Translations under genes and position numbers: made by a program
Shown here: piece by piece, positions 1 through 46,857 of the stretch
Numbering within the stretch: the first letter of the stretch is position 1
Layout of the letters: every line of letters starts with the position of its first letter
Assembly (NCBI GenBank): GCA_017445245.1
Contig: JAFSUM010000017.1
Span: 1 to 46,857 of the forward strand
Reading direction: 5' to 3'
Source of the DNA: Bacilli bacterium
Lineage (GTDB): Bacteria; Bacillota_I; Bacilli_A; RFN20; CAG-826
Length of the DNA stretch: 46,857 nucleotides
Notes under the pieces: model-generated
Database searches by the model: none
Told to the model about the DNA's origin: nothing
The model's input: the letters and a program-made list of their open reading frames with translations, nothing else

Positions 1-1
1 A

Positions 2-106
2 TTGGATCTTGTACTACCGCAGATGGTAAAGAAAGAGTGGGGTATACTTTCCAAAAGGAAATATAAGTTCGAATTTAACAAATTCCAATTTAACGAGCAG
101 TTGTAG
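2..106 (+). CDS. 3' end of a gene cut by the window edge (unknown product)
   Basis: The frame is open from the first bases to a TAG at 104-106 and encodes 34 residues ending in FNKFQFNEQL. The stretch is rich in Lys and Phe and uses more A/T-ending codons than the rest of the window. It may be the C-terminus of a gene entering from the left, possibly part of the same foreign patch as the Rep remnant that follows. Nothing in it allows a family call, and a chance open frame of this length is possible. Confidence 0.4.
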   Translation: MDLVLPQMVKKEWGILSKRKYKFEFNKFQFNEQL

Positions 107-231
107 CCTTTTTTCACCTTAAAAACCCGAACCCTTCACTGGCGTGTTTGATCACTCATATTTGGATTCACTGAAGGAACAACGTCGATCATAAAATTGC
201 CCCGGCTTCGATTCCGAGGCAACCTATTTAC

Positions 232-471
232 TTATCGACGTTTCTTCGCCTTACGAATCGCGTACTCGCGACGATGCAGTTCATTGGTGTGCCGCCTTTT
301 CGCTTCCTCCGTTTGGTCACCATTCAAGGAGTCAAGCCTCGTCCCTATCCATTCCACAGCGAGTTCCGCGAACATTCCGCACATCTCTTTGTAGAGGGCT
401 TTCGGCATAGGCGGAGCCCCTTCTACTACGCTGACGACGGCCCGGAAACGCCGTTCTTTATTTGCCGCCAT
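232..471 (-). CDS. Small basic hypothetical protein next to Rep remnant
   Basis: This 79-residue, strongly basic protein starts 14 bases inside the end of the Rep-like gene upstream on the same strand, as expected for translational coupling. It ends in a Lys/Arg-rich tail (RKAKKRR) and has a possible helical middle. I do not recognise the family. The overlap and shared strand suggest it belongs to the same mobile-element fragment, where small basic accessory proteins are common. A spurious ORF cannot be excluded, because two plus-strand ORFs cover the same bases. Confidence 0.45.
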   Translation of the reverse strand: MAANKERRFRAVVSVVEGAPPMPKALYKEMCGMFAELAVEWIGTRLDSLNGDQTEEAKRRHTNELHRREYAIRKAKKRR

Positions 472-1129
472 TGCCGCCCTTCCTGGCCTCGATCACTTTC
501 TCGATCTCCTTCTTAGACCTCTTATCGAAGAGCAAGCTTGTAATCGGCCCATCGAAGGCAACAACCAAATCCGGAAGCGAGAGGACATAATCCCGAAGCT
601 CTTTTAGCGTCTCGAACTCCTTGGAGCCGATCGCTTTCCGGTATTGGTTCACGTACTGGAGGTCCGCTTTCGTCAGCTTGCCCACGGCTTTTAAGGCCAT
701 GGCGCTGCCGACCGCAGCGAATCCATCTCCATCTAGCGATGCGATGATCCTGACGAAGCTCTTTCCGCCTTCGCGAATCAGCCAGGATGCGTTCGATTCG
801 ATCGACATCACCCTGGGCGCAGCGGAGAAGCCCTGAACTTCCGCTCCGTTCTTAGTGAGCTCTTTCCATTTCGACCAGGTCGGAGCCTCGGATCTGTGCT
901 TTGCGTTCATTCCGGAGGGTTCCTTGAAGTCGATGATCGTGGCGAGGCAGCCCACTATGTGCGCGGATTCCTTCTTCTCTTTCAGGGCCGTGAGGAGCTG
1001 ATGAATCTCTTGCTCGGCCCTTTCGTGGTAGAAACGGACCTCGAACCTTATCCAGGAATCAACCTTTGGATCGATCCCGGCAGACATCCTTTCCGCGAGC
1101 TTGTCATACACGCCACTTTCATTAATCAC
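458..1129 (-). pseudogene. Replication initiation factor (Rep_trans type), C-terminal part only
   Basis: The 223 residues match the C-terminal half of plasmid, phage and ICE rolling-circle initiators (Rep_trans family, also MobT-like relaxases). Near the start it reads GVYDKLAERMSAG and then SWIRFEVRFYHERAEQEI, the usual YDK...WIRFE.....ERA order. Near residues 110-165 a helical segment (SIESNASWL, then GKLTKADLQYVNQYR) also fits the family. The N-terminal half, including the catalytic region, is missing: the frame has a stop (TAA) about six codons upstream of the GTG start, and only non-coding sequence and tRNA genes lie beyond. I read it as a decayed element at a tRNA locus. A short expressed derivative is possible but less likely. 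Confidence 0.6.
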
Positions 1130-1221
1130 ATCGGATAGGTATTTTTACCATCCTCAGCATATAGCTTCAGTTGTCCACAAAATGGGGACAACTTGTAACG
1201 ATCCTTCACGGGTTAGGAAAT

Positions 1222-1243
1222 GAAAACGGCCAGTTGGCCGTTA
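1222..1243 (-). terminator. Terminator of the tRNA-Val/tRNA-Thr unit
   Basis: On the minus strand, ten bases after the CCA end of tRNA-Thr, an inverted repeat AACGGCC / GGCCGTT with a 4-base loop is followed by TTTTCATTT. This is a plausible intrinsic terminator for the two-tRNA transcript. Confidence 0.65.
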
Positions 1244-1252
1244 ATGTTCCTT

Positions 1253-1328
1253 TGGTGCCGCCTATAGGAATCGAACCTACAACCTGCTGATTACAAATCA
1301 GCTGCTCTGCCAATTGAGCTAAAGCGGC
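1253..1328 (-). tRNA. tRNA-Thr (anticodon UGU)
   Basis: A cloverleaf reads on the minus strand: acceptor GCCGCUU pairs with AGGCGGC (one G-U), D-arm with AGCTCAATTGGCAGAGC, anticodon stem GCTGA/TCAGC around TTTGTAA giving anticodon TGT, T-loop GGTTCGATTCC, and an encoded CCA. It lies 34 bases downstream of tRNA-Val and probably shares its transcript. Confidence 0.95.
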
Positions 1329-1362
1329 AAATGAAATGACCTTTGGGCGAGAGGGGACATCC

Positions 1363-1437
1363 TGGTGGGTGTTGGGGGTTTCGAACCCTCGACCTCTTCC
1401 GTGTGAAGGAAACGCTCTCCCACTGAGCTAAACACCC
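1363..1437 (-). tRNA. tRNA-Val (anticodon CAC)
   Basis: The minus strand gives acceptor GGGTGTT/AACACCC, D-arm AGCTCAGTGGGAGAGC, anticodon stem TTTCC/GGAAG around TTCACAC (anticodon CAC, reading GUG), T-arm GGGTTCGAAACCC, and an encoded CCA. It is upstream of tRNA-Thr on the same strand. Confidence 0.95.
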
Positions 1438-1491
1438 GTGCTCGCCCAAAGGCAAATAATTATTGCCTTACTCAACTTTAGGTTCAACCCT

Positions 1492-1519
1492 TTTCGCCTT
1501 TCTTCGCGGGGTTTACAAT
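1492..1519 (+). promoter_or_regulatory. Promoter of the thioesterase gene (leaderless type)
   Basis: TACAAT at 1514-1519 is preceded at 16 bases by a weak -35 (TTCAAC, 1492-1497). The ATG at 1526 lies exactly six bases after the -10 box, so the expected +1 is the A of the start codon. No Shine-Dalgarno is present. Confidence 0.55.
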
Positions 1520-1525
1520 GCCTCC

Positions 1526-2230
1526 ATGCTAAAATTGGATTTCACCGTTAACTGCTCGCAGACGAGCCCATCACTTCGCCTATCGTATGAATCGGTCTTT
1601 CGCCTATTTGAAGACGCGGCGACTCTCGACGCGGAACAGATCGGTTATGACTATGGCAAGGTCGGCATGCAGGGGCTTCTTTGGGTCTACACTCGCGTCT
1701 ATGTACGCTTCTATGAAATGCCCAAGTATCTTCATAAGGCTTCTTTTGTGACGAGGCCCGGCGCGAAGAAGGCTTTCATCTTCCCTCGTTATGGCCGCCT
1801 TTATGACGAGAACGGCAAAATCGCCGCAGATCTATCCTCTTATTGGTGCTTGATGGACGCGAAATCGCGCAAAGCAATCCTCCATCCGCCGCTAGAAAGC
1901 GTCGACCATTCCGATGGGACCGAATGCCCGCCTCCTGGCAAAGTCGAACCAAAAGAAGCCAAGGAAGTCGCACGTCACGTCGTTACCTATTCAGATTTGG
2001 ACTTGAACCGTCATTTCAATAACGTCCGTTACGTGGAAATGGTTCTTAGCCTTAGACCTTCATCCTTCTACGAGAAATACGCCCTTAATGATATTCTCAT
2101 CTCCTATGAGGCGGAGATTCACGAAGGGGATGAAGTCATCCTCTATGCCGACGATGACTTTACGTATGTCCGCGGAGTGGTTGGGGATAGGCAATGCTTT
2201 GAGATGAATCTCTCTTTCCGTCCGTTATAA
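1526..2230 (+). CDS. Acyl-ACP thioesterase (FatA/FatB-like)
   Basis: This 234-residue protein should hydrolyse acyl-ACP to release free fatty acids in the cytosol. It has the tandem hot-dog arrangement of bacterial FatA-like thioesterases: the first half carries ARVYVRF-type strands around residue 60, and the second has YSDLDLNRHFNNVRYVEM near residues 155-172, with the family's catalytic Asp, Asn and His. I start it at 1526 rather than at an in-frame ATG 63 bases upstream, because a -10 box ends six bases before 1526 and the upstream extension (MPYSTLGSTLFAFLRG) is not family-like. rarA follows after 13 bases and is probably cotranscribed. Its presence fits the fatty-acid theme shared with plsX at 16 kb. 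Confidence 0.87.
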   Translation: MLKLDFTVNCSQTSPSLRLSYESVFRLFEDAATLDAEQIGYDYGKVGMQGLLWVYTRVYVRFYEMPKYLHKASFVTRPGAKKAFIFPRYGRLYDENGKIAADLSSYWCLMDAKSRKAILHPPLESVDHSDGTECPPPGKVEPKEAKEVARHVVTYSDLDLNRHFNNVRYVEMVLSLRPSSFYEKYALNDILISYEAEIHEGDEVILYADDDFTYVRGVVGDRQCFEMNLSFRPL

Positions 2231-2243
2231 GAAAGGCGTATCG

Positions 2244-3512
2244 ATGAAACAACCCTTGGCATTCGCACTTCGACCCAAGACCTTAGATGAGGTCATCGGG
2301 CAGAAACATCTCCTCGGGGATGATTCTTTTTTGAAGCGTTCGGTCGCCAAGAAGACCCCGTTCTCAATCATTTTCTTCGGGCCGCCCGGAACGGGAAAGA
2401 CAACCATCGCGGAAGCTTATGCCCGCGAACTAAAACTCCATTCTGTTACGTTGAATGCCGTCACGTGCAACAAGAAAGACCTCGAGATGGCGGTGGACGA
2501 AGCTAAAATCTGGCGTCCCACGATTCTCATCATGGATGAAGTGCATCGTTTGGATAAGACGAAGCAGGATTATCTTTTGCCTTACGTTGAAAACGGGACG
2601 TTCTATCTTGTCGGGGCGACCACGGCTAATCCGTATATTTCTTTATCTCGCGCGATTCGTTCCCGTACAAAGATTCTTGAAGTCCACCCCTTAACAGAAG
2701 GTGAAGTAGTGGAAGGTCTTAAACGGGCCATTGCCCATCCGGATGGTTTCGAAGGCAAAGTTTCGTTTGATGACGATGCGATTGCCTTTATCGCCCGTCT
2801 TTCCGGCGGCGACCTTCGCTTCGCCCTGAACATTCTTGAAGAGGCTTATGTCCAATTCGGGGATGATGGCAATGTGACATTAGCCCAAGTCCAAACGATC
2901 GAGTCTGTTCCGAATTACGCGATGGACAAGGACGAAGAAGAGCATTATGACTCCGTCTCCGCGCTTCAAAAGTCGATTCGTGGCCAAGATGTCGATGCGG
3001 CCATCTATTACTTGGCTAGACTATGCGTGGCAGGGGACCTCGATTCGATTAAGCGTCGTCTCCTCGTCACGGCCTATGAAGATATCGGTTTAGGAAATCC
3101 CAATGCCGTTTTACGCACCCAGATGGCGATTATGGCCGCCGAGCAGGTTGGCTTTCCCGAAGCGATCATTCCCCTTGGCGATGCCGTCATCGATCTATGC
3201 TTGTCCCCACATTCGCGCGCAGGTGCCGAATCGATCGAAGGGGCAATGGATTTCGCTTCCAAGACGCCCTTCCACGTGCAGGACTATCTCAAATTGACTC
3301 CCGTCAGCCTAAAAGAAGAGGACAAGTACCCTTACGACCGTCCCGATCTATGGACGAAGATTCAATACTTGCCCGATGAATATGCTGGAGAATCTTTCTA
3401 TAAGCCCAAGATGTCCTCGACCTACGAAAAGGCGCTTAACGAAACCTATCAACGTCTTCTACAGGCGGGCAGGAGTTCCGATTTAGCCGCTTTGAAGAAA
3501 GGAAAGAAGTAA
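2244..3512 (+). CDS. rarA: Replication-associated recombination AAA+ ATPase RarA (MgsA)
   Basis: RarA acts at stalled replication forks and at single-strand DNA ends with SSB. The 422 residues match the family length. Walker A is GPPGTGKTT (about residues 47-55), Walker B is ILIMDEVHR (about 94-102), sensor 1 is VGATTANP, and the sensor-2/helical region SGGDLRFALNILE is near 190. The C-terminal half has the MgsA tetramerisation pattern (IKRRLLVTAYEDIGLGNP, then CLSPHSRAG). It follows the thioesterase closely, with a weak AAAGG as ribosome-binding site. Confidence 0.95.
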   Translation: MKQPLAFALRPKTLDEVIGQKHLLGDDSFLKRSVAKKTPFSIIFFGPPGTGKTTIAEAYARELKLHSVTLNAVTCNKKDLEMAVDEAKIWRPTILIMDEVHRLDKTKQDYLLPYVENGTFYLVGATTANPYISLSRAIRSRTKILEVHPLTEGEVVEGLKRAIAHPDGFEGKVSFDDDAIAFIARLSGGDLRFALNILEEAYVQFGDDGNVTLAQVQTIESVPNYAMDKDEEEHYDSVSALQKSIRGQDVDAAIYYLARLCVAGDLDSIKRRLLVTAYEDIGLGNPNAVLRTQMAIMAAEQVGFPEAIIPLGDAVIDLCLSPHSRAGAESIEGAMDFASKTPFHVQDYLKLTPVSLKEEDKYPYDRPDLWTKIQYLPDEYAGESFYKPKMSSTYEKALNETYQRLLQAGRSSDLAALKKGKK

Positions 3513-3537
3513 GAAAGCGCTTTCATTCGTTTTTTCC

Positions 3538-3565
3538 TTGTAACAAATCCAAATGGTCCTATACT
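3538..3565 (+). promoter_or_regulatory. Promoter of the 41-residue peptide gene
   Basis: TTGTAA (3538-3543) and TATACT (3560-3565) are separated by 16 bases, lie just after the rarA stop, and precede an AAAGGAG ribosome-binding site (about 3591-3597). Confidence 0.6.
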
Positions 3566-3603
3566 TCGCAGTTCCCTTATGGGGAAAAGAAAGGAGCGTG
3601 CCT

Positions 3604-3729
3604 ATGGAAAAAGAAGAAAACGAACATGTCGAAGAAGAATCCAAACTTGAAGAAATCGCAGACGAACTCGTCGAGGCCCTCGAAATCAATGCCTGGACAT
3701 ACGTCAATAGCGGCGCATTCATCGACTAA
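3604..3729 (+). CDS. 41-residue acidic peptide of unknown function
   Basis: The ORF encodes 41 residues starting MEKEENEHVEEESKLEEIAD and ending EINAWTYVNSGAFID. The first two thirds are a highly charged, probably helical Glu-rich segment; the last dozen residues are uncharged and aromatic. It has its own promoter, a strong ribosome-binding site (AAAGGAG, 7-8 bases before ATG) and a terminator, so it is a complete one-gene unit. The leader-plus-short-tail layout resembles precursors of modified peptides such as mycofactocin-type RiPPs, but no modifying enzyme lies nearby, so this is only an analogy. A small regulatory protein is an alternative. Confidence 0.6.
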   Translation: MEKEENEHVEEESKLEEIADELVEALEINAWTYVNSGAFID

Positions 3730-3776
3730 GAAAGCGTCCTAGTAGCTAGAAGGCCCAACAGGGCGTTTTCTTTTTG
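3729..3776 (+). terminator. Terminator after the 41-residue peptide gene
   Basis: AGAAAGCGTCCT just after the stop codon can pair with AGGGCGTTTTCT (12 pairs including two G-U), followed by TTTTTG. Confidence 0.5.
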
Positions 3777-3833
3777 TGGGAAAGTCGCGCGAATTGGAGT
3801 AATCTATGTGGGCTTCTTCTAGAAGCGAATGCT

Positions 3834-3917
3834 GCGGGCGTGGCGGAATTGGTAGACGCGTTAGACTTAGGATCTAATGGGCTTCCCGTGCAGGTTCGAT
3901 TCCTGTCGCCCGCACCA
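3834..3917 (+). tRNA. tRNA-Leu (anticodon UAG)
   Basis: An 84-base class II tRNA: acceptor GCGGGCG/CGCCCGC, D-arm GGCGGAATTGGTAGACGC, anticodon stem TTAGA/TCTAA around CTTAGGA (anticodon TAG), a long variable arm (TGGGCTTCCCGT), T-arm CAGGTTCGATTCCTG and an encoded CCA. Confidence 0.96.
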
Positions 3918-4002
3918 CATGTTGAATATGTTCTTGATACAGATGTGTCAGGAACGTTTTCTTTATGATTGCTGCAGGGTCGAACTTTTAGAGAATGTTC
4001 GC

Positions 4003-4210
4003 ATGGGAAAGAAATTGCCCGAGATGACATTGGAAGAGTTATGGGAACTATTTCCCGTTTTTCTCGTCCCACCTAGCGATCGGTAGAAGGATGATTTCAG
4101 CGAAACTAAGAAAACGTTGGCCGGGATTTGGCTGAATGCCCCATGGTCCGGATTAGCCACATTGGGAGTACTGCCTTTCAGGGAATATGGAGATCGATAC
4201 GCTTATTCCT
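4003..4210 (+). pseudogene. Remnant of a GrpB-family protein
   Basis: At 4003 an ATG begins MGKKLPEMTLEELWELFPVFL, which is how GrpB-family (nucleotidyltransferase-fold, COG2320) proteins commonly begin. The frame stops at 4084-4086. Sixty bases later, in another frame, 4146-4190 encodes VRISHIGSTAFQGIW, the family's core motif (normally RI.HIGSTAV.GIWAKP). The following catalytic segment is not recognisable and the frame stops at about 4260. I conclude this is a frameshifted and truncated gene downstream of tRNA-Leu. The function of GrpB proteins is poorly defined. The assignment rests on recalled family motifs. Confidence 0.6.
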
Positions 4211-4368
4211 TGGAGACACAAAAGCGGGGGTGGGCATATTGCTTTCCGCTTTCGCGTAAGTGGTAATATGGGTGTCCAGCAGGAAGGACGTTAATATCCC
4301 TGTATCAGTCCGCCAGAGACTAAAAAACTGGCAAAGATCGGGCCAGAGATCTAAAACCTGTCCGCGCA

Positions 4369-4917
4369 GTGCCGGCGACACTAAAAAACGCCGTTTTTCT
4401 TTCACGATACATGGAACCGATTATTCGCTTCAAAGAAAGGATTCTTTCCGGCATCATCGTCGGGGCTTTGTCGTATTCTTCGCTCATTGGGAAGCGGGTT
4501 ATTGTAAGGTCGGCGTCATTCAAGGTTAGAAGCGAGTACGTTCTCAAATTCTTCCCTCGAAATTACCTTCGCCTCACGGGCGTTCGAACCACCCTTTCCC
4601 CCATAAATTCCTATTCGAAGGCGCTCGACGGCTCGTTGTCGCTTTCCGACTTCGACTGCGATTCGACCCCCGCCTTGAAGGGCACCGTCCGCTGCAAGGT
4701 CCGCAACCTTCAGAATATCGGCACCTTCTTCGAGTGAGTTATCAAGATCGAGGAGGATTTCTCCTCTGGGAGCGTGAGGTGCAAATTCGCGACCTCGGAA
4801 GGCGCTTTTACGCTCGGCTTCATGGGGACTTCCTTCTTGGTTCCGAACACCCTTTTGAACAAGGATAAGATCGGGGAATCAAAGCAGATTGTCGACTTTG
4901 AGATAATCGTTCAATGA
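4369..4917 (+). pseudogene. Interrupted ORF of unknown function before a terminator
   Basis: A frame running from 4369 encodes 122 residues to a TGA at 4735-4737, then continues open for another 59 residues to a TGA at 4915-4917. The part from about 4520 onward has coding-like composition on both sides of the stop; the two pieces share a short pattern (GTVRCKV before, GSVRCKF after), suggesting one beta-rich domain interrupted by a nonsense change. TGA is a stop elsewhere in this window, so reading it as Trp is not supported. A terminator follows at 4946. The 5' part before 4520 may belong to other debris; a minus-strand ORF overlaps it. No family recognised. Confidence 0.35.
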
Positions 4918-4945
4918 AAAAAGCTCGATGACGTTGGCTATGTTT

Positions 4946-4976
4946 CGTCTCTCGTGGGGAGAGGCGATTTTTCTTT
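4946..4976 (+). terminator. Terminator after the interrupted ORF
   Basis: CGTCTCTC (4946-4953) pairs with GAGAGGCG (4959-4966) over eight pairs with one G-U, loop GTGGG, followed by ATTTTTCTTTC. It insulates the following ABC operon. Confidence 0.75.
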
Positions 4977-5095
4977 CTAAAACGGAAACCTAAGTTTTTG
5001 CAAATGGAAGTGTTTTATCTGAAAACAGGTTCCTATGCGCATGCGTGTACATTTTGTGAAGGAAGGCCTCGTTAGGGTATAATGATTGCCGACAT
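4977..5095. other. Gap upstream of the ABC operon
   Basis: The stretch from the terminator to the operon start holds the operon promoter (5078-5083). Together with 4087-4368 and the pseudogenes it forms a 1-kb region, 4087-5095, with no intact gene. Confidence 0.5.
5078..5083 (+). promoter_or_regulatory. -10 box of the ABC exporter operon
   Basis: A perfect TATAAT ends 12 bases before the ATG at 5096, giving a predicted leader of only about 5-6 bases with no Shine-Dalgarno. No convincing -35 was found. Confidence 0.6.
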
Positions 5096-7405
5096 ATGAA
5101 CCCTTTGCTGTTCATGTATTTGCTCGTCGCCGGCGTTGCCATCGTCTTTTTTGGCGGCTATTTCTTTGCCCGTAAAAACGAGAAAACCCGTACCTGTTAC
5201 CGCCGTATTTGGGGCGGTGTCGCCATCGTTACCTTGCTTTGCCTTTTCTTTTTCGTCCCCATCGCAATGACGACGGACACGGGGATCAACGGCCAATATC
5301 TGACGAACGTTGGGAATGTGAATCTGGTAGGGGTGCCTTATGGCGAGAACAAGGTTGCCAACTTCTTTGCTTTGTTCCACCTGATTCTTTTCTTGCCTTC
5401 GGCTGCGTTGGCAGTGCTTTTCTTCCTGCTACCGAATCGGTGGAGTTCGTTTTTGCAGCGCTATGTCCTCTTGCCGAACCTATTGCTATCGATCGTCTTC
5501 CTATCGAATCTGCAACAGGCCTATATCGGGGATTTGGTCATCTCCCATAAAAGCGCCTTGGTCGTCATAAACGTCGCATTGCCTTTTGTTTTTGCCGCGG
5601 TGGACGTCTTGGAAAAGAAGAAGGAGTGGGCTTTCGACAAAAATACCATCATTGGGGCGATGCTCGCCTTCTTCGTGATTTTGCTCGCCTTCCTTCCGAT
5701 GGCCACTTTTGCCGCCCTCGTCCCAACGGATTGCATGTTCCTAGGGCGAATCGAGTATTCCTGGAGGGCAGTCGACTTTTCGATTGCCCATCGTTACTAC
5801 GTCTATGTTGGCATTGCCTATTATGTGACTTTGTTCTTCCTTTTGAACCGGCGGGAAAAAGCGGCGATGAAAGCCATCCTCTTGGCTGTGTGTTTCGGTA
5901 GCCTTTCTTCCTTCTTTACGCGTTATGGGTTCGAAGGCATCTTCGATTTTACCAAAGCCCAGCCCGTCCGCGTGACGCGCCTCCCCATCCACCTTTGCCA
6001 TACGGCGTTGCTCGTCATGCCGATCTGTATCGGCTTCGAGATGAAGCGCCTCTTCTATTTCACCTATTTCATCAACGTCTACGGCGCGGTCATGGCCATC
6101 GTCTTTCCCAATAACGGTGACAAGCAAAACATCTTCGATCCCGATATCCTTCTTTTCTGGTACAACCACTGGACCGCCTTGCTGATGCCCCTTATCTGCG
6201 TCGCCTTGGACTATTTCAAGCGTCCCAAAAAGAAGCAGATGGCCTTCTCCCTGGGGTTCTTTGCTTTGTATTTCGTCGCCATCATGTTCGCGAATGGATA
6301 TCTTTCCAACTTCGTCCCTGGCTATAGCCCGAACGTCATCGGTTCCGGCACGGACTATCTATTCTTAAATAACGACTACATCCTCGATATTCTCGGGGAA
6401 GAGGCAAAGAAGATGCTCGAAATCAAATGGATCATCAAGAGCAACGACCTCACACTCGTCTATTATCCGCTTTACCAGGCCATCTCCTTCGTGGGCTATG
6501 TCGTCATCGCCTATTTGATGTGGTTTGTCTATTCCCTTTTCTATCGAATCCACGATTCGCACGCCGAACTTCATGATCAACTCGTCCTCGTTAGAAGAAG
6601 CCACCTGAAATGGAAGGAGAAAATCGAAATGGAACACACGCAAGGAACAAATTCCTCCGGAGCACCGGAATTAGTCTTCCAGGGATTCTGCAAACGGTAT
6701 GGCAATTCGCCGAAGCTTTCCGCTGATCATGTCGATTTATCGATTCACGGGGGTGAGATTTTCGGGTTCCTAGGGCCTAATGGGGCAGGCAAATCTACCT
6801 GCATCAAATCCGCGATCGGCATCCAGCCGTTGACCGAAGGCACGATCGAAGTCTGCGGGCACGATATCGAAAACGATTCGGTCGAAGCCAAGCGCCTCAT
6901 CGGCTACGTGCCGGACCATTACGCGTTATACGAAAAACTGACGGGACGTGAATACATTTCTTATTTCGCGGACATCTACCGCGTCAGCAAGGAAGATCGC
7001 GACGCCCGCATCCAAGACCTCGTGACCCGTTTTGAATTGACCAACGCCTTCGATGCCCGCATCGAGACCTATAGTCATGGTATGAAGCAAAAAATCGCGA
7101 TTATGGCGGCCCTGGTGCACGACCCGAAGGTCTGGATCCTCGACGAACCGTTAACCGGTTTAGATCCGCAGTCGGTATTCCAGGTCAAGCAGACGATGAT
7201 CGCCCATGCGGCCAAAGGAAACGTCGTCTTCTTCTCGAGCCACATCATCGACGTGGTGGAAAGATTGTGTACCCGCATCGCCATCATCAAGGAAGGCAAA
7301 ATCGTCTACGAAGGGTCGATGGAAGAAACGTTGCAGAACCACCCCGAAGGATTGGAACGTTTCTATTTGAACGTGATTGGAGAATTGGATGGGAAAGAAG
7401 ACTGA
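5096..7405 (+). CDS. YwaF-like membrane domain fused to an ABC-2 type transporter ATPase
   Basis: The 769 residues hold two parts. Residues 1 to about 500 are a multi-span membrane domain (about a dozen hydrophobic segments) with the pattern LPIHLCHTALLVMPICIGF near 300 and FWYNHWTALLMPLI near 360, resembling the YwaF/TIGR02206 integral membrane family. Residues 524-760 are an ABC ATPase: Walker A GPNGAGKST (about 561), signature YSHGMKQK (about 659, the degenerate form usual in ABC-2 exporters), Walker B VWILDEP (about 680), H-loop SSH. A strong AAGGAG at 6614-6619 sits nine bases before an in-frame ATG (6629, residue 512), so a free 258-residue ATPase could also be made. The permease gene overlaps its end by 17 bases. 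The membrane-domain family call is by pattern memory. Confidence 0.8.
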   Translation: MNPLLFMYLLVAGVAIVFFGGYFFARKNEKTRTCYRRIWGGVAIVTLLCLFFFVPIAMTTDTGINGQYLTNVGNVNLVGVPYGENKVANFFALFHLILFLPSAALAVLFFLLPNRWSSFLQRYVLLPNLLLSIVFLSNLQQAYIGDLVISHKSALVVINVALPFVFAAVDVLEKKKEWAFDKNTIIGAMLAFFVILLAFLPMATFAALVPTDCMFLGRIEYSWRAVDFSIAHRYYVYVGIAYYVTLFFLLNRREKAAMKAILLAVCFGSLSSFFTRYGFEGIFDFTKAQPVRVTRLPIHLCHTALLVMPICIGFEMKRLFYFTYFINVYGAVMAIVFPNNGDKQNIFDPDILLFWYNHWTALLMPLICVALDYFKRPKKKQMAFSLGFFALYFVAIMFANGYLSNFVPGYSPNVIGSGTDYLFLNNDYILDILGEEAKKMLEIKWIIKSNDLTLVYYPLYQAISFVGYVVIAYLMWFVYSLFYRIHDSHAELHDQLVLVRRSHLKWKEKIEMEHTQGTNSSGAPELVFQGFCKRYGNSPKLSADHVDLSIHGGEIFGFLGPNGAGKSTCIKSAIGIQPLTEGTIEVCGHDIENDSVEAKRLIGYVPDHYALYEKLTGREYISYFADIYRVSKEDRDARIQDLVTRFELTNAFDARIETYSHGMKQKIAIMAALVHDPKVWILDEPLTGLDPQSVFQVKQTMIAHAAKGNVVFFSSHIIDVVERLCTRIAIIKEGKIVYEGSMEETLQNHPEGLERFYLNVIGELDGKED

Positions 7406-9098
7406 CGAAACGCTTCTGTCTTTTAAAGCCCTTGTTTCCATGCAGCTCAGGGCCTTCTTTCCCTATTCCTTCCAGGAACAAAAGAAGAAGGCGTTGATCC
7501 GGCTGATCCTTTATCTATTAGGGGTAGCGGCCATCACGGGCATCTTGTATTTGGTGCTGTTTCTCCTTGGCTTCCTCGGCGTCTTTGGCATAGGCGGGCG
7601 ACTACCGATTCCGGTTTGGAACGTCTTGTTCTTCCTCTTCCTTATCGTGAATTTTTTCTCTTGCCTTAACCGCGTCACGTCCTCGCTATATTTCTCAGAA
7701 GATAACCGCGTCTTGCTTTCGCTTCCGTTATCGCCTCAACGTGTCTTCTTGTCGAAGCTTATCGTCTTGTTTATCCAGGAACTCGTTCGTTCTTGTTTTA
7801 CTTTTTTGCCGTTGCTCGTTTCCATCGGAATCGCCTACAACATGCCAGTTTATTATTTCTTCTGGCAGCTGATCACGATTCCTCTGTTGTCCTTACTTCC
7901 GCTTGCCTTGTCGGCGGTGATTTCCATCCCGACCTTTTATATCAAGCGTTTCTTAAAACGTTATCCCCTCATCCAAAGCCTGATCGTCTTAGCCATCCTT
8001 ATCGCGGGAACGGTCGGTATCTTCGTTTTGACCTCCTTCATCCCGGAAGACCTCGCTTTGGCGAGCAAATGGCCGAACATCTATTTCCCCGCGATTACCT
8101 CTTTCACCCAACAGGTGAACACTGTGCTGCTTCCTTTTGCTTATTTGACCGCGATGTGCACCGGTTACCTTGGAACGGTTCAAACGGGTATCGGGGACAT
8201 TGTCCCCTTGTTCTCGATGACGAGTTTGATTCCGTTTGGGGTGGTGGTGACCCTGATCGTCGGGGGATTGGGCCTTTCGAGCCAACTTGCCAAGCGCGTC
8301 TATTCCAATTTGTCTGTCTCTTCCTTCGAACACGATGTGGTCAAGGTAAAGGAGAAAAAGAGTGAGAGGCCGCTTCCTTCTTTCGTGTCTTTCTTGAAAA
8401 AGGAACTCTTCGTCGAATTCCGCTCGACCCAGGCTTTGACGGGCAATTATCTTCTCTTCATCGTCACGCCTTTGGCGACCCTTCTTCTTAACGTCGTCTT
8501 CAATTCGATGAAGAAATCGTTCACGGGCCAATTGTTTACCCTGTTGTTCAACGGATTGATCATCGCCCTGATTGCGATGGCCACGAGCGTCTCCATGGCG
8601 TCCGTCTATTCGCGGGAGGGGAATTCGTCGTATTTGTTGCACTCTTCCCCGATGACGCTTCGCCGCGCCCTTCTTAGTAAACTCTTCCTACGTGCTTTGT
8701 TGATGACGGCATCGCTTGCTTTGACTATCGCGGTCTACGCGAACAACTGCACGTTGGATTACGTTCCGATGGCGACCGTCTTCTTCAGTCTCTATTTCAT
8801 GTACCTCGGCCACTTGCTCTGGTCGGCCGAACTCGATTACATGCACCCCAAAATCGGCTTATACCGCGATGGTGGCAAATCGGCCTTCAACCCGAACGAG
8901 GCGGTTTCGACGGTTTTGGCGTTCTTATTCGCCTTTATCTTCGCGGGGTTGATGTTCTTCTTCGCCTATGAATCGATCGCAACGGGTTTCTATCGCCTGC
9001 TCGCCTTCTCAGCTTTCTTCTTCCTCGCCCGTTTATTCTTCTTCTTGATGCGAATCAAAGGCTATCGCTCCTTGCCGCAGGAAGGAGGGCGCTTATGA
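7389..9098 (+). CDS. ABC-2 type exporter permease (large, EcsB/BcrB-like)
   Basis: This 569-residue membrane protein has about 12 predicted spans in two blocks separated by a cytoplasmic stretch near residues 310-350 that contains charged sequence (VKVKEKKSERPLP). This layout is typical of large ABC exporter permeases in Firmicutes. I start it at ATG 7389, with GGAG six to seven bases upstream, rather than at a TTG at 7377. It overlaps the ATPase gene by 17 bases and the next gene by 4 (ATGA), so the three are surely cotranscribed. It should form the pore for the ATPase domain encoded upstream. The substrate is unknown. Confidence 0.82.
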   Translation: MGKKTDETLLSFKALVSMQLRAFFPYSFQEQKKKALIRLILYLLGVAAITGILYLVLFLLGFLGVFGIGGRLPIPVWNVLFFLFLIVNFFSCLNRVTSSLYFSEDNRVLLSLPLSPQRVFLSKLIVLFIQELVRSCFTFLPLLVSIGIAYNMPVYYFFWQLITIPLLSLLPLALSAVISIPTFYIKRFLKRYPLIQSLIVLAILIAGTVGIFVLTSFIPEDLALASKWPNIYFPAITSFTQQVNTVLLPFAYLTAMCTGYLGTVQTGIGDIVPLFSMTSLIPFGVVVTLIVGGLGLSSQLAKRVYSNLSVSSFEHDVVKVKEKKSERPLPSFVSFLKKELFVEFRSTQALTGNYLLFIVTPLATLLLNVVFNSMKKSFTGQLFTLLFNGLIIALIAMATSVSMASVYSREGNSSYLLHSSPMTLRRALLSKLFLRALLMTASLALTIAVYANNCTLDYVPMATVFFSLYFMYLGHLLWSAELDYMHPKIGLYRDGGKSAFNPNEAVSTVLAFLFAFIFAGLMFFFAYESIATGFYRLLAFSAFFFLARLFFFLMRIKGYRSLPQEGGRL

Positions 9099-9667
9099 AA
9101 AAGATCACCGTCATTCTCGTTTCCGTCGTCTACGTCACCGCGATTATCGTGGTCGCATTCCTCGGTGTCCTCGCCGAAACGAAGAACCAAACCATCAACG
9201 TGACGAAGATCGTCCTCGACCAGGCTCGTAATTTGTCGCAGGGCGATGTTCTTACCTATCCGACGGGAACGATGCCACAGGATTCGGTATATGCCATCTT
9301 CTCGCGTCCGGAAAACGGCGAAGGCGGTTCTTATGACATCGCCTGGACGATCGATGGTATTCGCTTCGACTATGTCATCCAAATTCGCGGCTTTGCGACC
9401 ATTTATGAACGCGATGATTGGAAAGACGGGCAGGGGTGCTTTGATCTAGGCGCCTTCGTCTTGCCTGAAAACGCGACCGAACAAAGACTTCTGTATCACT
9501 TGAATGACGGTAGTGGGGACGAACCTTCCTTCGCGACGATCGATGAAGCAGGCCTTATCACCTTCACTGAAAAGATTTATGGCATCACCACCTTCCAGGC
9601 TGTGATCAATTCAACCGATAATTCAGGTGTGACGTGCAACGTTCGATTCATTGCCGTTGGGTATTAA
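9095..9667 (+). CDS. Membrane-anchored extracytoplasmic protein of the ABC operon
   Basis: The 190-residue protein starts with one hydrophobic span (VILVSVVYVTAIIVVAFLGVL, residues about 5-25) lacking an obvious lipobox or signal cleavage site, followed by an outside domain of about 160 residues. The C-terminal part (SFATIDEAGLITFTEKIYGITTFQAVI) resembles a bacterial Ig-like (BIG2-type) strand pattern. It starts inside the permease stop codon (ATGA), so its job is probably linked to the exporter, for example as an accessory or substrate-capturing subunit. No enzyme motif was seen. Confidence 0.75.
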   Translation: MKKITVILVSVVYVTAIIVVAFLGVLAETKNQTINVTKIVLDQARNLSQGDVLTYPTGTMPQDSVYAIFSRPENGEGGSYDIAWTIDGIRFDYVIQIRGFATIYERDDWKDGQGCFDLGAFVLPENATEQRLLYHLNDGSGDEPSFATIDEAGLITFTEKIYGITTFQAVINSTDNSGVTCNVRFIAVGY

Positions 9668-9772
9668 GAAACTAAGATCGGGCATCCAAAAGAATCACTT
9701 TTCTTATGTCTAGGTTTTTGCTTTGTTTGGCCTTGACTCTATCTTGCCTAACGAAGTCTTACTTGCGGAATA

Positions 9773-9799
9773 AAAAAGCAGGCGCATGTGGCGCCTACA
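9773..9799 (-). terminator. Terminator of the pseudopilin gene
   Basis: On the minus strand, about 20 bases after the stop, TAGGCGCC...GGCGCCT-like pairing (AGGCGC/GCGCCT, loop of about 5) is followed by GCTTTTTTATT. The T-run is only on the minus side. Confidence 0.75.
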
Positions 9800-9816
9800 A
9801 TAAGTTGGTTGAGGAT

Positions 9817-12800
9817 TTACTGTTGCCCGAGGAGCAAGCCGAGGTAATGGGTTCCAGCGGCCGCTTTGATGTAGCAGCCCAGGTAATCGGTATGGGCTAA
9901 TTCGGGGGAAGTTTCTTCCATCGGAACGATTATCATCGGATTAACCGTTGGCGTCGTCTCGGCGGCGAGTTGGCCAGCATAGATCAAGAATGCTTCAGGA
10001 TCAAGTTTAATGCCAGCCGTTCCAGCTTCGTTACCCATCATAGCAATATTGGTCATCGTGACATCCCCAAAAATAAGTGCTTGCGAATAACCTAATGCCT
10101 CTATAGCCATGCGATACATCTGTTGGTAAGTGGGATAGGAGGCATCGGTGTTAAAGGCTTTCATGTCTAGACCGGAGAGCAAATTGAGGCCTTCGACATC
10201 GACAACTGCGCTGGTTGCCTCTTTTGTGGCCGGAACAGCGGTGGGAATGGCGGTAGCGAGAAGATCGGCGTCATCCCAAATCTTGACGTGTCCTTCAAGA
10301 GCATGCTGGCTATTGCCCGTAGCGGCACTAGCGGTCATATCGAGGGCGATGATGTTGACGAGCGCGTTGCCGTCTTGGACTTTGGTGAAGAGTTTACCAC
10401 CAGAGGTGGATTCCGCGTTCCCCTTTAACCAACCACTTCCAGTGCCGTTGATGGCAACCATTGAGACTAATTCGGAAGCGGCGTGAGTGGCGAACCAGAC
10501 ATCGGTGGGCGACACGTAGTTTTCAAAGAAGACGTTCGCACAGTCAACACGAGTTTCGCGAGCAGTGAATAGTCCACCGTTGGTGTACTCGTTCTGTCCT
10601 TCGTATTGACGGCCTTTTTCATCTAGTAGCATGATGCCGCCGCCAGCACCCTTCATGAAGGAGTTGGTGATGTAGTTGTGGTTCGTGCCGTGGATGTAGA
10701 GCATCGAGTTATAGGAATCGAACGATTTGCAACGATCGATATAAGTGACAGGCGTCGGAGTCATGATCTTGGTCTCATCGTTATCCGCATATTTATAGTC
10801 ACCACACTGTGTCATGAACGAAGTAAAGGTCTTCGAAATGATTACGTTGCTAAAGGTGGTGTGTGTAGCGTCGAGCTTAAATCCGAAGAGGGCGCCTTGG
10901 TAATCGTCGTTATTGGAACGATCGCCATTGCCGATGACGGAAAGGTTCTTGAAGGTGTTCTTACCGCCGACACCGCGCTCAGGAAGAAGCAGTTCTCTGG
11001 AATACTCTTCCTTCATGCCATGGTCGTAAGAACAGTTGATACCAAACAAGGTGGTGTGCGAACCGTCGAAGACTTGATGGGAAAGTTCGCCCTTTTCATA
11101 TTGGGTTCCGCCATAACGGGTTCCAAAGAAGAAGACATGCTTCAAATGACTTGCGTCGATGGTGCAGTAATTGCCCTCGAACGCGAAGTCGAAGGTTTCG
11201 TCTTCAGGCTTGTATTCGGTCTTGTCTTCGATGAAATGGCCCGAGGTGCAAGAAGTACCACGATAGTAGAGAGGATAATCGTCCTTCATACTGCCGGTGA
11301 GAAGGCGCATGACATCCTTTTCGTTCATCTTCGGCAATTTATATTGTTCGCGAAGGGTGTTTTTCATGCCGAGGAAGGCGGCCATTTCGTCACTGTGGTT
11401 ACGGAAGTAATTCTGGACTTCGGTGGCGGTGTAGAAATAACGATCGGGGAAGTCGGTGTTCTTCAAGATAATGTCGCTATGAAGAACGAGGGCGTTCGGT
11501 TGAGGCACGGAGGCCAAACCATGAGTGGTCTTGTATTGTTTCCAGAAATCGCGGTCCGGATCGCGGAAGTGGGAGTTGTCGAAGAGGGACAAGCCCTTTG
11601 CGTCGACGACGTTATAGCCATCCACGCCTTTGAAATCGAAGCTCACGGATTTGCCGTTGAGGGTCGCGGTGAAGTGAAAGGTCTTTCCGATGGCGTCATC
11701 GCCTAAGACGAGGTTGCCGCCGGTATAGTTAAGCACGTCGGTTCCACTGCCGGAATTGTAGACGGTCTCGTCTTGGTCGGTCGCTTGCCAGGTGAGCCCG
11801 CTCGGATTCTTGAAAATGCGTTCGGCGAGGGTGGTGGAATCCGTGGTGACCGCCATCATGGGGAAAGCGAGTGGGTTATCGTCGCCGACTTTATAGATGT
11901 CGTAGGTGCCTTCTTCGTTTTCGTAGAAGGTGTTGCGGTTCGGGTTCTTGTTGGTTTGGATGGTTTCGACCTTATCGAGATTCGAAACACGGTTTTTGAA
12001 TTTGGTGATGAAACCGGGCAACCGGAGCTCGGTGACCTTGGACGTATCCAAAGCGGAAGCGGGATAGTTGACGGTCGAGCTGTTGCCGCCGTTGGAGGCA
12101 ACCGTAACGGTTGCGGTAGAAGGTTCGACGACGACGTCAGAACCGGATTCGAGGACGACGCGGCCCGCATCGACGACGATCGGCTGATAGACGAAGCCAT
12201 ATTCGTGATAAGAGCTATTGGCGACCGCAATGATGTGAATATTGTCCGCGATGCCAGCATGGTGGATCGTATCGGCGGGGGAGTCGATGGTCAGTTCGCA
12301 TTCCATGTTGTTGCCGGTGGCGATCAGACCATGCTCGTAAGCGGGGGCGGTGGAGGGGCGTTTGTAATATATCGAGACGATGTTATCTTGTTCGCCTGCG
12401 TCGAAACTGACGGTCAAGGGCGCCTCGGACGTACCGACGACAGTCTGAGACAAATCCCATTCCGGTCCGGCGTAGATGCCGAATTTCTGGTGGACGGGGT
12501 CGAAGTGATCCGTGACTTCAAGCATTTCGCCCGGCTGGCTGACCTTGAGATCCCCATCGCCGAAGACGAGGTTCGCGTCGTTGTCAACGATGGCGAAGCG
12601 ATTGGCGGCAGGGTCGTAAATAAGGTGGTTGTCTCCGCTTGGCTTATAGAAAGCGATATCGAGTCCAGCCTCTTTTTGGACCGTCGCGATCGCGTCTTTC
12701 ATCGAGGAGTTCTTTCCACCCATCGCCAAGGCGGTATTCGCGTTTTTGACGAAAGACTGGTCAGAAGCTTCCTGCGCCTTTTTGGTGAGGTTGGTGAACG

Positions 12801-12912
12801 TCGGGATGAGGATCGCGGTCAAAATGCCGATGACGGCGATGACGATGACGAGTTCGACGATAGTAAAGCCCTTGCGAGACTTTCCTTCTCTTCTTTTTTC
12901 TCTAATCAACAT
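9817..12912 (-). CDS. Giant type IV pseudopilin-like surface protein (1031 residues)
   Basis: The N-terminus is a class III prepilin signal: a basic leader of 15 residues ending in RKG, then FTIVELVIVIAVIGILTAIL with Glu at mature position 5, so it should be processed by a prepilin peptidase. Ordinary pilins are 100-250 residues; this one has an extra region of about 900. Residues about 570-870 contain repeated short strands rich in Asn, Gly and Thr (TFKNLSVIGNG, TTFSNVIISKTF, YITNSFMKGAGGG), which suggests a right-handed parallel beta-helix, a fold common in glycan-binding and adhesive proteins. A ribosome-binding site (AAAGGA) precedes the ATG, and a terminator follows. No pilus assembly gene lies in the window. 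The beta-helix call is inference. Confidence 0.8.
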   Translation of the reverse strand: MLIREKRREGKSRKGFTIVELVIVIAVIGILTAILIPTFTNLTKKAQEASDQSFVKNANTALAMGGKNSSMKDAIATVQKEAGLDIAFYKPSGDNHLIYDPAANRFAIVDNDANLVFGDGDLKVSQPGEMLEVTDHFDPVHQKFGIYAGPEWDLSQTVVGTSEAPLTVSFDAGEQDNIVSIYYKRPSTAPAYEHGLIATGNNMECELTIDSPADTIHHAGIADNIHIIAVANSSYHEYGFVYQPIVVDAGRVVLESGSDVVVEPSTATVTVASNGGNSSTVNYPASALDTSKVTELRLPGFITKFKNRVSNLDKVETIQTNKNPNRNTFYENEEGTYDIYKVGDDNPLAFPMMAVTTDSTTLAERIFKNPSGLTWQATDQDETVYNSGSGTDVLNYTGGNLVLGDDAIGKTFHFTATLNGKSVSFDFKGVDGYNVVDAKGLSLFDNSHFRDPDRDFWKQYKTTHGLASVPQPNALVLHSDIILKNTDFPDRYFYTATEVQNYFRNHSDEMAAFLGMKNTLREQYKLPKMNEKDVMRLLTGSMKDDYPLYYRGTSCTSGHFIEDKTEYKPEDETFDFAFEGNYCTIDASHLKHVFFFGTRYGGTQYEKGELSHQVFDGSHTTLFGINCSYDHGMKEEYSRELLLPERGVGGKNTFKNLSVIGNGDRSNNDDYQGALFGFKLDATHTTFSNVIISKTFTSFMTQCGDYKYADNDETKIMTPTPVTYIDRCKSFDSYNSMLYIHGTNHNYITNSFMKGAGGGIMLLDEKGRQYEGQNEYTNGGLFTARETRVDCANVFFENYVSPTDVWFATHAASELVSMVAINGTGSGWLKGNAESTSGGKLFTKVQDGNALVNIIALDMTASAATGNSQHALEGHVKIWDDADLLATAIPTAVPATKEATSAVVDVEGLNLLSGLDMKAFNTDASYPTYQQMYRMAIEALGYSQALIFGDVTMTNIAMMGNEAGTAGIKLDPEAFLIYAGQLAAETTPTVNPMIIVPMEETSPELAHTDYLGCYIKAAAGTHYLGLLLGQQ

Positions 12913-13093
12913 AGAGATCCTTTCCGCGGGGAAATCATCGATGACAAACCCCGCTCAAAATATAAATGAGTTTACCCTAGGGCGTGGGGCTCGGGCAAAC
13001 AGGTGCAAAGGGCATACGCGAGCGTGCGCCCAAGCGCATTTGTTTTGCGTTTTTTTGGCGTTTTTCCGTTCCAGAAGCAGGATCGTTTGCCGA

Positions 13094-13318
13094 CCGATTT
13101 GAACCACTTGGAGGGGTGACAGGTATTCCTTCTCGTTGCCTCGGGTTACTTCATCTAGACCCGCACGACGATGTTCCATTAGATTGAACGTTGGACGCCC
13201 TTAAAGGCCGCGAGGGTGCAGGTACTTCGTCTCTATGTGGCATACCTCAGGGCGTATTTGGCCAATCGATTAAGTAAGCGAAGAAGCTGGGTTCGATGCG
13301 GATTACATTTTCTTTTTT
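13094..13318 (+). ncRNA. Candidate structured RNA of unknown family
   Basis: Nested complementarity is visible: 13094-13096 and 13101-13105 with 13290-13294 and 13299-13301 (outer stem, 4x4 internal loop); 13108-13111 with 13262-13265; 13121-13129 with 13239-13247 (eight of nine pairs); 13139-13142 with 13212-13215. Inside lie three hairpins: 13143-13146/13159-13162, 13169-13176/13186-13193 (eight pairs with two G-U), and 13197-13199/13206-13208. A T-rich run at 13308-13318 follows the outer stem on the plus strand, which favours that strand. It does not match tmRNA, RNase P, SRP or T-box signatures that I know. No good promoter was found. Confidence 0.3.
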
Positions 13319-13431
13319 GGCGCTTCTGTTCGAAAAAACGTGGCTCCTGTTTAAAAAACAGGCCATATCCGTTTGCCGGAAGTTAAAGTTGAAACGCAAT
13401 TCCAACAAAAATTTATATTTGAGAAAAATAT

Positions 13432-13459
13432 TTGCTCTTTGGAAAACAGAGGCTATAAT
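13432..13459 (+). promoter_or_regulatory. Promoter of the XRE operon
   Basis: TTGCTC (13432-13437) and TATAAT (13454-13459) with a 16-base spacer. An AGGAGG ribosome-binding site (13466-13471) lies six bases before the ATG at 13478, which fixes the start over an in-frame ATG 105 bases upstream. Confidence 0.8.
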
Positions 13460-13477
13460 GATGCCAGGAGGAACAAG

Positions 13478-13930
13478 ATGAATATTACGAACGAAGAAAT
13501 CGAACGCCTTGGCGAAGTCCTCTCTCTCGCAAGGCAGTCCCTCGGCTGGTCGACGGAAGAACTCGCCCAACAAATCGGCGTCACCCGCCAGACCATCAAT
13601 AATCTTGAGTCGGGCCGCGGCAAATTATCGAAAACCCAATACATGGCCATCCGTTGTCTCTTTGACGACGAGATTGAACTCCATCCCGACGAGACGGAAA
13701 TGCTGAAGACGCTTCTAGAAATCTGCGTCGATAACCCGGACAAATATGACGACGAGGCCAAGAAGAAAATCAAAGACAACATCTCGCTTCTCGCCCCCGG
13801 GGTTACCAAAGATCCCGAGAAACGAAAGGAAGCGTCCAAGATGTGGACGGCGGTTGTGGTGGGGCTAGGTATCTTGGCTCCCATCAGCACCTTGACCGCT
13901 TTGGCCATTGGCAAATGGAGGAGAAAATGA
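13478..13930 (+). CDS. XRE-family regulator with C-terminal membrane span
   Basis: The 150-residue protein begins with a Cro/CI-type helix-turn-helix (residues about 5-65; SLGWSTEELAQQIGVTRQTINNLESGRGKLS). A charged middle follows, with a predicted helical segment (DKYDDEAKKKIKDNISLLAP), and then one hydrophobic span near residues 124-145 (MWTAVVVGLGILAPISTLTALAIG) ending in KWRRK. The Lys/Arg tail places the C-terminus inside or at the interface. It would be a DNA-binding protein tethered to the membrane. The two genes behind it are translationally linked. It may control its own operon; this is inference. Confidence 0.85.
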   Translation: MNITNEEIERLGEVLSLARQSLGWSTEELAQQIGVTRQTINNLESGRGKLSKTQYMAIRCLFDDEIELHPDETEMLKTLLEICVDNPDKYDDEAKKKIKDNISLLAPGVTKDPEKRKEASKMWTAVVVGLGILAPISTLTALAIGKWRRK

Positions 13931-14211
13931 TGTGCAAACAAAGCTACCCAACAAGCAGCAAACCCATGACGTTAAGTGAAAAGTACTGGCTGACCATCTT
14001 CTTCACGTTCCTTCGTTACTTCTCCATCTTGATGATGGGGAGTGGGATCGCGTTCATTTTGCTTGGCTACTACTTAAACCCTTGGTATTACGCTGGCCTT
14101 GCCGCTTGGCCTCTCTTCATCATGTGGGGCATCGTCAACTTCCGATACATCGCCGCCTTAACAAGATTCCATCGCCTGGAATTCTCCAGGGTCGAAGAGG
14201 GCATCGTCTGA
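13930..14211 (+). CDS. Small membrane protein, two spans
   Basis: The 93-residue protein has two hydrophobic spans (about residues 25-45 and 50-72) and a basic and acidic tail (RFHRLEFSRVEEGIV). Two adjacent ATGs (13927, 13930) are possible starts; the second is spaced seven bases from GGAGGA and starts at the A of the XRE stop. No family recognised. Its place between an anchored XRE regulator and another small protein suggests a membrane partner of that regulator. Confidence 0.75.
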   Translation: MCKQSYPTSSKPMTLSEKYWLTIFFTFLRYFSILMMGSGIAFILLGYYLNPWYYAGLAAWPLFIMWGIVNFRYIAALTRFHRLEFSRVEEGIV

Positions 14212-14226
14212 CTGGAGGAAGAAAAA

Positions 14227-14457
14227 ATGAATCCATTTGAAGCTTATGTCGAATTCATCAACGACGCTTACGAACAAAGCGATTTGCCGGAATTTGGCCG
14301 CCGCGTCCGTGAGACGAGCAAGCATGTATTAAAGAAGACGGTCTTCACCGTCTGCCCGATCATCGGCAACGCGACCTTAGACTGCGCTCGGCGCATCAAA
14401 AGGGAACTTGCCGAAGCCTATTCGAAGAAAGAGGGCGAATTCGCCGAAGCGAACTAA
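14227..14457 (+). CDS. 76-residue hypothetical protein of the XRE operon
   Basis: A GGAGG eight bases upstream supports this start. The protein is helical and amphipathic, with mixed charge and one less polar stretch (KKTVFTVCPIIGNATLDCA, about residues 36-54) that is too weak to be a confident span. It has two cysteines. Its end overlaps the end of the convergent SDR gene by four bases. Function unknown. Confidence 0.7.
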   Translation: MNPFEAYVEFINDAYEQSDLPEFGRRVRETSKHVLKKTVFTVCPIIGNATLDCARRIKRELAEAYSKKEGEFAEAN

Positions 14458-15329
14458 TTCTTCTCCTCTTCCCAAAACTGACGCCACGCGTTGGCGTCTT
14501 TTTTGACGCGCATGGGTATCTTCTTCTTACGGGGATAACCCGAAATCTCGAAAGGACCTCGCGGAACTAGATAGGTGCCTCTAGGGTTATCCAAACAACA
14601 TAAGGAGGACATACCAAGCGCCGCTTTCCAGGCGGGATGGGTGAATAGATATAGGAAACCGTTCCCAAGTTTTTTAAATAGCGGAGCGAAGGAGTGGATG
14701 ATGTTGGTCCTTGCAACGCCAGGATGGGTCATAAAGACGTTTGCTCCGTCTTCGAGGGCGTTAGCAAAGATGTTCATGCAGATGCGCTTGGAAAGGGAAT
14801 AGTCCTTCATGCGCTTGTCTCTGCGGGTGTGGAAGTAGGGGGCGTAATTATGACGACGGGGCGAGGAATTGACGATGGAGTCGATGATGACGTATTTGGC
14901 GTTAGGATAACGTTTATAGAAGGCGTCAAGGCAGACTTGGGTGCCGATGGCGTTGACTTGTAGGGTCAAGGGATTACCGTCTTCGCCTAATGAACCTTTA
15001 GGCGGAATATAGATACCGGCGTTAAGGACGATCGCATCGTACCCTTCTTTTGGCAAGGAAGCGATACAAGCGCGAATCGAATCGGGCTTGGCTTGATCAT
15101 AAAGGGCGATACGGGCATGCACGGGGTTCCCGATCTCTTCTCCAATGGAGGCGATGCACTCTTCCGTTTTCTTCTTGTTGCGTACCATGAAGGTCACTTC
15201 GGCCCCAAGGTAAAGCAAGACCTTCGCGCATTCCAAACCGATTCCGCTAGAAGCGCCCGTGATCAAAAAACGTTTTCCCTCTTGGCGAGGGAAGTTGTTC
15301 TCGACGTAACGCAGGCATTTCTTGTGCAC
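14454..15329 (-). CDS. Short-chain dehydrogenase/reductase (SDR family)
   Basis: The 291 residues have the classical SDR layout: cofactor loop TGASSGIG (about residues 24-31), NAG (about 104), a Ser in IIDSIVNSS (about 149-157), and the catalytic YSLSK (about 176-180). The Arg after the loop region (VRNKKK, near 51) is typical of NADP preference, so an NAD(P)H-dependent oxidoreductase is expected; the substrate cannot be told. The start is a GTG at 15329, with TATCAT ending six bases upstream, so the message should be leaderless. The 3' end contains a terminator for the opposite strand. Confidence 0.88.
   Translation of the reverse strand: MHKKCLRYVENNFPRQEGKRFLITGASSGIGLECAKVLLYLGAEVTFMVRNKKKTEECIASIGEEIGNPVHARIALYDQAKPDSIRACIASLPKEGYDAIVLNAGIYIPPKGSLGEDGNPLTLQVNAIGTQVCLDAFYKRYPNAKYVIIDSIVNSSPRRHNYAPYFHTRRDKRMKDYSLSKRICMNIFANALEDGANVFMTHPGVARTNIIHSFAPLFKKLGNGFLYLFTHPAWKAALGMSSLCCLDNPRGTYLVPRGPFEISGYPRKKKIPMRVKKDANAWRQFWEEEKN
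14480..14504 (+). terminator. Terminator of the XRE operon inside the SDR coding end
   Basis: GACGCC (14480-14485) and GGCGTC (14493-14498) flank a 7-base loop and are followed by TTTTTT on the plus strand. It lies inside the last codons of the convergent SDR gene. Confidence 0.75.
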
Positions 15330-15335
15330 GTCAAC

Positions 15336-15341
15336 ATGATA
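15336..15341 (-). promoter_or_regulatory. -10 box of the SDR gene (leaderless type)
   Basis: TATCAT on the minus strand ends exactly six bases before the GTG at 15329. Confidence 0.4.
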
Positions 15342-15368
15342 AGGCCTTGCTAAGGTTTCTAGAAGCGG

Positions 15369-15719
15369 TTAGACGATGGTCTGTCTATTGCGGCCGCTAT
15401 ACAAGAACCTGCGCATTTCCATGGTCTTCGGGCATCCGGGAAGGACCACATAACAAACCACAAAATTCTTTACATAGATCCGATAGTAGGGATATTGACG
15501 ATTCTTCCGAGAACGATAGGGCTCAAATGACTCTGGGTTGCGACTTCTTTGAAGAATCGCCTCCTCGACATCGTCGATTAATTGATTAGCAGCCTTTTCG
15601 TTCTGGAGGGTGTCAGGAATATATGCGACGGCTTCAGCTAGATTATCGCGGAAAAGAGGCAAATACGAGAGAATGATTTCAGCTATATTATTTGCGTAAT
15701 CCGTCAAAGACTTCGGCAT
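15369..15719 (-). CDS. RelE/ParE-family toxin
   Basis: About 116 residues, with the family pattern in the second half: DTLQNEKAANQLIDDVEEAI (about residues 35-54), YPYYRIYVKNFVVCYVV (about 74-90), and a C-terminal basic strand MEMRRFLYSGRNRQ. RelE-type members act as ribosome-dependent mRNA nucleases and ParE-type members on gyrase; which applies is not clear here. I take ATG 15719, which overlaps the antitoxin gene end by 32 bases; a TTG a few codons later would give a shorter overlap, and a longer in-frame start at 15782 adds residues that are only antitoxin sequence in another frame. Confidence 0.82.
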   Translation of the reverse strand: MPKSLTDYANNIAEIILSYLPLFRDNLAEAVAYIPDTLQNEKAANQLIDDVEEAILQRSRNPESFEPYRSRKNRQYPYYRIYVKNFVVCYVVLPGCPKTMEMRRFLYSGRNRQTIV

Positions 15720-15933
15720 GAGCCAGTCTTCGCGAATCCGTTTCCGCCTGTCGATCCGCTTCATCAAGGGATAATTCGACATTATTGATGATTCGCGAGT
15801 ACTCTTCGATAGACAAAACTACCATGGAGCCATAGCCGTTTTTGGTTAATATGACGTGGCCGTTCTTCTTGACGGCCTCTTCGATATCCACGAATTTATT
15901 CCTCAAATCTGAAACTGGCCTTATGTCTAACAT
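15688..15933 (-). CDS. Phd/YefM-family antitoxin
   Basis: The 81-residue protein fits the family: MLDIRPVSDLRNKF at the N-terminus, then HVILTKNGYGSMVVLSIEEYSRI (about residues 25-48), and an acidic-basic C-terminal arm expected to wrap the toxin. It is upstream of and overlaps the RelE/ParE-like gene. TATGAT at 15949-15954 (minus) would leave a 9-base leader. The promoter region contains the direct repeat TGATAA-N5-TGATAA, a possible operator for autoregulation. Confidence 0.87.
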   Translation of the reverse strand: MLDIRPVSDLRNKFVDIEEAVKKNGHVILTKNGYGSMVVLSIEEYSRIINNVELSLDEADRQAETDSRRLAHAEVFDGLRK

Positions 15934-15943
15934 CCTTCTAATC

Positions 15944-15966
15944 CTCTTATCATAATTTTATCAAGA
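15944..15966 (-). promoter_or_regulatory. Toxin-antitoxin promoter with direct repeat
   Basis: On the minus strand two copies of TGATAA spaced by AATTA overlap the TATGAT -10 box. Phd/YefM antitoxins usually repress at such promoters; binding here is inference. Confidence 0.4.
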
Positions 15967-16010
15967 GAACAATCAGCCCCATGGTTTTTGGTACCAGTGT
16001 CTAAAGGCCA

Positions 16011-16045
16011 TAAAAAAGACCTGCCAGAATAAGCGAACAGGTCTT
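16011..16045 (-). terminator. Terminator downstream of plsX
   Basis: On the minus strand AAGACCTG pairs perfectly with CAGGTCTT around a 14-base loop and is followed by TTTTA. Confidence 0.75.
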
Positions 16046-16051
16046 GGTTGG

Positions 16052-17056
16052 TCATTCAACAATCTGTTTAGTCACGGCTTCCGCGATGGTTTGGATCAGG
16101 CTGCCCTCCACGAGTTTGCACGCTTCGTCGATCGTTTCATACATCGTGTCGCCTTGCGCTTTGCCATGGGCTTTCAAGACGAGTTTCTTCGCACCGAGCA
16201 AAGGGGCGCAGGCACGCTGGGCGAACTTGAAAGGCGCCTTGGCCTTCTTGATGCCTTTTAGTTGGAGCAGGGCACCGAATTTGGCGAAGATGTTCGCGGT
16301 CAGGGCTTCTTTGAACAAATCGGCGATATAGAGGGCGGAACCTTCGACGGCTTTGGCAAAGATGTTGCCCGCGAAACCATCGCACACGATGACGTCGACT
16401 AGATCGTCGAAAGCGCGATCGGCTTCGATGTTGCCCATGAAGTTCAATCCGGATTCCTTAAGCAACGGGAAAACTTCTTTGATGAGTTCATTGCCTTTGC
16501 CTTCCTCCATGCCGACGCTTAATAACCCTATACGCGGATTCTTTACGCCGAGGAGTTTCAGATAAACATCAGCCATCTGGGCGAATTGAAGGAGATACTC
16601 TGGCTTGCAGTCCATGTTCGCGCCCGTGTCGAGAAGGCGGAAGACGCCGCCTTTTTTATTGGGGTAGGTGGAAAGGAGAGCGGGGCGAGAGATGCCAGGG
16701 ATACGGCCTAGACGCAGGACGGTGCCGGTGAGAATAGCCCCGGTAGGGCCCGAGCTTACAAGGGCGTCGATATCCTCACGGACGCGGAAGGCCTCGATGC
16801 CTTTGGCCAGAGAACAATCTGGCTTGTCTTTCAAAAACGTGGCGGGGTGGTCATTATTGGTGACGGCTCCAACGCATTCGATGATTTCGATACGTTTCAA
16901 AAAAGCGGGTTCCTGTTTGAAAAAACCTTCGATCTGTTGTTTTTCTCCTAGAGCCACGATTTCTAGATCGGGCTTAAGTTCCAACGCTTTCTTGCAACCT
17001 TCTAGCGGGGCAAGCGGGGCATTATCGCCACCGAGGATATCCACCATGATTTTCAT
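16052..17056 (-). CDS. plsX: Phosphate acyltransferase PlsX
   Basis: PlsX makes acyl-phosphate from acyl-ACP for the first step of phospholipid synthesis, at the cytoplasmic membrane. The 334 residues match the family length. Diagnostic stretches are MVDILGGDNAP at the start, VGAVTNNDHPA (about 80), SSGPTGAILTG (about 118), RPALLSTYP (about 141), LLDTGAN (about 155), and ADRAFDDLVDVIVCDGFAGN (about 216-235). Its ATG overlaps the stop of the upstream glycosyltransferase (ATGA), so it is cotranscribed with it. In many Bacilli plsX sits with fapR, fabD and acpP; that context is absent here. Confidence 0.95.
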   Translation of the reverse strand: MKIMVDILGGDNAPLAPLEGCKKALELKPDLEIVALGEKQQIEGFFKQEPAFLKRIEIIECVGAVTNNDHPATFLKDKPDCSLAKGIEAFRVREDIDALVSSGPTGAILTGTVLRLGRIPGISRPALLSTYPNKKGGVFRLLDTGANMDCKPEYLLQFAQMADVYLKLLGVKNPRIGLLSVGMEEGKGNELIKEVFPLLKESGLNFMGNIEADRAFDDLVDVIVCDGFAGNIFAKAVEGSALYIADLFKEALTANIFAKFGALLQLKGIKKAKAPFKFAQRACAPLLGAKKLVLKAHGKAQGDTMYETIDEACKLVEGSLIQTIAEAVTKQIVE

Positions 17057-18108
17057 TTCTTCGCTTCCTTTCTTCTAGCGTGACGCCAGAGGCGATAAAT
17101 CAGATAGTCGATGATAAACAAAGGTACGTCCAAGATGATTTTTGCGACGACGAGGGGAATCGGGGTGAAAGCGAAAGGACAAGTCCAGGCGGCTGAGACG
17201 ATAAGATGGAAGAAGAGGATGGTGCCGAACTTAAGACAGCTTTCCCAACGTGGCTTGCGACGGTCGAAGACGACGAAGAAGAGAATGAAGAATAATCCAC
17301 CCGCGGCGATGGTGCCGGCGAAATAGGTAGAGAGATAAATCCTCGAAACGAGGTCTGGATAAAACGGGATACACGTGAATGCAAAAAACAATAGAAGGTT
17401 CAGGCTATAACTTGCGAGGGTGGCGAATACTTTGGATACGGCCCGTTTATGGATGATGACGGTGTCGCGGACGGGTCGGAAGTGGGAGGCGGCGTTTTTG
17501 TCGATGTAGATGCCTTTGATATCGACGTTAACGATGCTGGTCACTTGGGCCGCGGCGAGAAGGAAATCGTGTTCGTAGTCGTAACGGTTGCCAGGAGTTT
17601 GTAAGGCCAATTCGAACAAAGAGGAGGGGATGGAACGAAGGCCGGTTTGAGTGTCTCCGACTTTTTGCTTGGAGGCGCAGCGGAAGGAGGCGTTAGCGAG
17701 GAAATGTCCGATTTTAGAGGCGAAGGGGACTTCCTTTTTCTCGAACATGCGATTACCCATGATCAGGCAATCCGCGTAATCCTTTGCGGCGTCACGGACG
17801 CGCAGGATATCGTCATAAGCGTGTTGGCCATCGCCATCCGCGGTGACGATGAAGGCGTAGTCATCTTCCTCGATGAGGTGATGGAACCCATATTTAAGGG
17901 CATAGCCCTTCCCTTTATTTTCTCTATAAGAAAGAACTTCGAAGACGGTCTGCTTTTGAATCTCCTCGAAGATGGAATCAAAGGCCTCGGAAGAGCCGTC
18001 GTTAATGATCAAAAAACGGTCGAAATCGCCGGACTTGAACTGCCTTAAAAAGGGGATGGCTCCCTCTTCGGGCTCGTAGATCGGGATGAGCAGGGCGGTT
18101 TTCTTCAC
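17053..18108 (-). CDS. Family 2 glycosyltransferase with C-terminal membrane spans
   Basis: The 351 residues start with a GT-A domain (about 1-215): ALLIPIYEPEEG, LIINDGSSE (about 33-41), GKGYALKYGF (about 66-75) and the metal-binding VTADGDGQH (about 88-96), as in DPM1/undecaprenyl-phosphate sugar transferases. About four hydrophobic spans follow (240-345), ending in a basic tail. It probably moves a sugar onto a polyprenyl phosphate or lipid at the inner face of the membrane. The GTG at 18108 has TAGGAT ending six bases upstream. It overlaps plsX by four bases. Confidence 0.87.
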   Translation of the reverse strand: MKKTALLIPIYEPEEGAIPFLRQFKSGDFDRFLIINDGSSEAFDSIFEEIQKQTVFEVLSYRENKGKGYALKYGFHHLIEEDDYAFIVTADGDGQHAYDDILRVRDAAKDYADCLIMGNRMFEKKEVPFASKIGHFLANASFRCASKQKVGDTQTGLRSIPSSLFELALQTPGNRYDYEHDFLLAAAQVTSIVNVDIKGIYIDKNAASHFRPVRDTVIIHKRAVSKVFATLASYSLNLLLFFAFTCIPFYPDLVSRIYLSTYFAGTIAAGGLFFILFFVVFDRRKPRWESCLKFGTILFFHLIVSAAWTCPFAFTPIPLVVAKIILDVPLFIIDYLIYRLWRHARRKEAKK

Positions 18109-18114
18109 GGCAGT

Positions 18115-18120
18115 ATCCTA
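18115..18120 (-). promoter_or_regulatory. -10 box of the GT2-plsX operon (leaderless type)
   Basis: TAGGAT (minus) ends exactly six bases before the GTG at 18108. A TATAAT slightly upstream, overlapping the preceding stop codon, is an alternative that would leave a leader of about 9 bases. Confidence 0.35.
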
Positions 18121-18124
18121 GGGA

Positions 18125-20023
18125 TTATAACCCATTTACGAAATTGCTGATGGCTTCATCGTCATAGAAGAAGTCGCGGTCAAACGCCGCGTCTACGGGG
18201 ACGCCGAGGTCATCGTGTTTTGCTGGGTTCCCATTTTCACCCGTGCGGTTAATGCCCGAAATGCGGACGGGGCGCCCGTCTGGCGTAGCCGTGTAACGCA
18301 CGACGCAGGCTCCGCCGCCGCTTTGTTCACCGATGATTCTGGCCATGCCGTTTTCCTTGGCTAAGTAGGGGAACATGTTCGCGCAGGAGAAGGAATAGGC
18401 GGATGTGAGGATGAAGAATTCGAATTGACCCTCATAGCCATCGTTTTCGTCATAGAGGCCATCGAGATTCGCGTCGATTTGGTAATCCAAGTCGGTAAAG
18501 CCTTTGCTGAGAGGGTTATAGGCCGTGGCTTGGTATTCACGTTTTAGGAGACCTAGCATCGAGACCAGGGCGTTGGAGTCGCCGCCTCCATTGCAGGTGA
18601 TATCAAGCACCACGTGTTCGATGTTTTCGTGAGCGGAGATCTCTTCGAGGGCGGAATAAAGAAGGGCAAAGGTATCTTTGTTACCCTGTCCGATTTCCGC
18701 GACGTTTTCTCGGGTGAGTTCACGGTAAGAATGGACGAAGCCATCGAAGGAGAGGATGGCTGTATTGCCGCTATAACGGACGGTATTGACGGGTGTGCGG
18801 GATCTATTACGACGCGTGTAACAATCCGTAGCATCGCTACTTAACTGCTTTTGCCGCGAACTGGTGTAATAGCCGCGTTGATAGTTTCCTCCGCCAAAGG
18901 CCGAAGTGGCGTTACGGGCATTCGTATGGCCGTCGCCGATAATCGCTTCGTAGACGTATTCGATTGCCTGTTCGTAAGCGAGTTCGTCTTCGGAATGAAG
19001 ATCGTCGTAAATCGTCTTTTCGTTTTCGAGTAGATAGGTTTCAAAAGGGGCGAAACGTTCGTCGAGGAAGCCATAGAAATGATCGAGGTTGAACATCAAG
19101 GCATCGAAATTGAAATCAATGAACGCTTTGCTTCGTTTCTGGTTGGAGAAGGGACCGGAATAGTAATAGGCGGAATAGGGGTTCGCGGTATAGGAAACAC
19201 TGATGGCTCCGTTTAGGAAATCGAGGAAATAGAACGCCTCTCCATTAAAGGCAATCGGGGAATAAAACGTATCGACGAACACGAGCTCGTTGATGATCGT
19301 GAAGGGGAGATAGGGAACGCCGTCTTTGTCGACGATGTCGAGACGATAAGCGCCTAAGTCGAGAGTTGTCGGGGCTTCCGCAGAATGGAAAATGGATCTT
19401 GAATCATCAACGATTTTGGCGGCATAGGGGGAATCGACTAGCCCTAACGGAGCGCCCTGATGTAAAGAATAGAGATTGCTTAGATCGTAGTTTTCGACGA
19501 GGAGCTTATTTTCTTCCGCGTCAATGGAATAAGTGACTCCAGTCGGGCAATGAAGAGTGACCAAACCCTTATCGACGATTGGAACGATATCAGCTTCATG
19601 AACGAATTCGAGGGCGAATTCTAGGGGCATGTAGATGATTTGGGGCTCGTCCGCATAAAAACCGTATTCGAAGGTCGTGGTCTGTTTTCGGTCAAAAGCC
19701 CCGTCGATGACCACGTCCACATAGTAGGGGGCAGTTTCCACAACGAATTCGGGTTCAGGAATGGAAGAGCTCTCTTCTTCGGAAGAAGGCGTTATCGAAG
19801 AGGAGTCGGAGGAAGAGATATCGGAAGAGGAGATATCTTCCGAGGGGTTTTCGGATGTCTTTGTTTCAGAAGAAGGCTCTACGGATGGCTCTTTTGAGGT
19901 CGTGGGGGTTTCGGAAGAAGTTTCGCTAGAAGGGGTGGCCTCGCTAGAAAAGGCAAAGGGTCCGCATGCGGAAAGAGAAAGGACGATTGCCGAGAGGGTA
20001 AAGATTTTGCGTACTTGTTTCAC
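18125..20023 (-). CDS. Ser-linker lipoprotein with C-terminal S41 peptidase domain
   Basis: The 632-residue protein starts with a lipoprotein signal (KQVRKIFTLSAIVLSLSAC), then a serine/threonine/glutamate-rich linker to about residue 90, a region of about 230 residues without a recognised domain, and a C-terminal tail-specific-protease (S41) domain. In that domain I see GNTAILSFDGF (about 415), VVLDITCNGGGDSNAL (about 468-483) and ILTSAYSFSCANMFPYLAKE (about 538-557), where the Ser of SFSCAN is the likely nucleophile. It would act on the outer face of the membrane. The start is GTG 20023, seven bases after a -10 box; GTG 20029 is possible. The GT2 gene follows 16 bases after its stop. Confidence 0.85.
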   Translation of the reverse strand: MKQVRKIFTLSAIVLSLSACGPFAFSSEATPSSETSSETPTTSKEPSVEPSSETKTSENPSEDISSSDISSSDSSSITPSSEEESSSIPEPEFVVETAPYYVDVVIDGAFDRKQTTTFEYGFYADEPQIIYMPLEFALEFVHEADIVPIVDKGLVTLHCPTGVTYSIDAEENKLLVENYDLSNLYSLHQGAPLGLVDSPYAAKIVDDSRSIFHSAEAPTTLDLGAYRLDIVDKDGVPYLPFTIINELVFVDTFYSPIAFNGEAFYFLDFLNGAISVSYTANPYSAYYYSGPFSNQKRSKAFIDFNFDALMFNLDHFYGFLDERFAPFETYLLENEKTIYDDLHSEDELAYEQAIEYVYEAIIGDGHTNARNATSAFGGGNYQRGYYTSSRQKQLSSDATDCYTRRNRSRTPVNTVRYSGNTAILSFDGFVHSYRELTRENVAEIGQGNKDTFALLYSALEEISAHENIEHVVLDITCNGGGDSNALVSMLGLLKREYQATAYNPLSKGFTDLDYQIDANLDGLYDENDGYEGQFEFFILTSAYSFSCANMFPYLAKENGMARIIGEQSGGGACVVRYTATPDGRPVRISGINRTGENGNPAKHDDLGVPVDAAFDRDFFYDDEAISNFVNGL

Positions 20024-20030
20024 AAGCACA

Positions 20031-20036
20031 AGTATA
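20031..20036 (-). promoter_or_regulatory. -10 box of the S41 lipoprotein gene (leaderless type)
   Basis: TATACT (minus) ends seven bases before the GTG at 20023, with no Shine-Dalgarno. Confidence 0.5.
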
Positions 20037-20065
20037 TACGCGTAAAAGAGTTCCTTCTAGGAGGG

Positions 20066-21214
20066 TCATAGCCCGAGGGCATCCATGGCTTTTAAAAGGT
20101 ACTTCGTTCCTTCTTGGATGCGCTTTGCATCGCGTTCTGGATGGCGGCAGGCGTGGCTGACGTACATGAACCAGCCGACGAGTTCGATTTTCTTGCGGAT
20201 TTCCTCCTTGTCGGGATCACCCTTATATAGGCCTTCGAAAACATCTTCAAAGAGTTTTTCGCAGAAGGTGTGCTCGACGCCGAAGAACTCGACTGCGTTC
20301 ATCGGTTCGACGGTGTTAAAGGTTATATACGTTTTGTACAAACATGCGAGTTCGTAGAACGGTTCTCCTTTGGAAAGGGTGTCCATGTCGATGAGGAGAA
20401 GTCCATCCGGCGTGGAGAAAAGATTTTTGAAATGGCAGTCCCCGTGCAATAGGAAATCCGAATCGGGAAGGCTCTCTACGAAGGCAGAAAGCTTTGCCAG
20501 AGTAGAGGGATCGAGAATCTTTTCGGCGCGGGTGATACGGGTGCGAAGATCGTCCTTGTAGGAAGGGATCATGTCGCTTTGGATGTGCGTGTGGCGCATC
20601 TGGTCGAGAAGGGCGATATATTGCTTTAGGTATTCGTCGTAATGGGAGGGCGATTTGCGAAGGGCATCAAGCAAGGAATCGGCTTCGATGAGTTCGTAGA
20701 CGGCGCCGAGTTTCTCTTCCTTGATGCGGACGATGTCATAGGAAATCGCGGTGGGGATGCCGAGGACGAAAGCCTGCTTGGCGAGGTTACGTTCGCGTTC
20801 AATATCGGCGACGGGGTTGCCGCGGAAATAAGATTTGACGATGGTGTCGGGTGAGAGGCGGTAAACCTTGCCATAGGCACCTTTGCCGATGAGGGGGCAA
20901 CCGGCGATCGAGATTTCGCGGAAACGCTTCTGGATGTCGAGAATCTGGGTGAAGCCCGTCATCTCGAAGATGTCGTAGGTTTCCGTGCTCACGTTTTCGA
21001 TGCGCAGCAAAGTGTCGTCTTTCTTGCATTTGAGGACGAGGCGAAGGCCGACGCTGCTGATGAATTGGAGGGCAGAGGCGTCGAATACCAAAGAGGTATG
21101 CGGAACGGAGTTAAGGATGGCAAGTAGGGCCACCTCGGTTTCGCCGATCGTGGACGTGTCGATGCGTTCGGGTAGATGGATGGTCAGAACGCCGTTTTCC
21201 AGTGTGTGCCTCAT
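20066..21214 (-). CDS. STAS domain fused to an aminoglycoside-phosphotransferase-like kinase
   Basis: Residues 1 to about 95 of this 382-residue protein form a STAS (anti-sigma antagonist-like) domain: NGVLTIHLPERIDTSTIGE, then LVFDASALQFISSVGLRLVL, with Ser in the usual phosphorylation region (FISSVG). From about 105 a kinase fold of the APH/TIGR02172 type follows: P-loop-like GKGAYGKVYRLSPDTIVKSYF (Lys near 129), catalytic loop LLHGDCHFKN (about 255-264) and metal-binding LLLIDMDTLSKGEPFYELA (about 272-290). It may phosphorylate a small molecule or protein under STAS control; the substrate is unknown. I start at ATG 21214 because TATAAT lies just upstream and the longer reading adds non-homologous residues. 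Confidence 0.83.
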   Translation of the reverse strand: MRHTLENGVLTIHLPERIDTSTIGETEVALLAILNSVPHTSLVFDASALQFISSVGLRLVLKCKKDDTLLRIENVSTETYDIFEMTGFTQILDIQKRFREISIAGCPLIGKGAYGKVYRLSPDTIVKSYFRGNPVADIERERNLAKQAFVLGIPTAISYDIVRIKEEKLGAVYELIEADSLLDALRKSPSHYDEYLKQYIALLDQMRHTHIQSDMIPSYKDDLRTRITRAEKILDPSTLAKLSAFVESLPDSDFLLHGDCHFKNLFSTPDGLLLIDMDTLSKGEPFYELACLYKTYITFNTVEPMNAVEFFGVEHTFCEKLFEDVFEGLYKGDPDKEEIRKKIELVGWFMYVSHACRHPERDAKRIQEGTKYLLKAMDALGL

Positions 21215-21223
21215 ATCGGGCCA

Positions 21224-21229
21224 ATTATA
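21224..21229 (-). promoter_or_regulatory. -10 box of the STAS-kinase gene
   Basis: A perfect TATAAT (minus) ends nine bases before ATG 21214, giving a leader of about 0-3 bases. Confidence 0.6.
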
Positions 21230-21314
21230 GCTACTCGCGCATCGCTTGTGGGCGGGAAATTGATGAAATCGCTTCCCAGAGGGAAAAGCGTGCTCCACAA
21301 AGCGAGAATGGGTA

Positions 21315-21320
21315 TACAAT
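21315..21320 (+). promoter_or_regulatory. -10 box of the PII-like/antiporter operon
   Basis: TACAAT (within GGTATACAAT) ends nine bases before ATG 21330; predicted leader about 3 bases, no Shine-Dalgarno. Confidence 0.6.
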
Positions 21321-21329
21321 CATGCCGCA

Positions 21330-21659
21330 ATGAAAAAAGAACTCCATCTCGTTTTAGAGAACTGTCCCCAAGCCTTCCAGACCTTAGAAGAACTTAAGGC
21401 AAAAGGCTTCAACGCGACCGTGTTGAGCGGCGAATCGCTCCGCCACGCGGTCGATTATTATCCCGAAGAGCATCATTTCCTCTCGCTTCGCCATCTCGAG
21501 AAGCGCGACTTGCTGGAATCCATATTCGTGATTTTCATCGCCGATGGCGAGAAGATTGATCAGATCAAGGAAATCATCCGCCGCGATACCGGGGATTTCC
21601 ACGATATCAAGGGTTGCATGTATTCCCAGCCCATCGACGACTACGAAGGTTCAATCTAA
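21330..21659 (+). CDS. PII-like small protein upstream of an antiporter
   Basis: The 109-residue cytosolic protein has an alternating strand-helix pattern (ELHLVLENCPQAFQTLEELKAKGF, then SIFVIFIADGEKIDQIKEIIRR, then IKGCMYSQPIDDYEGSI) that fits a ferredoxin-like, PII-type fold. It ends in the overlap TAATG with the antiporter gene. Small PII-like proteins encoded with membrane transporters often gate them in response to a nucleotide; that role is proposed from context only. No ligand-binding residues can be named with confidence. Confidence 0.7.
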   Translation: MKKELHLVLENCPQAFQTLEELKAKGFNATVLSGESLRHAVDYYPEEHHFLSLRHLEKRDLLESIFVIFIADGEKIDQIKEIIRRDTGDFHDIKGCMYSQPIDDYEGSI

Positions 21660-22957
21660 TGGAAGGTTTCTCCGTCTTCGCCTACGTCGCGATCCTTTTG
21701 TTAGCGGGTTTGTTCTCGACGCGCTTGATGCGCCTACTCAAACTCCCCAACGTCACCGGTTACATTATCACCGGTATCATTTTTGGTCCTTTTGTCCTAG
21801 GGCTTTTCTTCCACAACTTCACGATGGACGGCATCAAAGATGGGCCGATTTTCAAATACGTGCAGAGTTTAGGATGGATTTCGCAGGTCGCCTTGGGCTT
21901 CATCGCTTTCAGCATCGGTTCCTCCTTCCGCGTGGCGACGATTAAAACCTTAGGCAAGCGCGTCCTTATCATCACCATCTTCGAGGCTTTGGGTGGCTCG
22001 CTTATCGTTATTGCTGGCTTGCTCGTGGCCCATGCCCTTTTTCCAGAGCAAGTACCCATGGAGCTTGTTTTGACTCTTGGGGCCATCGCCGCGGCCACGG
22101 CGCCTGCCGCGACGCTTATGGTCATCAAGCAATACCGGGCTCGCGGAAAACTCGTCGACACGCTTCTGCCTGTTGTGGCTCTGGACGATGCGGTTGCTTT
22201 GATCCTTTTTGCTGTCTTGTTCCAAATCGCGACGAGTATCGCGGGAGGCGGGGAGTTCTCGGCCTATAAGATGATCGCCAAACCCCTAATCGAAATCGCT
22301 CTTTCGTTAGCGATTGGGTCGGTCCTTGGCCTATTCATCAGTTGGATGAACCGTTATTTCAAATCCCGTAATAACCGTTTGGCCTTTTGTATTTTCACGG
22401 TCTTTGCCGCCTTGGGTTTCTATATTCTCTTCCGCCAGTCTTATATGGGCGAGTTCGAACTATCGTCTTTGCTCATCTGCATGATGGCGGGTGCCTTCTA
22501 CGCTTCCCTCCGTCCTGATAGCGGGCCGACACTTGATGTTTTGGAACGATTTACCTCACCCGTGTATATGATGTTTTTCATCATTTCGGGTGCCAGTTTG
22601 GATTTAAGTATCTTCTTTTCAGACAAAGGGCTTGTCGTTTTGGCCATCGCGGGTACGTATCTCGTATGCCGCGTCATCGGCAAATACGGCGGTGCCTTCG
22701 CGGGCGCTTCGCTTACGCGCTGCGAACCGGAGGTGAGGAATTACCTCGGTCTAGCCTTGGTGCCTCAAGCGGGTGTCGCGATCGGTCTGGCGACGACCGC
22801 TTCCACGATATTCAACGGCCACGAAAGCGGGGCGATGATTCTCGCGGTTATCCTTTCGTCGACGCTGGTTTACGAACTCATTGGTCCAATGGTTTCGAAA
22901 TTCGCCTTGCAAAAAGCGGGCCAAATCCCGATGGACCGACCCGTTTCTTCACGTTGA
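21659..22957 (+). CDS. Cation/proton antiporter (CPA2, KefB-like membrane domain)
   Basis: The 432-residue protein has about 12 spans and no cytoplasmic RCK domain. Family signs are LKLPNVTGYIITGIIFGPFVLG (about residues 27-48), ATAPAATLMVIKQYRARG (about 145-162) and the ion-site ALDDAVALILFAVLF (about 173-187). It should exchange Na+ or K+ for protons across the cell membrane. The start at 21659 overlaps the stop of the PII-like gene; a longer frame from 21614 runs through that gene and is rejected. It converges on recN with only 12 bases between the stops. Confidence 0.88.
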   Translation: MEGFSVFAYVAILLLAGLFSTRLMRLLKLPNVTGYIITGIIFGPFVLGLFFHNFTMDGIKDGPIFKYVQSLGWISQVALGFIAFSIGSSFRVATIKTLGKRVLIITIFEALGGSLIVIAGLLVAHALFPEQVPMELVLTLGAIAAATAPAATLMVIKQYRARGKLVDTLLPVVALDDAVALILFAVLFQIATSIAGGGEFSAYKMIAKPLIEIALSLAIGSVLGLFISWMNRYFKSRNNRLAFCIFTVFAALGFYILFRQSYMGEFELSSLLICMMAGAFYASLRPDSGPTLDVLERFTSPVYMMFFIISGASLDLSIFFSDKGLVVLAIAGTYLVCRVIGKYGGAFAGASLTRCEPEVRNYLGLALVPQAGVAIGLATTASTIFNGHESGAMILAVILSSTLVYELIGPMVSKFALQKAGQIPMDRPVSSR

Positions 22958-22969
22958 TTTCCTAACTCG

Positions 22970-24640
22970 TTATTTCTTTTCGCCCAGGACGATTTCTTTC
23001 GCATAAGCGAGTTGCTTAGGCGTGATCTCACCACCCGAAATTAGGAAGGCGACTTCTTGGATTTTCTCTTCGAGGTTCAACGGCTTGATATGGGTGGTGG
23101 TGCGCCCGTTTTCGACTTTCTTCTCGACACGGATCGCGTGGTCGCTTTTCGCGGCGACTTGGGGCATGTGGGTAATCGCGATGACTTGAGCAAAGAGGGA
23201 AAGCTCGCGTATTTTTTCGCCGACTGCCATCGCGGCGTCTCCGCTTAAGCCCGAATCGATTTCGTCGAACACGACGGTCGAAATCTTGTTGGCTTTGACG
23301 AACAAACATTTGAAGGCGAGCATGATGCGGCTAGCCTCGCCGCCAGAGACGGTCTTGGATAGACTCTTCAGGCCTTCGCCGATATTGGTCTGGATGCGGA
23401 AGTCGACCGTATCGATACCGTTTGGGAAAAGAAGCGACGCGTTTTCGACCTCGTTAGGCGCGAAATCGATTTTGAAATCGGCGTCGATGAGGAGCTCGCT
23501 TAAACTTTGGACGAGTTCCTTTTCGATTTGGGCGGATAGCGACTTTCTGAGGAAACTGAGTTCTTTGCCTTTTTCGAAGCAGAGGTGAAGCGCTTCGTCG
23601 CAACGTTTTTTCGCCTCTTCGATTTCGGTGTCGAGTTTGGCATCTTTTCCTAACGCGAGGGAAAGTTCGTCCCGATAGGCAATCAGTTCGGGGATTTCCT
23701 TGCGGTATTTGCGTTTCAAAGAAGATAGGTCCGCCTGGCGTTGCTGGAGGACGTTGAGGCGTTCTGGGTCGTAATCAAGCGACTTGAAATCTTTCCTAAG
23801 GTCGCGGAAGGTTTCGTCGAGCTCATAGTAACGGTCTTCTAAGAGTTTACCCGTCCCTTCGTATTTGTTTTGGTATGAGGCGAGTTTGCCAAGGATCTTT
23901 TGTAGATCATATAAGCGATCGAGGAAATCGGAACGGATGACTTCTTCCGCCTGCTCGAAAAGCGAATACACGGCATCATAGTTTTTGAGGAGTTCGACTT
24001 CTTCTTCGATTTGCTTTTCCTCATCAAGGCCGAGCCTAGCGTCTTCGAGTTCTTTGTATTGGAAGGCGTAGAAATCGCGGTCCCGTTCGATTTTCTCTTT
24101 TTGCTTTACGAGGCGTTCGTAGGCATCTTTTTCCTGCTGGTAGGAGAGGAGAAGGGCGCCATATTCCTCTTTGAGGGCCGATGTTTTATCAAAGGAAAAG
24201 CCATCGATGATTTGCAGATAGTTCTCGGGGTTGAGGATCTTGACGAAATCGAATTGGCTATGGATGTCCGCGAGGATACCGGCGATGCGGTTTAAATCGG
24301 TGAGGGTGATGGGGACACCGTTAGCTTTGATGGTGCTTTTTGTATGCGAAATGACGCGCTCGATGGAGACTACGTTATCCGGGCAAGGGATATCGCGTTT
24401 CAGAAGGAGGGCTTTAAGCCTAGAGGAATCCAAAGAGAAGTCGCCGATGATGGTGGCTTTCTCCTCGCCTTGGCGGATGAATTCGCTTGAAGCGCGTTCG
24501 CCCAATAGAAGCGACAATGAATCGATGACGAGGCTTTTGCCCGCGCCGGTCGCGCCGGTGAGGACAGTAAAACCATCCGCGAATGTGACATCGACGTTTT
24601 CGAGAATGGCGAGGTTATGGATGCGAAGCCGACGGAGCAT
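22970..24640 (-). CDS. recN: DNA repair protein RecN
   Basis: RecN is an SMC-like ATPase that gathers DNA at double-strand breaks. The 556 residues are the family length. Walker A is LTGATGAGKSLVIDSLSLLLG (about 28-48); a coiled-coil middle follows (about 150-370); the C-terminal part has KSLSKTVSGGEASRIMLAFK (about 425-444) as signature and VVFDEIDSGLSGDAAMAVG (about 456-474) as Walker B and D-loop, then VIAITHMPQVAAKSDHAI. I place the start at ATG 24640 because a perfect TATAAT ends six bases before it; the longer reading would have its codons inside the -10 box. Confidence 0.95.
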   Translation of the reverse strand: MLRRLRIHNLAILENVDVTFADGFTVLTGATGAGKSLVIDSLSLLLGERASSEFIRQGEEKATIIGDFSLDSSRLKALLLKRDIPCPDNVVSIERVISHTKSTIKANGVPITLTDLNRIAGILADIHSQFDFVKILNPENYLQIIDGFSFDKTSALKEEYGALLLSYQQEKDAYERLVKQKEKIERDRDFYAFQYKELEDARLGLDEEKQIEEEVELLKNYDAVYSLFEQAEEVIRSDFLDRLYDLQKILGKLASYQNKYEGTGKLLEDRYYELDETFRDLRKDFKSLDYDPERLNVLQQRQADLSSLKRKYRKEIPELIAYRDELSLALGKDAKLDTEIEEAKKRCDEALHLCFEKGKELSFLRKSLSAQIEKELVQSLSELLIDADFKIDFAPNEVENASLLFPNGIDTVDFRIQTNIGEGLKSLSKTVSGGEASRIMLAFKCLFVKANKISTVVFDEIDSGLSGDAAMAVGEKIRELSLFAQVIAITHMPQVAAKSDHAIRVEKKVENGRTTTHIKPLNLEEKIQEVAFLISGGEITPKQLAYAKEIVLGEKK

Positions 24641-24646
24641 GGGAAG

Positions 24647-24652
24647 ATTATA
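24647..24652 (-). promoter_or_regulatory. -10 box of recN (leaderless type)
   Basis: TATAAT (minus) ends exactly six bases before ATG 24640. No LexA-type SOS box (CGAAC-N4-GTTCG) was seen in the 100 bases to the divergent gene. Confidence 0.65.
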
Positions 24653-24723
24653 AAGCATCTCAGTCTAGAAGTGCTCCCACATGCACGCGAAAAGCGAAGT
24701 TTTTCCTTTCCTCGGAGTTGTCG

Positions 24724-24729
24724 TAAGAT
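24724..24729 (+). promoter_or_regulatory. -10 box of the phosphatase gene (leaderless type)
   Basis: TAAGAT ends seven bases before ATG 24737, with no Shine-Dalgarno. Confidence 0.45.
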
Positions 24730-24736
24730 GAAAAGC

Positions 24737-25171
24737 ATGAAGCGCGTCATCTTCTTATGCCATGGGAACATCTGCCGCTCGGTTGCGGCGAAATGGATTG
24801 CCTTGGACTATTTGGCAAAACATGGTCTTGCTGGGGAATACGAAATCGAATCCCGCGCCTGTTCGAGCGAAGAAATCGGAAACGATATCTACCCTCCGAT
24901 GAAAGCGGCTCTAAAAAGGGCGGATATCCCGTTTGGGACACACGCGGCGAGGAGGCTGACTCAAAGCGAATACGATTCCGCGGATGTGATTTACTACATG
25001 GATTCAAGTAACCTGCGTTACCTCTCTTATTCCTTTGTCGACCGACGTCATGTCTTCAAATCCATCTGCGAAGGGATGCCCTTCAAAGAAATCGAAGACC
25101 CTTGGTATACGGGGAATTTCGATTTGGTCGTGCAGCAACTAAAAGCCTGCATCGAAAAGATTTTTGCTTAG
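24737..25171 (+). CDS. Low-molecular-weight protein tyrosine phosphatase
   Basis: The 144-residue protein opens with the P-loop FLCHGNICRS (Cys and Arg of the CX5R motif near residues 7 and 13) and carries the general-acid loop EDPWYTGNF (Asp near 122), the two hallmarks of the family. It should remove phosphate from phosphotyrosine, or act as a related arsenate reductase-like enzyme; the loop DPWY favours the phosphatase. A longer frame from 24617 has no family residues upstream. An ATG at 24728 is an alternative, but it overlaps the -10 box. It is divergent from recN. Confidence 0.92.
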   Translation: MKRVIFLCHGNICRSVAAKWIALDYLAKHGLAGEYEIESRACSSEEIGNDIYPPMKAALKRADIPFGTHAARRLTQSEYDSADVIYYMDSSNLRYLSYSFVDRRHVFKSICEGMPFKEIEDPWYTGNFDLVVQQLKACIEKIFA

Positions 25172-25266
25172 AAATAAAGACGCTTTTGCGGTGAAAAGAG
25201 CGCAAAACCGCTTTCATGCCCGTACGAGTGTGCCCGAGTGTGTTGCTCTTGCTGCTCGCGCGAGGG

Positions 25267-25272
25267 TAAAAT
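25267..25272 (+). promoter_or_regulatory. -10 box of the flippase-GT4-recX-yhaM operon
   Basis: TAAAAT ends seven bases before ATG 25280; TTGCTC at 25243-25248 is a possible -35 with an 18-base spacer. No Shine-Dalgarno. Confidence 0.5.
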
Positions 25273-25279
25273 AAACAAT

Positions 25280-26674
25280 ATGCCAACTAGGAACGTCGAC
25301 TCGCCGGAAGAGAAAAAGAAACACTCCGGCCTTAAGTACCTCATCTACATTGTCATCGTCCTCGTCGCCACCGCGATTTCGTTAATGATTTCGCTTTGGG
25401 GCGACAACTTTAACAAGGTCGTCGACGCGATGCATTCGGCCGATTGGGGCTGGTTTGGCTTTATGATGGGGCTGGTCGCTCTAAGTTATGTTTTCGAAGC
25501 GTTAATCCTTCTGGTTTTCTGCCGTTTGTTTACGCGGAAGTACCGATTCCACCAAGCTATCGCGACCTCGATGATCGGCCAATTCTATAGCGACGTCACC
25601 CCAGGCGCTTCGGGCGGGCAAGCCATGCAGGTATACACGCTTAAATCGCAAGGCGTCCAAGTCTCGAACTCGGCCAGTATCATGGTCATGTCCTTTATCT
25701 TGTACCAGAGCTCGTTGATCCTTTTCGACGTGGTCGCCCTCGTCGTTGAATGGGATAGGGTCCTCTCCATCACGGTGAACATCGAGCAATGGGGTTGGCA
25801 TCTTCCGATGTGGCCGATTATCTTCGCGGGTTTCGTGTTGAACCTCGCGGTCATCGCGTTATTGCTTACGATGAGCTATAGCCATCATATCCATAACTTC
25901 ATCCTCCATTACGTCGTCGGCGCTTTGGGAAAGCTCCGCATTCTGAAGAACCCCGACAGGACCCGCGAATCTCTCCGCGTGCAGGTCGAAAACTTCAAGA
26001 TCGAATTGAAGCACCTCTTCTATAACATTCCCGTTCTGGTCGTTCAGGTGATTTTCTACGTTTGCATTCTCCTCATACGAAACTCGATTCCTTATTTTTC
26101 GGCGTTGGCCGTCCATGCACAGGGCCCCTTCTTTGAAGGCGGGTTCTCGTTCATCAACATGATTCATACCTGCTTCCTGACCTCGTTTCACCAGATGTGC
26201 ACGGGCTTGATTCCTCTTCCTGGTTCCGCCGGTATCTCGGAGCTTTTCTATTCGTACCTATTCGCGGGACTCTTCCTCGGCGATGGTGTCTTGCAGTCCT
26301 CTCAGATTCTTTGGCGTACCGCGACCTTCCACATCGTCTTGGTCATTTCGGGCTTCGTCGCGGCCTTCTACCGTTCCAGGGCCAAGGAACCGATGCCTTT
26401 CGCCGACCACAAGACATTCGTCAATTTGCAGCTAGAAACCTTCGACGAACGTAAACGAAACATGGAAACGCTCTATGAGACGCGTCAATTGTCACGCAAG
26501 GAAATCCAAAGAAAGATCTCCGCGTTCCCGAAAGATGACTATTACAACGAAACCCCGTTGACCGGCCGTATCGAGAGGGTCAAACCGGTGAAGAGCAAGA
26601 AAGAAAAGCCGGCCAAGGCCAAGAAGACGAAAACGAAGGCCAAAGAGAATTCCTGGGAGACCTGGGATATATGA
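25280..26674 (+). CDS. Flippase-like / lysylphosphatidylglycerol-synthase-type membrane protein (UPF0104)
   Basis: The 464-residue protein has about eight spans and the family patterns GQFYSDVTPGASGGQAMQVYTLKSQGV (read from about residue 98) and LIPLPGSAGISELF (about 310). Such proteins share the flippase domain of MprF without the aminoacyltransferase domain. The C-terminal 80 residues are cytosolic and end in a Lys-rich tail (KKEKPAKAKKTKTKAK). It overlaps the glycosyltransferase gene by four bases, so a role in flipping a glycolipid made by that enzyme is a reasonable inference. The start 25280 is chosen over an in-frame ATG at 25238 because of the -10 box. Confidence 0.85.
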   Translation: MPTRNVDSPEEKKKHSGLKYLIYIVIVLVATAISLMISLWGDNFNKVVDAMHSADWGWFGFMMGLVALSYVFEALILLVFCRLFTRKYRFHQAIATSMIGQFYSDVTPGASGGQAMQVYTLKSQGVQVSNSASIMVMSFILYQSSLILFDVVALVVEWDRVLSITVNIEQWGWHLPMWPIIFAGFVLNLAVIALLLTMSYSHHIHNFILHYVVGALGKLRILKNPDRTRESLRVQVENFKIELKHLFYNIPVLVVQVIFYVCILLIRNSIPYFSALAVHAQGPFFEGGFSFINMIHTCFLTSFHQMCTGLIPLPGSAGISELFYSYLFAGLFLGDGVLQSSQILWRTATFHIVLVISGFVAAFYRSRAKEPMPFADHKTFVNLQLETFDERKRNMETLYETRQLSRKEIQRKISAFPKDDYYNETPLTGRIERVKPVKSKKEKPAKAKKTKTKAKENSWETWDI

Positions 26675-27846
26675 ACGTCGCGATTTTCACCGACACCTAC
26701 CCACCGGAAATTAACGGTGTCGCCACCTCAAGCGCGAACCTGCGCGCGACGTTATTGGCACACGGCCATAATGTTTTGGTCGTCGCGACGAACGTCTTTG
26801 GCAAGGACATGACCTTTGAGGATGGGGTTCTACGCATCCCGGGCATCGAGATGAAACGTCTCTATGGGTATCGTCTGACCAATTTCTATTACACGCCCGC
26901 TTTGAAATACATCGCCGATTTTGCTCCGGACATCATCCACGTCCAGACGGATTTAGGCGTTGGTACTTTCGGGCAATTAGTGGCCCTTCGACTTCACGTC
27001 GGCTGCATCTATACGTTCCACACGATGATCGAGGACTATGCCTATTACGTGACCAAGGGGCATTTCGACCGTTTCGCCCGTCATAGCGTCCGCGCCTACT
27101 TCCGTAAACGCACTCTCTTCTATGACGAACTAATCGCCCCAAGCGATAAGATCAAAGACTACCTTCGTTCCATCGGCATCGACATGACGGTTTCCATTTT
27201 GCCTACGGGCATCGATTTTTCGCGCTTCGACGTCTCGAAGGAAGATAAGAAAGTCACCGCGGAATTGCGGAAGAAATTCGGGATTTCTCCTTCCGATACC
27301 GTTATTCTTTCCCTCGGCCGTATCGCCCAGGAAAAATCGATTGACGTCTTGCTGCGTGGTTATGCTGCCTATCTTAAAAAAGGGGAAGACCGTCCCACTA
27401 AGTTCGTCATCACGGGGCTAGGTCCTGCCGTGGACGATCTCAAGGAGCTTTCGCGCGACCTCGGCATTTCCGACCGTGTGATCTTCACAGGCCCCTGCAA
27501 ACCGGATGAGACGCAAAACTATTATCGTCTTGGTAACATCTTCGTCTCGGCTTCGCTTACGGAGACGCAAGGACTCACCTTCATGGAAGCCATGGCCGCG
27601 CGTCTATTGGTCCTTGCCCGGTATGACGATAACCTCGTCGGCACGATCAAAGACGGTGAGACCGGCTTCTTTTTCTTCGACGAAATGGATTTCGAGGAGA
27701 AGCTCCGCGCCTTGATGAAAATCGATCCTGATAAGCGTAAGCGCATTGAGGAAAATGCCCTCGAAACCATCGACATATATTCCCTTGAACGGTTCTACCA
27801 TAACGTGATGGAGGTTTATAACCGTGTCCGAAAAAAGAAATGGTGA
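26671..27846 (+). CDS. Family 4 glycosyltransferase, probably diacylglycerol glucosyltransferase
   Basis: The 391 residues have the GT-B/GT4 layout: MNVAIFTDTYPPEINGVATS (1-20) and FAPDIIHVQTDLGVGTFG (about 86-103), the central YTFHTMIEDY motif (about 115), and a C-terminal donor-binding half with LSLGRIAQEKSIDVLL (about 213-228) and SLTETQGLTFMEAMA (about 296-310), an EX7E-type motif. The same features are found in alMGS/LafA-type enzymes that add glucose to diacylglycerol at the inner membrane face. Overlap with the flippase-like gene supports a lipid role. The acceptor is not proved by sequence. Confidence 0.87.
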   Translation: MNVAIFTDTYPPEINGVATSSANLRATLLAHGHNVLVVATNVFGKDMTFEDGVLRIPGIEMKRLYGYRLTNFYYTPALKYIADFAPDIIHVQTDLGVGTFGQLVALRLHVGCIYTFHTMIEDYAYYVTKGHFDRFARHSVRAYFRKRTLFYDELIAPSDKIKDYLRSIGIDMTVSILPTGIDFSRFDVSKEDKKVTAELRKKFGISPSDTVILSLGRIAQEKSIDVLLRGYAAYLKKGEDRPTKFVITGLGPAVDDLKELSRDLGISDRVIFTGPCKPDETQNYYRLGNIFVSASLTETQGLTFMEAMAARLLVLARYDDNLVGTIKDGETGFFFFDEMDFEEKLRALMKIDPDKRKRIEENALETIDIYSLERFYHNVMEVYNRVRKKKW

Positions 27847-28630
27847 GACGGTAACCATCCTTTCGATCAAGGTCAAAGACGGGCGTTACACCCTTAGTTT
27901 TAGCAATGGCGACAAGATCGAAATCGGTGTCGATACGTTCACGGAATTTCATCTCTATGCCGATAAAGAATTAAACTGGGACGAATACGAGAGGCTTCTT
28001 GCCTATGCCCGCATGGATGAGGCCTATCGCATAGCCTTAAAACGCCTAAGTCACGATTTATATTCCAAACGGGAAATGCGCGACTATCTTCTCGGCAAAG
28101 GGGAAGATCCGCAAGACGTCGAAAACGTTCTCGAGCGTTTGGTCGCCGCCGATTTGGTCAACGATAAACGTTACGCGACCACCTTTGCGGAAGACGTTGC
28201 CGATTTGCGTTTGATCGGCCGGAATCAAATTCTTTTCACATTGCGTCAAAAAGGCATTTCGCCTTCTATTTTGGAGGGGCTTTCCTTTCCGCGAGAAAAG
28301 GAACTCGACAAGGCCATGCGTTACGCAAAGGCGGCGGATAAGAAATACCATCGTACCCCGAAGGCAAGGCGCACGCTCAAGATTTCTCACGCCTTGTTGC
28401 GAAGGGGCTTCGACGAGTCGGTCGCCTTCGAAGCGGCGGAGGCTTGTGCGTCCCCCGATGATCAAGAGGCGATCAAAGTCGATATCAAGAAGGCATATGA
28501 AAACGCCTTCGTCAAATATTCCAGAAAATACCAAGGATACGAGTTGCGGCAGCATATCTTCGCCAATCTAGCCAGGCGAGGTTACGACTACGACGATATC
28601 CGCGAGGTCTGCGAGGAGGCAGGATTATGA
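27824..28630 (+). CDS. recX: Regulatory protein RecX
   Basis: RecX binds RecA filaments and limits or edits their activity. The 268-residue protein is long, as in Bacilli, with the family's three-helix repeats: ALKRLSHDLYSKREMRDYLLGKG (from about residue 72), VLERLVAADLVNDKRYATTFAED (from about 101) and QILFTLRQKGIS (about 135). The start is GTG at 27824, which overlaps the glycosyltransferase gene by 23 bases and has GGAGG about nine bases upstream. It is joined to yhaM by an ATGA overlap. No recA lies in the window. Confidence 0.88.
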   Translation: MSEKRNGETVTILSIKVKDGRYTLSFSNGDKIEIGVDTFTEFHLYADKELNWDEYERLLAYARMDEAYRIALKRLSHDLYSKREMRDYLLGKGEDPQDVENVLERLVAADLVNDKRYATTFAEDVADLRLIGRNQILFTLRQKGISPSILEGLSFPREKELDKAMRYAKAADKKYHRTPKARRTLKISHALLRRGFDESVAFEAAEACASPDDQEAIKVDIKKAYENAFVKYSRKYQGYELRQHIFANLARRGYDYDDIREVCEEAGL

Positions 28631-29670
28631 ACATCAGCGAGTTTCAAAGCGGGGACAAGATCATCGGTCAGTTCCTTTTGGCCGATGCCAAAAAGGGCGT
28701 CAAAGAAAACGGCAGTGCCTATTGGTCCCTTCAACTCCAAGACTCCACGGGGGTCATCGAGGCGAAGAAATGGGATTTCGCCCCGCAGGAAGAAAGCTTC
28801 ATGGTACGGGGGAACGTCGTCCAAATCGAAGGCGAGGTCCTCAAATACCGTAATGCCTTGCAGGTGAAAGTCTATTACTGCGATCCTCTCGACCAGTCAA
28901 AAGTCGATTTCTCGCGGTTTATCCCAGTCGCCCCGATGAGCCTCGACGAGATGAAAGGCAAGCTGGAATTCGCCCTTTCCAAAATCGAAGACGAGGATAT
29001 TGCCACCCTCACGCGTGCGATGGTGGAACGCTTCTACGATAAGTTCCTCGTCTATCCTGCGGCGGTGAGAAACCATCACGAATACTATTCGGGCCTTCTC
29101 TTCCATTCGCTTTCGATGATCGATGTCGCCTCCGGGGTATGCCGCGTCTATCCGAACGTCAACCGCGATCTCGTTTTCGCCGGTATCTTGATTCATGACC
29201 TCGGCAAGACGGTCGAATTATCCGGCACGACGGCCGCCCAGTTTACGATGGAAGGAAAGCTGCTTGGTCATATCTCGATCGGGCACGCCGAATTCCGTCG
29301 CCTCGCAAAGGAACTTGGTTTCTTCAAGGTGGACGAACTTAGCGAAGAGCAAGCCGCTTCGCATCCCGAATTACTCGCGAAGAAGGAAAAGGCAGTACTC
29401 TTGGAGCACATCCTTCTTTCCCATCATAGCAAGCCCGAATTCGGCTCGCCCCAAATGCCTTGCACCAGGGAAGCGCTCGTCGTCGCCATGATTGATGACC
29501 TCGATGCGAAGATGGCGATTCTAGATAAGGCTTATCGCGGCGTCGAGCCCGGAACGGTCACGGCAAAACTCTTCAACATGGACGACCGTTATTTCTATAA
29601 GCCTCTGTTTAACAATAAAGACGAAGCCCCTGGTCTAAGCCTAGAAGAGTTAAAGAAAAACTTCGATTAG
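28627..29670 (+). CDS. yhaM: 3'-5' exoribonuclease YhaM (OB fold plus HD domain)
   Basis: The 347-residue protein has an N-terminal OB-type domain (about 1-95: IIGQFLLADAKKGVKENGSAYWSLQLQDSTG) and a C-terminal HD domain. Metal ligands are visible in HHEYYSGLLFHSLSM (about 140-155), the HD pair in ILIHDLGKT (about 186-194), and LLSHHSKPEFG (about 265). Length and layout match YhaM/CBF1-type enzymes, which trim RNA and single-stranded DNA 3' ends. A strong terminator follows, ending the four-gene operon. Confidence 0.92.
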   Translation: MNISEFQSGDKIIGQFLLADAKKGVKENGSAYWSLQLQDSTGVIEAKKWDFAPQEESFMVRGNVVQIEGEVLKYRNALQVKVYYCDPLDQSKVDFSRFIPVAPMSLDEMKGKLEFALSKIEDEDIATLTRAMVERFYDKFLVYPAAVRNHHEYYSGLLFHSLSMIDVASGVCRVYPNVNRDLVFAGILIHDLGKTVELSGTTAAQFTMEGKLLGHISIGHAEFRRLAKELGFFKVDELSEEQAASHPELLAKKEKAVLLEHILLSHHSKPEFGSPQMPCTREALVVAMIDDLDAKMAILDKAYRGVEPGTVTAKLFNMDDRYFYKPLFNNKDEAPGLSLEELKKNFD

Positions 29671-29678
29671 AAAAGGAA

Positions 29679-29708
29679 AACGAGCGCGGATTGCGCTCGT
29701 TTCTTTTC
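29679..29708 (+). terminator. Terminator of the flippase-yhaM operon
   Basis: AACGAGCGC (29679-29687) pairs perfectly with GCGCTCGTT (29693-29701), loop GGATT, followed by TCTTTTCGTTTT. Confidence 0.85.
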
Positions 29709-29717
29709 GTTTTGGCC

Positions 29718-30134
29718 TTATTTGATACCTTCGGAGATTTGCTTTGCTAGGACCGGCAAATTCATCTTCGAGGTGTCCTGTTCGGTCATGGTGAGACGGA
29801 AGCCACCTTCACCACCGAGGTAACGCGGAATGACGTGAACGTGGAAATGGGGGACGGTTTGGCCTGCCATCTCGCCGCAGTTGGTGAGGATGTTGACCCC
29901 CTTCGCGCCGAGGACGCTGACCTCGGCTTGGCCGATGCGCTGGGCGACGGCCATGACCTTGTTGAGGATGTCCGCAGGGCAGGAGAGAAGAGATTCGCAA
30001 TGGTGCTTCGGCATGACCAAGGTGTGGCCTTTGGTCGTCTGCGAGATGTCGAGGATCGCGAGGACGTCATCGTCTTCATAGACTTTGTTGCACGGAATTT
30101 CGCCGTCGATGATGCGGCAGAAGATATCTTTCAT
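29718..30134 (-). CDS. HIT-family nucleotide hydrolase
   Basis: The 138-residue protein begins KDIFCRIIDGEIPCNKVYEDD and contains the histidine triad TVPHFHVHVIPR near residues 95-106, with the middle His as nucleophile. Such proteins cleave AMP-linked compounds such as Ap4A or adenosine phosphoramidate. The start at 30134 is set by GGAGG seven bases upstream; an in-frame TTG four codons earlier overlaps that site. It lies downstream of the lipoprotein pair but after their terminator. Confidence 0.93.
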   Translation of the reverse strand: MKDIFCRIIDGEIPCNKVYEDDDVLAILDISQTTKGHTLVMPKHHCESLLSCPADILNKVMAVAQRIGQAEVSVLGAKGVNILTNCGEMAGQTVPHFHVHVIPRYLGGEGGFRLTMTEQDTSKMNLPVLAKQISEGIK

Positions 30135-30151
30135 AAATGCCTCCAATAAGA

Positions 30152-30173
30152 AAGGGCGGGTTGACCCGCCCTT
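30152..30173 (-). terminator. Terminator of the lipoprotein pair
   Basis: On the minus strand AAGGGCGGGT and ACCCGCCCTT form a ten-pair stem around CA (effectively a nine-pair stem with a four-base loop), followed by TCTTATT. TATACT just before it (30174-30179) might serve as -10 for the HIT gene. Confidence 0.75.
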
Positions 30174-30189
30174 AGTATAATCCTTTTCC

Positions 30190-31926
30190 TTAATCGAAGA
30201 GATCGGGGAAGTTGGATTTGAAGTAATCGTAGACGTTTTGATCGTGGTAGACGAGGTTGGCCTCTTCGACGGCTTCCTGCTTCGCGGCTTTGGTGTAGGA
30301 ATCGTTATCCGCGAGCATGGCAGTGACCTTGTTCACGATTTGGTTCTGCGTTTCCTTACCAGCGCGCTCGCCAGCCTTGGCCATCGCGTCATAGGAGGCT
30401 TCGGTGGCGGAGAGCTTGGCGGATTTGACCGCTTCGTCAACGCGGACGATGACCCAGCTCGACGACGAGGAATCGAAGTAGAGGTAGGGGTGAGCGGAGG
30501 AAGAGCTGTAGGTCTCGGGGTTCAGGTAGTAGGAACCGTTGACATACCAGCCGAAGTCCATCTTTTCGTTGGCTTCGTCGTTATTATCGACGTCGTTGGC
30601 GACTTGGATCTTGAAGAGCCTGGAGCGGAGGTCGCTCGGGAGCGAGGAGAGTTCGCTGGAGGAGAACCATCCTTCGGTGACGTTCGTCTTGGCGAGGACT
30701 TCGCGTTCCTTCAGCATGAGGCCCGTTTCCTTGGTGTAGGCTCCGCCGCCGGTGAAGTCGGTGGAGGAACCGGTCTCCCAACGGACGTTGGAGAGTTCGG
30801 TGTAGCTCTTGTAGATATCGCCGAGGGTGGTGAGCGGGTAGAAGGTCACGTCATCGGTCGCGGGATCTTCGTCGAGGTCGGCGGTCATGGATTCCCAGTT
30901 GGACTTGGCGTAGAGGTACTTCGCGGCCGCTTTCTGGACGGGGGTCATCCAGCCATCGAGGTTGATGAAGCCCTGGTAGACCTCGGAGATGAAATGGAGG
31001 TCGCGGAGGGATTCGATGTCTTTGGCGGTGACGGAGGCCACGGCGATGGTATCGTCGCCCGTATGGACGAGTTCGCGGATCTCATCGTCGGTCGCGGCGA
31101 GGATATCCTCGACGTAATGGGTGATGAGGTTACGGGTCGCGTCCGCGGTGTCGAGGTTCTTGAGCGTGATGGTCTGGACCTTACGGGCATGGCTACGTCC
31201 GAGGGCGGAGTAGTTCTTGCGGGTGAGGTAGTTCTCGACGAGAATCGTGCGATAGAGGTTCGGGAGGAGGGAACGCTCGATGTAATCCTTATAGACATCG
31301 AGGTAGTCGCCGTTGGCGTTGGCCGTGCCGAAGTAGTCGGAAGTATGGGTGTGGTCGAATTCGCCGACAATCGGGTGACGGTTGTCATTGTCTTCGAGGA
31401 TCACGCCATAGTTCGCATCGAGTTTGTACATCGCGGCGACCTGGGCGTCGTAGAACTTCTTTTCGACGAAGAAGTTGCGATCCTGGTAGGTCGAGTTGGT
31501 GACGTTGCTCCAGAAGGACTTCTCGATGGATTCGAGGAGATGGTTGTAGAAGTCTTTGAAGCGAAGGACTTCCGCCGCCTTATCGCGCGGGCTTAATTGG
31601 AAACGCGCGTGCGTATCGACGAAGGCCTTGATCTTCGAATCGTTATTGATGATCGGGCGGATTTCGGTATAGAAGTCGCCGAAGTAGGCTTTAGCGATGC
31701 GGAAGAGCAATTCGTCGAGGACTTTGCTGGCCGTGGAAGAGTTGCCGGGAACCACGTCTTCGAAGAGCGTCTCGATGTCGTTGTGGACGATTTCGGTCGA
31801 GAGCTGGACGATCGGGTTGGACTGTTCGGCCTCGGGAAGCTTGGCTTCGACGTTGTCGCAGGCGGCGAGGCCGAGGGTCGCGGCGATCAGGGCGCCGAGC
31901 GAGAGGACTTTGAGCTTATTTAGCAT
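30190..31926 (-). CDS. Large lipoprotein of unknown function, partner of the PrsA-like protein
   Basis: The 578-residue protein has a lipoprotein signal (LNKLKVLSLGALIAATLGLAAC, lipobox LAAC) and no serine linker. The rest is mostly helical and charged, with regions rich in aromatic residues and a segment SSSSSWVIVRVDEAVKSAKLS (from about 500) that looks like the last strand of a parvulin-type fold without the earlier signature. I therefore suspect a distant, perhaps degenerate, relative of the foldase encoded upstream, but cannot show it. The start 31926 has GGAGG eight bases upstream; the gene overlaps the foldase gene by 11 bases. Confidence 0.8.
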   Translation of the reverse strand: MLNKLKVLSLGALIAATLGLAACDNVEAKLPEAEQSNPIVQLSTEIVHNDIETLFEDVVPGNSSTASKVLDELLFRIAKAYFGDFYTEIRPIINNDSKIKAFVDTHARFQLSPRDKAAEVLRFKDFYNHLLESIEKSFWSNVTNSTYQDRNFFVEKKFYDAQVAAMYKLDANYGVILEDNDNRHPIVGEFDHTHTSDYFGTANANGDYLDVYKDYIERSLLPNLYRTILVENYLTRKNYSALGRSHARKVQTITLKNLDTADATRNLITHYVEDILAATDDEIRELVHTGDDTIAVASVTAKDIESLRDLHFISEVYQGFINLDGWMTPVQKAAAKYLYAKSNWESMTADLDEDPATDDVTFYPLTTLGDIYKSYTELSNVRWETGSSTDFTGGGAYTKETGLMLKEREVLAKTNVTEGWFSSSELSSLPSDLRSRLFKIQVANDVDNNDEANEKMDFGWYVNGSYYLNPETYSSSSAHPYLYFDSSSSSWVIVRVDEAVKSAKLSATEASYDAMAKAGERAGKETQNQIVNKVTAMLADNDSYTKAAKQEAVEEANLVYHDQNVYDYFKSNFPDLFD

Positions 31927-34060
31927 AGCAGGCACCTCCAGTGGACCAGAGAGCGGAAGGATCGTTCGGGTCCGAAGTTTTCTTGTTGTAACCGATGGCG
32001 CAGGTCTCGGAGATGAGGCGCTGGGAACCGTCGGCGTTGAGGGCGCGAGCCTGATCCTGGGAGGTCAGGTATTCGATGTAGGTCGCCCAGGTGTCGTCGA
32101 AGGATTCGCGGTTGTCGATCTGCGATTTCGCGCGTTTGGACTTGATCCAGGTCTGGATCTGCTCTTCGGCGGATTTGGCGATTTCGTTGGTCGCGAAGAC
32201 GATGTTGTCTTCTTCGACGAGACGCTGGAAGAGATAGGTGTCCTTGTTGGAGTTGTAGGACTTGATCTTGCCGGTGAGGGTCTCGACGTTCTCCTTATAG
32301 GCCGTGTTGGTCGTGTGGAGCTGGTTGATGTAGGTGGTCTTGTCCGCGATGTCGTTGCCGACGCGATAGGTCGGGAAGTTGGTTTCGGTCGGACGGTAGA
32401 CGGTATAGAACTCGGAGAGCGAGTTGGAATTGCTGTTGCCCTTGAGCGCGCTGGCGTCGTATTCGGCGCGGGTCATGTTCTGAAGGGTCGTGGAGTAGTC
32501 GTCGTTGATGGTGACGATTTCTTCGAGGGCCGAACGGTCGATGACCATGAAGTGGACGCCTTCGTAGGAACCGGAGGATCCGCCGCGGACGGCGAGGACG
32601 ATCTGGCCCCTTTCGGTGGTGAGGACGTTGCTATCCTGACCGAGGATGGAGGCGGGGAGGACGGACTTGGTGTCACGGGCAAAGCCGGGGAGGGCAGCGT
32701 ATTCCGCCTTGAGGGCGCCGACGAAGTTCTCGGTGGTGAAGTTGTCGCCGGGCTTGAGCTCCTGGATCGAATTGTCGTTATAGGGGATCTCGTTCGGGAC
32801 GATGACCGCGACCTTGTGGTTGTTGAAGTACTTATTAAACAAGATGTTGCGCGGGAAGTAGGTCGAGGAACCGTTGTTGACTTGCCAGTTCATCTTGGTG
32901 GTCGTGCCATCGATGAGGAAGTCGTTTTTCGCGACTTCGTCCTTGGCCAAGGCGACGGCCGCGCCATAGGGGATACGTCCGATCTGGGAGCCGACGGTGC
33001 CGAAGTAGTTGCGGATGTAGTGCTCGCCATCGGAGAGGCCGGCGCTGATTTCTTCCGCAGTCTGTTCGGTCGACTTGTCGGTGTAGGTCGCGTCTTCGGA
33101 GAACTTGATCTTGTCGAGGAGGCGATAGCTCTTGCCGGAGTTGGCATGGGCGTTGATGGCCGCGGCATAGGGGTTCAGGCTGACGTTGGTATTGACCTGG
33201 TTATAGATGGACTCGTAGGCATAGATGCCGAACTTGAACTCGTTGATGAAGGAGTCCGCGGTGTCGCGGTCCATGACGGAGAGCTGGCCATACTTGGCGG
33301 CAGAGCCGGTGTCTTCGGAGTTCTGAAGGGCGATCGTTCCGAAATCGGTACGGGTGTTCGCCGCTTCGGCGGGGCTCGTCAGGTTCGCGCCGGCGAGAAG
33401 TTCGACGACCTGGCCGAGTTTGCGGGACTCGGATTCGGAAATCGTGGCTTGGGCGTGTTCGCCGTTGGTCGCCGAGGCGAATTTGACCAAGATGTGGGAG
33501 ACGGTGTAGGGCATCTGCTCGGTGAGATAGCCGTCGCTGCCGACGCCGTATTTGTCCGACGCGGTGAAGATACCGTCGCCATCGCGCATCTTTTCGACCA
33601 TTTCAGCGGCTTCGTATTCTTTCTCGAAGGCCGTCTTTTCGCGGGCGTACAGTTTGGCCTGGTAGAGTTCGGTGACATTCTCGCAGTTGTTGTTGGCGAG
33701 AAGCTTGGAGAACTCTTCCTGGTAGCTCGTGTTGTTCGTGTTGGCGTTCTTGGCCGCTTGGTCCTTGATATCCTGAACGTCCTTCTGGGCCTTTTCCTTC
33801 AATTCGGTGATGGAAGGGCTGCTTTCGAAGTGCTTGCGGATAAGGACTTCGTACACGCGGTCAAAGTCGGTGCTGGCAACACTGGTGGAATAATACGTAC
33901 CGAAGAGGTCCTTAGCAGTGATCTGCACGGTCTTGGCGGTCGTAGGATCCTTATATTCCAGCACTACGCCATCGGAATAGGTCACCTCGTTGCAGGCGGT
34001 CAGTCCGGCGATGCCGACGAGGGCGGTGACGATTCCGAGGGTGAGTTTGCTTCTTTTCAT
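31916..34060 (-). CDS. PrsA/SurA-like foldase lipoprotein (parvulin type)
   Basis: This 714-residue protein has a lipoprotein signal (KRSKLTLGIVTALVGIAGLTAC) and, near residues 188-200, PYTVSHILVKFAS, the first strand of a parvulin peptidyl-prolyl isomerase domain; TGSAAKYGQLSVMDRDTADSFINEF (about 256-280) fits its later part. PrsA of Bacillus is about 290 residues, so this is more than twice as long; the C-terminal 400 residues hold a second, weaker repeat of the same style (RGQIVLAVRGGSSGSYEGVHFMVI, about 480). It would help fold exported proteins outside the membrane. AGGAGG lies 12 bases from the ATG, longer than usual. Confidence 0.85.
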   Translation of the reverse strand: MKRSKLTLGIVTALVGIAGLTACNEVTYSDGVVLEYKDPTTAKTVQITAKDLFGTYYSTSVASTDFDRVYEVLIRKHFESSPSITELKEKAQKDVQDIKDQAAKNANTNNTSYQEEFSKLLANNNCENVTELYQAKLYAREKTAFEKEYEAAEMVEKMRDGDGIFTASDKYGVGSDGYLTEQMPYTVSHILVKFASATNGEHAQATISESESRKLGQVVELLAGANLTSPAEAANTRTDFGTIALQNSEDTGSAAKYGQLSVMDRDTADSFINEFKFGIYAYESIYNQVNTNVSLNPYAAAINAHANSGKSYRLLDKIKFSEDATYTDKSTEQTAEEISAGLSDGEHYIRNYFGTVGSQIGRIPYGAAVALAKDEVAKNDFLIDGTTTKMNWQVNNGSSTYFPRNILFNKYFNNHKVAVIVPNEIPYNDNSIQELKPGDNFTTENFVGALKAEYAALPGFARDTKSVLPASILGQDSNVLTTERGQIVLAVRGGSSGSYEGVHFMVIDRSALEEIVTINDDYSTTLQNMTRAEYDASALKGNSNSNSLSEFYTVYRPTETNFPTYRVGNDIADKTTYINQLHTTNTAYKENVETLTGKIKSYNSNKDTYLFQRLVEEDNIVFATNEIAKSAEEQIQTWIKSKRAKSQIDNRESFDDTWATYIEYLTSQDQARALNADGSQRLISETCAIGYNKKTSDPNDPSALWSTGGACYAK

Positions 34061-34083
34061 AAGTGACTCGTTCCTCCTTGCCT

Positions 34084-34097
34084 AAATACTAGTATTT
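34084..34097. promoter_or_regulatory. 14-base perfect palindrome upstream of the PrsA-like gene
   Basis: AAATACTAGTATTT is perfectly self-complementary and lies 24 bases upstream of the start codon at 34060, just before the AGGAGG. It covers the likely -10 region on the minus strand, so it may be an operator. Confidence 0.45.
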
Positions 34098-34183
34098 GAA
34101 CGTAGCGTTGAAATCATATACTTCGCGCCTTGCGTTAGCAATCAAAATTTGCGCGATGTGAAGCGCTTGCGAGAAAAAACACC

Positions 34184-34201
34184 TCAAAGATTAATCTTTG
34201 A
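34184..34201. promoter_or_regulatory. 18-base perfect palindrome between prsA-like gene and suf operon
   Basis: TCAAAGATTAATCTTTGA is a perfect 18-base palindrome, 19 bases upstream of the suf -35 box. It has no T-run of terminator type. It resembles a dimeric repressor site. It does not match the classic Fur box or the IscR type 1 site that I know. Confidence 0.5.
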
Positions 34202-34220
34202 AGAAAAATTATCATTCTGT

Positions 34221-34250
34221 TTGCCCACTCTTATGCAAAATGGGTAGAAT
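34221..34250 (+). promoter_or_regulatory. suf operon promoter
   Basis: TTGCCC (34221-34226) and TAGAAT (34245-34250) with an 18-base spacer; predicted +1 about 34257, leaving a 20-base leader with AAGGAGG (34263-34269) seven bases before the ATG. Confidence 0.6.
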
Positions 34251-34276
34251 TATCGCCGCTATAAGGAGGCTGGACC

Positions 34277-35092
34277 ATGGCGGAACTTCGCGTTGAAAAT
34301 CTGCATGTCAGCGTGCAGGGAAAAGAGATTCTCCGGGGTGTCAATTTGACCATGAACGAGGGCGAGACCATCGCTCTTGTCGGCCCGAACGGGCATGGTA
34401 AATCGACCCTTTTGTTCGCCATCATGGGCCATCCCAACTATGTTGTCACCGAAGGAAGCATCACGCTGGACGGGAAAGACGTCCTTTCTCTTTCCGTCGA
34501 TGAGCGTTCGCGTCTGGGTTTGTTCTTGGCCATGCAATCGCCTTCGGAAATCCCCGGCGTGAATTCCGCCGATTTCCTCAAGGCCGCGATGAATGCCAGA
34601 AGGGAAAAACCCATCCCGCTTTACGCTTTCTTTAGCTCCCTTCAAAAAGCCTACCGCGAAATGGGCATCCCTTTTGAGATGAGCAACCGTAATCTAAACG
34701 AAGGCTTCTCGGGTGGCGAGAAGAAGAAAAACGAGATTCTTCAACTCAAACTCCTCGAACCGCGTTTCGCCCTGCTCGACGAAATTGATTCCGGTTTGGA
34801 TGTTGATGCCATCGGGGTTGTCTCGAACGCCATCAAAGAAGAGCAAAAGAAAGGCCGCGGCTTCCTCGTGATCTCGCACTACGCCAGGCTCTATGATCTT
34901 ATCGAACCGAGCCGAGTGGCCGTTATGGTCAACGGGCGCATCGCCGTTGAAGGCGGACCCGAACTTGCCAAGAAGATCGATACCCAAGGTTACGAGTGGA
35001 TCAAAACCGAACTCGGAATCGAGATCGAAAAAGAAAAGGCGAGCGTGACTTCCATCGGAGTCTGCGGTGTCAAAGAGGCCATCAAAAAATAA
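34277..35092 (+). CDS. sufC: Fe-S cluster assembly ATPase SufC
   Basis: SufC is the ABC ATPase of the SufBCD scaffold. The 271 residues show Walker A VGPNGHGKSTLL (about 35-46), the signature region EGFSGGEKKKNEIL (about 145-158) and Walker B FALLDEIDSGLDVDA (about 165-179), where the ID of DEIDSGLD is typical of SufC. AAGGAGG precedes the start. sufD begins two bases after the stop. The C-terminal 20 residues are a little longer than usual. Confidence 0.95.
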   Translation: MAELRVENLHVSVQGKEILRGVNLTMNEGETIALVGPNGHGKSTLLFAIMGHPNYVVTEGSITLDGKDVLSLSVDERSRLGLFLAMQSPSEIPGVNSADFLKAAMNARREKPIPLYAFFSSLQKAYREMGIPFEMSNRNLNEGFSGGEKKKNEILQLKLLEPRFALLDEIDSGLDVDAIGVVSNAIKEEQKKGRGFLVISHYARLYDLIEPSRVAVMVNGRIAVEGGPELAKKIDTQGYEWIKTELGIEIEKEKASVTSIGVCGVKEAIKK

Positions 35093-35094
35093 AA

Positions 35095-35772
35095 ATGCTT
35101 ACCCTTGTCGATTCGGAAATCCGCGACCTCGAACTCGAGGTGAAGGAAGGCGAGAAACTCGACGTTCGCCTCGCTTCTTTCAAAGCGTTTCCGAACGTCA
35201 GAATCCACGTAAAAATCCAAAAAAATGGCATTTTTGACGGGTGTTTTGCAGATTTTTCTCTCGGTGAAGGCAAAGCCGTAATCGAGGTTGAACTCCTTGG
35301 AGAAGGCGCGAAAGCAAGCTGGCATTACGCCGGTATTTCCTCGCGTGATTCCCAAAAGACCGTTTCCGCTTCCATCACCCATAAAGCGCCCAATACGTTT
35401 GGACGCATCTACCAATATGGCATCGCGATGGACGAGGGTCGTCTTTCCTTTTTCGGGGCTTCCGAAATCGAGAAAGGAGCCTATGCTTCCGACACGGCCC
35501 AAAAAGAAAAGATTATCGTTTTCGATGCGGGGGCGGTCGGCAAATGCTCGCCTGCTTTAAACATCGATGAAAACGATGTCGTCGCCTCCCACTCGGCGGT
35601 CGTCGGCAAACTCCCTGAAGAGCATATGTTCTATTTGCTTTCCCGCGGAATTGAAAAACCCGTGGCTAAACGTCTGCTCGTCCTAAGTTATTTACGTCCC
35701 GTCCTCGAACACTTTGAGGGCGATCTTGCAGAGCGCATTTCCGCTCAAATCGAGGAGGGTTCCTTACGATGA
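35095..35772 (+). CDS. sufD: Short SufD, Fe-S scaffold subunit
   Basis: The 225-residue product keeps the SufBD core: GRIYQYGIAMDEGRLSFFGA (about 105-124), then ALNIDENDVVASHSAVVGKLPEEHMFYLLSRGI (about 157-189), the family's C-terminal signature (HGATVG...FYL.SRG). SufD in Firmicutes is usually over 400 residues; the N-terminal helical domain and part of the beta-helix are missing. The start 35095, two bases after sufC, is chosen because the longer frame only reads sufC out of frame. Gene order leaves no doubt about identity. It overlaps sufS by ATGA. Confidence 0.87.
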   Translation: MLTLVDSEIRDLELEVKEGEKLDVRLASFKAFPNVRIHVKIQKNGIFDGCFADFSLGEGKAVIEVELLGEGAKASWHYAGISSRDSQKTVSASITHKAPNTFGRIYQYGIAMDEGRLSFFGASEIEKGAYASDTAQKEKIIVFDAGAVGKCSPALNIDENDVVASHSAVVGKLPEEHMFYLLSRGIEKPVAKRLLVLSYLRPVLEHFEGDLAERISAQIEEGSLR

Positions 35773-36995
35773 TAGACCCCAAAATTCGCGACCGTTTTCC
35801 GATGCTGACATCGAACCAAATGATGCAGGGCCATCCCCTCATCTATTTGGATAACGCTTCGACGACCTTCAAACCCGATTGCGTCATCGAAGCCGAGAAT
35901 TTCTACAATTCTCTTCAAACCTCGAACTCTCACCGTGGCGATTACGATCTCTCTTATCTCGTCGATCAGCATGTGGCCGAATCCCGCGCGCTTGTCGCCT
36001 CCTTCATCAACGCCGATACGCGGGAAGTCATTTTCACTTCCGGCGCGACGGCCGCCCTAAATACGGTCGCCTTTGGATATGGTCTATCGACGTTAAAGCC
36101 TGGCGATGAGATTCTTCTCACCCTTGCCGAACACGCGTCCAACCTATTGCCTTGGTTCAAAGTGGCGAAGATGACGGGCGCCGTGATTCGTTATATCCCG
36201 TTAACGAAGGAAGGCAGGGTCACCGTTGAGGCGGCCAAACAGGCCATCGGCCCCAAGACCAAAATCGTTTCGATTGCCCAAGTCACGAACGTCCTTGGCT
36301 ATGAGGCTCCTGTTAAAGAAATCGCCGCATTGGTGCATGCCCAGGGTGGCGTCATTTGCGTGGACGGGGCCCAATCCGTTCCGCATATCAAAGTCGACGT
36401 CAAAGATCTCGATTGCGATTTCCTCGCTTTCTCTGGTCATAAGCTTTGCGCGCCTACGGGGACCGGCATCCTTTATGGCAAATACCATATTCTCGAAAAG
36501 ATGGAGCCTTTCGCTTTGGGCGGAGGCATGAACGTCAAGTTCTATCCTTCGGGCGAAATGGAACTCTTACCACCTCCGACTCGTTTTGAGGCCGGGACGA
36601 TTAATGTCGGCGGCATCTATGGTTTGGCCAAAGCCATCGAATTCATTCAAGGAGTCGGCATGGATAACATCGCCGAACATGACCGGATGCTAAAAGCCCG
36701 CGCCGTCGAAGGGCTTAAGAACTGCGACAAGATTACGATGTACAACGCGACTAGCGAAGCCGGCATCGTCGACTTCAACGTCAATGGCGTATTCGCCCAA
36801 GACGCGGGAACCTGGCTTAATAGCAAAGGTATTGCCTGCCGTTCGGGAAGTCATTGCGCCAAAATCTTGCACGAACACATCCACACGATCGCGACGGTTC
36901 GCGCTTCGTTCTATTTCTACAATACCGTCGAGGAAATCGACACTTTCGTCGATACCTTGGTTAAGGGAGGAGATTTTCTAGATGCCTACTTTTGA
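35769..36995 (+). CDS. sufS: Cysteine desulfurase SufS
   Basis: SufS takes sulfur from cysteine and passes it to SufU. The 408 residues match group II desulfurases: LIYLDNASTTFKP (about 24-36), VDGAQSVPHIKVDV (about 198-211), the PLP lysine in DFLAFSGHKLCAPTGTGILYG (Lys near 226), and active-site Cys in GIACRSGSHCAK (about 354-365). It overlaps sufU by 14 bases. Confidence 0.95.
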   Translation: MIDPKIRDRFPMLTSNQMMQGHPLIYLDNASTTFKPDCVIEAENFYNSLQTSNSHRGDYDLSYLVDQHVAESRALVASFINADTREVIFTSGATAALNTVAFGYGLSTLKPGDEILLTLAEHASNLLPWFKVAKMTGAVIRYIPLTKEGRVTVEAAKQAIGPKTKIVSIAQVTNVLGYEAPVKEIAALVHAQGGVICVDGAQSVPHIKVDVKDLDCDFLAFSGHKLCAPTGTGILYGKYHILEKMEPFALGGGMNVKFYPSGEMELLPPPTRFEAGTINVGGIYGLAKAIEFIQGVGMDNIAEHDRMLKARAVEGLKNCDKITMYNATSEAGIVDFNVNGVFAQDAGTWLNSKGIACRSGSHCAKILHEHIHTIATVRASFYFYNTVEEIDTFVDTLVKGGDFLDAYF

Positions 36996-37431
36996 ACTAA
37001 CCCCCGCGATGATGCGGGAAATCATCATGGACCATTATTCTTCTCCCCGTCATAAGTGTGACCCGGAACAAGAAGGATATGTGAGCCTACATAGCGCTTC
37101 CGTCAACTGCATCGATGATATCAACGTCTACCTGAAACTCGATGACAAAGGCATCGTCGAAGATGCACGTTGGAACGGAGTGGCCTGCGCTATCTCGACC
37201 GCCTCAAGCGATATCCTTTGTGATCTTCTCATCGGAAAGAACGAAAAGGACGCCCTTTATCTCAACGAACAATTCCACAAGATGCTTCATGAAGAGCCCT
37301 ACGATTCTTCCGTTTTGGAAGAGGCGATGGCTTTCATGAATACCAGCAAACAGGCGGCGCGCATTCACTGCGCGACCATCGGTTGGGACGCGATGGAACA
37401 GCTTTTGAAGGAGCACCGGCATGACAGATAA
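36982..37431 (+). CDS. sufU: SufU sulfurtransferase / Fe-S scaffold
   Basis: The 149-residue protein begins with [14 protein letters not shown], as IscU/SufU proteins do (I..H...PRN). Its three zinc/sulfur cysteines are visible: SVNCIDDI (near residue 41; usually NPxCGD, so Pro and Gly are replaced here), [14 protein letters not shown] (near 67) and [14 protein letters not shown] (near 129). The length fits SufU, which passes sulfur from SufS to SufB. It overlaps sufS and sufB, so it is made from the same message. Confidence 0.92.
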
Positions 37432-38812
37432 GACCTTCGAAGAAGAATACGCATACGGCTTTAAGGACGAAGACGTCTCGATTTTCGATACGGGCGTCGG
37501 CCTTAACGAAGAGGTCGTACGCGCGATTTCGAAGAGCAAAAACGAACCGGAATGGATGCTTGAATTCCGTCTGAAGGCCCTCCATACGTTCGAGAAGATG
37601 CCCGAACCGAACTTCGGGCCGAAACTCGACATGGATTATTCGAGCTACACCTATTTCACCCGTGTCTCCAACAAAGAGTCTTCCTCTTGGGACGAGGTTC
37701 CGGAGACGGTAAAGGAAACGTTTACGAAACTTGGCATCCCCGAGGCGGAGCAGAAATTCCTTTCCGGCGCATCGACCCAATACGAATCCGAAGTCGTCTA
37801 TCACAACATGCTCGAAGAGGTGAAAGAAAAGGGCGTCATCTTCCTTTCGACCGACATGGGGTTGAAACTATTCCCCGATATCTTTAGGAAATACTTCGGT
37901 ACGGTCATTCCGATCGCTGACTCGAAAACCTCGGCTCTTAATGGGGCTTGCTGGAGTGGTGGATCGTTTATCTATGTTCCCAAAGGCGTCAAATTGGAGA
38001 AGCCTTTGCAGAGTTATTTCCGTATTAATAACGAAAAGACCGGCCAATTCGAACGCACGCTTATCATTGCTGACGAAGGCGCGGACATCCATTATGTCGA
38101 GGGCTGCACGGCTCCGGCGTACTCGAAGGATTCCCTTCACGTTGGCGTCGTCGAAATCGTCGTTTGCAGAGGGGCTCACGTCCGTTATACGACCATTCAG
38201 AATTGGTCGACGAACATTCTAAACCTCGTTACGCAGCGTGCCTTGGTCGAAGAGGATGGCTTTATGGAGTGGGTCGACGGCAACATCGGTTCGAACACGA
38301 CCATGAAGTATCCGGCTTGTATCCTTAAAGGTGATAGGGCTCGCGGAGCGACCGTGACGATCGCCGTTGCAAACAAAGGGCAATACCAGGATTCAGGTGC
38401 CCGCATGATTCATCTTGGCAAGGATACCTCCTCTTCCATCGTTTCCAAATCGGTCGTCCATAATGGGGGAACCGCGAATTTCCGCGGAACCGTTCGTATG
38501 GGCAAAGAAGCGACGGGTGCGAAAGCCCATGTCGAATGCGATACCCTGATCCTCGATAAGAAGTCCCGTAGCGATACGATCCCCAAGAACGAAATCTTCA
38601 ATGACGATTCCTATATCGAGCACGAAGCGACCGTCTCCAAAATCAACGAAGAGCAACTCTTCTACCTTATGTCGCGCGGTCTCACGGAAGCCGAGGCGAC
38701 CCAGATGATCGTCATGGGCTTTATCGAACCCTTCGCGAAAGAACTCCCGATGGAATATGCCGTCGAATTGAACCAGCTCATCAAAATGGATATGAGCGGA
38801 TCCATCGGCTAA
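37421..38812 (+). CDS. sufB: Fe-S scaffold subunit SufB
   Basis: The 463 residues match SufB throughout: [19 protein letters not shown] (about 47-65), [22 protein letters not shown] (read from about 173), [21 protein letters not shown] (from about 226), and [22 protein letters not shown] (from about 403). The protein is the cluster-building member of SufBCD. AAGGAG lies seven bases before the ATG. Its stop codon overlaps the mnmG start (TAATG), so the suf operon runs directly into mnmG. Confidence 0.96.
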
Positions 38813-40689
38813 TGAAAAATAGTTACGACGTCATCGTTATCGGTGGTGGTCACGCGGGAGTCGAGGCTGCGCATGCGGTGGCAAGACTTGGGCTGACCGC
38901 CTCTTTAATCACGCTTTCTATTGACAAAATTGCTAACATGCCTTGCAACCCTCATATCGGCGGTTCTGCCAAAGGGGTTGTCGTAAGGGAGGTAGATGCT
39001 CTTGGCGGCATTATGGGTATCGCATCCGACGCCCATCCTCTCCAAATTAAAATGCTAAATACGGGAAAGGGGCCTGGCGTGCAATGCCTCCGTTCCCAGC
39101 AGGATAAGAATCTTTATCCCGCGAAGATCCTTTCCTTGTTACGTGAGAATCCTAATATCGATATTCTCGAAGACGAGGTTCTTTCTCTTGTCGGGGAAGG
39201 CGGCCATATCGATGGTGTTCAAACCAAAAAGAACGGCTTTTTGCAATCGAAAGCCGTGATTTTATGCGCAGGAACCTACTTAAAAGCTCGTGTTTTTACA
39301 GGCTCGGAAGGGAAAGATGAGGGGCCCGATGGGGAACCTGCCTCGTTAACCCTTAGCGATGAATTACATCGCCTTGGTGTAGAGACCTGGCGGTTGAAGA
39401 CGGGCACACCTCCCCGCCTTCTCAAGTCTTCTATCGATTTTTCCAAAGCCGCGATCGAACCGGGCATGGATGGCGAACTCGCGTTCTCCTATTCGACTAC
39501 CGAATTCACCCCTCTTTCGAAACAGCAGCCCTGTTACCTGATCTATACGACGGATAAAACACTTGAAATCATTCGGGAGAACCTAGACTCTTCCGCTCTC
39601 TTTAACGGCACGATTTCTTCGGTGGGGCCTCGATATTGCCCTTCGATTGAATCGAAAGTCGTCCGCTTTGCGGATAAGCCCCGTCATCAGCTTTTCCTCG
39701 AACCAGAATACGAAGACGGGGAGTCGATTTATCTTCAAGGATTCTCCACGGCGATGCCAAAAGAGGTTCAAGAGGAGATGGTTCATTCTCTCCCTGGCCT
39801 TGAGCATGCCGTCTTACTCAAATACGCCTATCAAATCGAATATGATGCGGTCCGACCTGAAGAATTCGATTCCTGCTTGCGTCTAAAGAAGACCGATAAC
39901 CTTTATATCGCTGGCCAAGTCTGCGGGACGAGCGGTTATGAAGAGGCGGCCGGCTTAGGATTGATCGCCGGGGCCAATGCCGCGTTAAAACTATTAGGAA
40001 AAAATCCGTTAATCCTCAAACGGAACGAGTCCTATATCGGGGTTATGATTGACGATTTGGTAACAAAAGGAACGGATGAACCTTACCGCCTTCTTTCCTC
40101 GCGTGCCGAATACCGTTTATTGCTTCGACATGACAACGCGGACGAGCGCCTTTGCCCGATTGCGCATGAAGTTGGATTGCTTCCTGAAAGCGCCTATTCC
40201 CGTTATCTCGATAAGCAGGAACGCGTTGCTATGGCCTTGGAGTATCTAAAATCTAATCTTGTCGAGGACAGGGATGGCTTGAAAAAGGTCTTTGAGGAAA
40301 AGGGCCTTTCTTACGATGCCCGCGGTTATAAAGGGCTCGAATTGCTCAAACGTCCCGAGTTCCATTATAAGGATCTCTTGCCTTTGATGCCCGCTTTGGC
40401 GGAGTTTCGCCTGAACGAAGACGCAATTCTTTCTTTGGAGACCAAGGTCAAATTCGAAGGCTATCTCGTTAAACAAAAGAAAGACGCGGAAAATCTTTTA
40501 AAGCAAGAAAAGCTTCGCCTTCCCGAAGAACTTGATTACTTGCACATGGACGGCCTGCGTCTAGAGGCCAGACAAAAGCTTGCTGCCGTTCGCCCTTTGT
40601 CTATTGGACAAGCTTCGCGCATCAGCGGTGTCAATCCGGCCGACGTTTCGGTATTATTGTTAAACCTCAAGAAGATGGGAATTCTATGA
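38812..40689 (+). CDS. mnmG: tRNA uridine-5-carboxymethylaminomethyl modification enzyme MnmG (GidA)
   Basis: MnmG, with MnmE, modifies U34 of certain tRNAs using FAD and folate. The 625 residues match the family: FAD loop VIVIGGGHAGVEAAHAVARLG (from about 7), NMPCNPHIGGSAKG (about 43), GPGVQCLRSQQDK (about 87), LKTGTPPRL (about 195), and GQVCGTSGYEEAAGLGLIAG (about 366). No mnmE is present in the window. Its start overlaps sufB and its end overlaps rsmG (ATGA). Confidence 0.97.
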   Translation: MKNSYDVIVIGGGHAGVEAAHAVARLGLTASLITLSIDKIANMPCNPHIGGSAKGVVVREVDALGGIMGIASDAHPLQIKMLNTGKGPGVQCLRSQQDKNLYPAKILSLLRENPNIDILEDEVLSLVGEGGHIDGVQTKKNGFLQSKAVILCAGTYLKARVFTGSEGKDEGPDGEPASLTLSDELHRLGVETWRLKTGTPPRLLKSSIDFSKAAIEPGMDGELAFSYSTTEFTPLSKQQPCYLIYTTDKTLEIIRENLDSSALFNGTISSVGPRYCPSIESKVVRFADKPRHQLFLEPEYEDGESIYLQGFSTAMPKEVQEEMVHSLPGLEHAVLLKYAYQIEYDAVRPEEFDSCLRLKKTDNLYIAGQVCGTSGYEEAAGLGLIAGANAALKLLGKNPLILKRNESYIGVMIDDLVTKGTDEPYRLLSSRAEYRLLLRHDNADERLCPIAHEVGLLPESAYSRYLDKQERVAMALEYLKSNLVEDRDGLKKVFEEKGLSYDARGYKGLELLKRPEFHYKDLLPLMPALAEFRLNEDAILSLETKVKFEGYLVKQKKDAENLLKQEKLRLPEELDYLHMDGLRLEARQKLAAVRPLSIGQASRISGVNPADVSVLLLNLKKMGIL

Positions 40690-41384
40690 CGTATCAGCAA
40701 CTCGTGTCGTATCTATCCGAAAAGGGCCTCGCCGTATCCGAAAAGCAGTGCGAGGCGCTTTCGCGTTACGCGGCCTTGCTCAAAGAGTGGAACGAAAAGA
40801 TCAATCTGACTTCGATCGTCGAGGAACCCGAGGTGATCGAGAAGCATTTCCTCGATTCGGCTTTGGCCGCGGTCGATTATTCTTTCGCGGGCCGCAAAGT
40901 CATCGATATTGGTTCGGGTGCTGGCTTTCCCGGCGCCGTAATCGCCTTGTTGTTCCCGACTTCCTCGGTCACTCTTCTTGACGCGACGAAGAAAAAATTC
41001 CTTTTCCTTCAAGCCGTCAAAGACGACTTGCACCTTGAAAACCTCCATTTCCTTGCGGGAAGAGTCGAAGATTTGAAAGATCAACGCGAATCCTTCGATG
41101 TAGCGATCAGCCGCGGCTTTGCCGCGATGCGCGTTTTCGCCGAAGTCGGCGCCCCATTGATTTATGTCACGGGTACCCTGATCGCGATGAAGGGACCCAA
41201 TGGCGATGCCGAAATGGAAGAGGCGAAGAACATTTTAAAAAAGCTATCGCTCCGTCAGAAAAAGAAGAGCGAATTCGTTTTGCCTAGTGGAGATCGTCGC
41301 ATCGTCTACTATTTTGCAAAGGATGCGGCTACGCCCAAGCGTTTCCCGCGTCGCTGGGACGAGATTCAACGTAATAAAATCTGA
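40686..41384 (+). CDS. rsmG: 16S rRNA (guanine527-N7)-methyltransferase RsmG (GidB)
   Basis: The 232-residue protein has the Rossmann SAM-binding motif VIDIGSGAGFPGAVIALLFP (from about 74), preceded by the family's WNEKINLTSI (about 36-45) and HFLDSALA (about 58-65). Further on, FDVAISRGFAAM (about 137) fits the catalytic half. It overlaps mnmG by four bases, as in many Bacilli near oriC. Confidence 0.95.
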   Translation: MTYQQLVSYLSEKGLAVSEKQCEALSRYAALLKEWNEKINLTSIVEEPEVIEKHFLDSALAAVDYSFAGRKVIDIGSGAGFPGAVIALLFPTSSVTLLDATKKKFLFLQAVKDDLHLENLHFLAGRVEDLKDQRESFDVAISRGFAAMRVFAEVGAPLIYVTGTLIAMKGPNGDAEMEEAKNILKKLSLRQKKKSEFVLPSGDRRIVYYFAKDAATPKRFPRRWDEIQRNKI

Positions 41385-41404
41385 AGCGTGGAACCTTACG
41401 AATA

Positions 41405-41424
41405 TGTTTCACGAGGTATAGAAT
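41405..41424 (+). promoter_or_regulatory. soj promoter (leaderless) overlapping a half parS-like site
   Basis: TGTTTCACG at 41405-41413 equals the left half of the Firmicute parS consensus TGTTTCACGTGAAACA; the right half is degenerate. TAGAAT at 41419-41424 is the -10 box and ends exactly six bases before the soj ATG (41431), so the message should be leaderless. Confidence 0.55.
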
Positions 41425-41430
41425 AGCCAT

Positions 41431-42204
41431 ATGTCCAAAATCATCGCCATCGCAAATCAGAAAGGAGGCGTGGGTAAAACCACGACCGCGATTAACCTTT
41501 CTGCCGCCTTGGCGCACTTTAAACGCAAGGTTCTCCTCGTCGACATGGATCCTCAAGGCAATGCGGGTAGGGGTCTTGGCGTCGATATCACCGCCCTTCA
41601 AACAACCGTCTTCGATTGCCTTTCCAATACCATCTCCACAGAAGAAGTCATCATTCATACCCCTTTTGACGGTTTGGATTTATTGCCTGCGAACCTTCGT
41701 TTGGCTTCGTTAGAGGTGTCTTTATATCAAACGGGGGCGGACCATCCTTTTGAATTATTGAAGAAAGCGCTCGAAACCCTTCAGGAGCGGTATGACTATA
41801 TCCTCATCGATTGTCCGCCTTCGCTTGGCCTACTTTCGTTAAATGCTCTAACGTGTTCCGACTTCGTTTTGATTCCAGTCCAATGCGAATATTTCGCGAT
41901 GGAGGCTCTCGCCGCGGTCCTTTCCACCATCTCCAACGTGCAAAACGACATGAATCCTCGCCTGAAGATCGAAGGATTTCTCCTTACGATGTATGATGCG
42001 AGGACTCAACTCGGTACCGAGATTTCGTCGGAAGTCCGGAAACTCTTCAAGGAAAACACGTTCTTGTCCTCCATTCCGCGGAACCAATCCATCGCGGAAT
42101 CGCAGGCCCGCCAGATGCCGGTTACCGTTTTCCGCCCGACTAGCCAAGGATCTCTAGCCTATTATTCTCTCGCCCGCGAGGTGCTCGACCATGAAGAGAG
42201 GTAG
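41431..42204 (+). CDS. soj: Chromosome partitioning ATPase Soj (ParA)
   Basis: The 257-residue protein has the deviant Walker [18 protein letters not shown] (about 6-22), Walker A' [16 protein letters not shown] (about 36-51) and Walker [21 protein letters not shown] (about 117-136). It is the non-specific DNA-binding ATPase of origin segregation and works with ParB encoded next to it; the two genes overlap by 14 bases. Length and motifs fit chromosomal Soj rather than plasmid ParA with an N-terminal HTH. Confidence 0.95.
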
Positions 42205-42994
42205 GAAGAAGATTCTTTCCGCCAGCCTCACCGACCTGGTTGAGAAGTTTTCGCAGCAGAATATCGTCGAAGAAATCGAAAAGCGTTATCAAAACGCACC
42301 TTCCCGCCTCATCCCAATCGGGCAAATCGATGATACCCATTTTGTTTCTGAAGTCGTCTTGCCCGAAGATACGGTGGATTACTTCGCCACACGTTTAAAG
42401 GAAAAAGGTTTCTATAATCCCCTTGTCGTCCGCCCCAAAGATAACGGGCGTTATGAGATTATCCTTGGCCGTAAACGTTTCTATGGTGCGATGCGAGCGG
42501 GGTATGAAAGCCTCCCTTGCACGTTCGCCGAGGTAGGGGACGAAGAAATGCTTTTGATGCTTTTGGCGGATACGCGTGACCAACGCGAAGCCAATGTCAT
42601 CGAATTGGCGGTTGTCTGTCAACGCCTCCAACGGGATTTCGGTTATACGCAGGAAACCTTGGCCGAATTGACCCATCAGTCCCGGTGCCAGATTTCCAAT
42701 ATCTTGCGTGTGTTGAATCTGCCGGAAGAATTGCTCCGCGATATCTGTCTGAAGAAATTAAGCTACGGCCATGGCCGCGCCCTCACATCGTTACCAAAAG
42801 AAGAGGCCCTAGCTTTAGCGAAGCGAATCGAAGAAGAAAAGATTTCGGTTCGCGACGTGGAAAAGATTGTTCGCAGGATGCGTGGCGAAGCAGCCAAGCC
42901 TCCTTATGAAATTGAAGAGCATGGCCTCGTCTTAACCATTCGCTTCAAAAACGAGGAAGAACGCGAAAAGTTTAAGAAGACAAAATTGGATTGA
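42191..42994 (+). CDS. parB: Chromosome partitioning protein ParB (Spo0J)
   Basis: The 267-residue protein has an N-terminal ParB domain (about 35-125) and a KorB-type HTH (about 140-200: [26 protein letters not shown], then LSYGHGRAL). The usual GERRxRA CTP-binding box reads GRKRFYGAM here (about 96-104), so the conserved Glu is replaced. The C-terminal dimer domain is short. It should bind parS and load SMC and control Soj. A strong terminator follows. The start codon overlaps soj, with GAGGTG about eight bases upstream. Confidence 0.92.
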
Positions 42995-43014
42995 TTGGAT
43001 TTTTGCGTTGATTT

Positions 43015-43036
43015 GCGCCGTTTTCGGCGCTTTTTG
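43015..43036 (+). terminator. Terminator after parB
   Basis: GCGCCG (43015-43020) and CGGCGC (43025-43030) with loop TTTT, followed by TTTTTGTTTTG. Confidence 0.9.
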
Positions 43037-43084
43037 TTTTGTTTTTCCGATTGTGGCACTTATGTGACGTACGAGCGAGCATAA

Positions 43085-43090
43085 TATACT
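43085..43090 (+). promoter_or_regulatory. Promoter of the large Ser-linker lipoprotein gene
   Basis: TATACT (in ATAATATACT) with a leader of about 35 bases and GGAGG nine bases before the ATG at 43132. No clear -35. Confidence 0.5.
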
Positions 43091-43131
43091 TAGGCTAAAT
43101 CTAACAATCGCCGCGAAATGGAGGTATCCCC

Positions 43132-46100
43132 ATGATACGATTCAAGAACATCTTCGTTACCCTCGCCGCCTTGGCCCTAGTTTCCTGCGGTGGGCTGGAA
43201 GTTGTTTCCTCATCCTCTTCCTCCTCTTCTAGCCGAAGCAGCGCCGCCCCTTCTTCTAGCTCTTCCTCCTCTTCCTCTTCCTCTTCGAAAAGCTCTAGCC
43301 CTTCTAGCTCAAGTGCATCTACTGCTCCGAAGAGCGTCTTCACCGTTTCCTTCTATGACGGCAAGACCTTGCTCTCTACCGCGGAAGTGGAAGAAGGGGA
43401 ACTTCTAAGCAAACCCGCGGATCCTAGCAAGGAAGGCTTTACCTTCGAGGGCTGGTATATCGATCCTGCGCTAAGCGAGAAATACGATTTCGATACCCCG
43501 GTCACGGAATCCTTCCCCCTCTATGCCTCATTCTCCGAAATCAATTATTTCGAAGGCTATAACGCGGAATTCCTGCCTACCTATTCTGCGTTATCTACGG
43601 ATATGACCCTCTTCCAGGGCCAAAAGGACGTCGAACTTGTCTTCAAGCCGAATAAGCTCCTCAATCTTAACGATGCGATCTTGCCCGAGATGGTCCGCTT
43701 CTTTGACGCTTTCGAGGGCCTGAGTGTCAGTTCGGTCACCCTTAAGGAAGGCCAACTTCATATTGCTACCAAGGGCGAACTCCTCCAAGGCACGGGCGTA
43801 ATCGCTTTGGCAAAGGAAACGAACGCCGAGGGCATCTTCCTGACCACGTCGCTTCATGTCGAGGAGCGCCACGCCGAAATCGATGGCTCGACGTATCGCC
43901 GCGCGGATTCCAATAGCATCGACTTCACGATCGCCATGACTAATATCGTTCTTCTTAACGAAGCCGCGCTAAGCAAGGATGACTACAAGGCCAAGGCCAA
44001 TAGCGGCGAGATCGCCCTCTTCTCGATCGATTCGCCGGACCGCTACTCGTTGGAACTCATCGAGATCTCTGATGACTTCACCGCCTTCCGTCTCCGCTTG
44101 AGGGTCGCTAACGGCGATATCAACGCCGACGTCGCCAACGAACTCGCCGCTTCGGTGACCGTCCATATCAATGGGGCGGCTCTTAGCGATGGCGTCTCCA
44201 AGGACTTCAAGGTCGATCTCCTCCATTTCAACACCCAGACCGCTTTAAGCGTCTACCAATCCGGCACCGAAGAATATGCGGGCTCCTTCCAGATCAAGCT
44301 GCTCGGCTGCCAGCTCACCGAAACCTTTAAAAACAGCGTCGGCGGCCTCCTAGGTTCCGAGCAAAACAAGAATCTCATCGTCTCCTTCCCTGGCGTCGAT
44401 ACGACCCTAACGAAGCTCGAAGTCGTCGATGTGGCGACCCTTAAGGGCGAGTTCGTCTTCCCCTCGGCTACCTTAGGCGAAGGGAACGCGACCATCACCT
44501 TAGGCGAATTCACCGTTCCCGGCACCGAGGATAAGGGCCGCGTGGCGAAGAACTGGTTCGATGACGCCGATGTCATCCCCGAAGCGGAGAGCGTCGCCTA
44601 CGAAATCAAAGAGGCCTCCGATACCGGCGGCGGAACCGGCACGGTTACGCAGTCTGGCTTCCAGAGTTACAAAGTCGTCAAATCGGCCGTCGAAGAAAGC
44701 GCCTTTAAGCCCGCCGAAGACCCCGAAAACGATCTGACGACCGTCATCTCCGCGGCCACTAACATCGGCAAGATCGGATATGGCCTTTATTCCGGCAGCT
44801 TCGATACCGCCAAAGACGGCGCCGGAAGACTATTGGGCATCGATAGCCTAATCGATCCTAGCACCCGCATTCTCGGCTCTTTGGCCTCCATCTATGACAA
44901 ACTCATGGAAATCGAAGCGAAAATCGATTCCATCATCAGCAACCTCGAGGTCATCCAAGCCGAACTCGAGCAGCTCGGTCAGCAATCGATTCTGACCAAT
45001 TACCTCTCCGCCCACTCGGCCTGGAAAGATTTCGTCACCGACTATTACGTCCCTCTAAAGAACGCGATCGTCGCCTATTCTAACGACTATTTCCGCTATT
45101 TCTTCAACCTCGTCCTCGATTCCTACAATCCCGACGCGGGCAAGCAACCTGCGGTCACGCTTTATTACGATACGGATGGGAACCTTAGCTTCCCTGGACG
45201 CAACCCCGCCCTTTCAGTCGATGGCAAATCCATCGACAAAGCGGCCACCAAAGTCGTCTTCTTGCCTCAGCTTAACCATAGCTTGATGGGCGTCCTAGCT
45301 AACGATGGCCATGTCTATCCGTCGATTGAAGAAGATATCATCGCCGATCTCTTCTCCTATGGCTCTGCCGATAAGGAATCGATCGCCGATCTCATCCAGA
45401 CGATCCGCTTCCGCGCGATGCAGGATCATTTCTCCTCGGCTGCGGAACTAGATGTCTTCACCTCGACCTTCTCCAATTTCTGCACCGCCTTCACCTCTAC
45501 CGAATTCGGTACCACTCTCAACGCGACCATCACCCCGCTAGATTGCTACCGCGTGATGCTGGAGACGGTCTATAACTTCGGCTTCGAGATCGAGCCCGAA
45601 TTCAACATCGCCGTCACCAAGATCGAATCGACCTATTACTGCGCCCGTTCGATCCTCGACCTCGTCCAGCTCATCAACTCCGGCGAATTCATCTCCACCC
45701 GTTACGATGACCTCGACAAGTCCGTCCAGAAGGAATTTACCGATACCCGCTTCTACCATCCTAACATCGACTCCAAGACCATCTATTGCTATGGCACCGC
45801 GTCGTATCTGACTTGGAATATCGAAGCCTATGGCATCTCGATCCAGACCACGGGCGATTACGATTCGGGCTATGACGAAGACTACTACATCACTCGCGCC
45901 GCGAACTTCGATTTGAATAATCACGACAGCCCCTCTGGCCTCACCGCCATCGACGAAGCTTCCATCCGCCTCATGGGTTTGAAGGTCAAGCTCTTTAACA
46001 ACCTCAAAGGTACGGCCTATAACCTAGGCGAATACCTCACCAAGATCGGCGTCATCCCGCAGGATAAGGCCGAGAAGACGCTCGGCATCATCTTGTCCAT

Positions 46101-46389
46101 CGACGGCTTCGAAGACGACGATGACGATATCGAAGACATGAGGTTCCCCACCAACTGGGCCCTCGATATGGACCGCAAAGCGACGCTCGCCTTCAAGGGC
46201 AAAGCCTATTCCTTCGCTGATGGAGACGTCGTCGACGGCCTCGTCGCGATCACTTATAACTACCTAAGCACCTCGATGGGTTCCTATGTCGGCCCTGGCG
46301 ATATCACCAATGTCGGTTTCGTCGAAGGCAGCGGCTGGAGCTTCGGTGTCTGGGCGTATTACCTCAACTTCCTGCCCGCGAACGTCTAA
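43132..46389 (+). CDS. Large lipoprotein with Ser-rich linker and InlB B-type repeat
   Basis: The 1085-residue protein has a lipoprotein signal (FKNIFVTLAALALVSC), then a nearly pure serine linker to about residue 65, coded by mixed TCC/TCT/AGC codons. Residues about 68-133 match one InlB B-repeat (Flg_new type: VFTVSFYDGKTLLSTAEVEEG, then GFTFEGWYIDPA). The remainder is a mix of beta-rich (to about 500) and helical (about 520-900) sequence without a recognised family; about 585-640 looks like a coiled coil (YDKLMEIEAKIDSIISNLEV). It is probably displayed on the cell surface; an adhesive or binding role is inference. Confidence 0.85.
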   Translation: MIRFKNIFVTLAALALVSCGGLEVVSSSSSSSSSRSSAAPSSSSSSSSSSSSKSSSPSSSSASTAPKSVFTVSFYDGKTLLSTAEVEEGELLSKPADPSKEGFTFEGWYIDPALSEKYDFDTPVTESFPLYASFSEINYFEGYNAEFLPTYSALSTDMTLFQGQKDVELVFKPNKLLNLNDAILPEMVRFFDAFEGLSVSSVTLKEGQLHIATKGELLQGTGVIALAKETNAEGIFLTTSLHVEERHAEIDGSTYRRADSNSIDFTIAMTNIVLLNEAALSKDDYKAKANSGEIALFSIDSPDRYSLELIEISDDFTAFRLRLRVANGDINADVANELAASVTVHINGAALSDGVSKDFKVDLLHFNTQTALSVYQSGTEEYAGSFQIKLLGCQLTETFKNSVGGLLGSEQNKNLIVSFPGVDTTLTKLEVVDVATLKGEFVFPSATLGEGNATITLGEFTVPGTEDKGRVAKNWFDDADVIPEAESVAYEIKEASDTGGGTGTVTQSGFQSYKVVKSAVEESAFKPAEDPENDLTTVISAATNIGKIGYGLYSGSFDTAKDGAGRLLGIDSLIDPSTRILGSLASIYDKLMEIEAKIDSIISNLEVIQAELEQLGQQSILTNYLSAHSAWKDFVTDYYVPLKNAIVAYSNDYFRYFFNLVLDSYNPDAGKQPAVTLYYDTDGNLSFPGRNPALSVDGKSIDKAATKVVFLPQLNHSLMGVLANDGHVYPSIEEDIIADLFSYGSADKESIADLIQTIRFRAMQDHFSSAAELDVFTSTFSNFCTAFTSTEFGTTLNATITPLDCYRVMLETVYNFGFEIEPEFNIAVTKIESTYYCARSILDLVQLINSGEFISTRYDDLDKSVQKEFTDTRFYHPNIDSKTIYCYGTASYLTWNIEAYGISIQTTGDYDSGYDEDYYITRAANFDLNNHDSPSGLTAIDEASIRLMGLKVKLFNNLKGTAYNLGEYLTKIGVIPQDKAEKTLGIILSIDGFEDDDDDIEDMRFPTNWALDMDRKATLAFKGKAYSFADGDVVDGLVAITYNYLSTSMGSYVGPGDITNVGFVEGSGWSFGVWAYYLNFLPANV

Positions 46390-46403
46390 TCCCTTCTCTA
46401 GCA

Positions 46404-46409
46404 TATAAT
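46404..46409 (+). promoter_or_regulatory. -10 box of the 92-residue protein gene
   Basis: A perfect TATAAT ends 12 bases before ATG 46422 (18 before a second ATG at 46428); predicted leader about 6 bases, no Shine-Dalgarno. Confidence 0.55.
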
Positions 46410-46421
46410 CGTATTCTCATT

Positions 46422-46700
46422 ATGCCTATGGACGATTCAAGCCGCGTTTTGACGCTTGCCCAGATCGAAGAGCTGACGCTTCGCCTCTTCGAAACCAAAA
46501 TCACCTATGGCGAGCTCTTAGCTCGTTACGAAAAGGTGGCTTATCCTAACGGAGACGCGAAGCATTCGGAAAAGCAGGAGATCGCCCTAAAGCTATACCG
46601 CAACGTCCGGGCCGATGAAGCGGATGTCAGGAGAGCATTTACGATGCTTTCTGAGCGCGGACGCACCTACGAAGAGGCCCTCGCGATGCTAGAAGGCTAA
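46422..46700 (+). CDS. 92-residue helical hypothetical protein
   Basis: The protein is small, cytosolic and almost wholly helical: LTLAQIEELTLRLFETKITYGELLARYEKV, then DVRRAFTMLSERGRTYEEALAML. It has no cysteine, no signal and no recognised motif. Two start codons are possible (46422 and 46428). It is a separate transcription unit between the large lipoprotein and a GC-rich hairpin. Function unknown. Confidence 0.7.
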   Translation: MPMDDSSRVLTLAQIEELTLRLFETKITYGELLARYEKVAYPNGDAKHSEKQEIALKLYRNVRADEADVRRAFTMLSERGRTYEEALAMLEG

Positions 46701-46735
46701 AAGCGGTTTCATCGCTTGTTACTTGACTGAGTGAT

Positions 46736-46798
46736 TGCAACAGCCCGGCCGGCGCGCGCGATCCGTCGGCCCTTTTTCGCGGGCGTTGTTGCAACGAC
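46736..46798. terminator. Nested GC-rich inverted repeats after the last gene
   Basis: TTGCAACAGCCCG (from about 46737) is repeated inverted as CGGGCGTTGTTGCAA (about 46781-46795), with two extra bases. Inside, GGCCG (46747-46751) and CGGCC (46767-46771) form a stem followed by CTTTTTC, so the inner hairpin may be a plus-strand terminator for the 92-residue gene. The outer arms are not explained by that. Confidence 0.45.
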
Positions 46799-46857
46799 TT
46801 TGTCCACCTTTGCAATCGACGGCCCCATCGTTTACATTATGGGCGAACCGAAAACGG
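46799..46857. other. Start of the next unit, cut by the window end
   Basis: An ATG at 46839 (MGEPKT...) preceded by TTTACATT could be a promoter region or the first codons of a gene continuing beyond the window. Too little is left to decide. Confidence 0.25.

Follow-up and report, generated by a model that had tools for sequence, protein, structure and literature searches.

A membrane acyltransferase-like domain fused to an ABC ATPase, with a conserved internal translation start signal, in uncultured Bacilli and Clostridia

The fusion gene and its neighbours

The window analyzed in this study, a stretch of 46,857 nucleotides from a Bacilli bacterium (contig JAFSUM010000017.1), carries at 5096-7405 on its + strand an ORF that is open throughout from ATG to TGA and encodes 769 amino acids, in which ORF analysis, Pfam, and AlphaFold delineate a membrane domain, a linker, and an ABC ATPase. 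The original prediction, that a single frame encodes a YwaF-like membrane domain followed by a full ABC ATPase, agrees with the Pfam matches: PF14808 (TMEM164) at residues 229-461 (E 5e-17; 62.7 bits against a cut-off of 25) and PF00005 (ABC_tran) at residues 544-686 (E 6e-27). The membrane domain (5096-6610, + strand, approximately residues 1-505) also matches TIGR02206, the NCBIfam model for YwaF/TP0381 described as 'TMEM164-related integral membrane acyltransferase', albeit below its cut-off (37 bits versus 75). Taken with alignments and the structural model, these profiles point to a TMEM164/YwaF (ATGY)-like domain. A structure prediction had been proposed for the membrane part; the AlphaFold model of the whole fusion (mean pLDDT 88) contains a complete ATPase and, by our own count of its helices, 13 membrane helices. 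The last of these is long (residues 458-517) and extends into the cytosol, and a low-confidence spot lies at residues 514-521. A PDB sequence search with the membrane domain gave no match, the matches listed by Foldseek for the whole fusion model were ATPases or ABC proteins, and a viral fold library returned mainly ABC ATPases. The ATPase retains Walker A, signature, and Walker B motifs (GxNGAGKST, SHGMKQ, and LDEP), all invariant in an alignment of 43 sequences.

Within the membrane domain, H299, C301, and H358 are invariant (alignments A1 and A4), and a pattern search found the P-xHxC motif in 136 of 140 homologous fusions. A Cys/His pair is presumably catalytic in TMEM164/YwaF (ATGY) proteins. 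When the helices of the model are oriented by the positive-inside rule, with KRPKKK (~375-380), NRREK (~252), and EMKR (~315) inside, helix 9 carries H299 and C301 at its outer end, and H358 falls within the outer half of helix 11. This placement suggests that the three residues form a putative acyltransferase site facing the outer leaflet. Such an orientation would fit the ATGY superfamily, since Bacillus LhaT, a member of it, N-acetylates lipoproteins extracellularly using a lipid-borne acetyl donor (PMC12345273). Acyl transfer between lipids has been reported for TMEM164, and the same paper states that the route delivering outer-surface acyl donors to LhaT and similar enzymes is unknown (PMC12345273).

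A sigma-A-like promoter, TTGTGA-18-TATAAT (5054-5083, + strand; 10 of 12 matches in a consensus scan), precedes the gene and is taken as a lead: it is the sole + strand promoter-like site in 4700-9900, a number of sites no higher than in shuffled sequence. Because its -10 box ends 12 nt before the ATG at 5096, the full-length message may be near-leaderless in the window. The energy of Shine-Dalgarno (SD) pairing at this ATG is 0.0, with no SD upstream; other members of the family have SDs of mixed strength at the 5' start (mean -4.4). An internal promoter yielding a short message was considered and rejected, as the same simple-consensus scan found no + strand promoter-like site inside the fusion gene.

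The next gene (7389-9098, + strand), whose ATG overlaps the last codons of the fusion gene, encodes a 569-aa ABC-2-type permease. Its match to PF16949 falls just under the cut-off, and its structural model (pLDDT 84) shows two sets of six helices in one chain; cognate transmembrane halves of the 6-helix type are thus encoded next to the ATPase gene. The whole chain resembles the permease of a mycobacterial pump (8k1o/8k1n) over 399-417 residues (Z ~12), and its C-terminal half resembles NosY, ABCG2, and ABCA1 (Z 13-15). In sequence, by an internal-repeat profile test, the two halves are only weakly alike (hhalign E 0.027), which counts against the tandem reading. From this modelling, the permease should be a tandem chain supplying both transmembrane halves, and therefore one permease should bind two ATPases.

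The third gene, at 9095-9667 (+ strand), encodes a 190-aa membrane-anchored extracytoplasmic protein with one helix, whose homologues are Big_2-like. Most loci examined encode such a small protein in third place, and in most of them the fusion/permease pair is also accompanied by a large anchored protein. These large downstream proteins have a lipobox in 76 of 77 cases; for the exception, L103, the wrong neighbour had been picked, and the true homologue elsewhere in that locus has one. In the window, a convergent gene at 9817-12912 (- strand) encodes a pilin-like anchored (N_methyl) protein of 1031 aa. Its domain of ~600 aa matches a profile of the relatives' lipoproteins (E 3e-99), and the same domain is borne by the adjacent lipoprotein in relatives; this product is a probable partner.

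The ~600-aa domain thus appears with exchanged anchors, as a lipoprotein in relatives and with a type IV pilin-like N-terminus in the window and likewise in L041. The adjacent lipoproteins (L192:4533-6626, L186:9952-12102, and others) form a large family; they have Big domains, and their conserved C-terminal domain bears the motifs VGDDN, DGYNVY, and GNYFTID and for most of its length lies outside any Pfam model.

Distribution and origin of the fusion

Searches of genomes at genus, order, class, and phylum level, together with a search of GTDB contigs, collected 140 distinct homologous fusions from uncultured Bacilli and Clostridia, many of them from gut or rumen. Among the best 80 of 233 loci in the GTDB genome collection, all 80 are fused. 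The same fusion, which the original prediction had proposed to seek in related genomes, is thus present in many of them, and an assembly or frame error as its source is ruled out. The family is patchy: a relative is present in 65 of 279 genomes of the order and, at class level, in 38 of the 395 genomes sampled. Conservation in some 140 relatives makes it very probable that the arrangement has a function and is no accident.

Homologues in separate genes, joined here by a sequencing-type frame error, had been named as one finding that would refute the prediction; the homologues are not of this kind. In a maximum-likelihood tree of the membrane domain, the 67 fused representatives form one clade (support 98/83), and the split and stand-alone relatives fall outside it. 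The only truly split relative found (G046, L046) has a 634-aa membrane gene followed by an overlapping ATPase gene with a strong SD at its start. The fusion is therefore old and, most simply, of single origin. Split genes as the norm were considered and rejected, as only L046 is split. L125, L126, L127, and L128 are stand-alone long-form YwaF/TMEM164-like paralogues of ~450-500 aa without an ATPase; in these the His of the HxC motif is replaced by Q or another residue and the Cys is retained. One further locus (L073) was listed as stand-alone only because its contig ends there.

The internal start and its conservation

Just after the membrane domain, an AAGGAG at 6614-6619 (+ strand) lies 9 nt before an in-frame ATG at exactly 6629-6631 (codon 512), in accord with the positions, spacing, and frame given by the original prediction. 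This codon adjoins the low-confidence spot of the fusion model. Initiation there would read a same-frame ORF at 6629-7405 (+ strand), with a predicted product of 258 aa (~29 kDa) containing the entire ATPase domain. The duplex energy of the internal SD is -9.4 kcal/mol, compared with a mean of -2.0 at the 17 other in-frame ATGs of the gene. The window thus has a strong SD at the internal start but none at the full-length start.

The internal start, whose conservation had been proposed as a check, is indeed retained in relatives. With the linker taken as the region between the membrane domain and the ATPase, and a strong SD as a best pairing to the 16S tail of ≤ -5.5 kcal/mol, an in-frame linker ATG is found in 138 of 140 fusions and a strong linker SD in 131. 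In two relatives (L165 and L177), GTG replaces ATG, giving Val in the fusion, and the SD is retained at -8.1 and -11.4. In the close relative L012, SD and ATG are both shifted by a few codons. In nine of the 140 fusions the SD is weak or the linker ATG is missing, and two of these nine are the ones that use GTG; L115 has no plausible internal start. In the large GRSxxEPM lineage, the SD-ATG spacing is 13 nt, which is beyond optimal. The 16S 3' end of the genus was found in only one of 31 assemblies (G020), where it has the canonical CCTCC.

For 68 non-redundant representatives (<60% identity), the mean SD energy is -8.3, whereas synonymous shuffles give -4.55 ± 0.27 (z = -14), with none of 500 shuffles reaching -8.3. 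The 53 fusions from the GTDB scan alone repeat this result (-7.97 versus -4.52). Other in-frame ATGs of the same genes have a mean of -1.3 (n = 1281), and out-of-frame linker ATGs one of -2.15. Different residues encode the SD in different lineages: Lys-Glu (AAGGAG), Gly-Arg-Ser (GGAAGGAG), Leu-Gly-Gly (TTAGGAGGT), Glu-Glu (GAGGAGG), and Lys-Glu-Val (AAGGAGGT). In the Gly-Arg-Ser lineage, the uncommon Arg codon AGG is used in 38 of 55 cases, as against 144 of 1294 elsewhere in the same genes. The mRNA near the internal start is also less folded than its synonymous shuffles (-4.95 versus -6.85 ± 0.28, z = 6.8). Free ABC ATPases sampled from the same genome have start SDs with a mean of -7.4 (five of eight strong) at a similar distance from Walker A, and five ordinary multi-domain ABC proteins of that genome have no internal SD/ATG site.

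The SD energies, the folding, and the GTG relatives indicate that SD and start codon are conserved beyond protein-level need. In our view, this comparison among relatives establishes selection for internal initiation, because the SD exceeds synonymous expectation, is encoded by varied residues, lies in a region of low folding, is absent at other internal ATGs, and is kept where GTG replaces ATG. Judged from the sequence signals, a free ATPase should be made from this start.

A proposed transporter and its alternatives

Starting from the architecture of the fusion, its conservation, and the selection on its internal start, we infer a free product, a one-plus-one stoichiometry, catalysis, and a substrate as follows. 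One message would give two in-frame products, the full-length fusion and a free ATPase from the SD/ATG at 6614-6631. The former would carry an ABC ATPase as the cytosolic tail of an acyltransferase-like membrane domain, and the next gene would provide a single-chain, 12-helix ABC-2 permease needing two ATPase subunits. The likeliest assembly would be one permease joined by a pair of ATPases, of which at least one is tethered to the TMEM164-like domain while the other is free. One tethered and one free ATPase are plausible on these models, the more so because the neighbouring permease is modelled as a single tandem chain of 12 helices; this arrangement would place one enzyme domain on each pump instead of two. 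The original prediction had included neither the acyltransferase-like site nor the tandem permease nor the lipoprotein partner. The substrate of the enzyme domain, with its outward Cys/His, may be a lipid or the anchored surface protein encoded nearby, in most cases a lipoprotein, and the reaction may be coupled to ATP-driven movement of the same lipid or lipoprotein. Taken as a whole, this explanation, in which two products, a tandem permease, and an asymmetric pump combine with an enzyme acting along with transport, is the one we consider probable. More tentatively, the exporter may be asymmetric by design, one ATPase carrying an outer-leaflet acyltransferase and the other being free and made from the same gene at the internal start, with the ATP cycle moving a lipid or lipoprotein while the enzyme acylates the moved molecule or uses it as a donor for the operon's surface lipoprotein. 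Such a machine, which would export and modify lipoproteins or lipids, would be of an undescribed kind; we would hold this possible, but would not wager on it.

Both products could also be made and yet be used differently, the transporter being a permease with two fusion subunits and the free ATPase serving as an assembly or dosage factor. A precedent of another kind exists in sctQ/yscQ, the internal product of which is needed for assembly (PMC4295842). Nothing speaks directly against this arrangement, and the tandem permease eases an asymmetric one-plus-one pair without requiring it; on balance we think a pump with two fusion subunits unlikely.

That the SD and ATG are a relic of a separate, pre-fusion ATPase gene, their role since lost, would accord with the split relative L046, whose ATPase gene has just such an overlapping start and strong SD, and with the descent of the fusions from one event. 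However, the fusion is as old as the ancestor shared by the copies sampled from Bacilli and Clostridia, whose membrane domains go down to ~25% identity, and at this great age a relic SD would have decayed. Instead, across 68 divergent representatives the SD is stronger than synonymous shuffling predicts, and among relatives its position shifts and GTG can stand in for ATG, which makes a relic improbable. Even less credit can be given to a translational pause, in which the SD-like stretch starts no protein and aids insertion of the membrane domain before the ATPase is synthesized. The stretch does lie immediately behind the final membrane helix with its cytosolic extension, but a pause needs no start codon, and an in-frame ATG or GTG stands at initiation spacing in nearly all members; moreover, the region is unfolded as at initiation sites, and the other multi-domain ABC proteins of the genome are without such a site. 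Chance AGGAG-like strings in a linker rich in Lys, Glu, and Arg can practically be dismissed, being statistically refuted by the synonymous linker shuffles, which by themselves reach ≤ -5.5 in ~40% of cases as against 63 of 68 representatives, and by the mean energy, the AGG codon choice, the GTG replacements, and the reduced folding.

The proposed two-product exporter shares features with several known systems. YwaF/TP0381 (TIGR02206), TMEM164 (PF14808), and LhaT/YpjA resemble the fusion in membrane fold by profile and in the conserved Cys and His, but they are single-domain enzymes, whereas the fusion has ~200 extra N-terminal residues and a C-terminal ABC ATPase; its TIGR02206 score is under the cut-off, and its acyltransferase activity is putative. 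In the mycobacterial efflux pump (8k1m-8k1p), one chain likewise holds both permease halves, albeit with a sequence identity of ~10% to the window permease; unlike that pump, the window system has an ATPase joined to an enzyme-like membrane domain and is predicted to make the ATPase in free form as well. The ATPase is of the same type as the free ABC-2 ATPases DrrA/NodI/PmtA (TIGR01188 and others), and the internal product would begin at their start position, but in the main product it is fused, and it scores under all listed equivalog cut-offs. Internal in-frame starts have precedents, among them SctQ/YscQ/SpaO of type III secretion, where the C-terminal product of one frame joins the full-length protein and both are needed (PMC4295842); this protein is unrelated and is not a transporter ATPase.

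In the open-access literature, we found no work joining YwaF with an ABC transporter and none in which an internal start supplies the ATPase of a transporter. If the proposal is correct, an internal translation start, conserved in both Bacilli and Clostridia, would determine the subunit asymmetry of an ABC transporter, and an ATGY-type acyltransferase would be tied to an exporter. An enzyme joined to an ABC motor, with a lipoprotein gene next to it, would offer a testable answer to the supply of acyl donors for LhaT-like enzymes, and genome annotation would have overlooked the free ATPase across the whole family.

Elsewhere in the window, a lone ORF with a ParE-like toxin domain (15372-15782, - strand) lies near a PlsX-like fatty-acid synthesis gene. 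The regions 1253-1437 and 3834-3917 carry tRNA-Thr and tRNA-Val (- strand) and tRNA-Leu (+ strand), and the ORFs overlapping 3834-3917 are spurious.
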